Source of the DNA: Anaerocolumna chitinilytica
GTDB lineage: Bacteria; Bacillota; Clostridia; Lachnospirales; Lachnospiraceae
Assembly: GCF_014218355.1 (NCBI RefSeq)
Contig: NZ_AP023368.1
Location: 5,457,501-5,521,500, forward strand
Direction: 5' to 3'
DNA length: 64,000 nucleotides
Shown here piece by piece: positions 1-64,000 of the stretch. Position numbers and translations under genes: made by a program. Under the pieces are notes generated by a model, which was not told the origin of the DNA, did no database searches, and was given only the letters and a program-made list of their open reading frames with translations. Within the stretch, counting starts at the first letter, position 1. The number at the start of each line of letters is the position of its first letter.

Positions 1-2
1 TT

Positions 3-1760
3 CTATAATTCAAACTGATTAACTTCCTCTAATAACCGGGTGGATAATTCCTTTAGTTTATTCGTTTGCGTCATAACTTCTTCCATTTGTGCAAGCTGTT
101 CTTCAGAGGATGCAGATACTTCTTCAGCCGCAGCTGATGTCTCCTGGGTTGAATCTGTAATATCTCCCATGATTCTTATAATTTCATTTTTACCATTTCT
201 CATGGAATTACTCTCTTTATTAATTTTCTCTACATGATCGACCAACTCTTTTAAGGCATCCTGAATTTCTTCAAAAGCTTTTCTCGTACTATCTACAGCC
301 AGGTTTTGTTCTTTTTCCACAGCCTCAACCTTTTCCATTGTTGCAGTGGATACTACAGCATAATCCTGAATTTCTTTGATGATTCCTTTAATCTCTTCCA
401 CGGATTTATTGGATTCTTCCGCTAGTTTTCTGATTTCATCCGCAACTACTGAAAAGCCCTTACCGGCTTCCCCTGCTCTGGCGGCCTCAATAGATGCATT
501 CAAAGCAAGCAAATTGGTCTGTCCTGCAATCTGAGTTATGGTTTCGGCAATTACACTTATTTTTTCAGTACTCATCTTTACCTGTATGGTTGCTCTTCCA
601 ATTTCAGAAATTGCTTCATTCCCCTTATTATTGGCTTTCATAAGGTCTTCAATCACACCGATACCATCCCGGCTTAAGCTGCTGGTCCGTTCAGCCATAT
701 CATCCGTCGAGAAGGCTTCCTCTGCTACTGCCTCAATTCCTTCGGCCAGCATTCCTACTTTGTCCGATGCCGACTGGGTATTCATGGCCTCATCTCCAAC
801 TGCCTGGGCCACTTCCTGAATCGTTATTGCAACCTCATTGATTGCTCTCTTTGTTTCATCGGTTATCTTAGTAAGGAAGTCCGAGGAATCCATAACTTCT
901 TTGGAGGACTCCTTCACTGTGCCAATCAAACGCCTGATATTCATTAACATGGTATTATAGGCCTGAGACAACGCACCAATCTCATCCTTATTCTTAACAT
1001 GGATTTCCGTCAGGGACAGATTTCCCTTTGACATTTGATCCAGGGTATTGCTGATTGTTTTTAAAGGTTTTGCAATGTGAGCGGCAAAAAGAATGATAAC
1101 CGCAATACCGGATACCAAGGCTATTCCCATTACAATCAGGAGCATTTTCAGGAGATTATAGGAGCCCTGGTTAAAGTCATTCATGTAGGTGCCTGCCGCA
1201 ACAATCCATCCCCAGTCTTTATCATATTCCTGATATGTAATCTTCTTGCCAAGGGTATCACTGCCGGGCAGGGTCCATGTATAGGTAACATATCCCCCGC
1301 CTGACATGGCAGTCTTGATTTGCTTCTGTACAATATACACTCCGCTTCCGCTCTTATCTTTCGTCTCCCATACATTCTGTCCTTCCAATGAAGGATGAGC
1401 TACTTCAAGACCTTTTTCATCGTATACAAAAAAGTACCCGTTATCTCCAAGATTGATATTCTTATTAATGGGACGCTTTCCTTCGCTGTCTTTTTCCCCA
1501 AGCAAATATTGTTTAACAGCTTCTTGTGCATCCTCAGCAGAAATATAACCTGCTTCCACTGCTTTTTTCTTATCCTCTATCATCATCATTGCCTGATGGA
1601 CACTATTCTTTAAGATAACTTTTCCCTTATCGTCCAGTTCTCCCTTTGATACGAAATATCCGGTGATAATAGCAACTGATAAAGGTATTATCAATAATAC
1701 GGACGTAATGATAATTAACTTAAGCCTTAGGGTAAATCGTATCTTCTTCTCTTTTTTCAT
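3..1760 (-). CDS. Methyl-accepting chemotaxis protein with extracellular Cache domain
   Basis: A membrane chemoreceptor that would relay an extracellular ligand signal to CheA/CheW. The 585-residue protein has a TM helix near residues 13-33, an extracellular single-Cache-like domain (about 40-200, with the stretch [13 protein letters not shown]), a second TM near 206-228, a HAMP linker, and a long coiled-coil signalling domain whose hairpin tip is visible as [20 protein letters not shown]. The ATG follows AGGAGG at normal spacing and lies only 15 bp after the glycogen phosphorylase stop, so the two are probably cotranscribed. The ligand cannot be read from sequence; linkage to glycogen breakdown is context only. 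Confidence 0.93.
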
Positions 1761-1775
1761 ATGTGCCTCCTGATT

Positions 1776-4220
1776 TTATAAGTGTACTTTATTTAGGTGC
1801 CAGATGTCTCTAACGTACTCTTCAATTGTCCGGTCTGATGAGAATTTTCCGCACTTAGCAGTATTTCTCATGGCTGCCCTTGCCCAGCTCTCTTTCTTAA
1901 GATACGCTTTCTCAACCTCTTTCTGGGCTTCTAAATACGACTTAAAATCCTTTAGGATGAAATATCTGTCAGCAGGTTCTCCCCCTCTTCCTGCCAGCAA
2001 AGAATCGTAAAGCGTTGCAAATAATGACTTATCCGTACTGTAAGTTCCATCCACCAGCTGGTCTACCACACGTTTCATATCCTTATCGGAATTATACAGT
2101 TCTCTTGGGCTGTATCCTCCATGTTGTTCATACTCGATTACTTCATCAGAATGAAGGCCAAAGAGAAAAACATTTTCTGCTCCTGCTTCTTCTACAATCT
2201 CTACATTGGCTCCGTCCAGAGTTCCAAGTGTTAACGCGCCGTTTAACATAAATTTCATATTGCCGGTACCGGAAGCTTCCTTACTGGCTGTTGATATCTG
2301 CTCAGATACATCGGCTGCGGCAAAAATGATCTCTGCGTTGGATACCCTGTAATTCTCTATAAATATTATCTTTATTTTATCCTGTATGGTTTCATCGTTA
2401 TTTACAACCTCAGCCACACTGTTTATAAGCTTAATAATTGCCTTTGCTCTTTCATAACCGGCAGATGCTTTAGCGCCAAAGATAAAGGTTCTCGGATAGA
2501 ATTCCATCTCAGGATTACTTTTGAGCTGATTATACAGATACATTACGTGCAAAATATTAAGAAGCTGCCTTTTATATTCATGAAGTCTTTTTACCTGCAC
2601 ATCAAAGATTGAATCCGGATTTACTATAATCCCGTTCTTTTCCTTGATATAGGCTGCAAGCCTTACCTTATTCTTGTACTTAATCTCCATGAATTCTTTT
2701 CGGCTTTGTTCATCCTCTATATATGGCAACAGTTTCTCCATCTGAGAGAGGTCTGTAATCCAGCCGTCTCCGATTTTCCCGGTTATCCAGGAGGCTAAGA
2801 GGGGATTGCCGTGAAGCAAAAACCTTCGTTGGGTAATACCATTTGTCTTATTGTTGAATTTCCAGGGAAACATCTCATAGAAATCCTTTAACTCTTGTTT
2901 CATTAATATCTCTGTATGCAGTTTAGCCACACCGTTTACAGAAAAACTTCCCACAATAGCAAGGTTAGCCATTCTTACCTGTCCGTCATAAAGAATAGCC
3001 ATCTTCTCTATCTTCTTTGCTTCAGAAGGGTATTCTGAGAGAATCTGCATAATAAATCTGCGGTTAATCTCTTCTACTATCTGATAGATTCTGGGCAGAA
3101 GCTTCTTAAACAGGTCAATGGGCCATTTCTCAAGTGCTTCCGACATAATTGTGTGATTGGTGTAAGCACAGGTCTTTGATGTAATTTCCCAAGCTTCCTC
3201 CCAGCCAAGATAGTAATCATCAAGAAGTATTCTCATTAATTCCGGAACCGTTACCGTGGGATGAGTGTCATTGAGCTGGAAGACCACCTTTTCATAAAGC
3301 TTATGAATATCCTCATGTGCTTCCATGTACTTTGCCACAGCCCTCTGGATACTAGCTGAGACAAAGAAATACTGCTGCTTTAAGCGGAGTTCTTTTCCGG
3401 CTATATGGTTATCGTTGGGATAGAGCACCTCACAGATGGTCCTGGCAAGATTCTGCTGCTCAACTGCCTTTTGGTATTCTCCCTTATCAAAAGAATCCAG
3501 ATTAAAGGTGTCAATGGCCTCTGCATCCCAGATACGAAGAGTATTCACCACATGGTTCCCATAACCCAGGATGGGCATATCATATGGAATTGCACGGACT
3601 GACTGATAATCCTCCTGTATAAACCGGTCATTACCAAATTCATCCCGAATCATTCTTACATAACCGCCAAATTTAATGGTAGTGGCATATTCACTTCTTT
3701 TAATTTCAAAGGGGTTGCCATTCTTTAGCCAGTTATCCGGTACCTCTACCTGGTAACCATTTTCTATTCTTTGTTCAAACATCCCATATTTATAACGGAT
3801 ACCGCATCCATAAGCCGGGTAGCCAAGAGTGGAGAGGGAATCCAGAAAGCAGGCTGCAAGCCTTCCAAGACCGCCGTTTCCAAGAGCCGCATCCGGCTCT
3901 TCATCCTCTATATTTTCCAGGTCATAACCCAGTTCCTCCAATACCTCCCGGATGGATGAATCCGCTTTCAAATTGGTAATCATATTTCCTAAAGCCCTTC
4001 CTACTAAGAATTCCATGGAAAGGTAATAAACTGTCTTTAAATCCTGCTCTTCATAAGCCTTATGCGTTTCCAGCCAGTCATCTATAATCATGTTTTTTAC
4101 TGTATAGGCCACGCCTTGGTATACCTGCTGTTTGGTGGCATCTTCAATAGGTCTTCGAAAAAATACACCGATATATTCTTCTACATTCTTAATAAATTCC
4201 TTCTTATCAAATTCCTGCAT
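1776..4220 (-). CDS. glgP: Glycogen/starch phosphorylase
   Basis: Phosphorolyses alpha-1,4-glucans to glucose-1-phosphate in the cytoplasm. Length (814 aa) is normal for family GT35. Diagnostic stretches include EDEEPDAALGNGGLGRLAAC near the N-terminus, QLNDTHPT, VKRLHEYKRQLLN, and the PLP site EASGTGNMKFMLNG, with the cofactor lysine at about residue 656. The ATG follows AGGAGGATAT. It is the first gene of a probable two-gene unit with the downstream chemoreceptor. Glycogen phosphorylase and maltodextrin phosphorylase cannot be told apart by eye. Confidence 0.95.
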   Translation of the reverse strand: MQEFDKKEFIKNVEEYIGVFFRRPIEDATKQQVYQGVAYTVKNMIIDDWLETHKAYEEQDLKTVYYLSMEFLVGRALGNMITNLKADSSIREVLEELGYDLENIEDEEPDAALGNGGLGRLAACFLDSLSTLGYPAYGCGIRYKYGMFEQRIENGYQVEVPDNWLKNGNPFEIKRSEYATTIKFGGYVRMIRDEFGNDRFIQEDYQSVRAIPYDMPILGYGNHVVNTLRIWDAEAIDTFNLDSFDKGEYQKAVEQQNLARTICEVLYPNDNHIAGKELRLKQQYFFVSASIQRAVAKYMEAHEDIHKLYEKVVFQLNDTHPTVTVPELMRILLDDYYLGWEEAWEITSKTCAYTNHTIMSEALEKWPIDLFKKLLPRIYQIVEEINRRFIMQILSEYPSEAKKIEKMAILYDGQVRMANLAIVGSFSVNGVAKLHTEILMKQELKDFYEMFPWKFNNKTNGITQRRFLLHGNPLLASWITGKIGDGWITDLSQMEKLLPYIEDEQSRKEFMEIKYKNKVRLAAYIKEKNGIIVNPDSIFDVQVKRLHEYKRQLLNILHVMYLYNQLKSNPEMEFYPRTFIFGAKASAGYERAKAIIKLINSVAEVVNNDETIQDKIKIIFIENYRVSNAEIIFAAADVSEQISTASKEASGTGNMKFMLNGALTLGTLDGANVEIVEEAGAENVFLFGLHSDEVIEYEQHGGYSPRELYNSDKDMKRVVDQLVDGTYSTDKSLFATLYDSLLAGRGGEPADRYFILKDFKSYLEAQKEVEKAYLKKESWARAAMRNTAKCGKFSSDRTIEEYVRDIWHLNKVHL

Positions 4221-4305
4221 ATATCCTCCTATCTGTCAGCACCATGGTAGCATCTGCATTTCTCTTTCGTACTGCAACACCAATCCAACGTTTTTAGTTA
4301 TTCAC

Positions 4306-4335
4306 ATTATATCTTATGCATTACCTGCTACACAA
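4306..4335 (-). promoter_or_regulatory. Candidate sigma-A promoter for glgP
   Basis: On the minus strand TTGTGT is followed after 18 bases by a perfect TATAAT, about 85 bp before the glgP start. The -35 box is poor, so confidence is modest. Confidence 0.4.
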
Positions 4336-4456
4336 GAGAAAACTTTAAGACAATAAAAACAGCCATATAAAGGTATTTTGTCCACATATACAACTACAAT
4401 ACTATCTTACCTGTACATATTGATATAGTAATATCCTACTAATTGCTCGATTTGCC

Positions 4457-4484
4457 TTACAACCTTATTTTAATATGGTATAAT
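4457..4484 (+). promoter_or_regulatory. Candidate sigma-A promoter for the 4562 gene
   Basis: TTACAA, 16-base spacer, TATAAT, ending 78 bp before the chosen start codon. Confidence 0.5.
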
Positions 4485-4561
4485 AAAAAAGCGTATCTTG
4501 CTTTAAGCAAGTAAAATAGGTGGGAGTTGGTATAGACCTCCCAAGAAGAAAAGAGGTTAAC

Positions 4562-5722
4562 ATGGAACAAAACTACTTAAGAAAAATCATTCGAAAAAAC
4601 GCATGGAGCCCTATGTTTATAAGCCTTGTCTTTGTATTCATAGCCCTTGCAGGCTTCCTTAGCGAATCAGAGAAATGGAGCACCTTATTTACTCCTTTGG
4701 CAGAAGGAACCAGCGTTACTGGAATTCAGGACCTTTATGCGAAGGATAAATATTACTTCCAGTTAAAGAATGCCGATATTTATTTTCTGGATTATGCCAT
4801 TTACAGTTATGATACTGTTAATGGCGTTAAGACCAGTGAGGAAAAGTTATCCCAGGTGTATGGTATAATCTATTATGATGACGGTTATCTTCTGGCACTG
4901 CTGCCAAAGGATTATCTTGATATGTCCGATGAAGAATTAAGCTCTGTAACTGCAGTAGCCAACCTGCAAGCTCTAGGCGATGACCAGTACCATCAGGAAG
5001 CTTATGAAGAAATGATTACAAGTCTGAGCAAAGCCTACAAAGTAGATCCTTCCACAGTACGGGAGAGCATACCTGAAATCTGTGTAACCCTCACAGAACA
5101 TGGACGTCTGGGCGACCAGTTTCTCTTCCTGGTTATGGGGTTAATACTATTGATATCCGCCTCCGTATTCATCTATCAGCTTTTAATTAAGATAAATTAC
5201 AAATATTCCGGTTTTTATAAAAAGCTCGCAAAAATCGGCAATCCAGAAGATATTGAATATCGTATTAACAGTGAAATAGCCGGCGAACGTTATCTCTATA
5301 TGTCCGTCTTGAGACCTGCGGCTTACACCGGACTGATTACCACGGATTATATAATCGGCAAGATTAATCATCCTCTTGCAATTCATCCAACCAGGGATTT
5401 AATCTGGGTACATTTAAATACCGTTAAGCATAAATCCCACTTTATTACTATAAGCAAGTCCTATCAAATACTATTCTACTTTAAAGATATGAAATCACCT
5501 ATATCCATCAATTTTCCGAAAGCAGCTATTGCAACAGAGCTGATTGAAAAAATAGCAACCACACTGCCTGTAATGTGCGGCTATTCCGATGATCTTAAGA
5601 AGCTCTATAAAAAAGACTATACTGCCTTTGTAAACCTCGCTCTTTCGCGAAAACATGAGCTCGAACATATGGAAGATAATCTTAATAGTGATAACACTCA
5701 GGAAACAACTGATCAGTATTAA
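4562..5722 (+). CDS. Two-TM membrane protein of unknown function
   Basis: I do not recognise this family with certainty. The start chosen is the ATG preceded by AAAGAGG (MEQNYLRK), not the in-frame ATG 42 bp upstream, giving 386 residues. A TM helix lies near residues 18-36, followed by about 150 extracellular residues, a second TM near 190-212 (FLFLVMGLILLISASVFIYQ), and a cytoplasmic domain of about 170 residues with alternating hydrophobic strands (RDLIWVHLNTVKHKSHFITI), which could be a PH-like fold. It stands alone between glgP (divergent) and ileS (convergent), with its own promoter and a strong terminator. Confidence 0.8.
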   Translation: MEQNYLRKIIRKNAWSPMFISLVFVFIALAGFLSESEKWSTLFTPLAEGTSVTGIQDLYAKDKYYFQLKNADIYFLDYAIYSYDTVNGVKTSEEKLSQVYGIIYYDDGYLLALLPKDYLDMSDEELSSVTAVANLQALGDDQYHQEAYEEMITSLSKAYKVDPSTVRESIPEICVTLTEHGRLGDQFLFLVMGLILLISASVFIYQLLIKINYKYSGFYKKLAKIGNPEDIEYRINSEIAGERYLYMSVLRPAAYTGLITTDYIIGKINHPLAIHPTRDLIWVHLNTVKHKSHFITISKSYQILFYFKDMKSPISINFPKAAIATELIEKIATTLPVMCGYSDDLKKLYKKDYTAFVNLALSRKHELEHMEDNLNSDNTQETTDQY

Positions 5723-5745
5723 CTAATCCTGTACGAAGCAAACAA

Positions 5746-5803
5746 AGGCTGTTGTAAAGGAATCCTGCTAAGCAGGACCTCCTTTTACAACAGCCTCATT
5801 TTT
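5746..5803. terminator. Strong bidirectional terminator
   Basis: A long near-perfect hairpin (arms AGGCTGTTGTAAAGGA and TCCTTTTACAACAGCCT with a small inner hairpin CCTGCT/AGCAGG) followed by CATTTTTG on the plus strand. It separates the convergent 4562 gene and ileS. Confidence 0.85.
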
Positions 5804-5810
5804 GATCTAT

Positions 5811-8800
5811 TTATTTCTTTACTACTCCAAGAACTACATTCTCACCGTTAATATTCCACTCTTTCGTAAAGCCCTTGCTGTCTTCGAAGACTTCAACAGC
5901 CAAAACCTCAGATTTGATCTCTGCCATATTTCTATCAAAGATTCCTTTGATGACCTCATTCCCTTTATGATAAACCAGAATGTGATCCATTACTTCAAAT
6001 CCTGCATCTTTTCTCATGGTCTGAATCTTACTGATGATTTCTCTTACAAAGCCTTCTTCAATCAATTCAGGTGTTAAGCCGGTATCCAGAACTACAGTTA
6101 TTCCTTTATCGGAATCAGATACAAACCCTTCCGTCTGAGCTGCTTCAATTAACAGGTCATCCTTTTCCAGGTAGCTGTCGGTTCCCTCTATGGTTACTTT
6201 AAGCTTTCCGGTAGTATTGATTTCATCCATTGCTTCATTACCGTTAAGTCCGGCAAGAATTCCACGAAGCGCGCCAATCTGCTTACCAAACTTCGGACCT
6301 AATGTCTTTAGCTGAGGTTTAAAGCTGTAAGAAGTAAAGTTTCTGACATCCTGTGTGAAGATTACTTTCTTTACATTTAACTCTTCTTCAATGATATTAA
6401 GGTAGAATGAAGGAAGACCTTCTGCTTTTTCACCCTTTTCATCAAGATAGCTATAATCAGCCTTAACGTACATAGTGCCGATAGGCTGCCTGTTCTTGAT
6501 ATTTGCCGTATTACGGCAGGCACGGCCTAATACAACGATTTCGAGGAGTGCTTCCATGTTCTTCTCAAGTTCTTTGTCTATATATTCCTCTTTATAGGAA
6601 GGAAATTCACACAAATGAATACTCTGAGGAGCTTCTTTATCAATCTTCACCACCAGGTTACGATAGATATCTTCTGTCATGTAAGGTATAAAAGGAGCAG
6701 ATATCTTTGCTAATGTAACCAAAGTAGTATAGAGGGTCATATAAGCATTAATCTTATCCTGTTCCATTCCCTTTGCCCAGAAGCGCTCTCTACTTCTTCT
6801 TACATACCAGTTGCTCATCTCGTCTACAAAATCGTCAAGGAGTCTTGCTGCCTCTGTAATACGGTAGCTTTCCAGGTGACTGTCTACGGTCTTAACAAGA
6901 GTGTTTAACTTAGAGAGCATCCATTTATCCATAACGGACAGCTTCTCATAGTCAAGGGTATATTTTGTAGCATCGAATTCATCGATATTGGCATAGAGTA
7001 CGAAGAATGCATAGGTATTCCAGAAGGTTCCCATGAATTTTCTCTGTCCTTCCGTCACTGCTCCGCTGTGGAAACGATTAGGCAGCCATAGGGCACTGTT
7101 AACATAGAAGTACCAACGTACTGCATCGGCTCCGTGTTCGGAGAGGGTTTCAAAAGGATCCACTGCATTACCTTTGGACTTAGACATTTTCTGTCCATTC
7201 TCATCCTGAACGTGCCCAAGAACGATAACATTCTTATAAGGGGATTTCTCAAATATCAGGGTAGAGATAGCAAGCAGGGAATAGAACCAGCCTCTGGTCT
7301 GGTCAACCGCTTCACTGATAAAGTCAGCAGGGAAATTCTTATCGAACATTTCCTTGTTTTCAAATGGATAATGCCATTGAGCAAAAGGCATGGAACCGGA
7401 ATCAAACCAGCAGTCAATTACGGGTTTTACTCGCTTCATTTCCTTACCGCATTCCGGACACTTAATGGTTACCGCGTCGATGAATGGTCTGTGAAGCTCA
7501 ATATTATCCGGGCAGTTATAAGACATGGACTTTAACTCCTCAATGCTTCCGATAGCATGACGGTGTCCGTCCTCACATTCCCAGATGTTAAGGGGTGTTC
7601 CCCAGTAACGATCACGGCTGATACCCCAGTCCTGAACATTCTTAATCCAGTCTCCGAATCTTCCCTGTCCGATACTCTCCGGCATCCAGTTAATGGTGTT
7701 ATTGTTGGCTACCAGCTGATCTTTTACCTCTGTCATCTTAATGAACCAGGAATCTCTTGCATAGTAAATAAGCGGTGTATCACAACGCCAGCAGTGAGGA
7801 TAGCTGTGTTCGAATTTTAAGGTCTTAAATAACAGGTTTTTGGAAGCGAGTAATTTGATAATCCCTTCATCTGCCTTTTTACAGAACATTCCGGCAAAAT
7901 CTGTTACTTCCGGCTTCATCTCACCTTTTCCGTCTACTAACTGTACGAAGGGCAGGTCATATCTGCGGCCTACATTGGCATCATCCTCACCAAAGGCAGG
8001 AGCAATATGAACAACACCGGTACCATCTGTTAAAGTTACATAGGTGTCACAGGTTACATAGTAAGCCTTCTTATCCGGCGTTACATAGTCAAATAAAGGC
8101 TCATACTCTTTATATTCAAGGTCTGTACCTACATAGGTCTCTTCTACGGTATATTCACCATCGATAACAGACAAAAGCGCTTCCGCCAGAATGTACTTCT
8201 CTGTTCTTACGGCTTCTCTGTCTTCACTGTCCGCTTTTATGATATCTCCCTTGGCATTTAAGTTTACAGAGACTTTCACATAGGTTTCTACCGGATTCAC
8301 GCAAAGAGCTACGTTAGAAGGAAGTGTCCAGGGAGTAGTAGTCCAGGCAAGAATGTATTCATTTTCCTCTCCCTTTACACGGAACTTGGCGATAGCGGAT
8401 TTTTCTTTTACATCCTTATAGCCCATTGCTACTTCATTACTGGAAAGAGGTGTTCCGCATCTCGGACAATAGGGTACAATCTTAAAGCCTTTGTATAACA
8501 GCCCTTTTTCCCAAATCTGCTTTAAGGCCCACCATTCGGATTCAATAAAGTTGTTATCATAGGTAACATAAGGATCTTCCATATCTACCCAGTATCCTAC
8601 AGTTTCGGAGAAATCCTCCCACATACCCTTGTACTTCCATACACTTTCCTTACACTCATGGATAAAGGGTTCAAGACCGTATTCTTCAATCTGTTCTTTC
8701 CCATCAAGACCTAGCTTTTTCTCAACTTCTAACTCCACAGGCAATCCGTGGGTATCCCAGCCGGCCTTTCTTAAAACGTTATAACCCTTCATAGTACGGT

Positions 8801-9011
8801 ATCTGGGTATAATATCTTTAATAACCCTGGTTAAAACGTGACCGATATGTGGCTTTCCGTTAGCTGTCGGGGGGCCGTCATAAAAGGTATAGGGTTTTCC
8901 GTTTTTTCTTTCTTCAATGGTCTTCTCAAAGATTTTTTCATTCTTCCAGAATTTCAGTACTTCTTTTTCACGTTCTACAAAGTTCAGATTCGTAGAGACC
9001 TTATCGTACAT
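5811..9011 (-). CDS. ileS: Isoleucyl-tRNA synthetase, long (type 2-like) form
   Basis: Charges tRNA-Ile. The 1066-residue length, the class I signature PPTANGKPHIGHVL near residue 48 and the KMSKS loop (GQKMSKSKGNAVDPF) are clear, as are the editing domain region (WTTTPWTLPSN) and zinc-type pairs such as YCPRCGTPL. The long C-terminal region resembles the eukaryote-like type 2 IleRS, a group known for reduced mupirocin sensitivity; this subtype call is from length and general pattern. The ATG follows GAAGGAGG. Expression is controlled by the T-box leader upstream. Confidence 0.97.
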   Translation of the reverse strand: MYDKVSTNLNFVEREKEVLKFWKNEKIFEKTIEERKNGKPYTFYDGPPTANGKPHIGHVLTRVIKDIIPRYRTMKGYNVLRKAGWDTHGLPVELEVEKKLGLDGKEQIEEYGLEPFIHECKESVWKYKGMWEDFSETVGYWVDMEDPYVTYDNNFIESEWWALKQIWEKGLLYKGFKIVPYCPRCGTPLSSNEVAMGYKDVKEKSAIAKFRVKGEENEYILAWTTTPWTLPSNVALCVNPVETYVKVSVNLNAKGDIIKADSEDREAVRTEKYILAEALLSVIDGEYTVEETYVGTDLEYKEYEPLFDYVTPDKKAYYVTCDTYVTLTDGTGVVHIAPAFGEDDANVGRRYDLPFVQLVDGKGEMKPEVTDFAGMFCKKADEGIIKLLASKNLLFKTLKFEHSYPHCWRCDTPLIYYARDSWFIKMTEVKDQLVANNNTINWMPESIGQGRFGDWIKNVQDWGISRDRYWGTPLNIWECEDGHRHAIGSIEELKSMSYNCPDNIELHRPFIDAVTIKCPECGKEMKRVKPVIDCWFDSGSMPFAQWHYPFENKEMFDKNFPADFISEAVDQTRGWFYSLLAISTLIFEKSPYKNVIVLGHVQDENGQKMSKSKGNAVDPFETLSEHGADAVRWYFYVNSALWLPNRFHSGAVTEGQRKFMGTFWNTYAFFVLYANIDEFDATKYTLDYEKLSVMDKWMLSKLNTLVKTVDSHLESYRITEAARLLDDFVDEMSNWYVRRSRERFWAKGMEQDKINAYMTLYTTLVTLAKISAPFIPYMTEDIYRNLVVKIDKEAPQSIHLCEFPSYKEEYIDKELEKNMEALLEIVVLGRACRNTANIKNRQPIGTMYVKADYSYLDEKGEKAEGLPSFYLNIIEEELNVKKVIFTQDVRNFTSYSFKPQLKTLGPKFGKQIGALRGILAGLNGNEAMDEINTTGKLKVTIEGTDSYLEKDDLLIEAAQTEGFVSDSDKGITVVLDTGLTPELIEEGFVREIISKIQTMRKDAGFEVMDHILVYHKGNEVIKGIFDRNMAEIKSEVLAVEVFEDSKGFTKEWNINGENVVLGVVKK

Positions 9012-9059
9012 GTGATATCCTCCTTCACTTTATAACAAATAATCTAACTTCCATTTTGC

Positions 9060-9385
9060 CTCAAGCCTGTCTCTAGGTTACTAACCTAAGGGACGAGCTT
9101 ACCTTACGAATAAAAAAAGCTCCCATCCATAAACAGGATGAGAGCATTCGTGCTTCATTGTACCACCTATTTACATACGTTTCCTCTAGAGTTTTCCCTA
9201 AAAGGAACATGATATGCTTCTCTTTAACGACAGATACCGGCTCGGCTTACTGGCTGAAGGCTTTCGGCTTGCAACTTGGGAGTGATTTTCGTAAATCCGC
9301 TACTGGTACCAGGCTTTCACTCTCCCCGGCTCGCTTTGAGGTTCGCTGATTTCTACTCTCTCCGTCATAGTTTTTTTGTGATATT
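9060..9385 (-). promoter_or_regulatory. T-box riboswitch leader of ileS
   Basis: Read on the minus strand, the T-box core AGGTGGTACAATGAAGC (about 9151-9168) is followed by a terminator hairpin and seven T's (9112-9145; arms GCTCTCATCC and GGATGGGAGC). A long Stem I region lies upstream (about 9220-9385). A plausible Ile specifier ATC sits at 9233-9235, flanked by CCGGT and TGTCG. Uncharged tRNA-Ile would favour antitermination and ileS expression. Confidence 0.93.
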
Positions 9386-9404
9386 TATTATATTATAATT
9401 CATA

Positions 9405-9434
9405 ATAATAGTATAAAAATATTTAATTGTCAAT
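9405..9434 (-). promoter_or_regulatory. Candidate promoter for the ileS T-box transcript
   Basis: Perfect TTGACA (9434 to 9429), 18-base spacer, TATTAT (9410 to 9405) on the minus strand, just upstream of the T-box leader. Confidence 0.6.
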
Positions 9435-9474
9435 CTCAAAGTTCCGGGATTAATGAAAAGTCCATTAACCTATT

Positions 9475-9726
9475 TTATGCATTTTCTGTGTCAGGGTTTT
9501 CTTCCAGACTGCTTAGATATTCATCAAATTCCGTTTCCGATTCCTCATAATAAACATCAATGGAAGGTAAATTCAGTGCAAAGAAAAGTCCTAAGAGGGT
9601 CTTGGCGTCAAAATCGAAGGTCCCGCTCTGGGTCTTTACTCTGACATCCGTCTTGCACCTCTCTGCCTGGCGGTTGAACTCATAAAGATCATTTGCTTCT
9701 TGAAAAACAATAGTTTTCGTTTTCAT
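9475..9726 (-). CDS. HPr-like small protein lacking the catalytic histidine
   Basis: An 83-residue protein whose central segment (SGTFDFDAKTLLGLFFALN) matches the second half of the PTS phosphocarrier HPr, including the AKS-like turn around the regulatory serine position. The GLHARP segment carrying the phosphorylatable histidine is absent, and a Thr (DAKT) replaces the usual Ser. The C-terminus is strongly acidic. It therefore cannot be a normal PTS carrier and may be a regulatory or binding homologue. The ATG follows GGAAGGAG. It is probably monocistronic, since it has its own promoter. Confidence 0.8.
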   Translation of the reverse strand: MKTKTIVFQEANDLYEFNRQAERCKTDVRVKTQSGTFDFDAKTLLGLFFALNLPSIDVYYEESETEFDEYLSSLEENPDTENA

Positions 9727-9787
9727 TTCTTATTCTCCTTCCTTATATATAGTAATTTTCGTTCGGTCTACTTATGATGTCCTCTCT

Positions 9788-9816
9788 ATTATACTTTAAT
9801 CAGCCATTCAATACAA
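9788..9816 (-). promoter_or_regulatory. Candidate promoter for the HPr-like gene
   Basis: On the minus strand TTGTAT, 17-base spacer, TATAAT, with the -10 about 60 bp before the start codon. Confidence 0.5.
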
Positions 9817-9872
9817 TATGCACCTTCGGGATTTTCATTACAAATGCATGAAAAAACCTATTGGTAGCGGAC

Positions 9873-10022
9873 GATAATTGAGAGGTTTGTTTTTCCGCTT
9901 TGTTGTCGGAGCTGTTCTTTAGCTCCTGGTTCTCTATTCCACTAAAGCGGCAACAGCCGTTTCAGAAAGCGGAAAAAGCGCCAAACTCGCTGCAACGCTC
10001 CAAAACAAACCTCTCAATTATC
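9873..10022. repeat. 150-bp nested palindrome, MITE-like or structured RNA element
   Basis: Outer arms are a perfect 21-bp inverted repeat (9873-9893 and 10002-10022, containing TTGAGAGGTTTG). Inside is a second perfect 10-bp arm pair (TTTCCGCTTT at 9892-9901 with AAAGCGGAAA at 9966-9975), then small hairpins GGAGCT/AGCTCC (9908-9926) and CGGC/GCCG (9948-9959). The layout is a multibranched foldback. No ORF is evident, nor a clear target-site duplication. It sits between the 3' end of the isochorismatase gene and the HPr-like promoter, so it may also act as a terminator. Confidence 0.7.
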
Positions 10023-10076
10023 TGTGTATTCCCATTTAATTGTCTATATGTTTGCTGTGTTGGTACATTACAGTTC

Positions 10077-10646
10077 CTACATTAATTCTGCACTCTCGAA
10101 TTGGGTTATAAAATCCTTCGTATCCAGTACCTTTGCAAAGGTATTATTAAGTGCTGCCATAAAGGCATCATGTACCGTCTGTGCAGGAATTACTCCCCCA
10201 TCCATTGATATCAAGTCCTTTGTAGTGCAGGCGTCGCTTATCAGTGTAACCAAAAATTCGTATTCCTGTGCCGCTCTTACCGTTGTATCAACACACATAT
10301 GACTCATCATACCTGCAATAACAAGATGTTCAATGCCCTGTTCAAGAAGTGCCTCAGCCAAACCAGTATGCAAAAAAGCACTGGGACTATGTTTAATAAA
10401 AACCTTTTCCTGTACTAAGGGAGCCACGCTCTCATAAAACTCTGTTCCTTTTGTCCCGGGAAGAAAAAATGTGGCGTCTTTATTGGCGCTGATATGCTGT
10501 ACATGGAATACCGGCAGCTTCTCTCTTCGAAATACCTCCAATATCTCTCTTCCATGTACTGCTGCTTCCTCTGAGTGATATAACTGACATTTTCCGCCTT
10601 CAAAATAATCATTTTGGATATCGATTAAAAGTAATGCACTTTTCAT
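10077..10646 (-). CDS. Isochorismatase-family cysteine hydrolase
   Basis: Cytoplasmic alpha/beta hydrolase of the isochorismatase/nicotinamidase superfamily, 189 residues. The catalytic triad is visible: Asp in LLLIDIQNDYF near the N-terminus, Lys in VFIKHSPSAF, and Cys in SHMCVDTTVRAA. The substrate cannot be assigned. It lies 67 bp downstream of, and in the same direction as, an HxlR-type regulator that probably controls it. Confidence 0.9.
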   Translation of the reverse strand: MKSALLLIDIQNDYFEGGKCQLYHSEEAAVHGREILEVFRREKLPVFHVQHISANKDATFFLPGTKGTEFYESVAPLVQEKVFIKHSPSAFLHTGLAEALLEQGIEHLVIAGMMSHMCVDTTVRAAQEYEFLVTLISDACTTKDLISMDGGVIPAQTVHDAFMAALNNTFAKVLDTKDFITQFESAELM

Positions 10647-10713
10647 ATCTGTTCACCTCTACCTATTGATAGAAGTAATTATAGCAGTTTCAATTCCAAA
10701 GTAAATTACCCAC

Positions 10714-11112
10714 TTATTTGTGGGTATCTTCTGCCTTGTAGCATATACCTTTTTTATCGAGAAAATCCGTCATACCATGTGAAACCATATAATCAATGCC
10801 AATTTCCTGCATGATTGTGATGGCTTCCAATATCTTTCTGCCCTGGCCTTCTGTCAGAAAGTATTCCACATGCAGCGGATACCCTGTGGAAACCTGCTTC
10901 TCCACCAGTCCGAATTCCTGCAGCTCCTTTAATTGCTGCAGGAGCATCTTCTGGCTGATGCCTACAATATCCCTCTCTAATTTTGATAGCTGCACACGGC
11001 CATCCTTCAGCTGAAATAAAATAATAGTTTTCCATTTGCCCTTGATAATATCATGAACAATCTCTAGCGGGCAGGTATAATCATCTCTTATTTTCATTCC
11101 ATTCACCACCAT
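10714..11112 (-). CDS. HxlR-family winged-helix transcriptional regulator
   Basis: A DNA-binding regulator of about 127-132 residues. The family hallmark YTCPLEIVHDIIKGKWKTII at the N-terminus and the recognition region LSKLERDIVGISQKMLLQQL are clear. HxlR proteins commonly sense redox or reactive electrophiles and control a neighbouring enzyme, here probably the isochorismatase-like gene downstream. The start is uncertain: the ATG 15 bp further in (MKIRDD) has an equally plausible GGTGGTGA upstream. Confidence 0.9.
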   Translation of the reverse strand: MVVNGMKIRDDYTCPLEIVHDIIKGKWKTIILFQLKDGRVQLSKLERDIVGISQKMLLQQLKELQEFGLVEKQVSTGYPLHVEYFLTEGQGRKILEAITIMQEIGIDYMVSHGMTDFLDKKGICYKAEDTHK

Positions 11113-11318
11113 TTAATAATATCTACCGATTTATGAAAACGCCTACACCCAAAATAATATAAACCTCTTTATAACTTTAAACCAATAATAAATTACTTAT
11201 AAAAGAATTAAAGCTTAGTTCAACACTACTTTTTTTATTAAAAAATAAAAAGTCAAGTCCTCAATATTACACTTGCCAAATTCACAAAGTTATTCTGTAT
11301 TGTGATTACGGCCCTAAA

Positions 11319-11555
11319 TTACCTATGTTTTCTTAATATAAAAAACCTTATTATCCTATATATAGAAAACACTGTAACTCCTAGAGCTATCAAAACTGCC
11401 ATCGCTGCAAATGCTGCTTTTAAAGTTGGATTGCTTATAAATGTAAGCGAACCAGCTAATAATATAAAAAAGAAGCACATAACAGGCAATAATTTTACTT
11501 TCTTCTCAGAACCATATATTTCAGTAAACAGATTCATTCCATTTTTATTATCCAT
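11319..11555 (-). CDS. Small two-TM membrane protein, unknown
   Basis: 78 residues from the ATG that follows AGGAGTGGTTCT. Two hydrophobic helices are visible (about residues 25-43, LPVMCFFFILLAGSLTFI, and 48-70, AAFAAMAVLIALGVTVF), followed by a basic tail RFFILRKHR. No family recognised. It is an isolated gene in an AT-rich region. Confidence 0.6.
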   Translation of the reverse strand: MDNKNGMNLFTEIYGSEKKVKLLPVMCFFFILLAGSLTFISNPTLKAAFAAMAVLIALGVTVFSIYRIIRFFILRKHR

Positions 11556-11926
11556 AGAACCACTCCTATTAATATAATTCATCCATTAGCTCCATTATAT
11601 TATAATCAGGTTATTTAGCAAATAGATCATACATATTCTGGTAAATTTTTTTGTATTCATCTTTGTGCTTCACCTTCGCTATTATCTAGTTTTTTCGTCG
11701 CACCTTTATATATCCTTATTGACGACATTGTACCATTATAATTCTCTATTGTTTTATTCTCCCATTAATTTGTGTTACTAATGTCTGTTTCTCATCCCCG
11801 CTATTAGCAGGCTACTTTTTTTCGTCAGTTTTCCGAAGGATAACTTCCTATAACATAAAAAGCTGCCGAAGGTATTTTCTACCCTTGGCAGCTAAGCTTT
11901 TGATATAATTATTCTGTTAATTAATA
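11556..11926. other. 371-bp gap with no gene found
   Basis: AT-rich. Apart from the terminator of the carboxypeptidase gene at its right end I see no ORF with a ribosome binding site and no structured RNA. Confidence 0.5.
11857..11893 (-). terminator. Terminator of the VanY-like gene
   Basis: On the minus strand AGCTGCCAAGGGTA, a short loop, TACCTTCGGCAGCT, then TTTTTATG. Confidence 0.8.
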
Positions 11927-13129
11927 CTAGGGTGTTTGCGTATCTGCACCACCTGCATCTCCATCCGCCGGTGCGTTTGTTGCATCCGTAGGGCTCGGCG
12001 TTACCTCCTCGGTAGGTGTAATCTCCGGTGTTTCTGTTACCTCTTGTGTCGGGGTAGCTGTCACAGTCGGTGTTACCTTATCAGGTTTCTTGGTAGGTTT
12101 TACAGAAGGAGTTGGAGTGGCACTTGGCTCTTCACTGGGTGTCGGGGTTTCAGTCGGAGTCGGCGTCGGTGTTTTCACCGGTGCTTTTGTAGGAACCTTA
12201 ACATCATCCGGATTGATTCCGTATTCCTCCAGATTATCATAATTTATGCTCTCACTATAATCCTCGCTTGGCGTGAATTTGTAGTATTCCTCAAGGCACA
12301 TATTATTCTCATAAAGGTATTTAGCCAGAGCTTTTCCAACATAACGTATATGCCATGGCTCAAAGGAATAGCCGGTTATACTGGTCTTATCCTCGGGATA
12401 ACGTATGATAAAGCCATATAAGTGTGCGTTCTCAATTAACCATTGGTATTCATCTGTACTGGCAAAGGATTCATCAATATGATAGTTTACAGATTTTGTC
12501 GAGATATCTATTGCAAGGCCTGTCTGATGTTCACTATACCCCGGAACAGCTGAATACTGTAAAGTATGTCCCATTCCCTGTGTTTTTACATTATTGGTAA
12601 ATATCTCATACTGTCTTTTATACGAGCGGTATGCCGAAACACCGCAAAGGGAAAGATTATCCCTCTCCGCAGCTTCAAAAAGCTCTTTTAGAGCTTCGGC
12701 GGCAGGTTTTCGCATTAATTTTTTTTCATCATAATAAGAAATTGAAAAGTTTACATCAGGTACCATTAAATCTGCCGGAACGTAGTCCGAGGGCAGCCTT
12801 AATTCTTTATTTACTAATACCGTCAGACTGTCAGGCGTTGTATCCAGTTCCACATTATCATTACCGGTTATCTCAGCTTCTTTGGTTGGATTACTCACAG
12901 GAGTATCCCCCTTAACAGAACTGTCATCATCTTTATCATATTCGCTGTCATTGTCCTTATATGATGAATTGTTATAAAAATGACCGGAAGCTGCAGACTC
13001 ACTTGCGCTTGATAATCTTTTCAAGGAAAAATAGCCCATGCTGCCTATAAGGATAACCGGCAGCCCCACTAAGAGAAACCTTCTCATTCTTCTTTTCATT
13101 CTTCTGGTCTTTTTCCTATTGTTTAGCAT
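11927..13129 (-). CDS. D-Ala-D-Ala carboxypeptidase, VanY/M15B family, with Thr/Pro-rich tail
   Basis: A membrane-anchored peptidoglycan carboxypeptidase. The start chosen is MLNNRKK (GGAGG five bases upstream), giving 400 residues. A basic N-terminus and a TM helix (about 18-36) are followed by a Ser/Asp-rich linker and the M15B domain: GVSAYRSYKRQ, the zinc motif SEHQTGLAID, and EPWHIRYVG carrying the second histidine. The last 90 or so residues are low-complexity T/P/E repeats (PTPTPTETPTP), typical of wall-spanning linkers but here C-terminal, with no sortase motif. It is monocistronic with its own terminator. Confidence 0.92.
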   Translation of the reverse strand: MLNNRKKTRRMKRRMRRFLLVGLPVILIGSMGYFSLKRLSSASESAASGHFYNNSSYKDNDSEYDKDDDSSVKGDTPVSNPTKEAEITGNDNVELDTTPDSLTVLVNKELRLPSDYVPADLMVPDVNFSISYYDEKKLMRKPAAEALKELFEAAERDNLSLCGVSAYRSYKRQYEIFTNNVKTQGMGHTLQYSAVPGYSEHQTGLAIDISTKSVNYHIDESFASTDEYQWLIENAHLYGFIIRYPEDKTSITGYSFEPWHIRYVGKALAKYLYENNMCLEEYYKFTPSEDYSESINYDNLEEYGINPDDVKVPTKAPVKTPTPTPTETPTPSEEPSATPTPSVKPTKKPDKVTPTVTATPTQEVTETPEITPTEEVTPSPTDATNAPADGDAGGADTQTP

Positions 13130-13328
13130 ATATTCCTCCATGTTGTATGTGGAAATTGTCCTACAATCTTCACATAAACGAACATTTGGCCATAAGGCCG
13201 CTCCCTATCGGACGTGAACTGTCTTTTATTTTACACTTACTATCAATCGGGTCTAGGCGCATTCAAGCATAAGTGAAATTGCCATTTATAATCCACACTC
13301 ACATCCAGTTTTAATAAAACACAATCCC

Positions 13329-14786
13329 TTAATTGTTTCCAGCTATATTAATGCTGTCAAGCAGAGTATGCTTTAGCTGATATAAGTCATTCGATAAATC
13401 CACATATACATCATGGGGATTTACAAGTCGTCTGGTCTCATCCCAAAGGGTATCAAGCTCCCTCTGGCAATAATCTCTGATATCCATGACACTGGGTGAT
13501 TCGTACACACATTTTCCTTGTAAGAAGATGGGGCGCAGCAGCTCACGCAGCGTATAACTGCCGCCTTTTAAATAGGTCTTCTTCCAGGTTGCCATCGGGT
13601 CAAAAATCTTAAGGGGATATTCCTCCTTATAGACCTCATCTGCCATACAGATTAAATCTGCTTTAATCTTACCCGTTTCTTTTTCATATATTCTGTATAT
13701 TGTCTTATTACCGGGATTAGTTATCTTCCATTGATTCTCAGACAATTTTATCTTTGGTATGAATTCCTTCCCCTTCTTTATAGCAGCAAGCTTGTACACA
13801 CCGCCGAAGGCAGGACAGTCCTTGGAGGTAATAAGGTTTGTTCCAACCCCCCAGGAATTAATTGCGGCTCCCTGGGTCTTAAGGGAGTCTATTAAGTATT
13901 CGTCAAGGTCACTGGAGGCTACAATTGTTGCATCGTAGTACCCTGCTTCATTTAACATCTTTCTGGCTTTTTTGGAAAGGTAGGCAAGATCCCCGCTGTC
14001 TAAACGGATTCCGTATTTTAATGGCATCTTCCCTGCTTCTTTTAATTCGTTAAACACCTTGATAGCATTTGGCAAACCGGAACGAAGTGTGTCATAGGTA
14101 TCCACCAAAAGCGTGGTATTCTGGGGATATAACTTAGCATATTCACGAAAAGCCGTAATCTCATCTTCAAAGCTCATAATCCAGCTGTGGGCATGGGTTC
14201 CAAGAGCCGGCACATCAAACATCTTAGCTGTTAAAACATTGCTGGTACCGACACAGCCTCCTATTACCGCCGCTCTGGCTCCATAGATCCCGGCATCCGG
14301 CCCCTGGGCTCTTCTAAGTCCGAACTCCATAACCGGTTCTCCCTTGGCTGCATAACAGACTCTGGAAGCCTTAGTAGCAATCAAGCTTTGATGATTAATA
14401 ATATTTAAAATTGCAGTCTCTATAAGCTGTGCTTCAATAATCGGTGCAATTACCTTAAGCAAAGGTTCCATCGGAAAGACTACCGTGCCTTCTTCTACCG
14501 CATAGATATCCCCGGTAAAATGAAAGTCCTTCAAGTAACTCAAAAAGTCCTCTTCAAACATCTTAAGACTTCTTAAATAACTGATATCCTCATCCGTAAA
14601 GCAAAGATCTCTGACATATTCAATCACCTGTTCTAATCCGGCACATATAGAATACCCGCTGCCAGAGGGGTTGTTCCGATAAAACACGTCAAATACAACC
14701 GTTTCATTAGAATTATTTTTATAGTATCCCTGCATCATAGTCAGTTCATAGAAGTCCGTCAGCAGTGTCAGATTCTCTCTTCCCAT
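13329..14786 (-). CDS. pncB: Nicotinate phosphoribosyltransferase
   Basis: Converts nicotinate and PRPP to nicotinate mononucleotide in NAD salvage. 485 residues from MGRENLTLLTDFYELTM, whose ATG follows AGAAGGAATT; the longer in-frame start lacks a binding site. Family signatures: LTDFYELTMMQGY, the substrate-loop segment FGLRRAQGPDAGIYGARAA, GTHAHSWIMSF and RLDSGDLAYLSKKAR. It is transcribed from a clear promoter and divergently from the LRR operon. Confidence 0.95.
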   Translation of the reverse strand: MGRENLTLLTDFYELTMMQGYYKNNSNETVVFDVFYRNNPSGSGYSICAGLEQVIEYVRDLCFTDEDISYLRSLKMFEEDFLSYLKDFHFTGDIYAVEEGTVVFPMEPLLKVIAPIIEAQLIETAILNIINHQSLIATKASRVCYAAKGEPVMEFGLRRAQGPDAGIYGARAAVIGGCVGTSNVLTAKMFDVPALGTHAHSWIMSFEDEITAFREYAKLYPQNTTLLVDTYDTLRSGLPNAIKVFNELKEAGKMPLKYGIRLDSGDLAYLSKKARKMLNEAGYYDATIVASSDLDEYLIDSLKTQGAAINSWGVGTNLITSKDCPAFGGVYKLAAIKKGKEFIPKIKLSENQWKITNPGNKTIYRIYEKETGKIKADLICMADEVYKEEYPLKIFDPMATWKKTYLKGGSYTLRELLRPIFLQGKCVYESPSVMDIRDYCQRELDTLWDETRRLVNPHDVYVDLSNDLYQLKHTLLDSINIAGNN

Positions 14787-14892
14787 AATTCCTTCTTTCC
14801 GGAAATTTCGCATTCTTATCCTATATTCCCTTTTTTTATCCATAGTATAGACCGTATACCCCTTCTTAAACAGGTAACGGTCTTTCCTAGTT

Positions 14893-14920
14893 ATTATAAC
14901 ACATTATTCGTAGAGTACAA
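14893..14920 (-). promoter_or_regulatory. Candidate promoter for pncB
   Basis: Minus strand TTGTAC, 16-base spacer, TATAAT, about 107 bp before the start. Confidence 0.55.
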
Positions 14921-14988
14921 GAAATTGAAGCATTTTTAATTAACTTTAAGGAAATTGTAAATTATGAATAAAGTCTAAATTTGTCATC

Positions 14989-15017
14989 TTTTCAAAAATG
15001 AGGAAATCTTATATAAT
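14989..15017 (+). promoter_or_regulatory. Candidate promoter for the LRR operon
   Basis: TTTTCA, 17-base spacer, TATAAT, 105 bp before the first LRR gene start. Confidence 0.5.
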
Positions 15018-15121
15018 GATTTTGTTTTATGTTTTCGTTTTCACAATGTCGTATCGCAGTTTATTTGTGGCACTTCCAAGATTCACAAGAGTATAAGGGT
15101 ATATTAACAGGGAGGATTATT

Positions 15122-17119
15122 ATGACTAACAAAAGAAAGATCTTACAACGAGCAGTAATATTACTGCTGATCATCAGCTTGCTGCCAATAATGGAACCCA
15201 TGCAGAGTTATGCAGCAAGCAAGGACTTTGATATTAATTCCGATGGTGTTCTTCTTCATTACTATGGAAAAGATTCTAAGGTAACCATACCTTCTAATGT
15301 AAAATCAATAGCAGATGCATTTACATCAAACACTTATGTAAAAGAAATTATTATCCCGGGTAATGTGAAAGTAATTGGTCAGGATGTATTCTATGGCTGT
15401 AAAAGTCTAAGAAAAGTCACCATAAAAAAAGGCGTAAAAGAAATACAGTCAGGTGCTTTTATCTGGTGCTCTAATCTTACGGACGTTACAATTCCAAGCG
15501 ATGTAAAGTTAACCGGAAGCCATGTCTTTCGAGGCACTGCCTGGCAGTTAAAACACGCAAAGAACGGCTTTAGCGTAGTGAACGGATATTTAGAGGAATA
15601 TATCGGAAACAGTTCTGTCTTAACCATACCGGGTAATGTAAGAGTTATGCTGGGTGGTGCTTTTACTTATACCAACAATGTAAAGGAGCTTACTATTCCC
15701 GGAACAGTTAAGATTATTGATGACAGTGCGGCATCTAACTTGGGATTAAAGAAATTAACTATAAAAGAAGGTGTTCAAACTTTTGGGATGAGTGCCTTTG
15801 CCAGCAGTCAGAATCTTGAATCCGTAGTAATACCAGGCTCCGTTAAATCTATCGGTCAAAATGCTTTTGCTTATAGTCCAAAATTAAAGAGCATTACCAT
15901 AAAGAAAGGTACTACCACCCTTGAAAATGGTGTTTTTTACAGAGATGAAAAATTAGCAGAAGTAAATCTGCCGGATAGTATTATACATATAGGCGGAGAT
16001 GCCTTTAACGGTACACCCTGGTTCGAAAAATCCAAAAAGGAATTTTTAACTGCGGGAAAAATCTTAATAAAATATAATGGTAAGAAATCTACATTATCCA
16101 TTCCTTCATCTATTCAATACATAGGTGGAAATGCTTTCTCTGAAAACACATCCTTACAGGAAGTCATATTGCCGGATACTTTGAAGGGACTTGGAATTAA
16201 TTCCTTTTCCAAGTGCGAGAATTTAACGAAAATCACCATCCCTGAGGGTATTACCAGCTTACCAGATGGAATCTTTTATAAGTGCTCCAATCTGTCTCAG
16301 GTAATCCTCCCGGATTCCCTTACTTCAATTGGGGAGGAGGCCTTCTATGAATGCTCCCATTTAGAAAAGCTGGATATCCCTAAAAAGGTAATGGAATTTG
16401 GTATAAATGCCTTTTACTCAAATCCTTGGATTTTTTCTTATCCCGAAAAAGTTGTTATCATCAATAATATTCTCCTTAGCTATTATGCAGGAGATACTGT
16501 CTATCAGATACCTGATACGGTAAAACATATTTCGCCCTATGCCTTTGCAGATGCATATACCACCCAAAAAGTAATATTACCAGAAGCAATGCGTACCATA
16601 GAACCCTATGCCTTTGCTAATTCCAGACTTGAATCCATAGAGTTTTCCAAAAATCTGAAAGTAATAGGCGAATATGCATTTTCCAGATGCAACTTAAAGT
16701 CTGTAATAATCCCGGATACCGTTACTGAATTAGACTCCAATGCTTTTGAAAACTCTTACAGCCTGGAATCTGTTGTTCTGCCCGGTTCTCTAAAGGCAAT
16801 GGGAACCTATATCTTTGCAGACTGTGAAAAGCTGACCAAGGTTACCCTAAAGACCGGCATTACTTTTATTCCTGAGCGTATGTTCTGGAACTGCACCGGT
16901 CTAAAGAGTATTTCCATTCCCAATACGGTAAAATTAATCAACTTCCAGGCTTTTCAGAACTGTCAAAAGCTTGAGAGCATAACAATTCCCAGTTCCGTAA
17001 AAGAAATACACTCTAGTGCTTTTGATTATGCAGGTACCAAACTAATTATTTGTGCCCCGGGTTCCGCTGCATCTGCGTTTGCAAAAGAAAAGCACATTAA
17101 GACTAAGAATATTAAATAA
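15122..17119 (+). CDS. Secreted BspA-like leucine-rich-repeat protein (copy 1)
   Basis: 665 residues from the ATG preceded by AGGGAGG; an upstream in-frame start has no binding site. A Sec signal peptide (about residues 1-31, ending QSYAAS) leads into TpLRR/LRR_5 repeats of about 23 residues with the pattern LxxVxIPxxVxxIgxxAFxxC. Aromatic breaks (GTAWQ, TPWFE, NPWIF), each followed by an nG-L--Y-G segment, divide the repeats into four modules. It ends in a cap with CAPGSAASAFAKEKHI and has no LPXTG or TM, so release or non-covalent wall association is likely. BspA-type proteins are known adhesins; the partner here is unknown. Confidence 0.93.
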   Translation: MTNKRKILQRAVILLLIISLLPIMEPMQSYAASKDFDINSDGVLLHYYGKDSKVTIPSNVKSIADAFTSNTYVKEIIIPGNVKVIGQDVFYGCKSLRKVTIKKGVKEIQSGAFIWCSNLTDVTIPSDVKLTGSHVFRGTAWQLKHAKNGFSVVNGYLEEYIGNSSVLTIPGNVRVMLGGAFTYTNNVKELTIPGTVKIIDDSAASNLGLKKLTIKEGVQTFGMSAFASSQNLESVVIPGSVKSIGQNAFAYSPKLKSITIKKGTTTLENGVFYRDEKLAEVNLPDSIIHIGGDAFNGTPWFEKSKKEFLTAGKILIKYNGKKSTLSIPSSIQYIGGNAFSENTSLQEVILPDTLKGLGINSFSKCENLTKITIPEGITSLPDGIFYKCSNLSQVILPDSLTSIGEEAFYECSHLEKLDIPKKVMEFGINAFYSNPWIFSYPEKVVIINNILLSYYAGDTVYQIPDTVKHISPYAFADAYTTQKVILPEAMRTIEPYAFANSRLESIEFSKNLKVIGEYAFSRCNLKSVIIPDTVTELDSNAFENSYSLESVVLPGSLKAMGTYIFADCEKLTKVTLKTGITFIPERMFWNCTGLKSISIPNTVKLINFQAFQNCQKLESITIPSSVKEIHSSAFDYAGTKLIICAPGSAASAFAKEKHIKTKNIK

Positions 17120-17134
17120 CAGGGAGGATTTATG

Positions 17135-19138
17135 ATGACTAACAAGAAAAAGTTCATACGAAGAGCACTTACATTTCTGCTGATTATCAGCCTGCTGCCA
17201 TTAGTAAGTACAGGGCAGGGCTATGCTGCAACCCAGCAATTCGATATTGATTCAGACGGTGTTCTTTACCATTATTACGGTAAAGATACAAAGGTAACTA
17301 TACCTTCTAACGTTAAATGGATCGCAATGAATGCCTTTTCCTATAACACTGCCATAAGGGAAGTTACTATTCCCGGGAATGTTAAAATAATCGGTTCTGA
17401 AGCTTTCAGGGAATGTACGAACCTTAGAAAGGTTACACTGAAAAAAGGTGTACAGGAACTATACGGGGCAGCTTTTATCTTTTGTACCAATCTTACGGAT
17501 GTCACTATTCCAGGTAATGTGAAACTAACCGGAGGAAATGTATTTCGAGGAACTGCATGGCAGAAAAGCCATGCAAAGAACGGATTCAGTGTCGTAAACG
17601 GATACCTAGAGGAATATATCGGAAACAGTACTACCTTAACTATTCCGAGCAACGTGAAGGAAATTTTATACGGCGCTCTTTTTAACATCAGCTATGATTT
17701 AAAGGAACTTACAATCCCCGGTAATGTAAAGGTAATTGATAAGGATGCCCTGTCGGACTCAGGACTGAAAAAACTAACGATCAAAGAAGGTGTTGAAATC
17801 ATTGGTGACACTGCCTTTGCCCGCAGTAGAAATCTTGAAACATTGATAATCCCGGGTTCCGTAAAATCCATTGGTAAGTACTCTTTTATGCAAAGCCCTA
17901 AATTAAAGAGCGTTACCATAAAACAGGGAGCCACTTCCATTGAAGAAGGGGCTTTTGTCGAGGACTATAAATTAACAGAAATAAATCTTCCAACCTCCAT
18001 TACCCACGTGGGAGAGAAAGCTTTTCACAAAACGCCCTGGTTTGAGAAGTCAAAAAAGGAATTCCTAACTGCCGGTAAGATCTTAATAAAATACAACGGT
18101 AAAAAAACAAGCTTAACTATACCGGATTCTCTCCAATACATAGCGGGAGATGCACTGTCAGGCAACGATTCCCTGCGGGAAGTTATATTGCCGGCCTCCT
18201 TAAAAGAGCTTGGCGCTAACAGCTTTTCTGACTGTACAAAGCTGACTAAGATTATTATACCCAACGGAATTACTATGCTACCAAATAGTGTTTTCTCAGG
18301 ATGTACCAGTCTGTCTGAGGTGTCCCTTCCCGATTCCCTTGTCTCCATTGAAGATGGTGCCTTTTCTAATTGCACCAGCCTGAAAAATTTGAATATCCCA
18401 AAGACAGTAAAGGAATTTGGACTTAATGCATTCCGCTCGAACCCATGGGTTTTCTCTTATCCGGATAAGGCTGCAATCATCAACCATGTCCTGATAAAGT
18501 ATTATGGCGACGATGAGGTTTATCAGATTCCTGATACCGTAACGCATATTACACCCTATGCTTTTGATTCCATAGAATTTACAAAAAAAGTAATATTACC
18601 GGAAGGAATGAAAGTGATAGATCCTTATGCCTTTGCGAATTCCAGAATGGAATCCATTGAGTTTTCCAAAAATCTTACTGTAATAGGTGACTTTGCCTTT
18701 TCAAGATGCAATTTAAAATCCGTGACAATCCCGGATACCGTAACAGATATAGGAACTAATGCTTTTGAAAGTTCTTCCAGATTGAAATCTGCTGTTATCC
18801 CAGGTTCCCTCAATAATCCAAGTACTTTTATGTTCTTGTTCTGCGAGAACCTCACCAAGGTAACTATTAAAAAAGGGCTTACCTTAATTCCCAATCGTAT
18901 GTTCTGGGGTTGCTCCAGCCTTAACAGTATCAATATTCCAACTACCGTCAAAGAAATAGATTTCCAGGCCTTTGAAAACTGCTATAGCCTAAAGAGTATA
19001 ACGATTCCGGGCTCTGTAAAGGAAATAGCTTCGACAGCTTTTGAAAATTCCGGTGTAAGCCTAATGATATGTTCCACGAATTCCGAGGCCTATAAGTTTG
19101 CGTTAAAGAACAATATTAAGACAAAGAAGATTTCGTGA
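17135..19138 (+). CDS. Secreted BspA-like leucine-rich-repeat protein (copy 2)
   Basis: 667 residues, with close similarity to copy 1 along its whole length, including the signal peptide (MTNKKKFIRRALTF...), the four-module layout (GTAWQ, TPWFE and NPWVF breaks) and the C-terminal cap. Of two adjacent ATGs the second is chosen: AGGGAGG is seven bases upstream, and the protein then begins MTNK like copy 1. Only 15 bp separate it from copy 1, so both are in one transcript. It arose by tandem duplication. Confidence 0.93.
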   Translation: MTNKKKFIRRALTFLLIISLLPLVSTGQGYAATQQFDIDSDGVLYHYYGKDTKVTIPSNVKWIAMNAFSYNTAIREVTIPGNVKIIGSEAFRECTNLRKVTLKKGVQELYGAAFIFCTNLTDVTIPGNVKLTGGNVFRGTAWQKSHAKNGFSVVNGYLEEYIGNSTTLTIPSNVKEILYGALFNISYDLKELTIPGNVKVIDKDALSDSGLKKLTIKEGVEIIGDTAFARSRNLETLIIPGSVKSIGKYSFMQSPKLKSVTIKQGATSIEEGAFVEDYKLTEINLPTSITHVGEKAFHKTPWFEKSKKEFLTAGKILIKYNGKKTSLTIPDSLQYIAGDALSGNDSLREVILPASLKELGANSFSDCTKLTKIIIPNGITMLPNSVFSGCTSLSEVSLPDSLVSIEDGAFSNCTSLKNLNIPKTVKEFGLNAFRSNPWVFSYPDKAAIINHVLIKYYGDDEVYQIPDTVTHITPYAFDSIEFTKKVILPEGMKVIDPYAFANSRMESIEFSKNLTVIGDFAFSRCNLKSVTIPDTVTDIGTNAFESSSRLKSAVIPGSLNNPSTFMFLFCENLTKVTIKKGLTLIPNRMFWGCSSLNSINIPTTVKEIDFQAFENCYSLKSITIPGSVKEIASTAFENSGVSLMICSTNSEAYKFALKNNIKTKKIS

Positions 19139-19271
19139 TACCCCAACATTGACTTAACAAAATATCACAGATTTACCGGTAGAATTTTTGGAGTAGACAG
19201 GAGCAATTTCAAGAATACACAGAAACAGTTTCTGTTTATCAATTAATAGCAACCATACAAAGGGAGAGAGC

Positions 19272-21278
19272 ATGGATTTATTCAAAAGAACCGGTTTTTG
19301 CCGGATAATTATACTTTTACTGATTATTAGTTTATTTCCGCTATCAGGCCCAATACCTGGCTACGCCGCAGGAAGCGGGTTCGAAATCGATAGTGACGGT
19401 TACCTGGTAAAATACAGCGGAAACGCTTCCAAACTGACCTTGCCGTCCAATATAAAGTATATTGCTGCGGGTGCATTTTCCGGCAATACCTCCTTAAAAG
19501 AAGTAACTATTCCCGGAACTGTAAAAACAGTCGGGGACTCTGCTTTTGAAAAATGCAGTAATTTAAGAAAAGTGACAGTAAAAAAAGGTGTTAAAGAAAT
19601 TCAGGGAGGTACTTTTATCTGGTGTTCCAATCTTACGGAGGTAACCCTTCCCAGTGATACACAAATTACCGGAAGTGCCGTATTCAGAGGTACTCCCTGG
19701 CAGAAAAAGAATGCTAAGAACGGTTTTAGTGTTGTAAACGGTGCTCTGGAGGAATATATAGGGGACAGCACCAAATTAACCATACCGGATAATGTAAAGA
19801 TCATTCTGCAGGAATCACTTATTAATATTGGCTACCGCCTGACAGAGCTAACCATACCGGGAAGTGTCAAAACCATTGACACTATGGCCCTTTCCAACTC
19901 CAGTTTAAAAAAATTAACTTTAAAAGACGGCATTCAGACTATTAAAAATAATGCCTTTGCAGGATGTTATAACCTTACCTCTGTTGTAATACCCGGTACC
20001 ATTAAAAATATCGGCGAGTATGCTTTCGCTAACTGCCAGAGCCTAAAAAGTGTTACTATAAAAAATGGGGCACTGTCATTAGGAGATGGTACCTTTTCAG
20101 GAGACACTAAGCTTACGGAAATAAATCTTCCCGCCTCTCTCATTTCGGTGGGCAGTGATGCTTTTTCAAAAACCCCCTGGCTTACTAATCCTAAAAAAAG
20201 TATCCTTACCGCCGGTAAAATTCTGATCCGGTACAATGGCAGGGATACTTCCGTAACACTGCCGGCTGCCATTCAATATATTGGAAGCAACGCCTTTGAA
20301 GGCAATACCTCAATTAAAGAAGTTACTTTACCGGATAATCTAAAACATATCGGAACAAAAGCCTTTAGCGGATGCACCAGCCTGACTAAAATCATCATTC
20401 CAAGTGGCATTAAAACGCTGCCTTTGGGTGTTTTTAAGGGTTGCTCAAAACTGACAGATGTCACCTTGCCGGAAGGGCTTACCACCATCGGAGATGTTGC
20501 ATTTTCGGAATGCACCCATCTTGAAAAACTGAATATTCCAAAAAGTGTGAAGGAATTCGGAGGAAATGCCTTTAAATCCAATCCTTGGCTCTATTCCTAC
20601 CCGGACAAAGCTGCAATAGTCAATCATTTTTTATTAAAATACTATGGTGATGAATCTACTTACCAGATTCCGGCGGATGTTAAAAGCATTGCAACCTATG
20701 CTTTCGATGAAACTCAATTCACAGATATCGTAATACTACCGGAAGGAATGACAAGTATTGGTGTATTAGCCTTTAGCAATTCCAAAATTAAAGGCGTGAA
20801 ATTTTCCAGTACAATCAAGAGTATAGAAGATCGTGCGTTCTCCCGATGCAGCCTGGAGTCCATTTATATTCCAAGCACAGTTACATCAATCGGAGCCAAT
20901 GCTTTTGAAAATAATTATAATCTGAAGACTGCCAACATACCAGCCTCGATAAGGGAAATGGGCCTTTATGTCTTCCTCTTCTGTAAGAATCTCAAGACAG
21001 TTAACTTAGAGAAGGGTCTTACCTTCATTCCTCCAAGGACCTTTTGGGGTTGTGAAAGTTTAAGCAATGTTATTGTACCAAATACCGTGAAAAGACTGGG
21101 ATTTCAGACCTTTGAACAGTGCACTTCCCTAAAGACAATAACCTTACCAAAATCCATAATCGAAATCGATTCCTCCGCTTTTGAAGGTGCAGGTCTTCAA
21201 GTTATCATCTGCTCTAAAGGCTCCAATGCCTATGAGTTTGCAAAGAAAAAAGGTTATAAAACAAAGAGCCTGTCTTAG
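19272..21278 (+). CDS. Secreted BspA-like leucine-rich-repeat protein (copy 3)
   Basis: 668 residues with a signal peptide (about 1-33), LRR_5 repeats, and the same modules (GTPWQ, TPWLT, NPWLY) and cap (CSKGSNAYEFAKKKGY) as its two upstream paralogues. It is more diverged than copies 1 and 2 are from each other. A 133-bp gap separates it from copy 2, with no clear terminator, so it could be read through or have its own weak promoter. RBS GGGAGAG precedes the ATG. Confidence 0.92.
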   Translation: MDLFKRTGFCRIIILLLIISLFPLSGPIPGYAAGSGFEIDSDGYLVKYSGNASKLTLPSNIKYIAAGAFSGNTSLKEVTIPGTVKTVGDSAFEKCSNLRKVTVKKGVKEIQGGTFIWCSNLTEVTLPSDTQITGSAVFRGTPWQKKNAKNGFSVVNGALEEYIGDSTKLTIPDNVKIILQESLINIGYRLTELTIPGSVKTIDTMALSNSSLKKLTLKDGIQTIKNNAFAGCYNLTSVVIPGTIKNIGEYAFANCQSLKSVTIKNGALSLGDGTFSGDTKLTEINLPASLISVGSDAFSKTPWLTNPKKSILTAGKILIRYNGRDTSVTLPAAIQYIGSNAFEGNTSIKEVTLPDNLKHIGTKAFSGCTSLTKIIIPSGIKTLPLGVFKGCSKLTDVTLPEGLTTIGDVAFSECTHLEKLNIPKSVKEFGGNAFKSNPWLYSYPDKAAIVNHFLLKYYGDESTYQIPADVKSIATYAFDETQFTDIVILPEGMTSIGVLAFSNSKIKGVKFSSTIKSIEDRAFSRCSLESIYIPSTVTSIGANAFENNYNLKTANIPASIREMGLYVFLFCKNLKTVNLEKGLTFIPPRTFWGCESLSNVIVPNTVKRLGFQTFEQCTSLKTITLPKSIIEIDSSAFEGAGLQVIICSKGSNAYEFAKKKGYKTKSLS

Positions 21279-21366
21279 CACTGCCCAGTATAAATAACAC
21301 CTATTTCAGCACCCTCTTTTATGCTGGCAGTACTAGCCTAAAATGTTTAACATACATCTAATTTAA

Positions 21367-21395
21367 TTGAGCAAACTACCTTCATATGATATAAT
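21367..21395 (+). promoter_or_regulatory. Candidate promoter for the acyltransferase gene
   Basis: TTGAGC, 17-base spacer, TATAAT, 31 bp before the start codon. Confidence 0.65.
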
Positions 21396-21425
21396 GATTA
21401 TAACGAAACCATCACAGGAGGGTTT

Positions 21426-22157
21426 ATGAGAACCTTAATCACCGTATTGTTTTTACTAGTATTTTTTATTGTCAGTCTCCCTTTGTTCCTATACGAAATG
21501 CTGCTTGGCAAAATCAATCCCAGAAAGAAGGTTGCGTCTTCCCAAAGGATTGTTTCATGGGCCTTTCGTGTGGTACTTTTCCTTAGCGGCGCCAGCTGTG
21601 AGGTAAAAGGTCTTGAAAATATTCCGAAGGATACTGCTGTATTATATGTCTCTAACCATCGCAGCTATTTCGATATTGTTCTTGGTTACACCACGGTACC
21701 CACACTAACAGGTTTTGTAGCTAAGAAGGAGATCAAGAAAATTCCAATACTAAGGGTCTGGATGAAGTACCTGAACTGCCTGTTCTTAGACAGGGATAAT
21801 CCCAGAGAAGGTCTTAAGATGATACTTACCGGAGTTGATATGATAAAACAGGGTTATTCTGTCTTTATCTCACCGGAAGGAACCAGAAACCACGGCAAAG
21901 AAATGCTCCCCTTTAAAGAAGGCAGTTTAAAGATAGCAGAAAAGGCTGTTTGCCCTATTATCCCGGTAGCAATTACCAATACAGACAACCTGTTCGAAAA
22001 CCACTTTCCCTGGATTAGAAAAGCCCATGTGGCAATTGAATACGGAGCACCGGTTTATCCTGATACATTAACCAAAGAAGAGCGTAAATTCCTTGGGTCC
22101 CATGTTCAGAATATCATTCGGACAATGCTTCAGAAAAATGAAGAAGGGCTTGTTTAA
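21426..22157 (+). CDS. plsC: 1-acyl-sn-glycerol-3-phosphate acyltransferase (PlsC family)
   Basis: Acylates lysophosphatidate to phosphatidate at the membrane. 243 residues with an N-terminal TM helix (TVLFLLVFFIVSLPLFLYEM), the catalytic motif NHRSYFD (HX4D-like block I), the FLDRDN block, the substrate-binding block SPEGTRNHG and the late VIPVAITNTD segment. The ATG follows AGGAGGGTTT. The symbol is by family; the precise acyl acceptor is not shown by sequence. Confidence 0.9.
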   Translation: MRTLITVLFLLVFFIVSLPLFLYEMLLGKINPRKKVASSQRIVSWAFRVVLFLSGASCEVKGLENIPKDTAVLYVSNHRSYFDIVLGYTTVPTLTGFVAKKEIKKIPILRVWMKYLNCLFLDRDNPREGLKMILTGVDMIKQGYSVFISPEGTRNHGKEMLPFKEGSLKIAEKAVCPIIPVAITNTDNLFENHFPWIRKAHVAIEYGAPVYPDTLTKEERKFLGSHVQNIIRTMLQKNEEGLV

Positions 22158-22225
22158 TCTCTTGAACTTTTCCACAAATAATGATACAATAAATCCATTG
22201 CAAATTTCGGGGAAGGAGGTAGAAT

Positions 22226-22687
22226 GTGAGCACTGGTTGGATAATATTAATTGTAGTTCTGGTTGTAGTTCTTGCGGCACTCATCGTCCTTTCCATCTAC
22301 GGAAGAAAGCTCCAGAAAAGATCTGAAGAAGGTCAAGCCCAGATGAGGGCAGGCGCACAATCAGTATCTATTTTAGTAATAGATAAAAAGCGCATAAAAC
22401 TAACGGAAGCCGATCTGCCAAAGATTGTTGTGGATCAGACTCCCAAGTATCTGCGCCGTTCAAAGGTTCCTATTGTGAAAGCAAAAATCGGACCTAAGAT
22501 TATGAATTTAATGTGCGATGATAAGATTTTCGATCTCATTCCTGTAAAAAAGGAAGTGAAGGCCGTTATGAACGGTATCTATATCATGGATGTAAAGGGA
22601 TTACGTGCTAATTTGGACGTAAAGCCTGAAAAGAAAAAATTATTTGCAAGACTTACAAGCAAATTTGTAAAAAAGGGAAATTCCTAA
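22226..22687 (+). CDS. Single-pass membrane protein, conserved hypothetical
   Basis: 153 residues starting at GTG (GGAAGGAGG six bases upstream; the ATG two bases earlier is followed at once by a stop). One N-terminal TM helix (WIILIVVLVVVLAALIVLSI) and a basic cytoplasmic domain (KLTEADLPKIVVDQTPKYLR...). It looks like a conserved Lachnospiraceae protein but I cannot name a function. It lies 68 bp after plsC and likely shares its transcript, ending at a strong terminator. Confidence 0.8.
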   Translation: MSTGWIILIVVLVVVLAALIVLSIYGRKLQKRSEEGQAQMRAGAQSVSILVIDKKRIKLTEADLPKIVVDQTPKYLRRSKVPIVKAKIGPKIMNLMCDDKIFDLIPVKKEVKAVMNGIYIMDVKGLRANLDVKPEKKKLFARLTSKFVKKGNS

Positions 22688-22692
22688 AAAAA

Positions 22693-22729
22693 AACCGGCG
22701 TATTTTAACAAATACGGCGGTTCTTTTTT
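22693..22729. terminator. Bidirectional terminator
   Basis: ACCGGCGTATTT, short loop, AAATACGGCGGT, with A-run on the left and TTCTTTTTTT on the right. It serves the convergent genes 22226 (+) and 22729 (-). Confidence 0.88.
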
Positions 22730-23154
22730 TATTGCTTCTTTGATGTTATTTTCATTTGTATCTGGCAATCTGCTACAAAGGAATAATTGATATCAAGGCT
22801 ATAATGAATCAGAAGTGACAATTTGTCTTCCTCTTCCTCCAATTGTATCTTTGTAGTATAGATACCAATCTGCAAGTCTCCATAAGGAGTATTGTAAAAG
22901 GTACTATTCTTCTTTCCGGTCTCAAATACCATATGGACATTATTGGAGCCTCTTTTAATAATGTCTATCTGCTCATTTGCAGCTTTTACCGTACAGCTGG
23001 TTATACCTTCCATATCTTCCAGTATCTCTTCATAACAGATATAATGCTTTCCGTTCTTATTATAATACTGTCCTATGGATATTACTTCGATAGGCTCGTC
23101 CTTATCAATCTCGTACTGAAGTCCGGATATGGAAACCAATACATCTTTTTTCAT
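22729..23154 (-). CDS. DUF1934 (YwiB-like) beta-barrel protein
   Basis: 141 residues of alternating beta strands. The opening MKKDVLVSISGLQY, the middle GNGKHYICYEE-type segment (NKNGKHYICYEEILEDMEG) and the STFYNTPYGDLQIGIYT block match my recollection of DUF1934/YwiB proteins, which have a calycin-like barrel and no established function. It is the last gene of a ddl-murI-DUF1934 run; the ATG follows GGAGG and a small GC-rich hairpin. Family call is by motif recall. Confidence 0.8.
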   Translation of the reverse strand: MKKDVLVSISGLQYEIDKDEPIEVISIGQYYNKNGKHYICYEEILEDMEGITSCTVKAANEQIDIIKRGSNNVHMVFETGKKNSTFYNTPYGDLQIGIYTTKIQLEEEEDKLSLLIHYSLDINYSFVADCQIQMKITSKKQ

Positions 23155-23192
23155 GAAAACCTCCAGGTGGCGCGCTTTGGCGCGGATTCAAA

Positions 23193-24020
23193 TCAAAAGT
23201 GCCCCAACGAATCTGCAAAACTCTCTATATTAACGTCTTCTGTCTCAACCACATCACAGGGAAGTATCGTGTTGGCAAAACGTTTGAATTTATCCGCTCC
23301 GTCGCTTACATAAAACTTATGCTCTTTGTGTGGGCCTATATTTTCAAGACCAGCCTGTATAAGAACCTGTCTTAGTTCAATAGCTGTCTCATATGCCGGG
23401 TTTACTAGCCTTACATCTTCACCTACAATGGAACCGATTATATTTCTGATAAGAGGGTAATGTGTACAGCCAAGTACCAGCGTATCAATATTAATTTCTA
23501 GCAGACTGCTTATATATCTTTTGGCTACCTCTACTGTTACCGGGTCGGTCAGCCATCCCTCCTCCACCAGGGGCACAAATAAGGGACATGCTTTCCCATA
23601 AACTCTGACCTCCGGATTCAGTTCCTTGATATAAGTATTATAAATACCGCTGTTAATTGTACCCTCTGTACCAATGATACCGATATTACCATTCTTGGTT
23701 GTCATGGAAGCCACTTTAGCTCCCGGTTTCACCACTCCGATTACCGGAATGGATACTTCCTTTGCTACTGTTTCAAGGGCCAGAGCACTTGCTGTATTAC
23801 AAGCTATAACAATAGCTTTAACGTCCTTTGTCTGTAAAAATTTTATAATCTGCCTGGAATAGGCAATAATGGTCTTTTGTGATTTACTTCCGTATGGAAC
23901 TCTTGCGGTATCTCCGAAATAGACTATTGTTTCATCCGGAATCTGGCGCATAATTTCTCTCGCTACCGTCAGTCCTCCGATGCCGGAATCAAATACACCG
24001 ATAGGTGCGTTACAAGGCAT
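23193..24020 (-). CDS. murI: Glutamate racemase
   Basis: Makes D-glutamate for peptidoglycan. The chosen start gives MPCNAPIGVFDSGIGGLTV, with AGGAGGAG upstream, 275 residues; the longer in-frame start has no binding site. The two catalytic cysteines are in IVIACNTASA and LVLGCTHYPLI, and the Asp/Ser motif is FDSGIGG. The start overlaps the 3' end of ddl by 11 bp, which points to translational coupling in a cell-wall precursor operon. Confidence 0.96.
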   Translation of the reverse strand: MPCNAPIGVFDSGIGGLTVAREIMRQIPDETIVYFGDTARVPYGSKSQKTIIAYSRQIIKFLQTKDVKAIVIACNTASALALETVAKEVSIPVIGVVKPGAKVASMTTKNGNIGIIGTEGTINSGIYNTYIKELNPEVRVYGKACPLFVPLVEEGWLTDPVTVEVAKRYISSLLEINIDTLVLGCTHYPLIRNIIGSIVGEDVRLVNPAYETAIELRQVLIQAGLENIGPHKEHKFYVSDGADKFKRFANTILPCDVVETEDVNIESFADSLGHF

Positions 24021-25095
24021 CTCTTTCTCCTCCTGCTTCAACTGATCTGGCAAAGGCAAGCTGCAATAATTTTTCAACCAATTGAGGCTTCCCGATTCCT
24101 TTGCCTTCCCAAAGCATGGGATACATGCTGATTGAGGTAAAGCCGGGCATGGTATTAATTTCGTTAAAAATCACTTCTCCGGTACTTCTATCTACGAAAA
24201 AGTCTACTCTGGACAAACCATGTCCGTCCACTGCCTTAAAGATCTTTAAGGCATAATCTCTGATTGTTTCCGCTGCACCTGCCGGTAATTCAGGAGAGAG
24301 AATCGTCTTAGATTCAGCGTTGTTATATTTTGCATCATAATCATAGAAATCTGCAGCTGCAACAATTTCTCCCACGCCGGAAGCTTTCGGTTCATTGCCG
24401 CCAAGGACTGCACATTCTACTTCACGACCGTTAATCGTCTCTTCTACCAATATTTTGCGGTCATGCTCTGCGGCAAGATTTAAACCGCTAATCAGCTCTT
24501 CTTTTGTTCCGGCTTTGGAGATACCTCTGGAAGAACCTGCATTGGAAGGTTTAATAAATACCGGATAGGAAAGAGCATTCTCAATGGTTTTTACAACTCC
24601 CTCCATATCAGTCAGATCCTTCTTCATAACTGCAACATATTTTGCCTGTCTGATACCGATGCTGTCTACGATTATTTTGGTATACAATTTATCCATGGAT
24701 ACGGCAGAAGCTAACACACCACATCCTACATACGGTATCTTAGCCAGCTCTAAAAGGCCCTGCACAGTTCCGTCTTCTCCATAAAGGCCATGAAGCACTG
24801 GAAAAACAACATCTATTTTCACAAGTTCTGATACTTTACCATTTAACAGTAAAACACTCTTCAAGGAAGCATCCGGTAAAAGCACGGCGGTTTCCGTATT
24901 ATTTCTCCAAGTACCGGAAGTTATCTCTTCCGTATTACTAACTTTCAGCCATTTTCCCTCTTTTGTGATACCTATTATGAGAATCTGGTATATATCTGCA
25001 TTAATATTACTTATAACGGTAGTAGCGGAAACGCAAGATACCTCATGCTCAGAGGACTGACCTCCGAACAGCACTGCAACTGTTTTTTTATTCAT
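24010..25095 (-). CDS. ddl: D-alanine--D-alanine ligase
   Basis: ATP-grasp ligase forming D-Ala-D-Ala. 361 residues from MNKKTVAVLFGGQSSEHEVS, whose ATG follows GGAAAGGA. Motifs: LHGLYGEDGTVQGLLE, PVFIKPSNAGSSRGISK, SRVDFFVD and the metal-binding FNEINTMPGFTSISMYPMLW. The active-site region resembles ordinary Ddl, not an obvious D-Lac or D-Ser ligase, though I cannot settle this by eye. First gene of the ddl-murI-DUF1934 run. Confidence 0.96.
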   Translation of the reverse strand: MNKKTVAVLFGGQSSEHEVSCVSATTVISNINADIYQILIIGITKEGKWLKVSNTEEITSGTWRNNTETAVLLPDASLKSVLLLNGKVSELVKIDVVFPVLHGLYGEDGTVQGLLELAKIPYVGCGVLASAVSMDKLYTKIIVDSIGIRQAKYVAVMKKDLTDMEGVVKTIENALSYPVFIKPSNAGSSRGISKAGTKEELISGLNLAAEHDRKILVEETINGREVECAVLGGNEPKASGVGEIVAAADFYDYDAKYNNAESKTILSPELPAGAAETIRDYALKIFKAVDGHGLSRVDFFVDRSTGEVIFNEINTMPGFTSISMYPMLWEGKGIGKPQLVEKLLQLAFARSVEAGGERDAL

Positions 25096-25441
25096 ATTAA
25101 TATCCTTTCCAATACCTGCTGCTTTTGGCAACAGGCACAATTTTGTAACCTACATATACATAAGGAAGTTCAAATCTATCTTTATTCTTTTATATTCATT
25201 TTGATATTACAAAATATAGATATTATGCACAAATCACCACACCTTTTTCAGTGCCGGCACAAAAAATAAGCATTGTTATATCTATTTTATACTTATAGCT
25301 TTTTTTATTCTACTCTTTCTTTTTATAAATCGCAAGGTTTTTATTCTTTTCACTTCTTTTGTTTAAATATTCTCTTCCCCGCCTATACTTAAATAAAAGA
25401 AATTATACATTGATGTATCTATACATAGAGGAGGATAATCG
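25096..25441. other. Divergent region between ddl and spoIIR
   Basis: 346 bp, very AT-rich. spoIIR is normally sigma-F dependent, but I could not find a convincing sigma-F box, and no RNA element is evident. Confidence 0.5.
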
Positions 25442-26206
25442 TTGAAGCAACCAGACTTTCATATTTTATTATCTAACTGGAAGAAAAATACCAGGAATTC
25501 ATTTTTTCTACATATGAAAATCATTCTATCCGATAAGGGAAACTTAAGAAATATACTGGCGTCTTTCGTATTATGTTTAATCTGTATTTTCTTATCTGTC
25601 AGAGCTTTAAATGACAGTTATACCAAAAGCGCTGAAGCTATGCAAAAGGATATTGCATCTGAAATATTGCGTTTTCACGTTATTGCCAACAGTGATTCTA
25701 CCGAAGACCAGGCCTTAAAGTTAAAAGTAAAATCTGCAGTGACCACAAGCCTTTATCCGGTATTATCCGGTGTCACGGATATCAGTACCGCAAAAGAACT
25801 TGTCAGTGTCAAATTAGACAGCATTGAAGCACTGGCAGAAAAAGTAATCAAAGATAACGGTTATCATTATACCGTTACTGCCTCCCTGGAAGAAGGATAT
25901 TTTCCCTTAAAGGTCTATGGTGACCTCACCCTTCCCCCGGGAAAGTATGAAGCCTTAAGAATTGAAATAGGAAAAGCTGCGGGCCAGAATTGGTGGTGTA
26001 TTATGTATCCTCCTCTCTGCTTCGTAGATGCTACCTACAGCGTTGTCCCAAAAGAATCTAAGGCACAGCTAAAACAAGTCTTATCAGAAGATGAGTACAA
26101 CTCTGTCTTTTCTGATAAAAAAGCCGAAATAAAAATTAAATTCAAATTATTTGAGACAATTAAGGATTATTTCTCAAAGAAGACTGCTTCTAAGGATGGT
26201 CATTGA
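25442..26206 (+). CDS. spoIIR: Stage II sporulation protein R
   Basis: Forespore signal that triggers SpoIIGA to process pro-sigma-E in the mother cell. The family hallmark LRFHVIANSDSTEDQALKLK and the late CIMYPPLCFVD segment are clear. 254 residues with a TM or signal helix around residues 38-56 (ILASFVLCLICIFLS). The start is TTG, seven bases after GAGGAGG; no better start lies nearby. The N-terminal extension before the TM (about 37 residues) is longer than I would expect. Confidence 0.92.
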   Translation: MKQPDFHILLSNWKKNTRNSFFLHMKIILSDKGNLRNILASFVLCLICIFLSVRALNDSYTKSAEAMQKDIASEILRFHVIANSDSTEDQALKLKVKSAVTTSLYPVLSGVTDISTAKELVSVKLDSIEALAEKVIKDNGYHYTVTASLEEGYFPLKVYGDLTLPPGKYEALRIEIGKAAGQNWWCIMYPPLCFVDATYSVVPKESKAQLKQVLSEDEYNSVFSDKKAEIKIKFKLFETIKDYFSKKTASKDGH

Positions 26207-26259
26207 TTCTATTTGCCCATATGTTTTTGCCTGTTTGTTAATATTTTTGTATGCCTTTC

Positions 26260-26288
26260 TTGCATTGTGCTTTTTCTAAGATTATAAT
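26260..26288 (+). promoter_or_regulatory. Candidate promoter for ispE
   Basis: TTGCAT, 17-base spacer, TATAAT, ending 52 bp before the start codon. Confidence 0.6.
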
Positions 26289-26340
26289 AGAATAACATGA
26301 TTTTCGAATCTATAATACTTTCACACCAGAAGGAGTATCC

Positions 26341-27222
26341 ATGAATTCCATTAAGCTGAAAGCATATGCAAAAATTAACCTTGGCCTAGATGTAATAAGA
26401 AAAAGAGAAGATGGTTACCACGAAGTCCGTATGATTATGCAGACAATTGGTTTATATGATAAAGTATCTATTCTCCGGACGAATAACACCTCAATAACAG
26501 TAAAAACAAACCTGCCCTATCTTCCCGTAGATGAAAATAATTTGGTGTACAAAGCTGCAGCACTGATTAAGAATACCTACCAAATAAGCCAGGGTGTCCA
26601 TATCATATTGGACAAAAAGATACCTGTTGCCGCAGGCCTTGCCGGCGGAAGCAGTGACGCTGCAACCGTGCTTTATGGTTTAAACAGGCTCTTTCATCTG
26701 AATCTTCCCAAAGAGGAGTTGATGGCTCTGGGTCTTAAGCTTGGTGCAGATGTACCTTACTGTCTTATGCGAGGTACCGCATTGTCGGAAGGAATTGGTG
26801 AAAAACTGACGGCACTCCCTCCTTTCCCCTTTTGTTATGTACTGATTGTTAAACCTGGAATTAACGTATCCACCCGATATGTCTATGAGAACCTGAAATT
26901 AAATGATTCGGTTAAGCACCCAAACATAGACGCTATTGTCTCTGCCATTAAAACCAATGACTTAAGAGAGGCCGTAAGTCATTTTGACAACGTTCTTGAA
27001 ACAGTTACGGTAAAGGATTACCCTATAATCGGGCAGATTAAGGAACAACTAATGGCTTCCGGTGCTATTACTTCCCTAATGAGCGGAAGCGGTCCTACTG
27101 TTTTTGGACTTTATGATAGTAAAGAGAAGGCAGAACGCTCATTTTATCAATTTAAAACCGGAAACCTTGGGAAACAGGTATATTTAACAGGCCTGTACCA
27201 GCCAAGACTTAAATTATCATAA
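26341..27222 (+). CDS. ispE: 4-diphosphocytidyl-2-C-methyl-D-erythritol kinase
   Basis: GHMP kinase of the MEP isoprenoid pathway. 293 residues with KAYAKINLGLDV, the YHEVRMIMQ substrate motif, the ATP loop PVAAGLAGGSSDAATVL and the C-terminal MSGSGPTVFGLY. The ATG follows AAGGAG. In Bacillus ispE lies beside veg; here veg is about 3 kb away on the other strand. Confidence 0.96.
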   Translation: MNSIKLKAYAKINLGLDVIRKREDGYHEVRMIMQTIGLYDKVSILRTNNTSITVKTNLPYLPVDENNLVYKAAALIKNTYQISQGVHIILDKKIPVAAGLAGGSSDAATVLYGLNRLFHLNLPKEELMALGLKLGADVPYCLMRGTALSEGIGEKLTALPPFPFCYVLIVKPGINVSTRYVYENLKLNDSVKHPNIDAIVSAIKTNDLREAVSHFDNVLETVTVKDYPIIGQIKEQLMASGAITSLMSGSGPTVFGLYDSKEKAERSFYQFKTGNLGKQVYLTGLYQPRLKLS

Positions 27223-27644
27223 GCTATTAATTTTGTAGAGCTTTTGCTTTTCTTTTTATATGAATTCTAATACCTGCGGTTCAAATTTTCATACTTTGAG
27301 CGGAAGGTTATTTTGTCTTTGAAAAACCTCATTATTTTCTCATAATCTTCCGATATTAATGGTAAGCGGTTATTTGGCTTATATTACCACCCTAGTAGGA
27401 AAAATGATAAAGCTATTTTTCCTACACAAATTTGTTCTAGCGCCCAAATTTGCGGCGCGTTGGCAGCATGAAACTTAATAGGAAAAATGATAAGCTATTT
27501 TTCCTACACAAATTTGTTCTGACGCCTATATTTGCGGCGCGTTGGTAATATGGAACTTAGCAGGAAAATGATAAAACGATTTTTTCTGCACAAATTTATT
27601 CTGGCGCCCATATTTGCGGCGCGTTGGTTGCAAGGAGGCATATT
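27223..27644. other. 422-bp gap upstream of the 27645 gene
   Basis: The first 170 bp are AT-rich with nothing recognised. The remainder is filled by three tandem 83-bp repeats that run up to the ribosome binding site of the next gene. Confidence 0.7.
27396..27627 (+). repeat. Three tandem 83-bp double-hairpin repeats
   Basis: Units begin at 27396, 27479 and 27561 (periods 83 and 82; the third is cut at 67 bp by the ribosome binding site). Each has an A/T hairpin (arms AGGAAAAAT and ATTTTTCCT in units 1 and 2, loop 9 or 8 bases; unit 3 keeps pairing with a G-T wobble) and a GC-rich hairpin (GCGCC ... GGCGC) separated by CACAAATTTGTTCT. Stem conservation with loop-length change favours a structured element. 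Confidence 0.9.
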
Positions 27645-27648
27645 ATGA
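27550..27648 (+). CDS. Possible 32-residue leader peptide inside the repeat
   Basis: An ATG at the end of repeat unit 2 opens a 32-codon frame through unit 3 (MELSRKMIKRFF...) that stops at TGA overlapping the ATG of the 27645 gene in an ATGA arrangement. Similar short frames run through units 1 (27404-27478) and 2 (27468-27548), all ending in a shared core LHKFVLAPIFAARW-like. No good ribosome binding site precedes them, so translation is doubtful. Confidence 0.2.
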   Translation: MELSRKMIKRFFLHKFILAPIFAARWLQGGIL

Positions 27649-28232
27649 ATGTAAAAGGAATTACAGCAGCTACTTATATCCCATCTGTGAGGTCCACCGA
27701 AAAAGCTCCCTCTAAATCTACTTCCAGCTTTGCCGATGTTTATGAATCATCTGCAAAAGCATCCGGTGACTCTTATAGCAGTACTGACAGTACCAAGACC
27801 AAAGAACCTAACACCGCCGTTATCAAAGCCCTAAAGGAAGATCTTCAAAAGAGAAGTGATCAGCTTAGGGACCTTGTCCAGAAGATGATGCTCTCCCAGG
27901 GAAAAACCTTTGATGCTGCCGGTATGTGGAACTTTCTCCAGAGTAAAGAATATTCTGTGGATGAAGAAACAGCTAAGCAGGCCCAGGCAGATATTGCGGA
28001 AGATGGCTACTGGGGTGTTGAGCAGACTTCTGACAGGCTTGTCTCATTCGCCAAGGCTTTATCCGGAAGCGACCCTGAGAAGGCAGATTCCCTTATTGAA
28101 GCTGTAAAGACCGGCTTTGAGCAGGCAACAAAAGTATGGGGCGGTGAACTTCCTGATATCTGTAAAAAGACTTTGGATGCCACATTAGAAAAGCTGAACA
28201 ACTGGAAGAACCCTCCTGCGGAATCGAAATAA
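27645..28232 (+). CDS. Conserved hypothetical protein, 195 aa
   Basis: The start chosen is the ATG after AAGGAGG (MNVKGITAATY). The N-terminal 60 residues are Ser/Thr/Lys-rich and probably disordered; a helical region follows (KALKEDLQKRSDQLRDLVQ), then a well-defined C-terminal block with GYWGVEQTSDRLVSFAKAL and GFEQATKVWGGELPDICKKT. Similar blocks occur in uncharacterised proteins I recall under DUF5610; I cannot verify this. There is no signal peptide or TM. It is monocistronic behind the tandem repeats. Confidence 0.8.
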   Translation: MNVKGITAATYIPSVRSTEKAPSKSTSSFADVYESSAKASGDSYSSTDSTKTKEPNTAVIKALKEDLQKRSDQLRDLVQKMMLSQGKTFDAAGMWNFLQSKEYSVDEETAKQAQADIAEDGYWGVEQTSDRLVSFAKALSGSDPEKADSLIEAVKTGFEQATKVWGGELPDICKKTLDATLEKLNNWKNPPAESK

Positions 28233-28289
28233 CTGACATAATCCGAAACTAAAAACAATAGCATAAATTCTCTACATAGGAAATAGTAA

Positions 28290-28316
28290 GGGCTGCCGCA
28301 TCATTATGCGGCAGCT
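28290..28316. terminator. Hairpin between convergent genes
   Basis: GGCTGCCGCAT, two-base loop, ATGCGGCAGC. The U-run is weak on both sides, but the location between convergent 27645 (+) and 28340 (-) genes fits a terminator. Confidence 0.6.
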
Positions 28317-28339
28317 CCTATATTATTTGAGGCTTGTGA

Positions 28340-29908
28340 TTAAATCATTTTATCTACCCGTTTGGTTATTAATAATTTATCTCCGGGTCTTACATTTTCA
28401 TCTGCAAGGTCATTTAATTCTTTTAACTTATCCACTGTACTATAGTATTTTTTCGCAATACTCCACAAACTATCGTTGTTTTTAACCACATAACCTACCA
28501 TGCTAGGCATACTTTTTAATTTATCATAATCCAGTTCGTGTTCTTCCACATCCGCAATAATAGGTTCCGTCAAGGAATTAAAAATAATGGAACTTAAACC
28601 AATTCCGGCTTTTACTTCCATTTCTTCGCCGTCAAGAGCCATAACACTAAGCTGCTCTAAGGAGGGTTTTACACGATAGATACTGTCTTGCCTTATTCCC
28701 CTGGCTTCAATGGTCTGGTTAAATGGAATGATCCCTTTTATGGAGTTTAAAGGTCTCTTGTCATCCGGGCAGATGTAGAGAATCTGAACTTCCATCACTC
28801 CGCTTACTTCAAGACCGCTATCTGTTACTTCCAGATCATCCAGCCTGATATCCCCCGAGGCATGGCATATCTGCAGAATCTCAGGCTGCCCGGCAGCAAC
28901 ACGAATTCTGTCATTTACACGTACTTTGCTGTTGTTCTTAACCAGGAGGCTTTCATAATTTGCTTCTTTCATTACAGGAACCAGATCTTTGTAGGGTGAG
29001 TAAACATCGTTTAATAATTCCAGTTCTTCTTCCTCGTACATTTTAATAGCCATATCTATCACAACTTCTACGTCCACCATACGCTCTTCGCCATCAGCAT
29101 CCGGTACTGCCTCAAGGCTCTTTCCGCTGATAGTAAAAGTAATGTTATCGATCATGTCTTCTGTGCAGCCGTTGCAGTCTATGGTTGTACTGAAGGGAAT
29201 CTCCGTCTCATAATAATCAATTGGGGTATCTTCACTTTCACCTGCATAGATAAAAAATACGACAACTTCTCCCTTAACTGCAAACTTATCTTCCAATAGC
29301 CGAACTTCTACATTGCGAAGCTCCACCTCACTGTACAAAATCTCTGAAATATTTCCTTTGTTGGTAGGAAGATGGATTTGGTCTTTTACTCTGTAAGTAT
29401 CCCGCTTATCCACAGCCACATCGGTAACCGTAATTGTCTTATTCCGGTATTGGATATCTCCGTCGCCCTCAACTCCTACAGCGGTGGCTTCGTCGTATAG
29501 GTCTTCTACCAATACGGTAAGGCAGACAATTGCTTTTACACTTAGTTTTCTGGAATTGATTAAACCTGTAGTCAGGTCTTCCAGTTCCCAATTTACAACA
29601 GCATCGTCACCGGCACAGGCTTCATCCAAATGAATCAATTCATCAAAAGGAATTTCACCTGACATATTATGTAAGGGTCTTGCGTTTTCGTCACTGAGAT
29701 AAAGGACATCAAAATGCAGAGAACCATTTACCATTAGCTTACCATTAGACATTTTTACATCGTTGATTTTAACTGCGCCTTGTTCTTTAATAATTTTATA
29801 AATGTCAGGCTTTGCATCCGGCACATTAAAGTCGTCATCCAGTGTTAGCTGAAGGCTGGTTTGACATTTTAATTTATTCATATGAACATTTTTCTTTATC
29901 AGTTCCAC
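28340..29908 (-). CDS. SPOCS-domain (DUF3794) and LysM protein, sporulation-associated
   Basis: 522 residues from a GTG that follows AAGGAGG; the longer in-frame ATG lacks a site. DUF3794/SPOCS modules repeat through residues about 30-430 (KPDIYKIIKEQGAVKINDVK and, later, PEILQICHASGDIRLDDLEV), and the C-terminus is a LysM domain (YVVKNNDSLWSIAKKYYS ... NVRPGDKLLITK). SPOCS proteins such as SafA-associated or CotH-region partners are typical of Clostridia spores; LysM binds peptidoglycan or cortex. No signal peptide, as is common for coat and cortex proteins. Confidence 0.88.
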   Translation of the reverse strand: MELIKKNVHMNKLKCQTSLQLTLDDDFNVPDAKPDIYKIIKEQGAVKINDVKMSNGKLMVNGSLHFDVLYLSDENARPLHNMSGEIPFDELIHLDEACAGDDAVVNWELEDLTTGLINSRKLSVKAIVCLTVLVEDLYDEATAVGVEGDGDIQYRNKTITVTDVAVDKRDTYRVKDQIHLPTNKGNISEILYSEVELRNVEVRLLEDKFAVKGEVVVFFIYAGESEDTPIDYYETEIPFSTTIDCNGCTEDMIDNITFTISGKSLEAVPDADGEERMVDVEVVIDMAIKMYEEEELELLNDVYSPYKDLVPVMKEANYESLLVKNNSKVRVNDRIRVAAGQPEILQICHASGDIRLDDLEVTDSGLEVSGVMEVQILYICPDDKRPLNSIKGIIPFNQTIEARGIRQDSIYRVKPSLEQLSVMALDGEEMEVKAGIGLSSIIFNSLTEPIIADVEEHELDYDKLKSMPSMVGYVVKNNDSLWSIAKKYYSTVDKLKELNDLADENVRPGDKLLITKRVDKMI

Positions 29909-29988
29909 AAAAATATCCCTCCTTGTCTTATACCATATCATATTCATTAGAAATAATATTTATGAATAAAGAATTCATAGAAAGGCAT

Positions 29989-30019
29989 AAAAAAAGGGAT
30001 TCCTTAATATCAGAAATCC
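29989..30019 (-). terminator. Terminator of veg
   Basis: Minus strand GGATTTCTG, loop, AAGGAATCC, then seven T's. Confidence 0.8.
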
Positions 30020-30079
30020 ACTTGTTTTACTCTATTTAAATCTATTCTGCAGTATTATCTTACGCTACTCATACTATAA

Positions 30080-30325
30080 CTAGCATAACATCATCTGCAC
30101 GTCTTTGGTTAAAACATCCGCATAGCTAAAAGATAATGTCTTAAATGTATCAGCTGAACCATCTTCTATTTTTACCAGGAAGATGCTCGGATAGGTCTCG
30201 GTTATAATTCCTTCTGTTATGTCAATCTTATTTCTGCCCCTGTTAGCCTTAATTTTAACTCTGCTTCCTATGTGACTGACTACTTCTCTGCGAACTTTGC
30301 TTACATCTGCTTGTTTCATCATCAT
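30080..30325 (-). CDS. veg: Veg family protein
   Basis: 81 residues, with ADVSKVRREVVSHIGSRVKI and the NKIDITEGIITETYPSIFLV segment typical of Veg, a small protein reported to stimulate biofilm formation in Bacillus subtilis. Three consecutive ATGs follow AGGAGGCTGTT; the first is listed. It is preceded by a near-consensus promoter, matching the very strong veg promoter known in Bacillus. Confidence 0.93.
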   Translation of the reverse strand: MMMKQADVSKVRREVVSHIGSRVKIKANRGRNKIDITEGIITETYPSIFLVKIEDGSADTFKTLSFSYADVLTKDVQMMLC

Positions 30326-30416
30326 AACAGCCTCCTTATGGGTGTGCCTTTTATATTAAGGGTCATAATACAAACCAATAATTCGGTACATAAATATTAA
30401 ACACAGAAACAATCTA

Positions 30417-30445
30417 ACTATAGCATGAAATAGTGTGAATGTCAA
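30417..30445 (-). promoter_or_regulatory. Strong sigma-A promoter for veg
   Basis: Perfect TTGACA, 17-base spacer, TATAGT on the minus strand, about 92 bp before the start. Confidence 0.75.
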
Positions 30446-30637
30446 ATAATATTCTGACAATTCAGGACGTTTTTCCTACTTGTTTATATAAAATACAATA
30501 GATTGTTAAGTAAAAAGTAAATAGGACTTGTTAATTTTTTACTTCTGGGTGCTATTATACCCAATTTTACCAGAATAATGCACATACTTTAAAAGTATTA
30601 TTATTAATTTTTATACATAATCTATGATTTTAACACA

Positions 30638-30693
30638 AAAAGACTGCTTTTTGAGCACTCTGAATATAAATGCTCTTCCGGCAGTCCTTTTTA
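30638..30693 (-). terminator. Terminator of the PrcB-like lipoprotein gene
   Basis: Minus strand AAGGACTGCC ... inner hairpin GAGCATTTATATTCAGAGTGCTC ... AGCAGTCTTTTTGTG. Confidence 0.85.
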
Positions 30694-30700
30694 CTTCTAT

Positions 30701-31138
30701 TTATTTATACTTTGGAGTTTTATCGGTAAATTCTGTTTTAATAACTACATATGGATAGGTAAGAGCATTGGTAACCTGTTCATTCTCACCAGGTCCAATT
30801 AAATCCGTATCTACTACAACTGCGTTATCTGTAAGATAAACTTCATTTACCTTGATACTATAACCTCCCGTAGGCTGTTCACCATACCCAACTACTATGT
30901 AAAGATTATCAGTGTCCGAATAAGAAAGCTTAAAAGGTTCCTTTTTCTTTTCATTGATTATCTTCATAAGGGGTTCGGGCACATCAGCATCCTCTACTAT
31001 CGTAAATTCCAAATCCTTAATTTTTTTACCGCCTGTATCATCCGACTTACATCCAGTTAAGAAAACAGAGCTGCCGACAAATAGGATAAGCAAAAAGCTT
31101 ATCAAGTGTATTTTTCCTTTGAGTATTCGCACTTTCAC
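30701..31138 (-). CDS. Lipoprotein with PrcB C-terminal-like domain
   Basis: 145 residues starting at GTG (AAAGGTAG upstream). The N-terminus is a lipoprotein signal with lipobox LTGC near residue 30, so it should be anchored to the outer face of the membrane. The second half contains VVGYGEQPTGGYSIKVNEV and TYPYVVIKT, the core of the PrcB_C domain known from treponemal dentilisin complex protein PrcB. Function in Firmicutes is not established. It follows the PEGA gene by 115 bp in the same direction. Confidence 0.8.
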   Translation of the reverse strand: MKVRILKGKIHLISFLLILFVGSSVFLTGCKSDDTGGKKIKDLEFTIVEDADVPEPLMKIINEKKKEPFKLSYSDTDNLYIVVGYGEQPTGGYSIKVNEVYLTDNAVVVDTDLIGPGENEQVTNALTYPYVVIKTEFTDKTPKYK

Positions 31139-31253
31139 CGTAACTGCTACCTTTCCCGGTGTTTGTGAATTATGTCTACCAATAATTCACACTAACTTCC
31201 GCATATATCTACTTACAGTATTCTATGCAGGGAAGCCGGGATTATACCATAAT

Positions 31254-32708
31254 CTAATCGGAAGCTTCCAGGGCAGGAAAATTAAGTTTATCATCCTCCC
31301 CGTCATTTTTTACTTCAACAGTATAGGTCTTAGTGTCATAACCGGATTGGATAAAAGTAATATAGAGCTGACCGGTAGTCGTCTTTGGGAAGCTAACCGG
31401 TGCGATACCTTTAAATTCACCGTTTACATATACGGAAGCACCATCGGGGCTCTGGATATAAATATAATTCTTACTACTTGTCTGTGATGTATTGCTTCCA
31501 TTATCAGTAGAATTGTCCGAACTGCCATTTCCGGTGGAATTACTATTTGAACCTGTATTATTATTGTTACTGTTGCTATTTGTTCCGGAGTTATTGGTTC
31601 CATCCTTGCCGGAACCTGTCTGTGAATTCTCCTGTGCACTGCTCTCTTCTTTGGTATTATCTGTTTCCACTAGTTTGATAAATATATCCTTTTCCTCTTC
31701 CTTCACTTTCAGAGTTCCGGTATAATCCTTGTACCCTCCAAGAGTAGCTTTTATACTGTGGTCTCCGTATTCTATATCAATGGGAATATCATAGGATACC
31801 AAAAGGTCATCCACATACAGTTGTGCCCCAAGAGGTGATATATGAAAAGTAACCTTACCCGTCTGCGGAGCAGGCTTCTTAAACTCTCCCATGTTTACCT
31901 CAGTTTCCTTACCTGGCAGCACGGATACTGATTTCGTGCCGGTAAAGCCATCCTTTTCCATGGTGATATCATAGTCTCCCTCTCTAATGGTAACTGTCAT
32001 ATCCTCTATAATAGGAAGAACCTCTCTTTTACCAATGTAAACAGTTCCTCCAAGAAAATCTCCATAATCTTTAAAGCGCAGGGTTCCATGCCCTTTCGTT
32101 ACTAGAATTGAATAAATAGTCTTCTCGTATCCTATAGCCATTAGCTCATCACTCTTGTCAAGGTCATTCAGGGTCAGTTTTTTGCCCTCTCTCGTCACAA
32201 AAAGATAATCAGGGTATTGATAGAGCCTGTCAGCTATCGTAAAGCTTCCTTCCCCGGGGCCTGCACTCCAGTTCTGAATTCCTTCATAACGCCATGCCTT
32301 ATCCCATAATTTAAGTTCAACAATGCTGTTGGAATCACCATCATAAGATATCTCTGCCAGATCACCGATCTTAAGACTGTCTGCCATCACATTCTTTCCA
32401 TACTTGTCCATTATAACAGAGCCTTCCGTTAAAGTAAGGCTGAAATCCTGTCCGTCATTGATATTCCGGAGATAAAAGCCAGGCATCATGTCATCCCTGC
32501 CTGTGATAATAGCAGTTACCTCTTTTTTATTTTCCATCCGGGTATCCTCTGTTGTCTTCTGCCCATTATCATATGAACTGTTTTCATCAGAGGACTTAGG
32601 CAGCAAAGCCGCTAAGCTCACAATCATTATAAGGAGGAAACCTCCAAAAAGCAGAAATATAAAACTATTACTCTTTTGTTTTCTCTTAATAGGTCTTTTA
32701 TCTTCCAA
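31254..32708 (-). CDS. Membrane-anchored PEGA-domain protein
   Basis: 484 residues from a TTG preceded by GAGGG. A basic N-terminus and one TM (about 16-36, FIFLLFGGFLLIMIVSLAAL) are followed by an extracellular part: a beta-rich region (70-220), then PEGA repeats (DYDITMEKDGFTG; GAQLYVDDLLVSYDIPIDIE; GASVYVNGEFKGIAPVSF). An Asn/Ser/Gly/Thr low-complexity linker of about 60 residues separates the last two. PEGA domains are surface modules of unknown binding role. Confidence 0.85.
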   Translation of the reverse strand: MEDKRPIKRKQKSNSFIFLLFGGFLLIMIVSLAALLPKSSDENSSYDNGQKTTEDTRMENKKEVTAIITGRDDMMPGFYLRNINDGQDFSLTLTEGSVIMDKYGKNVMADSLKIGDLAEISYDGDSNSIVELKLWDKAWRYEGIQNWSAGPGEGSFTIADRLYQYPDYLFVTREGKKLTLNDLDKSDELMAIGYEKTIYSILVTKGHGTLRFKDYGDFLGGTVYIGKREVLPIIEDMTVTIREGDYDITMEKDGFTGTKSVSVLPGKETEVNMGEFKKPAPQTGKVTFHISPLGAQLYVDDLLVSYDIPIDIEYGDHSIKATLGGYKDYTGTLKVKEEEKDIFIKLVETDNTKEESSAQENSQTGSGKDGTNNSGTNSNSNNNNTGSNSNSTGNGSSDNSTDNGSNTSQTSSKNYIYIQSPDGASVYVNGEFKGIAPVSFPKTTTGQLYITFIQSGYDTKTYTVEVKNDGEDDKLNFPALEASD

Positions 32709-32755
32709 AGTAATCCCTCATCGCAAGAGCGCATTCACACTGTTATTTAAAGTAG

Positions 32756-32785
32756 TACCGCAAGCAAGCTTGCGGTATCTTTTTA
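32756..32785. terminator. Hairpin between PEGA and CotS-like genes
   Basis: Perfect 9-bp stem TACCGCAAG/CTTGCGGTA followed on the plus strand by TCTTTTTATG. The U-run lies on the strand opposite to both flanking genes, so its role for the minus-strand genes is uncertain. Confidence 0.5.
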
Positions 32786-32858
32786 TGTTTTACTGTTCCT
32801 AATTATAAGACAAACCTCGTAAAAACTCAAGAAATACTACAGTAAGAGCTATAGTGCT

Positions 32859-33935
32859 TTAGTTCAGGGTATTTGCAAGGCATTCCAAAAACTTCTTCCT
32901 TCCCTTGGACTGCTCCCACGTTCCAAGAAGCTTCTGAATGTTTCTCTGAGGGACCCAGGATTTTTTACCATTGTAATAAAAGTTTGTAATCTTCCAGAAC
33001 TTTTCGGGATATAGGAGAAGTATGTATAAAAGTTTCCTTTCATCCCTATCAAGAGGAAGAACATCTGTATATGAATTTACTATCATACTTCCGATATCAA
33101 CATCCCAATCATTTTTCTCCAGACATTTCCGGATATAAAAATATAAATCCGTAATTTGTACTCCTATGCTTGCCTTATCAAAATTAGTAGTTGCCATTTC
33201 TACCGTCGGCTTGTTTTTAAAAACCGCAGCTGATATAAGATCTTCCCTTATTCGGGTCCTTGGCATAGCTGCTGCATTTTGAGCAGAATTTACCATTATA
33301 ATATTATGATACGTATAATTTCCATGGCAGACATAGCAGTGCTCCTTCGCCTCCTGCATGAGATCTTTATAATTACTCTCAAGGAGTAGTCTTGTTGCTT
33401 CTTTAGCCTGCTCATAGAACTCATCATAGCAATTAATATAGCACAATTCAAATTCGTTCTTCTTTTTCTTTTCTCTGATATAGCTTCTTACCCGCTTAAG
33501 CTCACGGTTTCTTTTATCAAAAAGCTCCAAAAGATCAGGTCCGGTATTTTTACTAACCTGCTCTTCGGAAAGAGGCACTTCTCTTAAGATACTGTGCAGC
33601 ATTGCAAGATTAGCGGCTCCGCATGCAATATCCGACTCATTTCTTAGATTGCATTCTTCCCCCGGATACCAATTCTTAAGCAGGTACTTATTTCCCGCTC
33701 CATCCTCTGTAATGAGCTCTCCGGCGTTATTTCTCATATATAAATCCACATAAGGGAAATCACTTAAAATCTCCAAAAGGGTATTCTCAAATTCCACCCT
33801 TGGCTTCGAGCTTTCCAAGCTTCTCAACAGCTTGAGTCCCTTATCCGTCTCTGCTATAAATGCCCCCCTGATTCTGTATGTGTTATAAATCTTTATATTA
33901 TATTGTCTAAATATCTCCAGATTTCTATCCTCCAT
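32859..33935 (-). CDS. CotS-family spore coat protein (aminoglycoside-phosphotransferase fold)
   Basis: 358 residues with the kinase-like APH fold: FIAETDKGLKLLRSLESS, YLLKNWYPGEECNLRNESDI and the catalytic-loop region CYVCHGNYTYHNII, where CHGNYTYHN occupies the HGD-type loop with Asn in place of Asp. Clostridial and Bacillus CotS/YutH proteins coat spores. The ATG follows CAGGAGG. It sits among other sporulation-linked genes. Confidence 0.85.
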   Translation of the reverse strand: MEDRNLEIFRQYNIKIYNTYRIRGAFIAETDKGLKLLRSLESSKPRVEFENTLLEILSDFPYVDLYMRNNAGELITEDGAGNKYLLKNWYPGEECNLRNESDIACGAANLAMLHSILREVPLSEEQVSKNTGPDLLELFDKRNRELKRVRSYIREKKKKNEFELCYINCYDEFYEQAKEATRLLLESNYKDLMQEAKEHCYVCHGNYTYHNIIMVNSAQNAAAMPRTRIREDLISAAVFKNKPTVEMATTNFDKASIGVQITDLYFYIRKCLEKNDWDVDIGSMIVNSYTDVLPLDRDERKLLYILLLYPEKFWKITNFYYNGKKSWVPQRNIQKLLGTWEQSKGRKKFLECLANTLN

Positions 33936-34045
33936 AGGAAAGCCTCCTGACTCAAACTATTGCACCGCTTCATAGGGTGTCTCTTCTAATCCTATGATAT
34001 AATGAGGCTTTTCATGACAGGAATCCTATGGATTCAAAATTATTT

Positions 34046-35380
34046 TTAGGGTAATATTATTTCTACCGCCAAATTTTTAAGACTCTCCTTATTATTCAGG
34101 GAAGGCTCACGAAGAACGGCCTCCAAGAGTTCTTTTAATACCAGTCCCATGTTTTTTCCAGGCTTAATTCCAAGCTCGATTAGATCCTTACCATTCACCA
34201 CTAAGTTTTTTAATTCCACGCATTCATTTCGCTTAAGGATATCTTCATAGAGACTCTGAGCCTGTTTAAGACCTTCTCCTTTTTCACAATCGAGACTGTC
34301 TTCCTCCCCCTGAATGAGAATCTTCCTCATACAAAAAAGCATGTCCATTAAATCCTTTCCAATATTACTGACAGCTTTTCTCATTCCGTAAGGGGTTAAT
34401 ATAAACTCGTAATTATACCAGGTAATCATCCGGTAAACATAATCGATCGTTTCGTTATCAAACTTAAGGCGTTTTAAAACTTCTTTCGCCTCATTAGCTG
34501 CCAGGCCATGAAGGAGAATCGACCAGGCGATTACCAAATGTTCTTTTTCTTTACTCAGATAAACGCTGCTGCTTTCATCGTTATCTGTGCTCCAAACAGC
34601 CGCTGTATTTTCCAGAATCTTTAAACACCTTAGTGCATAATTTCCAAGAGGTTCTTCTCCTAGATAGGTTGTTTTTTTTGTGTCCATCACCCTATCGAAT
34701 TCAGATAGAACAATTTTTGTAATTCCAAGTTCATAAGCTGATAGGAGCCTGTCGGGATTCGGTGAAAGCAGAAGCTTATTTAATTCCGTTCTTATGCGCT
34801 CTGCGCTGATATTGCGTAAATGGCCAGCCATCTTGCGAACCGCCATAAGGGTTTCTTCCTCTATTGTAAAACCCAGCTGGGCAGAGAAACGCACCGCCCT
34901 TAGTATACGAAGGGCATCCTCATCAAAACGCTTCTCGGCACTTCCCACACAGCGGATACACCTATTCTCTAGATCCATAAGCCCTTCGAAAATGTCAACC
35001 ATTCCGCTTTCCTCATTGTAAGCCATGGCATTTATGGTAAAGTCCCTTCTCATTAAGTCCTCAGAAAGATAAGGGGTATAAGTAACTTCCTTGGGATGTC
35101 TATTATCTTCATACTCCCCGTCAATGCGGTAAGTAGTGACCTCATAACCATTCTTGTCAAACATAACCGTAACCGTACCATGCAAGATTCCGGTATCGAT
35201 AGTTCTTCGGAATATCTCCTTTACTTGCTGCGGGCTTGCAGAAGTAGTGATATCCCAGTCTTCCGGCTCTCTTCCCAATATAACGTCTCTTACACAGCCT
35301 CCTACCGCATAAGCTTCATATCCATGTTTTTGCAGCTCTTTTATAATATAATCCACATCTTTTGGCAATTGTATTCTCAT
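34046..35380 (-). CDS. cca: CCA tRNA nucleotidyltransferase
   Basis: Adds or repairs the tRNA 3' CCA end. 444 residues from the ATG after GAGGATTTTA. Polymerase beta-like head: YAVGGCVRDVILGREPEDWD, then DLMRRDFTINAMAY and RFDEDALRILRAVRFSAQL, followed by the helical neck and body with a degenerate HD region (AWSILLHGLAANE). Typical of class II bacterial enzymes. Confidence 0.95.
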   Translation of the reverse strand: MRIQLPKDVDYIIKELQKHGYEAYAVGGCVRDVILGREPEDWDITTSASPQQVKEIFRRTIDTGILHGTVTVMFDKNGYEVTTYRIDGEYEDNRHPKEVTYTPYLSEDLMRRDFTINAMAYNEESGMVDIFEGLMDLENRCIRCVGSAEKRFDEDALRILRAVRFSAQLGFTIEEETLMAVRKMAGHLRNISAERIRTELNKLLLSPNPDRLLSAYELGITKIVLSEFDRVMDTKKTTYLGEEPLGNYALRCLKILENTAAVWSTDNDESSSVYLSKEKEHLVIAWSILLHGLAANEAKEVLKRLKFDNETIDYVYRMITWYNYEFILTPYGMRKAVSNIGKDLMDMLFCMRKILIQGEEDSLDCEKGEGLKQAQSLYEDILKRNECVELKNLVVNGKDLIELGIKPGKNMGLVLKELLEAVLREPSLNNKESLKNLAVEIILP

Positions 35381-35512
35381 TAAAATCCTCATGTGACACG
35401 CATTTGCGCAATATAATTAAAATAAAATACCTTTTAATTACACACTATCCTTCCTGACTTACTATCTTTATTATAGCCGAAGTCCGGAAGGATAACAAAT
35501 TTTTTTTATGGG

Positions 35513-36391
35513 TTAGTTCTCTTCGAAAGTATATAACTCTTCTTCTATCTCAACATTCTTTAAGAGGCGGATAAAGTATATCAGGCTTGCCGCTATAACA
35601 ACTGCACTAGCAACAAATAGCAATCCTCCTGAGACCGGATTAAGCAGTACACTATCTGAAAGGATGTAACCTAGAAAAATTCCGCTTAGATTAACGGACA
35701 TATGAAGGGCAATAGAAGCTTTCAGTGTATTATAAGTGAACCTTACAAGTCCAAAGCAAAGACCGATAGCAAAAGCATAAGTGCCTTGGATGATATTCAT
35801 ATGATAAATTCCAAAAAGAAGTGCCTGCAGGATATTGGCTGCAAAAAAGGGCATAACCCTTTTAGCCTTACCAAGAGTAACACCTCGAAAGATCAGCTCC
35901 TCCGCTATGGGTCCTATGATTCCCACATATAAGAAGGAAGCCAGCGAGTTGCCCATACCAAGCTTCTCCATCAGTTCACCATATCCTTTGAACCAGCCGG
36001 GCTGCCAGTTTGAAATCACAGTTAATACGATGGAAAGCCCAATCTGAAGAAAGATTCCAAGCACTATGATAATCCCTGTCTGTTTTACCGTAAGATGGTT
36101 TGCTGTTACACGGGTATTATCCCCTCTATTAAGGTGCCTCAGCCATAACCCAAATACAATAATTCCAACAATTCCAAATACCGCCGATATCACCATAAGA
36201 AACTGGGGATCCTGCACTTCGGTAACAATATCTAATCCTGCATTGGATAGATCTGCTCCGTCCCGGGAAGCCAGTTGAAACATTCTTACTACGGAATAAG
36301 CAATTCCAATCCAAGCAGCTCCTAATACCTGTATAGCTAACGCCAACAAAAGCGGCAGTACTGTTCCCAAATATTTACCTGCTTTATTCAT
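35513..36391 (-). CDS. CPBP-family intramembrane metalloprotease (copy 1)
   Basis: 292 residues, about seven TM helices. The CPBP/Abi motifs are visible: EELIFRG (EExxxR), FGIYH (FxxxH) and HMSVN (HxxxN) in the last third. Such proteins process CAAX-like substrates or, in Gram-positives, confer bacteriocin self-immunity (for example PlnI and SkkI). It sits at the downstream edge of the peptide secretion island; ATG follows AAAGGAG. The 104-bp gap to the next upstream gene leaves operon membership open. Confidence 0.92.
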   Translation of the reverse strand: MNKAGKYLGTVLPLLLALAIQVLGAAWIGIAYSVVRMFQLASRDGADLSNAGLDIVTEVQDPQFLMVISAVFGIVGIIVFGLWLRHLNRGDNTRVTANHLTVKQTGIIIVLGIFLQIGLSIVLTVISNWQPGWFKGYGELMEKLGMGNSLASFLYVGIIGPIAEELIFRGVTLGKAKRVMPFFAANILQALLFGIYHMNIIQGTYAFAIGLCFGLVRFTYNTLKASIALHMSVNLSGIFLGYILSDSVLLNPVSGGLLFVASAVVIAASLIYFIRLLKNVEIEEELYTFEEN

Positions 36392-36495
36392 ATAATCTCC
36401 TTTATGTCAAGTCTGTCATTGTGTTCTTAACTCACTTTACCATGCTGAATGTCTTTATGCAAGGTTATCTCTCAGTAGCATTTAATATTTAAGAA

Positions 36496-37119
36496 TTAAT
36501 AAACCTTAGGTCCGTTATTTTTTTCATATGCTATGAGGAAAGCTTCTACCATTTTCTTGGAAGCATTTATTTTATAATTTTTATTTTCTGTAATAATCTC
36601 AAGAATAGATACATTATTGTTGAATTTTTTTATGTTATAATTGAGGATGTTTTTATATTCTATTTCTTTGTTAGATATTACAACCCGGCCAATATCCTCA
36701 TTACTATAAATGCATAGAAAGCATATAGAGAATGAGAAAAAATATAAGCAACTACAACTAAGGCCAAACTGTGTGAGCCACGCAAGGTCCTTACGAATAA
36801 AACAGAGCAAACAAATAACTAGATAGAGCACCAAAGTTATTATCTGAAATACTCTTACCCCTATTTCTGGTATATTATAATAGCGATGGATCTTATAATT
36901 TTTTAGCATGATATATTTTAAGTCTCTTACACTATAATATACCAAAGTAAATGTACAAAAGAAAAAGCAAGCCATAATAAGCCCGTAGCATAATATAGAA
37001 AAATCTACTCCCTGCCCATTATTTTTTAGTAACACAATAAGTATACTAAGAAGTACAGATACAATAATAATTATTATAAGCTTTTTATTGCTCATGAGAG
37101 AAAATACCTCCGTTTTCAT
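36496..37119 (-). CDS. Four-TM membrane protein of the peptide secretion operon
   Basis: Up to 207 residues; four hydrophobic helices in the first 140 (IIIIIIVSVLLSILIVLL; LIMACFFFCTFTLVYYSV; VFQIITLVLYLVICLL; LYFFSFSICFLCIY) and a soluble Ile/Asn/Lys-rich C-terminal domain. No family recognised. It begins 2 bp after the TolC-like gene, so it is certainly in that operon; a second start 24 bp in has GGAGG. An accessory or immunity role is inference from position. Confidence 0.75.
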   Translation of the reverse strand: MKTEVFSLMSNKKLIIIIIVSVLLSILIVLLKNNGQGVDFSILCYGLIMACFFFCTFTLVYYSVRDLKYIMLKNYKIHRYYNIPEIGVRVFQIITLVLYLVICLLCFIRKDLAWLTQFGLSCSCLYFFSFSICFLCIYSNEDIGRVVISNKEIEYKNILNYNIKKFNNNVSILEIITENKNYKINASKKMVEAFLIAYEKNNGPKVY

Positions 37120-37121
37120 CT

Positions 37122-38522
37122 TTACTCATCTTCCAGATAAATTTTATTTTCCAGAATATCTTCCCACATCAGTACCTCCATGCAGCTGCTATAATATTTC
37201 AAACTAACAGACTGCCTGTCCAGATAAGCCTTTTTCACCTCCAATTTGGAAGCCTTCTTATATTTTTGACTCTCTTCGATGGCTTTACATTTGTTATCGG
37301 CTATCTCTAGATTCTGCTTTATAGATGTCATTTTTCGAAAGGAATCATCATAAAAATTTATTGCTTTACGTACAAAGTTCCCTATCTTTCTTTGCAGTTG
37401 AACTTCCTGCAATTGATAACTCTTTATCGTAAGTCCAATCTGGTTCTGATAAGCAGTGTTTGTAATCCCCCCCGATGTAAGGTAATTTTGATAACTGGTT
37501 TCCATATTCTTAAGTTGTAAATAAGAAGGAGTACTTTGTACAAAGGAATTTATCTCCGTTGCTACCGTATAGTTCTTGTGGTTTAATACTATATTATATT
37601 GGATTGTATCACTTTCAGAAAGTCCTGTCTCTTGTTTAATATAAGAATTCAGCAGATTATAATTCTCCTGATTCTGGGCGGATACCCGGGTGTTTTCCGA
37701 GAGATTTAAGGAAATCTCGTCAACTTGCCCTTTGGTGGAATAACCATATTGATATTTAATTTCTTCAATTTGTTTCTGTAAATTAATATACTCCTGATTC
37801 AGTGAATCGTATTTCATCTGCTCCTGACCTACCATCAGGTTAAGACAGTTTTGCAAAAAACTATGAAGTACTTTATGTTTCCCATCCTGGGTTAATAAGC
37901 CCTGATAGTCTTTATAGAAGGCAGCAAGGTCCCTGGATAATTTATCATCTGATGCATTTTTAGAAAATGTGGCAGCACTCTGCTGATAGGAAGCTAGTTG
38001 TGCCTCTATAGCATTCAACTGAGCATCGATATCACTGATTTGCATCTGAGAGTCAGGAGTTATTCCTTCTAACTTATTTACGATTGATTCGCCAGGGTTC
38101 TCATTCGTCAATCCTGTATTATCTGAAGCCTCACCTCCTGGCCCCTCTAATTCAACACTTTGTGCTGCTGCTGTATTTCTTGCATTTAGAAGGCTTTCCC
38201 TTGCCAGGTTGAGTTCCTGTATCCTAGCTTGAATAGTAAGATAATCAGACTGGGCCTTTGAATAAGTTTCATCTGCGGTTAATGCTTTTGCTGCTTCAAG
38301 CTGATAGCCTGTAAGATTTATCTGATAATCCATTCCATAAATCTCATACCGGCTCATAACATCCTTCCAGTCGTACACCTTTCCGCTTCCTTGCAGAACA
38401 TAGATTATACTTTCTGCAGAAGCCTTCATAACAAAAAGACAGCTGTAAAGGCTAATAACAAGGAAGAAAACCAATAGCCATTTTCTATAACCTATACCAT
38501 TATTACAATTCTCACTTCTCAT
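37122..38522 (-). CDS. Secreted TolC-like coiled-coil protein
   Basis: 466 residues with a signal peptide or anchor helix (about 15-36, LLVFFLVISLYSCLFVMKAS-A) followed by long helical repeats. The layout suggests the internal duplication of TolC-type proteins: two halves each with A/L/Q-rich helices (AKALTADETYSKAQSDYLTI; later KASKLEVKKAYLDRQSVSLK) and the turn motif YGYSTKGQVDEISLNLSEN resembling YxxGxxsxxdvxxaxxxL. It lies 14 bp after the HlyD-like adaptor. TolC partners HlyD-type adaptors in Gram-negatives; here it would work at or beyond the single membrane. The assignment is by eye. Confidence 0.72.
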   Translation of the reverse strand: MRSENCNNGIGYRKWLLVFFLVISLYSCLFVMKASAESIIYVLQGSGKVYDWKDVMSRYEIYGMDYQINLTGYQLEAAKALTADETYSKAQSDYLTIQARIQELNLARESLLNARNTAAAQSVELEGPGGEASDNTGLTNENPGESIVNKLEGITPDSQMQISDIDAQLNAIEAQLASYQQSAATFSKNASDDKLSRDLAAFYKDYQGLLTQDGKHKVLHSFLQNCLNLMVGQEQMKYDSLNQEYINLQKQIEEIKYQYGYSTKGQVDEISLNLSENTRVSAQNQENYNLLNSYIKQETGLSESDTIQYNIVLNHKNYTVATEINSFVQSTPSYLQLKNMETSYQNYLTSGGITNTAYQNQIGLTIKSYQLQEVQLQRKIGNFVRKAINFYDDSFRKMTSIKQNLEIADNKCKAIEESQKYKKASKLEVKKAYLDRQSVSLKYYSSCMEVLMWEDILENKIYLEDE

Positions 38523-38536
38523 CTGTGTTTATTCCC

Positions 38537-40408
38537 CTAATCCTTTAGGAAGTTCATCTTTTCCAGTACAAACTTAAGAATACGTTTATTTTCTGTTATC
38601 ATCTGCGCCTGACAGGACATACCTGCTTTCAAAGATAACTCTTTTCCTTTGGAATCATACAGAGATTTTTCATGAATCGAGGCTTCTACCAAATAATAGC
38701 CTCCCCCATTCTTCTCATCTACTTTAAGGTCCTTGGATATCTTTGTTATTCTACCGTTTAGGTAGCCATATTCACTGTTGGGCAGGGCATAGACATTAAA
38801 TTTTACCCGCATTCCTTCCTTTAGTTTACCAATATCCTTATTGCTGACATAAATATTAGCCTTATAGCTGCTCTCATTATCCGGCATAATCGTCATAACT
38901 GTAACACCAGCATTCAGGGTATCACCTTTTACCAGCTCCACACTACTGTTCGCAACTCCGGACCTTGCTGCTTTTACAGTAGCTTCCTTTATCTGAAAAT
39001 CAAGTTTTTCAATGGCTGCTGTAAGCTCATCTTTTTTATCTACGTCTTCTTTTATATTATTAAGGGTAGTACTAATCTCTGTGTTTATATATTCTTCCAA
39101 AGAGGCATCTGTCTTTTTGTTTGCTCCCGTCCGTAGGGACTTGTCATTTTCCAATTTCAGATTGTTTAGATTATCGGTAAGTGATAAGGTGCTATCCTTT
39201 AAAGCAGTAATTTTACTTCGCAGATCCACCAGATAATTTAGTCTAAAATTGAGTAAAGCGTTTCCTCTTTCCTCTTCATTCTTAGAGAGAAGCGCTCCCT
39301 TCGTCAAAGTGCTTTTCTTTGACAGTTTTAGTTCCTCTATACTTTTCTCTGTTTCAGTGATGCTGTTTTTAATGTCCTTTAAACAGGAGGTCTTATATGC
39401 ATCAATTGCTCTCCTTGCATCCTGAACCTTGGTTTCTGATTGTTCAACCTCCCATTCAGTAACTGCAAGCCCCTCAAGAGCTTTATTAATCTCATAGTCC
39501 TCTTTTGCCTGTTTATAACCGGCACTCAGTTCTTCCTGCTTACTCTGATATTCATCGTACTGCAGACTGTAGCTGCTGCTGTCTGTAAACAGGTCTTTCC
39601 CCTGTTCTATACTTTGCATCAATAGATTTAAGCCATGCTTTCTCTCGGAATAATAATCCAGAGAGTCCACCACACCCTCTGCAGTGGTCGATAACTGTAT
39701 CTCTAATTTGGCACTGTCATATTTTTGAACCAGGGTTTTATAATCACTCAGATACTTGGTATAGAGGTCGTAGTATTCCTTCTCACTGCCTGAATTCAAG
39801 AAGGGATTTTTCTCCGTGTTAACTGCTTCTTCAAGCTTCTCAAGATTATGCAGCCGTTCCTTTTCACTTGCTATCTGCTTCTTGATAGAGACTTGATTCA
39901 GATGTCTCGCTTTTTCTTTATAATCGACATCCTTTTCAGATATGATATAATTTATGTAAAAACTACGGTATTTTAAGTAGTATTCTTCTTCGCTCTTAGG
40001 GAAATAATTCTTGCCATCTTCAACAGACTTCTTATAGGTCTGCAGATTGTCGATCTCCTTTGTAAGTTCTGTCAGTTGTGCTTCATAGTAAGTCTTTTGC
40101 TTTAACAGGTCTTCATGTTCGATAACATAAAGGATGTCTCCCTTTGTTACCTTCTGTCCATCCTGAATATTAACCTTCTTAATCGTTCCGGCAAAATTAT
40201 TTACAACTGTTGCCACCTGATTATTGGGGCGCAGAATCCCTTCAGACTTCACAACAACGTCTATCCTGCCAAAATACATCCAGATAAGTGCAATGACAAA
40301 AATTCCAAGCACAAGATAAACAAACAGGGAAAGAAATATATTTGGCTTTGACTCGTACACTTCCCTGCTGTCTGACATTTCATTTAAATTCAGTATAATT
40401 GGTTTCAT
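38537..40408 (-). CDS. HlyD-family membrane fusion protein of a peptide exporter
   Basis: 623 residues: one TM (about 25-47, LSLFVYLVLGIFVIALIWMY), a biotinyl-lipoyl half (SEGILRPNNQ ... GTIKKVNIQDGQKVTKGDIL), an unusually long coiled-coil hairpin (about 100-480) and a C-terminal HlyD barrel (NKDIGKLKEGMRVKFNVYAL). Adaptors of this kind assist C39-type ABC exporters (ComB, LagE, MesE). First gene of the operon adaptor - TolC-like - four-TM protein, with a LytTR-type repeat 87 bp upstream of its start. Confidence 0.92.
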   Translation of the reverse strand: MKPIILNLNEMSDSREVYESKPNIFLSLFVYLVLGIFVIALIWMYFGRIDVVVKSEGILRPNNQVATVVNNFAGTIKKVNIQDGQKVTKGDILYVIEHEDLLKQKTYYEAQLTELTKEIDNLQTYKKSVEDGKNYFPKSEEEYYLKYRSFYINYIISEKDVDYKEKARHLNQVSIKKQIASEKERLHNLEKLEEAVNTEKNPFLNSGSEKEYYDLYTKYLSDYKTLVQKYDSAKLEIQLSTTAEGVVDSLDYYSERKHGLNLLMQSIEQGKDLFTDSSSYSLQYDEYQSKQEELSAGYKQAKEDYEINKALEGLAVTEWEVEQSETKVQDARRAIDAYKTSCLKDIKNSITETEKSIEELKLSKKSTLTKGALLSKNEEERGNALLNFRLNYLVDLRSKITALKDSTLSLTDNLNNLKLENDKSLRTGANKKTDASLEEYINTEISTTLNNIKEDVDKKDELTAAIEKLDFQIKEATVKAARSGVANSSVELVKGDTLNAGVTVMTIMPDNESSYKANIYVSNKDIGKLKEGMRVKFNVYALPNSEYGYLNGRITKISKDLKVDEKNGGGYYLVEASIHEKSLYDSKGKELSLKAGMSCQAQMITENKRILKFVLEKMNFLKD

Positions 40409-40494
40409 TGGTAAACTCTTTCTGCTTTTGTGTTATTGAGCGCATAACTATATGAGGAATTTAACATTTTCTTAGACGCCAGACAATATGAATG

Positions 40495-40525
40495 TGCTAT
40501 TTGGTAAGAAATGCGTGGTGATTGG
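40495..40525 (-). promoter_or_regulatory. LytTR-type direct repeat, site A (adaptor operon)
   Basis: Plus-strand halves TGCTATTTGG (40495) and TGGTGATTGG (40516), period exactly 21 bp. On the minus strand ATTGT (40487 to 40483) follows at the position of a -10 region. Confidence 0.8.
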
Positions 40526-40542
40526 CAGAATTGATATCTATT

Positions 40543-40836
40543 TTATAGAGAAAGGATGAAGACAATAGCCAGAATAATAAAAATAACGGCTGATATGATA
40601 GCCATAAATTTAGCTGTTCTATTTTCGGCAGCCTTACCCTCAAATACTTCTCTCTTTCTTCTGATGATGAAAAAAGTGAGCAACTGCAGAATAAAGGCAA
40701 CGCCATAACATACCTGCGGTATAGGCAGTAGTTTAGTTAGACCGGAGGTTTTTTCTATTGTATTGATTATAAGTCCAACTGCTAAGAAAATGCATGATAC
40801 GATGGATAATACCTGATATCTCATAAGCTTTTTCAT
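40543..40836 (-). CDS. Small three-TM membrane protein, possible immunity protein
   Basis: 97 residues, three helices (VLSIVSCIFLAVGLII; VCYGVAFILQLLTFFI; FMAIISAVIFIILAIVFIL) with a basic loop RRKREVFEGKAAENR. No family recognised. It is 26 bp downstream of a CPBP protease gene and therefore probably co-expressed. Small multi-TM proteins beside peptide exporters often provide immunity; that is inference. Confidence 0.75.
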   Translation of the reverse strand: MKKLMRYQVLSIVSCIFLAVGLIINTIEKTSGLTKLLPIPQVCYGVAFILQLLTFFIIRRKREVFEGKAAENRTAKFMAIISAVIFIILAIVFILSL

Positions 40837-40862
40837 AAGATTAACCTAACGTGTAATATGTA

Positions 40863-41615
40863 TTATACGCCTTTCTGTTTCATATTGATTTTTTTTCGTT
40901 TCGCCTTGGGATATTTCGTAATAATCAGTAGAAAACCTATTGTTACTGCTAAAAATGTGAAGCCCAACAGAAACTGTCCGATAACACTATAGTTAACTAT
41001 ATTAAACTTATAATATACCTCCAGAACCACCAGCAGATTATTGAGTGAATGCATTAGCATACAACAATAAATATTGAATTCTTTATAAACAATTCCCAAA
41101 ATAAAGGCAAAGAACGTAAGAAAAATAAAAGCATATATATCAAAATGCAAAACTCCAAATATAATAGCCTGAATCATATTGGCGACTAGAAAGGAGTATT
41201 TTCTGTTAAGTTGTTTCAGAAGAATACCTCTGAATAATAATTCCTCTGAAATAGGTGCAAAAATTACGGCTGAAACTATCTCTATCCCCTTAAAGTGGTA
41301 CTGGGAGCTATGACCTGGAAACAAAAATGATAACAAGTTTTCTTCGGAAATACTATAACAAACTAAAATCATGCAGGTAAAGAATATCATATATGTAATC
41401 TGTTTAAAGGAATATTTGCGCTTGCTATTTAACTGTATTTTCGTATGTTCTTTATGCAGAATATATATCAATGTGGAATATAGCAAAACAGTAATAATAG
41501 CAGCTATACCAGTCTTCACATACATGGTGAATAAACTATCGATTATTATAACCGCAAAAAACCATATAGAGCTCTTTTTTATTGATTCCATATTTATCTT
41601 TTCCTGTGAATTCAT
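40863..41615 (-). CDS. CPBP-family intramembrane metalloprotease (copy 2)
   Basis: 250 residues, seven or so TM helices. Motifs EELLFRG (EExxxR), FGVLH (FxxxH) and HSLNN (HxxxN) are intact. It lies inside the peptide island between the exporter and the adaptor operons. CPBP proteins of lactic acid bacteria plantaricin and sakacin loci protect producers from their own bacteriocins; a similar job is likely here. The ATG follows TTGGAGCC. Confidence 0.9.
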   Translation of the reverse strand: MNSQEKINMESIKKSSIWFFAVIIIDSLFTMYVKTGIAAIITVLLYSTLIYILHKEHTKIQLNSKRKYSFKQITYMIFFTCMILVCYSISEENLLSFLFPGHSSQYHFKGIEIVSAVIFAPISEELLFRGILLKQLNRKYSFLVANMIQAIIFGVLHFDIYAFIFLTFFAFILGIVYKEFNIYCCMLMHSLNNLLVVLEVYYKFNIVNYSVIGQFLLGFTFLAVTIGFLLIITKYPKAKRKKINMKQKGV

Positions 41616-41721
41616 TATGGCTCCAATCTAATTCCATACCATTTGTAATTATCAAATCTGTTGAAAACTACCAAGAGTGAAAAAACGATAATGTTTGAAC
41701 ATTGCTTTTCTGTACATTACG

Positions 41722-42162
41722 TTATTTCATTTTATTTAGATATTTCAAATAAAGTATTCTTGGAGCTTTTATCTCAATGGCATCCTTGTGCATGAAAACG
41801 CTGACATTACCATAAAACTTCGTATTTCGAGATGTTGATGTATAAATAAATTCTCCACTACTTTTATCTGTTGTTTTATCTCCACAACTATAACCTGCTT
41901 TATTTAATATGTTTGAAACCATCTCTATTGTCTTTGCTCTATCTAAACTGGTATACAAAACCGATTCTTGCTTTGCTAAATATGAGCCAATTCCTCCCAT
42001 TCCCAAACATGTGATAAACAGAATAAGCAATATGATACATAGTTCTATAATATGAGGTTTTTGTTTACTAAATATAAGCAAAAGGATGATATAGAAAGTA
42101 AATATAGTACCCAATATTTCAAAGTAATAAAGAGAAACCTTTTTAAATGTATCAATATTCAT
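41722..42162 (-). CDS. Two-TM membrane protein of the peptide island
   Basis: 146 residues, ATG after GAGGAGG. Two adjacent TM helices (about 15-32, YFEILGTIFTFYIILLLI, and 38-58, IIELCIILLILFITCLGMGG) followed by a soluble domain of about 85 residues (TIEMVSNILNKAGYSCGDK ... FMHKDAIEIKAPRILYLKYL). No known family. A short sequence matching its 5' end occurs again near 43495. Confidence 0.7.
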   Translation of the reverse strand: MNIDTFKKVSLYYFEILGTIFTFYIILLLIFSKQKPHIIELCIILLILFITCLGMGGIGSYLAKQESVLYTSLDRAKTIEMVSNILNKAGYSCGDKTTDKSSGEFIYTSTSRNTKFYGNVSVFMHKDAIEIKAPRILYLKYLNKMK

Positions 42163-42237
42163 GCTTAATACCTCCTCAAGACTTTTATAATGACTCCATT
42201 TATGTCCTTCTCGGTAAATTCATGATGGCTTCTTATT

Positions 42238-42861
42238 CTAGTCAATTTGCATTTCTATGTAGTTTCTAAATTGTGGTATGGAGTTCTTAACCTTATAAAA
42301 ATATCTCCTGAAAAGAAATATGCCAATGAGTAAAACAGAGACTGTTATCAAAAGTAATATCACTGTATTCTTTATTCTCGAAATTACATATATTGTTAAA
42401 AACTGAGGAAAAAGAAAACCGCTTATATTGTATCCTATATGTACAAAAATAGGCGCAATGACTGTTTGATATTTATAATAAACGTAGCCCAGAATTAATC
42501 CAAGAGCGAAAGTATAAATAGACTGGATCGGATTATAATGGGATATTCCAAATATGACTGCCTGTACTAAACATGCCCATATGTATGGCAAAAATCGTTT
42601 TAAGACCCGGAATAAAACTCCCCTGTAAAGCAATTCTTCAATAGCAGGCCCAACAAGACATATAAAGGCTGCTCTTCCCCAAAAGCTACCCCCTTCTGTT
42701 ATTTTAGAAATTTTTTCAGCATACGCAGTCAGCATATGTGCGTTTATTATATATAGTATGTTCAAGGACATCGTAATACTTAAGCCAAAGCCGATTCCTA
42801 ATAAAATTAAGTATACGGCCGATTTCGTTTTAAATAGCTCTGCAATTTTATCCCTTTTCAT
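42238..42861 (-). CDS. CPBP-family intramembrane metalloprotease (copy 3)
   Basis: 207 residues, about six TM helices, with EELLYRG, FGISH and HIGYN as the three CPBP motifs. The region from EELLYRG onward closely follows copy 1 at 35513 (compare LVQAVIFGISHYNPIQSIYTF with NILQALLFGIYHMNIIQGTY), so the two probably share an origin. The ATG follows CAGAAGGAAATGA. Likely immunity or peptide-processing role. Confidence 0.9.
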   Translation of the reverse strand: MKRDKIAELFKTKSAVYLILLGIGFGLSITMSLNILYIINAHMLTAYAEKISKITEGGSFWGRAAFICLVGPAIEELLYRGVLFRVLKRFLPYIWACLVQAVIFGISHYNPIQSIYTFALGLILGYVYYKYQTVIAPIFVHIGYNISGFLFPQFLTIYVISRIKNTVILLLITVSVLLIGIFLFRRYFYKVKNSIPQFRNYIEMQID

Positions 42862-42934
42862 TCATTTCCTTCTGTGGCAATACGCTTTTCTTATTGTGAT
42901 TGTCAGAACTATGTTTGTCCTGCGATTCATAAGT

Positions 42935-43126
42935 TTAATTGGATTTCTTATCCTTTATATAATTTTTAACCATAATTACACCAGATAAAATTAAAAGGAC
43001 AAGCCCAATTGGAGCAATGATTATATTTACATAAATGTTATCAGATGGAATACATATTGTCGTCACCAACATTCCGATAAAAAAAATCAGATACCCGTCG
43101 GAAAAAGCTTTTTTTAAATTAATCAT
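42935..43126 (-). CDS. Small two-TM membrane protein
   Basis: 63 residues from the ATG after TTGGAGGAAGGG (an in-frame TTG 12 bp earlier overlaps that site). Two helices: GYLIFFIGMLVTTICIP and INVIIAPIGLVLLILSGVIM-like. No family recognised. Same strand and spacing as the neighbouring island genes. Confidence 0.65.
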   Translation of the reverse strand: MINLKKAFSDGYLIFFIGMLVTTICIPSDNIYVNIIIAPIGLVLLILSGVIMVKNYIKDKKSN

Positions 43127-43199
43127 CCCTTCCTCCAATCAATCATAAAATTGAATATCTTTCAAGGCAAGATGAGCATTACATAAACATAATAACTCT

Positions 43200-43442
43200 T
43201 CAAGTATTGCTATGTCCATTTTTTTCTTTTCTATAATAAGGAATTCTAATTATTACCAAGACTATAAAAAAAATATTGTATATTGTATAAAAACTGTAGT
43301 AATATAAAGTTATTTCTTCGCCTATGTTGAAAATTGTAAAAATTCCCGAAACTACAGTAGTCATAAATAAGCTTATAAAAGCGTATATTTTTAATGGTTT
43401 ATTAAAAAAGGCTACTTTACTCTCTTTATCTGTTTCCATCAT
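43200..43442 (-). CDS. Small two-TM membrane protein
   Basis: 80 residues after GGGAGGATGATAT; two adjacent ATGs are possible. Helices at about 18-38 (IYAFISLFMTTVVSGIFTIF) and 46-65 (YYYSFYTIYNIFFIVLVII), with a basic hydrophilic tail. No family recognised. It is the first of a run of small membrane genes downstream of the exporter; an accessory or immunity role is inference. Confidence 0.65.
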   Translation of the reverse strand: MMETDKESKVAFFNKPLKIYAFISLFMTTVVSGIFTIFNIGEEITLYYYSFYTIYNIFFIVLVIIRIPYYRKEKNGHSNT

Positions 43443-43685
43443 ATATCATCCTCCCTACTTAAGGTCTTATAACATAAATATAAAAGGTGAACGTATATTT
43501 CAAAGTAATAGAGAGATATGATACTATACTTTTATTTTATTTATTCTTTCTAGTCTTTTTATAGGCCTTGGATGTATGTTATGACTTACAATCTGTTTTT
43601 TATTCATATTATCAATTATCATTAAAGCCTCAATTAGACAATCTTATTCAATAATATTTCAATATGTTTTCTCCTTATGATTTAA

Positions 43686-45875
43686 TCAACCTACCTGCTG
43701 CCTCCAAAGCAATGCATACTGCCCTTCTCTATCCAGCAGTCCCTGATGACTTCCGTCCTCAATGACCTTGCCCTTCTCCATTACATAAATCCTGTCGCAC
43801 CTTCTAATCGTACTTAACCTGTGGGCTATAATTATCGTCGTCATATCCTTGCTGTAGTCTTCAATTGTATTCTCAATTGCTCTCTCTGTAATAGAATCCA
43901 GATTACTGGTAGCTTCATCAAGTATTAATATATCCGGCTTTTTTAAAATTGCCCTAGCTATGGTAAGGCGCTGCCTCTGTCCTCCCGATAAATTGGAGCC
44001 GTTCTCCTCCAGTCTCGTTTCATACCTTAAAGGCAGCTCGTTTATAAAATCATGGGCCTGTGCCTTCTTGGAGGCTTCCATTACCTCTTCTGTTGTAACA
44101 TTCTCCAATCCCAGCGTCAGATTATCCATAATACTTCCGCTGAAAAGAAAGGTTTCCTGGGGTATATAGGCTATTCTCTCCCTCAAGGCTTCCATCTGAA
44201 TATCCTTGATGTTATAGCCGTTAATTAAAATCTCACCAGTTTCCACTTGATAGAGATTTAATAATAATTTCGATAGTGTTGTCTTACCGGAACCGCTCTC
44301 CCCCACCAGTGCTATCTTCTCTCCTTGTCTTATACATATCTGAACTCCCTCCAGAACCGGTCTTCTGGTTCCATAACGAAAAGTAATATTCTTAAATTCT
44401 ATATCCCCTTTTAAATTCAACGGACTTATCTTCTTATTTTCACCTTCTGTTCTTTCCGGTTCCAGGTCAAGTATTTCACCAAGTCTGTCTGCTGCAACCA
44501 CAGCTGTCTGCATCTGGGGCTGTAAATTTATTAGATTTTTCACCGGGTCAAGAAAATACGCCAAAAGAGAATTAAAGGCTATTAGCTGCCCGATAGAGAT
44601 ATTTCCTTTGATAACCTGGTAGCCACCCACCCACAGAATGACAATGCCGCCGGTTAATTCGGTGAAACCTACGAGAGAACCTTGGAGATTACTTACCCAA
44701 CTGAGCCGGAATACACTTTTTAGAAGCCTTATGAACTTCTTTTCTGTTTCCAGTTCTACTTTTCTCTCAGCATTGTAGGCTTTCACTGTCTGAATACCGT
44801 TTAAGGATTCGACCATGTAGGAGGTCAGCTGTGCATTGTCTTCCATCTGGGCCTGGTTTAACTTCTTATACCATCTATTAAAACTCAAAACTATTATGAA
44901 GTATAAGACAATCACGATAGCAGTTACGCCAAACATATAGGCATTCTGCATATACAGTATTACTCCTCCGGCTACTGCCATCAGAGTATCTATCATAATG
45001 GTAAGGGTAGCCCCTGATATGGCATCTCTTACCTTGGAGGCATCGTTAAATCGGGAGATTATCTCTCCCACTTTTCTGGTTCCGAAAAAATTCATGGGAA
45101 GCTTCAATACATGTCTGTAGTACCCAAGCAGCAGTGCAATATCAAGCTTCTGACTCAAATACAACATCAAATGAGAACGAAAAGCCGATAAAACCACCTT
45201 AAACAGATTTAATAAAATTACTCCGATTGACAATATATGAAGGGTTTTAACCAATCCTGCCGATAACACATCATCCAATAGCACTTTAAAATAAAAGGAA
45301 CCTAGTATCCCCATGGCCGTTATTAAAAGAGATGCAATAAACACATGGCATAAAAGACGCTTTTGCGGCAAAAGCAGATATAAGAAGCGTTCAAACAACC
45401 CCTGGGTCTCATCTCCCTTTTCAAAATTCTGTCCGGGTACCATAAGAATAAGGATTCCCGTCCATTGATAGTGGGGTGCCTTTCCCTCTGCCGCTCCTTC
45501 GCCCATAAATTCTCCCGGCGTTAATTTGACGATTCCTTTACCCGGGTCCGCAAGTATAATTTCTTTGGCTGTTATTTTATGTATCACGACATAATGAAGC
45601 AGGGTACCATCCACTACCACATGGGCAATACAAGGCAGCGGGAACTCGGAAAAAAGGGCATTCTTATCACCTTTTACCCCTTTCGCACTAAAGCCGAGCT
45701 GCTCTGCTGCTTTTATTACACCATAAGCGTTGGTTCCCTGCTTATCTGTACCGGCAACTTCTCTTATCCTTGTAATGGATGTTTTAAAACCATACTGTTT
45801 TGAGATGGTCGCCAGACAGGCTGCACCGCAATCTGTCATATCATGTTGTTTGATACAGTAGTATTTACGAAACAT
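43686..45875 (-). CDS. C39-peptidase ABC exporter for double-glycine peptides
   Basis: 729 residues from MFRKYYCIKQHDMTDCGAAC (AGAGGA upstream); a start 51 bp earlier is possible. Domains: N-terminal C39 peptidase with catalytic Cys16 in DCGAAC, oxyanion Gln10, His in LLHYVVIHK and Asp in ILADPGKG; six-TM permease (about 160-440); ATPase with GESGSGKTTLS, LSGGQRQRLT and ILILDEATSNLD. Such exporters (ComA, LagD, BlpA class) cut after the GG of a leader and export the core peptide. Its substrate is almost certainly the 46053 peptide, whose gene lies just upstream. LytTR-type site B precedes it. Confidence 0.96.
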   Translation of the reverse strand: MFRKYYCIKQHDMTDCGAACLATISKQYGFKTSITRIREVAGTDKQGTNAYGVIKAAEQLGFSAKGVKGDKNALFSEFPLPCIAHVVVDGTLLHYVVIHKITAKEIILADPGKGIVKLTPGEFMGEGAAEGKAPHYQWTGILILMVPGQNFEKGDETQGLFERFLYLLLPQKRLLCHVFIASLLITAMGILGSFYFKVLLDDVLSAGLVKTLHILSIGVILLNLFKVVLSAFRSHLMLYLSQKLDIALLLGYYRHVLKLPMNFFGTRKVGEIISRFNDASKVRDAISGATLTIMIDTLMAVAGGVILYMQNAYMFGVTAIVIVLYFIIVLSFNRWYKKLNQAQMEDNAQLTSYMVESLNGIQTVKAYNAERKVELETEKKFIRLLKSVFRLSWVSNLQGSLVGFTELTGGIVILWVGGYQVIKGNISIGQLIAFNSLLAYFLDPVKNLINLQPQMQTAVVAADRLGEILDLEPERTEGENKKISPLNLKGDIEFKNITFRYGTRRPVLEGVQICIRQGEKIALVGESGSGKTTLSKLLLNLYQVETGEILINGYNIKDIQMEALRERIAYIPQETFLFSGSIMDNLTLGLENVTTEEVMEASKKAQAHDFINELPLRYETRLEENGSNLSGGQRQRLTIARAILKKPDILILDEATSNLDSITERAIENTIEDYSKDMTTIIIAHRLSTIRRCDRIYVMEKGKVIEDGSHQGLLDREGQYALLWRQQVG

Positions 45876-46003
45876 AGATTCCTCTTTTGTTAATGGCAAG
45901 AAATGCTGTTTATAATTCGTATACATTCCAACCTATTTTTACTTTTTAGCTTTATTCACTGACAAAAATTTACCACTTTTTAGGAGTATGTACAATGCAG
46001 ATG

Positions 46004-46034
46004 TGCTATTTGGTAAAAACACCGTGGTAATTGG
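46004..46034 (-). promoter_or_regulatory. LytTR-type direct repeat, site B (exporter)
   Basis: Plus-strand halves TGCTATTTGG (46004) and TGGTAATTGG (46025), period 21 bp. Minus-strand ATTGT (45996 to 45992) lies at the same offset as in sites A and C. Confidence 0.82.
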
Positions 46035-46052
46035 TTACAGTCTGCATATGTA

Positions 46053-46211
46053 TTATTTATCAAAGTATTTAAAAATATCTTTAAATTCCTGGCATACATT
46101 TGTAACAATGACTTTAAAAAAGGCATCTCCCCCCACGGTTTTTTCTAATTCATCTACTTTAAGTTCACATAAATTATCGTTCATCTCAATATTTACTTTT
46201 TTCTTATTCAT
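46053..46211 (-). CDS. Double-glycine leader peptide precursor (pheromone or bacteriocin)
   Basis: A 52-residue gene found on the minus strand, with an excellent site AAAAGGAGG before its ATG. The 28-residue leader ends in VGG and has the consensus residues of C39-cleaved leaders: Leu at -12, Glu at -8, Leu at -7, Gly at -2 and -1 (LKVDELEKTVGG). The predicted mature peptide is 24 residues, DAFFKVIVTNVCQ then EFKDIFKYFDK: aromatic, near-neutral, amphipathic, one Cys. Context (exporter, adaptor, GHKL kinase, LytTR regulator, site C) fits an autoinducing peptide, possibly also antimicrobial. Maturation and function are inferred. Confidence 0.85.
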   Translation of the reverse strand: MNKKKVNIEMNDNLCELKVDELEKTVGGDAFFKVIVTNVCQEFKDIFKYFDK

Positions 46212-46270
46212 CTTTCTACCTCCTTTTAAGTCGAATCTACCACTTTTTTATCACATCAACAATATAGCCG

Positions 46271-46301
46271 TGCTATTCGGTAAATAAACCATGCTATTTG
46301 G
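46271..46301 (-). promoter_or_regulatory. LytTR-type direct repeat, site C (peptide gene)
   Basis: Plus-strand halves TGCTATTCGG (46271) and TGCTATTTGG (46292), period 21 bp, the best-matching pair of the four. It is 60 bp upstream of the peptide gene. Minus-strand ATTGT at 46263 to 46259. Confidence 0.85.
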
Positions 46302-46378
46302 TATGTTATCAGAAAGACTGGTGATAAACATTTTTTTCTAATTAGGATTAAAATAACAATAGGTTTGTGATAAAATAG

Positions 46379-46406
46379 AACTATACATCGAAACTCGATG
46401 ATAGTT
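46379..46406 (+). promoter_or_regulatory. Hairpin in the 5' leader of the sensor kinase gene
   Basis: AACTAT, bulged A, CATCGA, loop AAC, TCGATG, ATAGTT: a 12-bp stem lying just after a weak -10 (TAAAAT at 46370) and 24 bases before the kinase ATG. No U-run follows, so it is not a terminator. Confidence 0.55.
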
Positions 46407-46430
46407 CTTATGTTACTTAGGAGATATTTT

Positions 46431-47747
46431 ATGAATAGTAATTTTGTTTCTGTAAGCATTGATATTACTTATAATTTATTGGCTTTGTTAGTTTTAGATA
46501 AATACTGTGATTATTTTCTGACACGTTCTCAATCAGATAAACTGTATATAAAACGGCTGTATTTTTATATCCCGGTACAAATCTTACTAAGCATTCTATC
46601 AATCGATACCGTTATCTTTACTACTTTGCTGTTTGTAAGTTATTTATTGTACATCAACCTTTTTTACATTACAGAATTTAAAAAAGGCCTTCTCTTTGTA
46701 CTCAAGTTTTTTCTCATTTTTTATGGTTTATCTGGAATTGCTTTTATCGTAATATCTTTTTTTATGGATTTTTTATCAGGCCTGATTGGCTTGTTTGATA
46801 ATAATTTTTATCAAAACCTTAAAGGAATCATAGTTAATACTCTGGCTTATATAATATCCTGCTTCTATCTGCATCATAAAAAGCTGAAGCACCAACCAGT
46901 TAACAATCCCTATAAGAGGTATGTTTATCTAATCTTAGGATTAATTATTTTTGTATTAAGTACTTTTATAATCTATATCTATACTTTAAACTCTTCAAAA
47001 GAAGCATTGGAGAATATTGTTACAATCATTTTCCTAATAAATATTCTAATGATTGTACTAATCCTATCCATCTACGAAAAAATCGTTGACTCTCTTCAGG
47101 AAGCAGCCCTGAAACAATTACAGCAGCAAAAATATGAACTTGCACAGAGTTATTATGAAGAACTAAGTGAGAAATCCAAGCAACTGGTGTCTCTTCGACA
47201 TGACTTTAAAAATCATCTGAATATTATTGCAGGGCGCTTGGAGCAAAAGGATTATACAGAGGCTCTTTCCTATCTGGAAAGGATTACAGCTGTTACGAAA
47301 TCTGCCGGAGATTTGATTATTACGAATAATGCTACTGTCTCTGCTATTCTTCAATCAAAAAAAGTAGAGTGTGAAAGAAAAGGCATAGGGTTTACTTATA
47401 CCGCTGCCTTTGAGAAAATATATAAATTAACAGATATGGATTTTACGATAATACTTGGCAATATACTGGATAATGCCATTGAAGCACAGGAAGAGGTGAG
47501 GGCAGGTAAATACCTAGCCGTTTCCATCACACAGGCAGATACCTATCTTGTTATCCAGTGTGAAAACCCCTATCTGGCAAGTCCTATGAAGAAGAACGGA
47601 CGCCTGGTAACCTCTAAAAAAGATAGCGAATTTCATGGGGTAGGGCTATTAAACGTCTCTGATGTATGCGAAAGGTACGGCGGTGACTTCCATTATACCT
47701 ATGATAATTCCATCTTTACGGTCAGAATTATGCTTCCTAATTATTAG
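46431..47747 (+). CDS. GHKL-type sensor histidine kinase (AgrC/ComD-like)
   Basis: 438 residues from the ATG after TAGGAGATATTTT. The N-terminal 215 residues form about six TM helices, the peptide-sensing module of HPK10 kinases. The kinase core has the H-box SLRHDFKNHLNII, the N-box ILGNILDNAIEAQE and a late G-box GVGLLNV. It should sense the exported 46053 peptide and phosphorylate the LytTR regulator. Unlike most Agr/Com systems it is transcribed toward its regulator, with the two stop codons overlapping by 4 bp. Confidence 0.93.
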   Translation: MNSNFVSVSIDITYNLLALLVLDKYCDYFLTRSQSDKLYIKRLYFYIPVQILLSILSIDTVIFTTLLFVSYLLYINLFYITEFKKGLLFVLKFFLIFYGLSGIAFIVISFFMDFLSGLIGLFDNNFYQNLKGIIVNTLAYIISCFYLHHKKLKHQPVNNPYKRYVYLILGLIIFVLSTFIIYIYTLNSSKEALENIVTIIFLINILMIVLILSIYEKIVDSLQEAALKQLQQQKYELAQSYYEELSEKSKQLVSLRHDFKNHLNIIAGRLEQKDYTEALSYLERITAVTKSAGDLIITNNATVSAILQSKKVECERKGIGFTYTAAFEKIYKLTDMDFTIILGNILDNAIEAQEEVRAGKYLAVSITQADTYLVIQCENPYLASPMKKNGRLVTSKKDSEFHGVGLLNVSDVCERYGGDFHYTYDNSIFTVRIMLPNY

Positions 47748-48499
47748 AATGTCTGCTCCTGGAGCTTTACATATATCCTATTCATAAATCGTTCCTTGAT
47801 GTCCTTATAATACTTTCTGCTGACCGGTACTTCTATGTAGTCTGCTAAGACTATGGTGTTCTTACCGACTTCCTGTATCATGTCAAAGTTCACAATATAA
47901 CCTTGGTGAACATAGCAGAATTTATTAACGTCCAATTTCTCGTATAATTGGGACAGTGTCTCATAGCAGGCATATTCATTATCTCCGGTGCGGATAATAC
48001 TTGTATTGCGTTTCTTTTCTATATATTTTATCTTCGTTATTTCGATGTATACATCTGTGTTTTTAATTTTAACTTCCAGATATCTCTTTCTGGCACTGAT
48101 TTGGTCTCTCTTAAAGTCAATGGCTGCCGTAGCAAGGGACATAACTTTCTTAAGCTTTGTATAATCCACCGGCTTTACCAGGTAATTAAGAGCATTTACC
48201 TCAAAAGCCCCCAGCGCATAATTATCAAAGCTGGTTGCAAATATGATTATGACATCCTCGTCCTTTTTTCTAATCTCTCTAGCGGTCTCCATACCGGATA
48301 ACCCACCCATTTCAATGTCCAGCACCAGGATATGAAAAATGGTTTCCTCATACTGAGACAGCAATTTTTCTCCGCTGCTGAATCTGCATATATCCAGCTT
48401 GTTTCCGCTTTCATTTTCATAGGTCTTTAACAAATTGCTCAGTTCATCCTGATAATAGATTTCATCATCGCATATGGCGATTCGATATTGACTTAGCAT
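47744..48499 (-). CDS. LytTR-family response regulator (AgrA/ComE-like)
   Basis: 251 residues from MLSQYRIAICDDE (a start 18 bp earlier is possible). Receiver domain with the acidic pair CDDE, phospho-Asp in LVLDIEMGGLSG and Lys in NYLVKPVD; C-terminal LytTR DNA-binding domain (RYLEVKIKNTDVYIEITKI ... FCYVHQGYIVNFDMIQEV). LytTR proteins bind direct repeats spaced two helical turns apart, exactly the form of sites A-D; site D lies 94 bp upstream of its own start, implying autoregulation. Confidence 0.95.
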   Translation of the reverse strand: MLSQYRIAICDDEIYYQDELSNLLKTYENESGNKLDICRFSSGEKLLSQYEETIFHILVLDIEMGGLSGMETAREIRKKDEDVIIIFATSFDNYALGAFEVNALNYLVKPVDYTKLKKVMSLATAAIDFKRDQISARKRYLEVKIKNTDVYIEITKIKYIEKKRNTSIIRTGDNEYACYETLSQLYEKLDVNKFCYVHQGYIVNFDMIQEVGKNTIVLADYIEVPVSRKYYKDIKERFMNRIYVKLQEQTF

Positions 48500-48592
48500 A
48501 TCCCTTATCCTTTTCATTATGGAGTTTCTTTCAAATGGTATCTCTTTATGACTATATTTTAATAGGAAGCTGAAACCAAATCAACCCCTGTA

Positions 48593-48623
48593 TGCTATTC
48601 TGCATAAAAACAGTGGTATTTAG
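48593..48623 (-). promoter_or_regulatory. LytTR-type direct repeat, site D (regulator gene)
   Basis: Plus-strand halves TGCTATTCTG (48593) and TGGTATTTAG (48614), period 21 bp. It is the most diverged copy and lacks the ATTGT at the usual offset. Confidence 0.65.
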
Positions 48624-48649
48624 CCAAATAATGAAACCGCTCCATATAA

Positions 48650-48684
48650 AAAGATGCTCACTTAGTGAAACTGCGAGCATCTTT
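48650..48684 (-). terminator. Terminator of the OYE-family gene
   Basis: Perfect 10-bp stem AAAGATGCTC/GAGCATCTTT with T-rich flank on the minus strand (TTTTTATATGG). Confidence 0.75.
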
Positions 48685-48797
48685 CTTATAAACTTACCTA
48701 TTCTTATAAAACATATTATTATTAACTTACCTATATGAACCAGGCCCAAAACTTTGCTGATTACCTATCGGGAAAAGCTGACTCTTTGGTATTTATC

Positions 48798-49871
48798 TTA
48801 GTTGTTAAAGATACAATTTGTCTCTTTTCCGAAGCACTTCGAACAGGATATACACTTTGCCGGTGTCCTATCTCCGCTCAACCAGCGGTTAACCAGCTCC
48901 GGCTCTCGTATAAATGGCCGGCAAAGGGATATATATTCTATGTTCGTTTTTGCTATTACCTCTTCTATCTTGGTAAAATCCCGGTTTCCGCCTACTAATA
49001 TAACCGGAATATCAATTTCTTCTGCAATTTGTGCAGCATACTGTTTGAAATAGGATTCCGTTTCAGGAGTGATTTTTCTAATAGTCCCCTCATTCACCCT
49101 CGCTGATGGAATACCGCCGCTGATTTCAATCGCTGTTACCCCGGTATCCTGCAGCATTTTACAGACATGTCTGCAATCTTCAAAGGTAAGCCCGCCTTCC
49201 ATGAAGTCATCACAATTGACTTTCACAAGCACCGGATATTCTTCTCCTACTACTGCTCTTACCCGCTGTATGGTTTCCACTACAGCTCTTGCTCTGTTTT
49301 CTATGGTACCGCCGTATTCATCGGTTCTTCGATTGTAATAAGGGGTAAGAAATCTGCTCAGAAGATATCCATGAGCAACATGGATTTGCACTCCGTCAAA
49401 CCCTGCCTTTTTTGCTCTAGCGGCTCCATTGGCAAAAGCCTCCTCCATCTTATGAATATCTTCTATGGTCATTTCTTTTGGTACTGTCTGATATACCAGA
49501 TCAGTTACTTCACTTGGACCCCATAATTCACCCTCTAAGGTACTTTTATTCTGTGCCCCGTTGCACACAAGCTGTACTATGATATTTGTATCATAGCTAT
49601 GGATAATATCAGTCAAATTCTTATATTCTTCAATAAAAGAGTCGTCATAAATTCCCATTTGACCAGGAACTAACTTTTCTGCATCTGTAACATTTGTTAA
49701 TCCGGTTATAATAGTGCCAACTCCGCCTTTTGCAAGGTTTTCATAGAGTTGAAGCAACTTTTGTGTGGTATGTCCTTTTTCATCTGCTCTTCCGTCATGG
49801 GTTGCCGAGCGGATTATTCTGTTTTTCATCCGCATACCTGATAGTTCAGTGGTATCAAATAATGTTCTCAT
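48798..49871 (-). CDS. NADH:flavin oxidoreductase, Old Yellow Enzyme family
   Basis: FMN-dependent TIM-barrel oxidoreductase, 357 residues. Typical segments: NRIIRSATHDGRADEKGH, MGIYDDSF, FDGVQIHVAHGYLLSRFL, NRRTDEYGGTIENRAR and VGGNRDF. After the barrel it retains a cysteine cluster (CISCSKC ... NC) like that of 2,4-dienoyl-CoA reductases but ends there, with no second flavin/NAD domain. Substrate unknown. Monocistronic with own terminator. Confidence 0.92.
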   Translation of the reverse strand: MRTLFDTTELSGMRMKNRIIRSATHDGRADEKGHTTQKLLQLYENLAKGGVGTIITGLTNVTDAEKLVPGQMGIYDDSFIEEYKNLTDIIHSYDTNIIVQLVCNGAQNKSTLEGELWGPSEVTDLVYQTVPKEMTIEDIHKMEEAFANGAARAKKAGFDGVQIHVAHGYLLSRFLTPYYNRRTDEYGGTIENRARAVVETIQRVRAVVGEEYPVLVKVNCDDFMEGGLTFEDCRHVCKMLQDTGVTAIEISGGIPSARVNEGTIRKITPETESYFKQYAAQIAEEIDIPVILVGGNRDFTKIEEVIAKTNIEYISLCRPFIREPELVNRWLSGDRTPAKCISCSKCFGKETNCIFNN

Positions 49872-50070
49872 TTAGTCGCTCCTTTAATAGATATTTATTG
49901 TATAATCCATTGATATACATAGGTTGAGTTCCTGCTCTTGTTCTCTTTTTCATTCAATTATATTTTGGAATTCATATTATATGTATATGCATATATTATT
50001 CGTTTCATCTATAATTGTCAAGCAGTTTTTCTTGAAAACACTATCCATCGTAACCAGCAGCAAAAAGTAA

Positions 50071-50424
50071 TTAGCTTCTATCTCCAAGTGCAACTAAGAT
50101 CTGATTCGTCCTTTTTTCCAGATAATTTTCAATATAATCATGCTCTTCGTCATTAACAACAAAAAAGTTTGCATAGTAATTGGGATCAGGGTTTCCGCCC
50201 ACACCCCCATAATATTTTATCCCATCGATTATCACAACATAATCATTATACCAGGATGAAAACACAGTCCCAAGTGGCCTATCCGGCTTCCCATTAAATC
50301 CAAGAAACTCACAGACTTTTCCTTGCTCTCTTAAATACTTAATAAATCCGATAATCGGTTCTTCCATTGGATTTTTAAAATATTTATCCGGTATGATAAT
50401 ATCAATTTTATTATCAGATGTCAT
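50071..50424 (-). CDS. Hypothetical protein, 117 aa
   Basis: The start chosen is the ATG after AGGAGGAG (MTSDNKIDII); a longer frame exists but lacks a site. Contains IIGFIKYLREQGKVCEFLGF and IIDGIKYYGGVGGNPDPNYY, then an acidic DEEHDYIENYLE. No signal peptide or TM. I do not recognise the family; the length and site make it a credible gene. Confidence 0.65.
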   Translation of the reverse strand: MTSDNKIDIIIPDKYFKNPMEEPIIGFIKYLREQGKVCEFLGFNGKPDRPLGTVFSSWYNDYVVIIDGIKYYGGVGGNPDPNYYANFFVVNDEEHDYIENYLEKRTNQILVALGDRS

Positions 50425-50567
50425 GAAACTCCTCCTCATAAGACTATACTGCACTCCAAATCCATGGTATTATTATACAGTAAATATTTAACTATAAGCA
50501 ATACCTTTCTTAAACACGGCAGCTAAAATCGTTATAAAAAATAATGAATGTCAATACTAATAATGTC

Positions 50568-50596
50568 TTGCAAATGATTAAAATTAATTATACATT
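50568..50596 (+). promoter_or_regulatory. Candidate promoter for the G1P dehydrogenase gene
   Basis: TTGCAA, 17-base spacer, TACATT, 90 bp before the start. Confidence 0.45.
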
Positions 50597-50685
50597 TATA
50601 AGAGAACAGGTTGAAAGCTCAGACTTTTTCAATTATGCTTTACCAATATACAATGAATGATTAGGTATTCACGAAAGGAGTTATT

Positions 50686-51750
50686 ATGGGTATATCCATG
50701 CACAGAATAGAAATACCAACTATTATGGAGGTCGACAGTAACAGACTTGTACATGTGGGTTCCTATATTGAGAGGGCCGGAATCTCGAATGTTGCAGTTT
50801 TTTTTGGTGAGGGAATAAGGGATCTCTTCGGAGAAGTTATCCTGGATTCTATTCAAAAAAAGCCCTCCCTCAACCTGCTGAATACTTATGATTATGATGA
50901 TATCCGCCTGGAAAGCCTGATATCAATAGCCTTTACCCTTCCCAAAAATATTGATGCTATTATAGGCGTCGGAGGCGGTAAGGTATTAGATGCTTCCAAA
51001 TACATTGCTTTTCTCAATAATGTACATTTTATAAGTATTCCTACTTCCACCTCTAATGACGGCTTCTCCAGTTCAGGGTGTTCGCTGATTATAGACGGGA
51101 AGAGAACATCCGTACAAGCAGCCATGCCCTTTGGATTAATCGTCGATCTTGATGTTATAAAAAATGCCCCGGCAAAATTTATATACTCCGGTCTGGGTGA
51201 TATCGTATCAAAGATTACTGCTATTTATGACTGGTATTTTGAAGAGCATAATCACAAAGCGAAGGTAGACGATTTTGCTGCAATGCTTGCCCGAAAGTCC
51301 GTCAACAGTATTGTACGTATGCCTTATACCGATATTACCGAAAAGTATTTCTTAAAGGAAATGGTGGACTCTCTGACTATGAGCGGAATCTCCATGGAAA
51401 TAGCCGGCAGCAGCGCACCTGCCAGCGGAAGTGAACATCTCATCTCCCATGCCCTCGATAAAGTTGTAGCTTTTCCTCAGCTCCACGGAATCCAAGTTGG
51501 CGTTGCCACCTATCTGATGAGTTTAGTCCAAGAGCACCGGTATGAGAGAATAGAGAAATTCCTAAGCGAAACAGGCTTTTTTGATTACGTTGAAACATTG
51601 GGTATGAAGGCTGATGATTTTGAAGAGGCAATTGATTTTGCACCATCTATTAAAGTAAACAGACATACCTTTATCCATGTGGAAGAGAATCGTCTGAAAG
51701 CTAAAATGCTTCTAAGAGAAAATGACATACTACGAAGGGTACTTAAGTAA
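50686..51750 (+). CDS. Glycerol-1-phosphate dehydrogenase family protein (AraM/EgsA-like)
   Basis: 354 residues of the iron/zinc-dependent dehydrogenase superfamily. NAD loop IIGVGGGKVLDASKYIAF, the G1PDH hallmark SIPTSTSNDGFSSSGCS, and metal-binding histidines in EHLISHALDK and PQLHGIQVGVA. These enzymes make sn-glycerol-1-phosphate, the archaeal-type stereoisomer; Bacillus AraM is a known bacterial case. ATG follows AAAGGAG. No partner prenyltransferase gene is in view. Confidence 0.88.
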   Translation: MGISMHRIEIPTIMEVDSNRLVHVGSYIERAGISNVAVFFGEGIRDLFGEVILDSIQKKPSLNLLNTYDYDDIRLESLISIAFTLPKNIDAIIGVGGGKVLDASKYIAFLNNVHFISIPTSTSNDGFSSSGCSLIIDGKRTSVQAAMPFGLIVDLDVIKNAPAKFIYSGLGDIVSKITAIYDWYFEEHNHKAKVDDFAAMLARKSVNSIVRMPYTDITEKYFLKEMVDSLTMSGISMEIAGSSAPASGSEHLISHALDKVVAFPQLHGIQVGVATYLMSLVQEHRYERIEKFLSETGFFDYVETLGMKADDFEEAIDFAPSIKVNRHTFIHVEENRLKAKMLLRENDILRRVLK

Positions 51751-51774
51751 TGACATGTAAAGGGGGGTAGGAGC

Positions 51775-51852
51775 ATGCTTATCATACGGGAACTTTTGGA
51801 TAGCGATATGCTGGAAGTGACTTACTCGTCTTCATCCTGCTCTGCACTGTAA
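51775..51852 (+). pseudogene. Truncated ORF, possibly an acetyltransferase start
   Basis: A 25-residue frame (MLIIRELLDSDMLEVTYSSS...) with a strong site, AAAGGGGGGTAGGAG, placed 24 bp after the dehydrogenase gene. The opening resembles the first strand and helix of GNAT acetyltransferases. It runs straight into the 3' end of the opposite-strand gene at 51822, suggesting a deletion or insertion junction near there. Low certainty. Confidence 0.35.
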
Positions 51853-52289
51853 TAATGGACTCCTACCCTCTTTAATACCAGATAATGAGCGCCTTTTAGT
51901 GACTTAATCGTTAACTTTAATTCATATTGCTTTCTTACATCCATTAATGACTCGTTGGCATCTGTTATTAAGGTATGTACATCGTAACTATTCTTAAAAT
52001 CTATTGTTTCAAATTGTGGTATATTAAAATTCTTATCTTGCAATGTATAAGAGATCTTATCGATATAATCTTTTTTTCCGTCATATCCAATATACTCAAA
52101 ATAGAGTGAATCATGATTTGTTCCGTTTATCTTAATAGATGTATAGGTTGCCATCCATTCATCGTCTTTTCCATAAAACGCGCATACACCATCTTTTGTT
52201 TCATTGTATTTTGCTACAAACTTTATACATGTAACAATTATTACGACTGTTAATGCAATTAACCCAATTATATATATACGTTTTTTCAT
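51822..52289 (-). CDS. Membrane-anchored or secreted hypothetical protein
   Basis: 155 residues; N-terminal TM/signal helix (IYIIGLIALTVVIIVTCIKF) and an extracytoplasmic beta-rich domain (DEWMATYTSIKINGT, DSLYFEYIGYDGK), ending in acidic EQDEDE. No family recognised. RBS AAGGAGGAG precedes the ATG. It is convergent with the truncated ORF above. Confidence 0.75.
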   Translation of the reverse strand: MKKRIYIIGLIALTVVIIVTCIKFVAKYNETKDGVCAFYGKDDEWMATYTSIKINGTNHDSLYFEYIGYDGKKDYIDKISYTLQDKNFNIPQFETIDFKNSYDVHTLITDANESLMDVRKQYELKLTIKSLKGAHYLVLKRVGVHYYSAEQDEDE

Positions 52290-52499
52290 ATCTCCTCCTT
52301 TTTATCTCATATCATTTAGATACAAAGTAATTTTTCTGCTTACTTTTATATGGAATAATATCTATTATACTTATACTATCCAAGTAGTCAACTACTGCTT
52401 GTACTATCTTCATAACAGTACATATCCTTATGGCTAGCATTCATTTTATTTATAATTAATTTATCGAAAATATATTTTATAAAATTTAATTTTACCCTA

Positions 52500-52528
52500 T
52501 TGACATTATTACTAGTTAGTAGTATATT
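52500..52528 (+). promoter_or_regulatory. Promoter and possible operator of the MarR gene
   Basis: Perfect TTGACA, 17-base spacer, TATATT. The spacer contains a small palindrome TACTA-GT-TAGTA that could be an autoregulatory operator. The -10 ends seven bases before the ATG. Confidence 0.65.
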
Positions 52529-52534
52529 AGAGCC

Positions 52535-52978
52535 ATGGAAAATAAATCATTATTAAATACACAAACCGAATTGAATATGCAGACCCTGCGGATATTGAAC
52601 CGATGCAGCCAAAGTGTTCATAAGAAAGAGCTCAGTGTTATTAAGGATAGCGGACTTACCGCCTCCCAGTTCGAAGTTCTGGAAGTCCTCCGAGATCTTG
52701 GAGATTTAAGAATTAGCGACATCATTGAGAAGATACTTGCTACCGGCGGCAACATGACAGTTGTTATTGATAATCTGGCAAAGGATGGATTGGTACAGCA
52801 ATCAGTAGATCCTCAGGATAAGAGAGTAAAGCTTATTCGAATAAGCGATAAAGGAAAAGCCCTGATGGATGATCTGATTCCCCGTTATCTGGATAATATT
52901 AATACAATCTTTGATAAGCTGCCAGAAGCAGAGAAAAAAACCTTAAGAGAAATTCTAACAAAACTATCAGGCTTATAA
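52535..52978 (+). CDS. MarR-family transcriptional regulator
   Basis: 147 residues with the winged-helix core: LTASQFEVLEVLRDLGDLRI, SDIIEKILATGGNMTVVIDN and the wing DPQDKRVKLIRISDKGKAL. No ribosome binding site precedes the ATG, and the predicted transcription start falls on it, so the mRNA may be leaderless. It lies 75 bp before a nitroreductase gene, its likely target, as is common for this pairing. Confidence 0.93.
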   Translation: MENKSLLNTQTELNMQTLRILNRCSQSVHKKELSVIKDSGLTASQFEVLEVLRDLGDLRISDIIEKILATGGNMTVVIDNLAKDGLVQQSVDPQDKRVKLIRISDKGKALMDDLIPRYLDNINTIFDKLPEAEKKTLREILTKLSGL

Positions 52979-53053
52979 AATCTTAGACTGACAGGGTATA
53001 GCAAAATACATTTTTAAACACAATATTATTATATTAAATCAGGAGGATTTACC

Positions 53054-53653
53054 ATGAAGAATTTTTTAGAAGCAATTGAAAACAGACGTACTGTATATGC
53101 ATTTAGTAAAGAATCACCCATATCCGATGAAAGAATTCAAGAAATTGTAGGGCTTGCCGTAAAGCATTCTCCTTCCGCTTTCAATTCTCAGAGCAGCAAG
53201 GTTGTATTATTATTCGGAAGCGAACACGATAAGCTTTGGGATATCGCTCTGGAAGCCTTAAGAAAAATTGTTCCTGCAGAGAGCTTCGCTTCCACAGAGG
53301 AAAAGATTGCATCCTTTAAGGCAGGACATGGAACTGTCCTCTACTTTGATGATAACGGTATTGTAGAATATCTGCAAAAAGAATACTCCCTATACAAAGA
53401 TAACTTCCCTGTATGGGCTCAGCAATCAAATGGTATGTTACAGCTTGTCGTATGGACTGCATTGGAAGATGAAGGACTCGGTGCCTCCCTCCAGCACTAC
53501 AACGAACTGATTGAGGAAGCTGTTAAGAAGGAATGGAATCTTCCTGCTTCCTACAAATTAATCGGCCAGATGCCTTTTGGTAAACCTACCGCCGCTCCCG
53601 GTGAGAAATCTTTTGTACCACTGGAAGAACGTTTTAAGGTATTTGGAGCTTAA
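53054..53653 (+). CDS. Nitroreductase-family protein
   Basis: FMN-dependent oxidoreductase fold, 199 residues: AIENRRTVYAFSKESPISDE at the N-terminus, HSPSAFNSQSSKVVLLFG and the late LGASLQHYNELI and GQMPFGKPTAAPGEKSFVPL. These features place it in the YdgI/HBN1-like nitroreductase group. ATG follows AGGAGG. It probably acts on quinones or nitro compounds under MarR control. Confidence 0.92.
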   Translation: MKNFLEAIENRRTVYAFSKESPISDERIQEIVGLAVKHSPSAFNSQSSKVVLLFGSEHDKLWDIALEALRKIVPAESFASTEEKIASFKAGHGTVLYFDDNGIVEYLQKEYSLYKDNFPVWAQQSNGMLQLVVWTALEDEGLGASLQHYNELIEEAVKKEWNLPASYKLIGQMPFGKPTAAPGEKSFVPLEERFKVFGA

Positions 53654-53707
53654 GCTTATTCCTAAAAATTTCGATAGATTAACCCCTTTTAACTCCCCTC
53701 CAAAAGA

Positions 53708-53734
53708 TGAGGCAAGGTTTTATACCTTGCCTCA
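53708..53734 (+). terminator. Terminator of the nitroreductase gene
   Basis: ATGAGGCAAGG, short loop, CCTTGCCTCAT, then TTCCGTTTT. Confidence 0.8.
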
Positions 53735-53795
53735 TTTCCGTTTTAAAACATATTATCCTGTTTCACTACATATTGCCTTTAGTATTCAGTGCTTA

Positions 53796-55229
53796 TTAAT
53801 AAGCTTTGCCCCAATAAACCATAGCTTTTGCTTTCTTACCGCAGCATACGCAAGTATCTGTGATTTCTTCCTGCTTAAAGGGCATACATCTGGAAGTAGC
53901 ACCGGTCTCTTCCTTTATCTTATCTTCACATGCCTGGTCACCGCACCACATTGCTTTTACAAAGCCGGGTTTTGTAGCAACTTCTTCCTTTAGCTCTTCA
54001 AAGTTACCAGCCTGATAAGTATGGGAATCTCTGTGGACTCTGGCTCTCTCAAGCATTTCTTTCTGCATGGTTTCAAGAACTTCTCCTACCTTTTCTTCCA
54101 GGCTGTCTAATGATACTACCAGCTTTTCTCTGGTGTCACGGCGTACGATAACTGCCTGATTTTCTTCGATATCTTTCGGTCCAATCTCAATTCGGATGGG
54201 GATTCCTCTCATCTCCTGCTCACTGAATTTCCAGCCGGGACTCTTATCGGTATCATCTACTTTTACGCGGAAGGCACCCAATTTATTCTTAAGTTCTGCA
54301 GCTTTTTCAAGAACTCCTTCTTTATGCTGTGCGATAGGAACAATCATTACCTGAGTAGGTGCTACTCTGGGAGGCAGTACGAGACCGCTGTTGTCACCGT
54401 GCACCATAATAACAGCACCGATAAGTCTGGTGGTCATACCCCATGATGTCTGATGAACATATTGGAGTTTATTATCTTTATCCGTATACTGGATATCAAA
54501 AGCATGAGCAAAGCCGTCTCCGAAGTTATGGCTGGTTCCGGACTGAAGTGCTTTACCGTCGTGCATTAAAGCTTCTATGGTATATGTGTCTTTTGCACCG
54601 GCAAACTTCTCTTTGTCGGTTTTCTTACCTCTAATCATTGGTATTGCAAGTACTTCTTCACAGAAGTCAGCGTAAAGATTCAGCATCTGGATTGTTCTCT
54701 CCTCTGCTTCTTCCGCTGTAGCATGGGCTGTGTGTCCTTCCTGCCACAGGAATTCTACGGAACGCAGGAAAGGTCTTGTAGTCTTCTCCCAACGTACAAC
54801 AGAACACCACTGGTTATATACCTTGGGCAAATCTCTGTAGGATTGTATAATATTAGAATAGTGGTCACAGAAAAGTGTTTCAGAGGTAGGTCTAACACAC
54901 ATTCTCTCCTGCAGGGGTTCCAACCCTCCATGTGTTACCCAGGCAACCTCCGGAGCAAATCCTTCTACATGGTCCTTTTCTTTTTGCAGCAGGCTTTCCG
55001 GTATAAACATAGGCATATAAACATTCTCTACCCCAGTTTCTTTAAATCTTCTGTCCAATTCTCTTTGGATATTTTCCCAGATAGCATAGCCGCCGGGTCT
55101 TAAAATCATGCACCCTCTTACGCTGGAATAATCGATCAATTCCGCTTTTTTAACTACATCTGTGTACCACTGGGCAAAATCCTCTTCCATGGAGGTAATT
55201 GCTTCCACCAGCTTCTTTTCTTTCGCCAT
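53796..55229 (-). CDS. proS: Prolyl-tRNA synthetase, short (archaeal/eukaryote-like) form
   Basis: Charges tRNA-Pro. 477 residues, without the large editing insertion of the usual bacterial enzyme. Class II motifs: motif 1 region [20 protein letters not shown], motif 2 [22 protein letters not shown]; the C-terminal zinc-type region [19 protein letters not shown] and a terminal Tyr are typical of this subclass. ATG follows AAAGGAG. Controlled by a T-box leader. Confidence 0.96.
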
Positions 55230-55341
55230 AACGGTTTCTCCTTTCAGATCTTGTGTGAAATCATATCTCCTTCACACAGGTTTTATTAATAAAGGTAATA
55301 GGAGGAAGCGACATTACTTAAGCTGCTGTAAAAAGGCAATA

Positions 55342-55559
55342 AAAAAAGTCCTTCCTCCACAAGGGACCGAAAGACCTCGGCGGTACCACCCTAATTAACT
55401 GTTCCCAGTTCACTTTGACACCGTTAACGCCGGTTCTACGCCATACTTTCATACAGTGCTCCAAGGTAGGTTCTATAAGTTTATCCTGAGAATCTCTCAC
55501 CAATCTATTCTCTCTCTGGGAGGACAAATATTATATACTATTCCTTATCATTGCTTTGT
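55342..55559 (-). promoter_or_regulatory. T-box riboswitch leader of proS
   Basis: Minus strand carries the perfect T-box core AGGGTGGTACCGCC (about 55379-55393), followed by a terminator hairpin (GGTCCCTTG / AGGAAGGACT) and TTTTTTT (55341-55368). A plausible Pro specifier CCT occurs in AGAACCTACC (about 55466-55475). Uncharged tRNA-Pro would allow readthrough. Confidence 0.93.
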
Positions 55560-55565
55560 ATATTG

Positions 55566-55594
55566 ATTTTATGCCACCTCCAGGTCTTTGTCAA
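55566..55594 (-). promoter_or_regulatory. Promoter of the proS T-box transcript
   Basis: Perfect TTGACA, 17-base spacer, TAAAAT on the minus strand, overlapping the 5' edge of the leader. Confidence 0.7.
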
Positions 55595-55603
55595 TCTATT
55601 TTT

Positions 55604-56686
55604 TTACTCCTGATTATCTGGCGTTACTTCCGGTACTTTACGTCCATCGATCCGGTTTACAGCTTCTTTTATGATGGTTACTATCATAACCAGACCCACA
55701 GGCCCAAGGAGAAAGCCAAATAAACCGAATACCTTAACTCCTACATACATTGCCATCATAGTATAAACCGGCTTAATACCTATACGGTTTCCAAATAGCC
55801 GCGGCTCTACTGTATTTCGTAAAAGCATGCAGCTAACATATGCTGTCAGGATAATAGCTGCCGAATAGACGTCTTTCTGAAACAGGCTGATAATTGCCCA
55901 CGGTACTAATATCATACCGCTGCCGAGTATAGGAAAGGCATCAACTACTCCGATACCAATCCCGACTAAAAGAGCGTATTTATTATGAATCAAAAACATG
56001 GAAAGGGTACAGATAAGAGAGATAAACAGTAACATAATACCCTGGGTTTTCAGATATGCTTTTCCCATATGGGATAGTTTTGAGGTGACTATCTGAATAT
56101 CTTTATAGAAGTAAGAATTTCTTACCCCTTCTTTATACTGTTCCTCATCCTTAATCAGCAGTAAGATGCTAACCAGCATAATTAGGAGAATACCAATAAA
56201 ACCTACCATTCCAATCAGAAGATTTATACTTCTTGTGGTAATCACCGGCATTATCTTATTCTTAATAACGATCAATACCCCATCAAAATTGGTATAAATA
56301 AAATTCTGCACTGTACCAAGCTTTATACCCAGTACTTTATCGCATCCGGAACAAAGAGAATCGATATAACCGGTCAAAACAGCTAAATAGATCGGGAAAT
56401 TCTTTAGTAATGCTACCACCTGCTGTAACAGCATATCACATACATAATAGACGATAAAACCGACTAGAGCACTTAGTAAACACAATGACAAGATTGCCCC
56501 TAACAGCTTTGGTAGCCTTAGTTTTTGATTTAGAAACCTCACAAGGGGCAGAAGCGCCGCAGCTATTAGATATGCAATAATAAAGGGAGCAAACAGAGGC
56601 AGCACATATTCCAATCCGATATACACTCCTGTAACCGTAAGAATAACAACCCCTAATATCTTTACTTTTTTATTTACCTTAAACAT
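55604..56686 (-). CDS. AI-2E family transporter / permease
   Basis: 360 residues from the ATG after AGGAGGCAGC. About eight TM helices in the family pattern: an N-terminal pair (YVLPLFAPFIIAYLIAAALL), central loop, then LMLVSILLLIKDEEQY and the conserved GIGIGVVDAFPILGSGMILV and NTVEPRLFGNRIGIKPVYTM. This superfamily covers exporters of small molecules, Na+/H+ antiporters and spore-related YtvI-like proteins; the substrate cannot be read here. A lone gene behind its own upstream terminator. Confidence 0.92.
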   Translation of the reverse strand: MFKVNKKVKILGVVILTVTGVYIGLEYVLPLFAPFIIAYLIAAALLPLVRFLNQKLRLPKLLGAILSLCLLSALVGFIVYYVCDMLLQQVVALLKNFPIYLAVLTGYIDSLCSGCDKVLGIKLGTVQNFIYTNFDGVLIVIKNKIMPVITTRSINLLIGMVGFIGILLIMLVSILLLIKDEEQYKEGVRNSYFYKDIQIVTSKLSHMGKAYLKTQGIMLLFISLICTLSMFLIHNKYALLVGIGIGVVDAFPILGSGMILVPWAIISLFQKDVYSAAIILTAYVSCMLLRNTVEPRLFGNRIGIKPVYTMMAMYVGVKVFGLFGFLLGPVGLVMIVTIIKEAVNRIDGRKVPEVTPDNQE

Positions 56687-56765
56687 AATAGCTGCCTCCT
56701 TTCTGTGCTCCATAAATATTGTCCGATAAAATTAATTTAAGGAATAGAACCAAAGAAATAAAAAT

Positions 56766-56800
56766 AAAAACAGAGGTATTGATTAAATACCTCTGTTTTT
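56766..56800 (-). terminator. Terminator of the cytidylate-kinase-like gene
   Basis: AAAAACAGAGGTATT, loop, AATACCTCTGTTTTT, symmetric with A- and T-runs. Confidence 0.85.
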
Positions 56801-56863
56801 ATTATCTTCCAAAACCTTATTTGTATGTTAGGTGATTATTTCATCAATTTCAAAAGATTGGCT

Positions 56864-57709
56864 TTATTGATTATTTAAGGTTGTAAACAAAAATGGAATA
56901 CCGGCTTCTCTCGCAGCCTTTACATCCTCTAATCCGCTTAAGATTTTATAACTATCTCCGTTCTTTTCTGCAATGATTTTAACCTCCGGAAGGTTAGCAT
57001 CCACAAGATTAGCATCCCAGCGTTCTTTTGCCTTTTCATAAACTGAAATCTTATCCTTTAAGATATCTGCTTCTTCATTTCCGATTTCGTCTTTGTATAA
57101 AGATTTCGGAGATAACAATACTCTGGTTGTCTGTACCATCTGACCATGATTGTCAGCTACCAGAGCATAATAATCTTTTGCTTCTTTCATGATTGTTGAA
57201 GCAATAAGCTCCGGAGAGGAGTATGTGCTCTCTACAACCAGATTATAATTGGAATAATCAAAGTATTCCAAATTATAAATATCTTTGTAACGTACATTCT
57301 CTGTCTGTGCTCTCATATAAAGCTTTTCTTTTGCTTCCTCTAAGGAAGAATACTGCTCTTCTGTTCCTCTGTTGTCATTCATAACTCTTTCTGCGGCAAC
57401 ATTTAAATCCACGGCAAGAAATACTTTAAAAGATTTTTCTACAAAATGCCAGGCCAGCCTGGAGTCAAAAATAATATTCTTATCCGGATTTTCTCTGGAG
57501 ATTCTGGCGGTTGTGTCATCTATCATGTTATCGTATTTATGGTCACTGCACATTAACTGGTTCATCTCAAGGGTCGTCATGTTCATTTGTCTCGCCAGCT
57601 CCCGCTGAACCTTCCCTGTGGAATAAATCTCAAAGCCGTACTTGTCCTCCAATATCTTACAGATTGTAGATTTGCCGCTTCCCAGATTTCCTGTTATTGT
57701 GATATGCAT
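56864..57709 (-). CDS. Cytidylate-kinase-like P-loop protein with extra C-terminal domain
   Basis: 281 residues, ATG after AGGAGG. The first 180 residues are a nucleotide-kinase fold: ITGNLGSGKSTICKIL (P-loop), GKVQRELAR, IIFDSRLAWHFV, and the LID-like NDNRGTEEQYSSLEEAKEKL. The remaining 100 residues are not part of a standard Cmk; they contain VLLSPKSLYKDEI, IIAEKNGDSYKILSGLEDVKAAREAGIP, which looks ParB/Srx-like by eye. Nucleotide substrate is not certain. Confidence 0.82.
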   Translation of the reverse strand: MHITITGNLGSGKSTICKILEDKYGFEIYSTGKVQRELARQMNMTTLEMNQLMCSDHKYDNMIDDTTARISRENPDKNIIFDSRLAWHFVEKSFKVFLAVDLNVAAERVMNDNRGTEEQYSSLEEAKEKLYMRAQTENVRYKDIYNLEYFDYSNYNLVVESTYSSPELIASTIMKEAKDYYALVADNHGQMVQTTRVLLSPKSLYKDEIGNEEADILKDKISVYEKAKERWDANLVDANLPEVKIIAEKNGDSYKILSGLEDVKAAREAGIPFLFTTLNNQ

Positions 57710-57807
57710 AGTGTCCTCCTATTGTTTCCAAAAGCTTGTCTTAAAAGTTTAATGGTTAACATTATAACACGCTATATGCCACAAGTAAAGCCCGTCAGAG
57801 TAACGTA

Positions 57808-58086
57808 TTACAGCCCTAAGACATCTTCGTTTTGAGGTGCCCCCGCTTTGGAATAAACTGTTTTTGCACTTATTCCCTCTAACATACCAAGCTTTCCTGA
57901 TAAGGAATTAATGGTGTTATTGTCAGCCTCAACTACAATGCTGATAATGTTCATCTGCTGGTCTCTGATTGGAAGCCCCATTCTGCCGATGATGAACTTT
58001 CCGAAATCATGAAGAATATGGTTGACCTCCTCTACCTGCTCCAGATTTTCAACAATAATACCAACTAACGCAATCCTCGTCTCCAT
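57808..58086 (-). CDS. TM1266-type regulator (iron-hydrogenase system regulator family)
   Basis: 92 residues with an ACT/NikR-like beta-alpha-beta fold: ETRIALVGIIVENLEQVEEV, HDFGKFIIGRMGLPIRDQQM and NIISIVVEADNNTINSLSGK. Matches my recollection of the TM1266 family found with [FeFe]-hydrogenase maturation genes. No hyd genes are in this window. ATG follows AGGAGAGG-type sequence. No DNA-binding motif is apparent. Confidence 0.82.
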   Translation of the reverse strand: METRIALVGIIVENLEQVEEVNHILHDFGKFIIGRMGLPIRDQQMNIISIVVEADNNTINSLSGKLGMLEGISAKTVYSKAGAPQNEDVLGL

Positions 58087-58167
58087 TTTCGCCTCTCCTT
58101 TTCATTTTTCTAATATAGACATAACAATCTAATATTATTCTGTACCAAATAAATGCCCCGAACTCTA

Positions 58168-58857
58168 CTACACCTTAAAACGATATCCCACGCCCCATAT
58201 GGTTTCAATATACTGAGGTTTTGAAGTGTTGAACTCAATCTTCTCCCTGATTTTTTTGATATGCACGGTAACCGTGGCAATATCTCCTATGGAATCCATG
58301 TCCCATATCTTCTGGAATAGCTCCTCTTTGGTATAAACCCTGTTAGGGTTCTCCGCAAGAAATGTAAGAAGGTCAAATTCTTTCGTAGTAAAGCTCTTTT
58401 CCTCATTATTAACGTATACTCTTCTGGCTGTTTTGTCAATCTTCAGGCCTCTGATTTCAATAACTTCGTTTTCCCTGGCGCTGTCACCGATCAACCGTTC
58501 ATAGCGGGCAAGATGTGCTTTTACCCTTGCCACCAGTTCGCTTGGACTAAAGGGTTTAGTAATATAATCATCTGCACCCATGCCGAGTCCTCTGATCTTA
58601 TCAATATCCTCTTTCTTAGCAGAAACCATAAGAATAGGAATGTTTTTTTCGCTTCGGATATTCTTGCATATCTCAAACCCATCCATACCGGGAAGCATAA
58701 GATCTAATATTATCAGGTCAAATTCTTCCTTTAAGGCTCTTGTAAGCCCCTGGTCTCCGGAGTTTTCAATCTCCACCTCAAAGCCGCTAAGCTCTAAGTA
58801 ATCCTTCTCCAGCTCTGCAATTGCCATCTCATCTTCCACTATCAGTATTCTGCTCAT
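58168..58857 (-). CDS. OmpR/PhoB-family response regulator
   Basis: 229 residues from MSRILIVEDEMAIAEL; GGGAGG lies nine bases upstream (an ATG directly abutting GGAGG is rejected). Receiver with phospho-Asp in LIILDLMLPGMDGFEI and Lys in DYITKPFSP; winged-helix effector domain (RVYVNNEEKSFTTKEFDLLT ... TVTVHIKKIREKIE). Starts one base after the kinase gene ends, so the pair is one operon. Target genes unknown. Confidence 0.95.
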   Translation of the reverse strand: MSRILIVEDEMAIAELEKDYLELSGFEVEIENSGDQGLTRALKEEFDLIILDLMLPGMDGFEICKNIRSEKNIPILMVSAKKEDIDKIRGLGMGADDYITKPFSPSELVARVKAHLARYERLIGDSARENEVIEIRGLKIDKTARRVYVNNEEKSFTTKEFDLLTFLAENPNRVYTKEELFQKIWDMDSIGDIATVTVHIKKIREKIEFNTSKPQYIETIWGVGYRFKV

Positions 58858-58858
58858 C

Positions 58859-60358
58859 CTAGACATCCTCCCTGCACTTTCTTAATGTGAAATAAATGGT
58901 AGTTCCTTTATCTTCTTCACTTTCGGCCCATATAGTTCCCATATGGTCCTCTATAATCTTCTTTACAATAGCAAGTCCAAGACCGGTACCTCCCTTGGTA
59001 GAATTCCTGGAAGCATCTGCCCGGTAAAATCTTTCGAATATAAAAGGTATATCCTTTTCTGCAATTCCCGGTCCGTTATCTTCTATGCTGATCACAACTT
59101 CTTCCGCTCTGTTAAAACTTGAACCCTCCATAATCCGTATGCTAATACGTCCCTGCTTCTTTCCCATATATTTTACGGAATTTCCGACGATGTTGCTGAT
59201 TACGCGCTTTAATTGCTCTGCATCTGCATTGACAATCGTACTCGGATCCGTTTCATTATGGTACTCTACTTCAATATTTTTAACTTCAAGATCGAGAGTA
59301 ATCTCTCCCAGACAGTCTTCAAAATAATTACCCAAATTAATACAGGAAAAAGTATAAGGCATGGTATTGCAGTCAATCTTGGAGTAAAAAGAAAGTTCAT
59401 CTACCAGTGAGGATAAATCATTGGCCTTAGTATAAATAGTCTTTATATATTTCTCCTGTTTTTCCCTGGTGTCTGCGACACCATCCATAATACCCTCCGC
59501 ATAGCCTTTTATTGCCGTTATCGGAGTTCTTAAATCATGAGAAATATTGCTGATTAATTCCTGCATCTCCTGTTCGTAGCGAAGCCTGACATCAATCAAT
59601 TCCTTCAATCGGATTCTCATTTCTTCAAAGTCCACACAAAGTCTTCCAATCTCATCCTCCGGGTCACCTTCAATAGAATAATCCAGATTCCCTTCCTTCA
59701 TAGCATTGGTAGCAGCATGAAGTGTATTAATAGGAATAATTATACTTCGGTATATCCATAGTATCAATACGGAAGCCGTAAGGATAACAATAGATACCAG
59801 AGATAACAGGAGCTGAATAGCGGAAGCTTTAAACTGAGGAATGAGGGTATCAAGCTCTGTAATAATAAATATACTTCCCTTTGACCCATCTGCGAAATAA
59901 AAATCCTGCTGCTTTAATAAAAGCGGGTATTTACCGTCAACATATAACCCGCCTTCTGCATTTCCCGTGTGTTCTCCAAATGCAGGCATACTTGTTATTA
60001 TTCTATCGAACCTGTCCGTATCACCGGCATAAATAAAGTCGTCGTCCTTTCGAACGGCAATGTAGGAGTACTTTCCTTTTAATTCTTTTTGAAGATAGCT
60101 GATATATTCTTCATCCCCGAACTTTTCCGGATCCTTTTGTGCTGTCAGAACAATTTCATTATATACACCCCGGGTCAAACGGCTTAATAGCTGTACCGGA
60201 TTAGAAATAGCGGTGATTGAATTCGTCTTAACATCATAGGTTTGCTTTATTGCATTATTCTGATACCCGATAATAATGCTTAAGGCAAGGCAAACCAGCA
60301 TAAGAGGTATTGTAGTTATAATAAGAAAGGCTGTAAAAAGCCTGCTCTTTAATTTCAA
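58859..60358 (-). CDS. Sensor histidine kinase with HAMP domain
   Basis: 499 residues starting at TTG (TAGGAGG eight bases upstream). TM1 about 10-30, an extracellular sensor of about 150 residues (YIAVRKDDDFIYAGDTDRF), TM2 about 178-203, HAMP, phospho-His in ISNISHDLRTPITAIKGYAE, and HATPase blocks VISNIVGNSVKYM, DNGPGIAEKDIPFIFERFY and GGTGLGLAIVKKI. Signal unknown. It is the first gene of the two-component pair. Confidence 0.95.
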   Translation of the reverse strand: MKLKSRLFTAFLIITTIPLMLVCLALSIIIGYQNNAIKQTYDVKTNSITAISNPVQLLSRLTRGVYNEIVLTAQKDPEKFGDEEYISYLQKELKGKYSYIAVRKDDDFIYAGDTDRFDRIITSMPAFGEHTGNAEGGLYVDGKYPLLLKQQDFYFADGSKGSIFIITELDTLIPQFKASAIQLLLSLVSIVILTASVLILWIYRSIIIPINTLHAATNAMKEGNLDYSIEGDPEDEIGRLCVDFEEMRIRLKELIDVRLRYEQEMQELISNISHDLRTPITAIKGYAEGIMDGVADTREKQEKYIKTIYTKANDLSSLVDELSFYSKIDCNTMPYTFSCINLGNYFEDCLGEITLDLEVKNIEVEYHNETDPSTIVNADAEQLKRVISNIVGNSVKYMGKKQGRISIRIMEGSSFNRAEEVVISIEDNGPGIAEKDIPFIFERFYRADASRNSTKGGTGLGLAIVKKIIEDHMGTIWAESEEDKGTTIYFTLRKCREDV

Positions 60359-60509
60359 GGTAATGACCTCCTATCAAATTATTCCATTGTTTCTATTCGT
60401 ATTATACCATATGCCTGATAGTTCTACACCGAAAATAACTATGAGCTTTCTAAATATTTTATGAACTTATAGGGTTTTCTGATTAATTCTTTGCCTCATA
60501 AACAAAAAA

Positions 60510-60543
60510 AGGAGGCACTTTAAGCTAATGCTTTGTGCCTCCT
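60510..60543 (-). terminator. Terminator of metK
   Basis: Minus strand AGGAGGCACAAAG, loop, CTTTAAGTGCCTCCT-type arm, then TTTTTTTG. Confidence 0.85.
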
Positions 60544-60560
60544 GCCGTTATTGCCGGTAT

Positions 60561-61748
60561 TTATAAATATTTCTTCAGTAATTCCACTTTATCTGTCTTT
60601 TCCCAAGGTAAATCAAGGTCATTTCTGCCAAAGTGTCCGTAAGCTGCTGTCTGCTTATAGATAGGACGTCTAAGATCAAGCATCTTGATAATTCCTGCAG
60701 GACGAAGGTCAAAGTTCTCTCTGATGATTTCAACTATTTGTTCTGAGCTTAAGCTGCTTGTTCCGAAGGTATCCACCATGATAGATGTAGGCTGTGCCAC
60801 ACCGATAGCATAGGATAACTGGATTTCGCATTTATCTGCAAGGCCTGCTGCCACAATATTCTTTGCTACATAGCGGGCTGCATAAGCTGCTGAACGGTCT
60901 ACCTTTGTGCAATCCTTACCGGAGAAAGCACCGCCGCCGTGACGTGCATATCCGCCGTAGGTATCAACAATTATCTTACGGCCTGTAAGTCCGCTGTCTC
61001 CGTTGGGTCCGCCGATTACAAAACGTCCGGTGGGATTAATAAAGAACTTTGTCTTGTCATCTAAGAGCTCTGTGGGAAGAACTTCCTCAAAGACATACTT
61101 TTTGATATCTGCATGTATCTGTTCCTGGGTAACATCGGGATCATGCTGAGTAGATAGAACTACTGCATTCAGATGTATGGGTTTTCCTTCTTCATTGTAC
61201 TCCACTGTAACCTGGGACTTTCCATCGGGTCTTAAATAAGGCAGTGTGCCGTCTTTACGAACTTTGGTAAGCTGTCTGGTTAATTTGTGGGCCAGAGATA
61301 TGGGATAAGGAAGGTATTCTTCCGTCTCATTGCTGGCAAAGCCAAACATCATACCCTGGTCTCCCGCACCGATTGCCTCTATCTCATCTTCGGACATCGT
61401 GTGTTCCTTGGCTTCCAGTGCCTTATTAACGCCCATGGCAATATCCGGTGACTGTTCATCCAGAGCAACCATAACACCGCAAGTATTTGCATCAAAGCCA
61501 TACTCAGACCTGTCATATCCAATCTCACGAATGGTATCACGTACGATTTTCTGAATGTCAACATAGCCCTTTGTAGTGATCTCTCCCATTACCAGTACAA
61601 GTCCTGTTGTTATCGCTGTTTCACAAGCGACACGGCTCATAGGGTCCTGTTCTAGCATAGCATCTAATACCGCATCCGATACCTGATCGCATATTTTATC
61701 GGGATGCCCTTCTGTAACTGATTCTGAAGTAAATAATAATTTGTTCAT
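60561..61748 (-). CDS. metK: S-adenosylmethionine synthetase
   Basis: Makes SAM from methionine and ATP. 395 residues from [18 protein letters not shown] (TTGGAGATG upstream); the longer frame would run into the leader. Signatures [12 protein letters not shown], the P-loop-like [19 protein letters not shown] and [15 protein letters not shown]. Preceded by a SAM-I riboswitch, giving feedback control by its own product. Confidence 0.97.
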
Positions 61749-61874
61749 GTCATCTCCAATCTGTGCCTGCCAGCCTGCAAACAGCCTGCGGCACGCGTTC
61801 AATGAAAAGTGTGGTTACTTCTCTTCCTATCTCTTGTGCAAAACCTTTGCAAGGATTATTTTATGCAATAAAAA

Positions 61875-62008
61875 AAGTCCTGCTAAGTGGACTTGAAAAA
61901 TACATCAAATCCTCTTATTGTTCGATTACTCGCTCAGGTTGGCACCTTCCGCAAAGGGGGTTGCCGTGACTTCATAGAGCCTTTACTCTCCGTCACTCTG
62001 AATAAGAG
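61875..62008 (-). promoter_or_regulatory. SAM-I (S-box) riboswitch of metK
   Basis: Minus strand: P1 arms CTCTTATT/AATAAGAG (62001-62008 and 61912-61919), with the core GAAGTCACGGCAACC, GGAAGGTGCCAACCTG between, all hallmarks of the S-box. It is followed by a terminator hairpin AAGTCC/GGACTT (61875-61894) and TTTTTTT. High SAM should terminate transcription. Confidence 0.96.
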
Positions 62009-62041
62009 AAATAATTTATAAAATTTTATGTTACGTAAATG

Positions 62042-62070
62042 AGAATATAGTATTAGTCAGCTTTTGTCAA
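62042..62070 (-). promoter_or_regulatory. Promoter of the metK riboswitch transcript
   Basis: Perfect TTGACA (62070 to 62065), 17-base spacer, TATTCT (or 15 bases to TATATT) on the minus strand. Confidence 0.65.
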
Positions 62071-62081
62071 GCATTTTTTTA

Positions 62082-62110
62082 TTGACATCTTTCGGTGTTT
62101 TTTCTATACT
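62082..62110 (+). promoter_or_regulatory. Promoter of the HD-GYP gene
   Basis: Perfect TTGACA, 17-base spacer, TATACT. Its -35 lies 11 bp from the divergent metK -35. The 83-base leader contains a small hairpin CAGATG/CATCTG at about 62131-62148. Confidence 0.75.
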
Positions 62111-62193
62111 TAAGCTATATATTGGTATTGACAGATGCCTTAACATCTGCAGCCATATGCGCCGGATAAAGACGCGGATAGGAGCGTATTAGT

Positions 62194-63270
62194 GTGAGTA
62201 AACAAAGAATATCCATAAGGCAGGCAAAGCCCGGTTTAGTAGTAGCAGATGATGTCTATAATTCAAACAATCAATTGGTAATATCCAAAGGAGTAGAATT
62301 AACTGACCGTATAATTACAAGATTGAAATTTAATTCTGTTAGCGAATTCAATATTGTCCTTGACACAGATGAACCACAAGTACCGGTGAAAGAATCAAGT
62401 TATTCTGAAAAAGTTCGCCAAAGTGCTGAGTTCAAGGAATTTCATTCCGAATTCACCAAAAAAGTGGATTCTTTTAAGAATCAATTAAACAAATTGACAG
62501 ACAAGAATGAACCTATCGATGTGGATAATCTTCTAGCGCATACCTCCGACCTGATGCAAAAAAGCAGAAATGGATTACATGTATTTGATATGCTTCACTG
62601 TATGCGTGAATATGATGATATAACCTATGTCCATTGTATGAATGTATCTCTATTGGCGACTGTATTCGGACAATGGCTTAAGCTTCCCAAAAGCGAACTG
62701 GAAACTCTAGCACTGGCAGGCTTACTCCATGATATTGGTAAACTCTCCCTTCCCGGAGAATTAATCAACAAACAGGAAAAATTATCTCCCAGTGACTATG
62801 TAGCAATAAAAACTCATACCATTCAAGGCTATAATGTTCTAAAGAATAAAGGCCTGGACCCCAGAATTGCAAATGTAGCCCTGATGCATCACGAAAGATG
62901 TGACGGCAGCGGGTATCCCTATAGAACGAAAGGTGATCAGATTGAGCCTTTTGCCAAGATTATCGGAATCCTTGATGTATACGATGCTATGACTTCCTCC
63001 AGAGTGTACCGCCCTGCCCTTAGCCCTTTTGAAGCAATCTCGGTGTTTGAATCGGAAGGACTCCAGAAATACGATCCCACATACATACTGATCTTTTTGG
63101 AAAAGATAGTACAGGCCTATGTTGGTAACCGTGTTCGTTTAAGTAACGGCAGAGAAGGAGAAATTCGTCTGATTAATCAGCATGCCCTGTCAAAGCCTGT
63201 GATTCAGCTTGATTCAAGCTTTGTTGATTTATCAAAAGAAAGAGATCTGACTGTGGAAGCCATCTTATAA
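62194..63270 (+). CDS. HD-GYP domain protein, probable c-di-GMP phosphodiesterase
   Basis: 358 residues from GTG (TAGGAGCG upstream; the GTG two bases earlier is followed by a stop). N-terminal 60 residues (ISIRQAKPGLVVADDVYNSN) resemble the regulatory cap of many HD-GYP proteins. The catalytic part has LAGLLHDIGKLSLPGELI (HD) and HHERCDGSGYPYRTKGDQIE (GYP). It should hydrolyse cyclic di-GMP in the cytoplasm; no TM or sensor domain is present. Monocistronic. Confidence 0.93.
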   Translation: MSKQRISIRQAKPGLVVADDVYNSNNQLVISKGVELTDRIITRLKFNSVSEFNIVLDTDEPQVPVKESSYSEKVRQSAEFKEFHSEFTKKVDSFKNQLNKLTDKNEPIDVDNLLAHTSDLMQKSRNGLHVFDMLHCMREYDDITYVHCMNVSLLATVFGQWLKLPKSELETLALAGLLHDIGKLSLPGELINKQEKLSPSDYVAIKTHTIQGYNVLKNKGLDPRIANVALMHHERCDGSGYPYRTKGDQIEPFAKIIGILDVYDAMTSSRVYRPALSPFEAISVFESEGLQKYDPTYILIFLEKIVQAYVGNRVRLSNGREGEIRLINQHALSKPVIQLDSSFVDLSKERDLTVEAIL

Positions 63271-63388
63271 TAGGTTGCAGTGACCCATTTATAGCCATTT
63301 TATAACCTGTTGCATTTATCATATATATGTATAACACAATTCATATATAGTTCTATAATAATATGTCGTGAATGTAAATAAAACATAT

Positions 63389-63467
63389 AAAAGCCGGTAA
63401 AATGAATTGTCCTATAAGTTAGATATTCATATCCTACTTATAGAGCAGTTCATATTGCCGGCTTTTT
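63389..63467. terminator. Long bidirectional terminator
   Basis: Arms AAAAGCCGG ... ATGAATTG...CCTATAAGT pair with ACTTATAG...CAGTTCAT ... CCGGCTTTTT. Separates convergent HD-GYP and murA genes. Confidence 0.85.
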
Positions 63468-63483
63468 CTCTATCATTATCTGA

Positions 63484-64000
63484 TTAGCTTACCTTAAGTT
63501 TAAACTTCTGGATAGCCTTTTCGTCTTCCTCATCTACTTTGGCCATAATAGCGCCTAGTCCCTGCATCTTTTTTTCAAAGTTCTCGTAGCCTCTTTCAAT
63601 ATATTCAACCTGTTCTACAAGAGTAAAGCCCGTAGCTGTAAGCCCTGCTATTACAAGGGCAGCTCCGGCTCTTAAGTCGGGTGCACTGACAATAGCTCCG
63701 GTAAGGTTCTTAACTCCTACAATAACCGCGGTATTCCCTTCCACCTTGATATTTGCTCCCATTCTGGAAAGCTCATCTACGTAGCGAAGTCGATTCTCAA
63801 ATAGTGTCTCGGTTACGATACTGGTTCCTTCGGAAGTAACAAGCACTGCTGCTATCTGTGGCTGCATATCTGTCGGAAACCCAGGATAAGGCAAAGTCTT
63901 GACATGGGTATGCCCAAGGGTTCCCTTTGCATTTACCCGAATGGCATCATCATATTCTTCTACCTGCACCCCGATTTCTATGAGTTTGGCAGTTAATGCT
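63484..64000 (-). CDS. murA: UDP-N-acetylglucosamine 1-carboxyvinyltransferase, 3' part
   Basis: The C-terminal portion of an EPSP-synthase-fold MurA; the frame is open to the window edge, so about the first 60% lies outside. Recognisable segments: KTLPYPGFPTDMQPQIAAVL, ENRLRYVDELSRMGANIK, APDLRAGAALVIAGL and the ending VEYIERGYENFEKKMQGLGA. It catalyses the first committed step of peptidoglycan synthesis. An internal GTG at 63969 is not the true start. Confidence 0.93.
   Translation of the reverse strand, partial: ALTAKLIEIGVQVEEYDDAIRVNAKGTLGHTHVKTLPYPGFPTDMQPQIAAVLVTSEGTSIVTETLFENRLRYVDELSRMGANIKVEGNTAVIVGVKNLTGAIVSAPDLRAGAALVIAGLTATGFTLVEQVEYIERGYENFEKKMQGLGAIMAKVDEEDEKAIQKFKLKVS

Follow-up and report, generated by a model that had tools for sequence, protein, structure and literature searches.

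The window analysed here is a 64,000-nt stretch of the complete 5.62-Mb genome of Anaerocolumna chitinilytica, and all positions are those of the window. A set of signalling and secretion genes runs along its minus strand in the order regulator, GG peptide, C39 exporter, six small membrane genes including two for CPBP proteases, HlyD adaptor, 466-aa secreted protein and 207-aa membrane protein, with a kinase gene on the plus strand between regulator and peptide:

47744..48517 (-): LytTR response regulator; Pfam Response_reg and LytTR; ribosome-site start likely 48499
46398..47747 (+): GHKL (HPK10-like) sensor kinase, polytopic, divergent from the peptide gene; HATPase_c_5 (83.7 bits), SPOB_a
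46053..46211 (-): double-glycine peptide precursor, presumed pheromone; 52 aa, with a 28-aa leader ending VGG and a 24-aa mature part
43686..45926 (-): C39-peptidase ABC exporter; Peptidase_C39, ABC_membrane, ABC_tran; ribosome-site start likely 45875
43200..43442 (-): 80-aa small membrane protein, possible immunity or cargo; no family above cut-off
42935..43138 (-): small membrane protein, 63-67 aa
42238..42861 (-): CPBP (Abi/Rce1-like) membrane protease, possible immunity protein; Rce1-like, 77.9 bits
41722..42162 (-): 146-aa membrane protein, no family assigned
40863..41615 (-): second CPBP membrane protease; Rce1-like, 67.2 bits
40543..40836 (-): 97-aa small membrane protein
38537..40408 (-): HlyD-family adaptor, 623 aa; Pfam HlyD_3 (58.9 bits, cut-off 22.2), Biotin_lipoyl_2
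37122..38522 (-): secreted protein of predicted TolC fold, no predicted barrel strands, 14 bp behind the HlyD gene; 466 aa, signal peptide ending ASA; AlphaFold models, Foldseek/VIA
36496..37119 (-): 207-aa membrane protein, 2 bp behind the TolC-fold gene

The genes named in the original prediction (GG peptide, C39 exporter, HlyD, CPBP, kinase and regulator) were all recovered in place as profile matches and ORFs; the extent it gave, 36496..48623, is right for the genes but stops short of the last regulatory box, which runs to 48624. The C39 exporter scored 706 bits against TIGR01193 (cut-off 524), and the HlyD protein scored 125.9 bits against the bacteriocin secretion accessory protein model TIGR01000, under its curated cut-off of 258.85. 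A simple hydropathy count gave the kinase about 7 hydrophobic segments. A further CPBP gene just outside the locus (35513-36391) occurs again beside cca in L012, L107 and L108, though not in L013, and looks like chromosomal flank rather than locus-specific immunity.

LytTR boxes and promoter anatomy

Four LytTR boxes, each a pair of ACCAAATAGCAC-like 12-mers 9 bp apart with a period of 21 bp, stand directly before promoter elements in this locus:

48592..48624 (-): box of the regulator gene; -35 TTGATT at 48584-48579, -10 TAAAAT at 48561-48556
46270..46302 (-): box of the peptide gene; -35 TTGTTG at 46262-46257, -10 TAGATT at 46239-46234
46003..46035 (-): box of the C39 exporter gene; -35 TTGTAC at 45995-45990, -10 TAAATT at 45972-45967
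40494..40526 (-): box of the HlyD/TolC-fold genes; -35 TTGTCT at 40486-40481, -10 TAAATT at 40463-40458

A degenerate pattern written from these four boxes, which match it by construction, had a single further match in the whole genome when up to 3 mismatches were allowed (2 mismatches; reversed control, 0), so that the matching direct repeats noted earlier before four transcription units are both real and rare. The fifth box lies about 135 kb away, upstream of a gene (positions 5365604-5365765 of the genome) for a 54-aa membrane protein with no credible homologue in the genus (best non-self E 0.07).

Within the genus, boxes were found before the peptide gene in four genomes (G011, G012, G014 and G004), before the regulator gene in the first three of these, and upstream of the C39 gene in G011. 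The genus-wide pattern search at up to 3 mismatches was near background (32 matches against 22 in the reversed control, 15 genomes), and the matches used were those within the locus, the host's own fifth site and an orphan box in G004 (contig C37, 0 mismatches), which was kept in the matrix and has no convincing gene within 400 nt downstream. Two 2-mismatch matches, on C36 of G002 and C122 of G011, fell outside the boxes used and were dropped. The resulting matrix of 14 boxes was applied to held-out loci from two other genera, where it scored 26-39 (34.8, 30.7 and 30.7 in G176; 39.3, 37.3, 33.1 and 26.2 in G345); the best score in ten 20-kb random sequences was 10.8 and the best stray score in real loci 16.5 (L013).

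Searching 397 family genomes for the box alone, at up to 2 mismatches, yielded 10 sites in 5 genomes (two in the host, one each in G022 and G176, four in G180 and two in G345) and zero sites with the reversed control. The G022 boxes lie in front of a regulator homologue (44%) and of a GG peptide gene, the latter next to the kinase and upstream of a shortened C39 frame. G180 has one before a regulator homologue (37%), one at a contig end behind its kinase, and others before secreted proteins, while some boxes in G345 and G176 lie upstream of further GG-leader peptides; of two such G345 peptides tested, one passed the short leader model TIGR01847 and both narrowly missed the class IIb cut-off.

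The triplet TTG, which played no part in finding the boxes, occurs at offset +7 in 28/28 boxes scoring above 24 in the 13 loci scanned, against fewer than 3 at every other offset, although the independent unit is nearer five genera than 28 boxes because several boxes are related by descent. All five boxes of the host genome continue with a 17-nt spacer and then TAAATT, TAGATT or TAAAAT. At this distance no -10 element is seen behind the five G180 boxes (0-1 matches) or behind one of the G176 boxes (0), and that of the G004 peptide box is weak (2). The boxes recur among relatives, in Anaerocolumna and four other genera, and together with their fixed -35 spacing they give a sequence code for reading pheromones, regulators and cargo in some Lachnospiraceae.

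ComCDE and Blp systems combine a GG pheromone, a C39 exporter with its adaptor, a polytopic kinase, a LytTR regulator and tandem repeats. The same set is present here, as it is in Pln, with repeats of 21-bp period directly upstream of the -35 in every case. The repeat itself differs, being ACCAAATAGCAC here and TACGTTAAT in the Pln/ComCDE/Blp-type systems, and those systems belong to lactic acid bacteria, whereas the present one is found in Lachnospiraceae and has an additional TolC-fold subunit. In the promoter descriptions of PMC2714321, PlnC has two 9-bp repeats with a 12-bp spacer upstream of its -35 and -10, and the arrangement given there for PlnC/PlnD equals that of the boxes described here.

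The GG peptide and its circuit

A leader scan of positions 36391-48900 returned a single GG-leader ORF preceded by a ribosome site, 46053-46211. Applied to relatives as a control, the scan found one of two bacteriocin-like precursors in L012 and two of three in L023 and so misses some; at this recovery of 3/5 it detected no bacteriocin precursor in the window. Among 5.8 billion proteins searched, the peptide had one homologue apart from itself, P0010. Read from its internal Met, P0010 is identical to the window peptide at 23/24 mature residues and 17/28 leader residues (p 0.003), so the peptide ORF is conserved, and most strictly in its mature part. The G012 and G014 peptides differ from each other at 4/28 leader and 1/21 mature positions (p 0.38 alone), and pooling both pairs gave 15/56 leader against 2/45 mature differences (p 0.003). 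The peptides encoded at this position in other loci differ in their mature parts, as expected of pherotypes; the L012 peptide was not used as a pheromone example, its cleavage site (EGI) being doubtful.

Regulator orthologues (77% identical) occur in G011, G012 and G014, and C39 orthologues (at least 79% identity) in 5/15 genus genomes (the host, G011, G004, G012 and G014), while the HlyD gene with a relative of the 466-aa protein was found in the host, G011 and G004 (3/61 genomes, the host included). In G012 and G014 the locus occupies the corresponding chromosomal site, next to NUDIX, CPBP and cca genes, but consists of regulator, kinase, peptide and C39 exporter alone; from C39 to the shared flank, no other GG peptide or additional membrane gene was seen. 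Since these circuits stand without the HlyD/TolC-fold pair, the pair is not needed for pheromone export.

This distribution bears on whether the window holds an ordinary Blp/Pln-type class IIb bacteriocin locus, with the 24-mer as a bacteriocin, or one that also induces, and the CPBP and small membrane proteins as immunity factors. CPBP proteins do serve as immunity in pln loci, and bacteriocin-like GG peptides lie beside the same exporter in L012 and L023, one of the L023 peptides passing the class IIb model TIGR03949 (26.7 bits, cut-off 21.5). We nevertheless consider this reading unlikely: the 24-mer precursor hit no bacteriocin family above cut-off in Pfam or NCBIfam, its gene sits between kinase and exporter with a box of its own, as do the peptide genes of G012, G014, G022, G176 and G345, and G012 and G014 have kept the peptide although neither other GG peptides nor additional membrane genes were seen from C39 up to the flank. 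The built-in immunity that had been proposed from the CPBP and small membrane genes was a guess, since the window yielded no bacteriocin gene.

That no GG cargo was found in the window, and that about 240 bp with no convincing gene separate C39 from the first of the small membrane genes, would fit a decayed or "cheater" locus that lost its bacteriocin genes and kept the exporter and remnants of immunity. Large frames and promoters are all intact, however, the latter in all four cases, and the TolC-fold protein belongs to a 94%-identical cluster of 8 member sequences, which makes such decay improbable.

An autoinducing-type circuit, as first suggested for this DNA, is upheld by the joint presence of regulator, kinase, GG peptide, C39 exporter and boxes before four units, and we regard a LytTR-box-controlled GG-peptide circuit as very probably real. 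We infer that the C39 transporter cuts the 52-aa precursor at VGG and exports it, and that the GHKL kinase senses the 24-residue peptide and phosphorylates the LytTR regulator. A regulator dimer would then occupy the two 12-bp repeats, one 21-bp period apart and 7 nt upstream of the -35, and would activate its own gene, the peptide gene, the exporter and the HlyD/TolC-fold operon in a positive feedback, as well as the distant gene for the 54-aa membrane protein. The circuit is a further example of the known three-component type; a literature search in one open-access library found no GG-pheromone signalling of this type described in Lachnospiraceae.

The TolC-fold protein and the exporter

AlphaFold models of the 466-aa protein and of a 30%-identical relative predict a TolC fold that lacks the outer-membrane part. 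The single-chain models have the two-repeat alpha-helical barrel fold of outer membrane factors, and they have Foldseek/VIA matches to such factors; the closest known proteins are TolC and its kin (1ek9, 9tg4 and 5bun), and the Foldseek matches 5azo, 5azp and 5azs, which bear only the title of a Pseudomonas membrane protein, are counted as outer membrane factors as well. In TolC the elements follow the order H1-H2-S1-S2-H3-H4-S3-H5-H6-S4-S5-H7-H8, and H3/H4 and H7/H8 make up the adaptor-facing part. Long helices occupy the positions of these two pairs in both models, but the four beta strands per protomer that make up an outer-membrane barrel are not seen in them: the only strands, of 7, 3 and 8 and of 7, 4 and 9 residues, are N-terminal or fall between H4 and H5. 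Judged by element order rather than residue alignment, S4-S5 has apparently become a loop of 5-6 residues and S1-S2 a helical hairpin.

The OEP profile (PF02321) matched 6/10 family members weakly (E<=1, best 2.2e-4), the window protein not among them; Pfam, NCBIfam and PDB sequence searches with the protein or its family returned no TolC relative (PDB gave coiled-coil and fusion-protein noise), and an hhalign comparison of the family profile with a single E. coli TolC sequence showed no relationship (E 0.33). Homology to TolC therefore rests on the predicted fold and the members' weak OEP matches, and the earlier label "TolC-like" is supported by both of these, though Pfam does not detect the relationship in the window protein itself.

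Over 397 Lachnospiraceae genomes, a profile of the TolC-fold family matched clearly in the host and G091 only; weak matches in 8 genomes (14.9-20.2 bits) were dropped as coiled-coil noise, and a 44-aa match of an 81-aa L065 protein to a TolC-fold relative was taken as chance. The HlyD profile gave 19 matches at E<=1e-20 in the same genomes, and the 17 loci other than those of the host and G091 were fetched; C39 was matched in all 17, in some of them in broken frames. A TolC-fold neighbour, which if divergent could be missed, was detected by BLAST in none of the 16 testable loci (the contig ends at this point in L061). In the four loci with a TolC-fold gene, this gene directly follows an HlyD gene encoding 620-642 aa, whereas the 17 HlyD proteins without such a neighbour comprise ten of 487-552 aa, six shorter or broken ones (172-397) and one of 642 aa (L055). 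The locus of G091, which belongs to a different genus, comprises genes for kinase, regulator, bacteriocin-like peptides, C39, HlyD and the TolC-fold protein, but contains no such box (best matrix score 10.4). Because two sister species have the circuit without HlyD/TolC-like genes and G091 the triad without a box, the exporter triad is not integral to the circuit.

Outer membrane factors belong to two-membrane hosts, whereas no Omp85 was found in the host genome (7/14 controls were positive); on this one marker and its taxonomy, the host is apparently a single-membrane bacterium. Without its outer-membrane part, the TolC-fold protein may instead form a tunnel through the cell wall. The HlyD adaptor would dock on the C39 transporter, and the secreted protein, as a helical tunnel lacking a barrel, would cap the adaptor and complete a conduit across the wall, its cargo presumably being bacteriocin-like GG peptides that vary between species; in L012 and L023 the cargo is bacteriocin-like.

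The protein could also be a wall- or membrane-attached helper that retains an ancestral fold, such as a peptidoglycan-binding scaffold, a chaperone "foldase" cage or a receptor-like immunity factor. The absence of a barrel from the predicted models and of a TolC-fold neighbour from 16/16 testable HlyD/C39 loci elsewhere would suit a helper, as would passages of two reviews, one suggesting that the YknX adaptor binds peptidoglycan (PMC5985334), the other that Gram-positive adaptor hairpins may act as a foldase cage (PMC4446572). A helper role accords less well with the gene's position directly behind a 620-642-aa HlyD in 4/4 loci and with the long helices kept at H3/H4 and H7/H8, and we find it doubtful. 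That the triad is a wall-crossing conduit we propose tentatively, at slightly under even odds.

OEP-type partners are not unique to this locus, since RND-linked OEP clusters occur in the family. OEP proteins (E<=1e-5) were found in 42/397 Lachnospiraceae genomes (31/320 of high quality), and among the 85 matches listed 77 start at profile position 64 or later and omit the strand-bearing first half, with the caution that other causes can also shorten a local match and that one of four proteins scanned alone matched 2-187. Twelve OEP regions were fetched; those of G166 and G324, with whole-profile matches, may be contaminating contigs and were set aside. All ten regions inspected (nine genomes) contain two neighbouring OEP-sized genes, and nine of them follow an RND-sized transporter gene (about 1010-1025 aa); Pfam identified HlyD, AcrB-type RND, OEP and OEP in both of two RND regions tested. 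Like the protein described here, these OEP-type proteins have N-terminal signal-like segments, but their clusters have an RND transporter in place of the C39 ABC exporter, two OEP genes and no adjoining peptide-signalling genes that we could see. Only here and in the relatives named above did we see such a partner paired with a pheromone-controlled C39 exporter.

CvaAB-TolC is a tripartite exporter of the Gram-negative type I secretion/PCAT kind. Such exporters share with this locus a C39-type transporter, an HlyD adaptor and a TolC-fold third gene, and differ in that no outer-membrane marker was found in the present host and the third protein has no predicted barrel. A tripartite-like layout in a Clostridia relative, called unusual when it was first noted, is indeed so; the exporter is a variant with a predicted barrel-less TolC-fold subunit, and our literature search found neither such an exporter nor a barrel-less TolC described for monoderms.

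We put the probability of the whole explanation, a three-component peptide quorum-sensing circuit driving a tripartite exporter in a monoderm, at about 0.6. More broadly, and with not quite an even chance of being right, monoderm Clostridia would join a C39 transporter (here) or an RND transporter (elsewhere in the family) to HlyD and a secreted TolC-fold trimer, in which a helical crown replaces the barrel, as a membrane-to-wall tunnel, switched on in Anaerocolumna by a family-wide LytTR pheromone code. Passages of two reviews (PMC5985334, PMC4446572) pose as an open question what adaptors do in Gram-positives without an outer membrane. A barrel-less TolC-fold partner next to the adaptor may be a direct answer, namely a tunnel to or through the wall. 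If this is true, monoderm Clostridia would possess true three-part exporters, with a continuous tunnel from the membrane across the cell wall.

A repeat and RNA elements in the window

Two copies of a 22-bp repeat, one upstream of the 80-aa gene and the other close to where the 146-aa gene begins, suggest that the membrane-protein block has been shuffled. Two RNA elements elsewhere in the window are ordinary.

42114-42135 and 43495-43516: 22-bp repeat, 95% identical
55359-55560, minus strand: T-box leader
61912-62008, minus strand: SAM riboswitch

Exporter neighbours and RND clusters in relatives

Next to exporters of this type, three genera encode a soluble protein of ~150 aa with no assigned family. 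In one of these loci (L012), the peptide at the pheromone position has a short tail and its cleavage site is doubtful; it is perhaps decaying despite its intact LytTR box.

L012:7411-7863, L023:3968-4438 and L060:13607-13966: family-less soluble protein
L012:2179-2295: peptide at the pheromone position

OEP (outer membrane factor, PF02321) genes occur in 42/397 Lachnospiraceae genomes; in 9 of the 10 regions inspected (L175-L184), an RND-sized transporter is followed by two OEP-sized genes, a tripartite-looking RND system in presumed monoderms.

LytTR boxes beyond the locus

The fifth box of the genome precedes a gene for a 54-aa membrane protein, ~135 kb from the locus, for which no credible homologue was found in the genus. 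Within 400 nt downstream of a perfect box in a congener (G004) we saw no convincing gene; its target is possibly a small RNA or an unannotated peptide.

L024:9602-9766 (G000:C1:5365604-5365765), minus strand: 54-aa membrane protein
L109:6337-6369, minus strand: G004 box with -35
L152:3667, L153:7639 and L153:9052: boxes of the window's type in G180, another Lachnospiraceae genus

One of the secreted-protein genes preceded by a G180 box lies downstream of another C39/HlyD pair. All three boxes stand upstream of secreted-protein genes; surface proteins may form part of the LytTR-box regulon.
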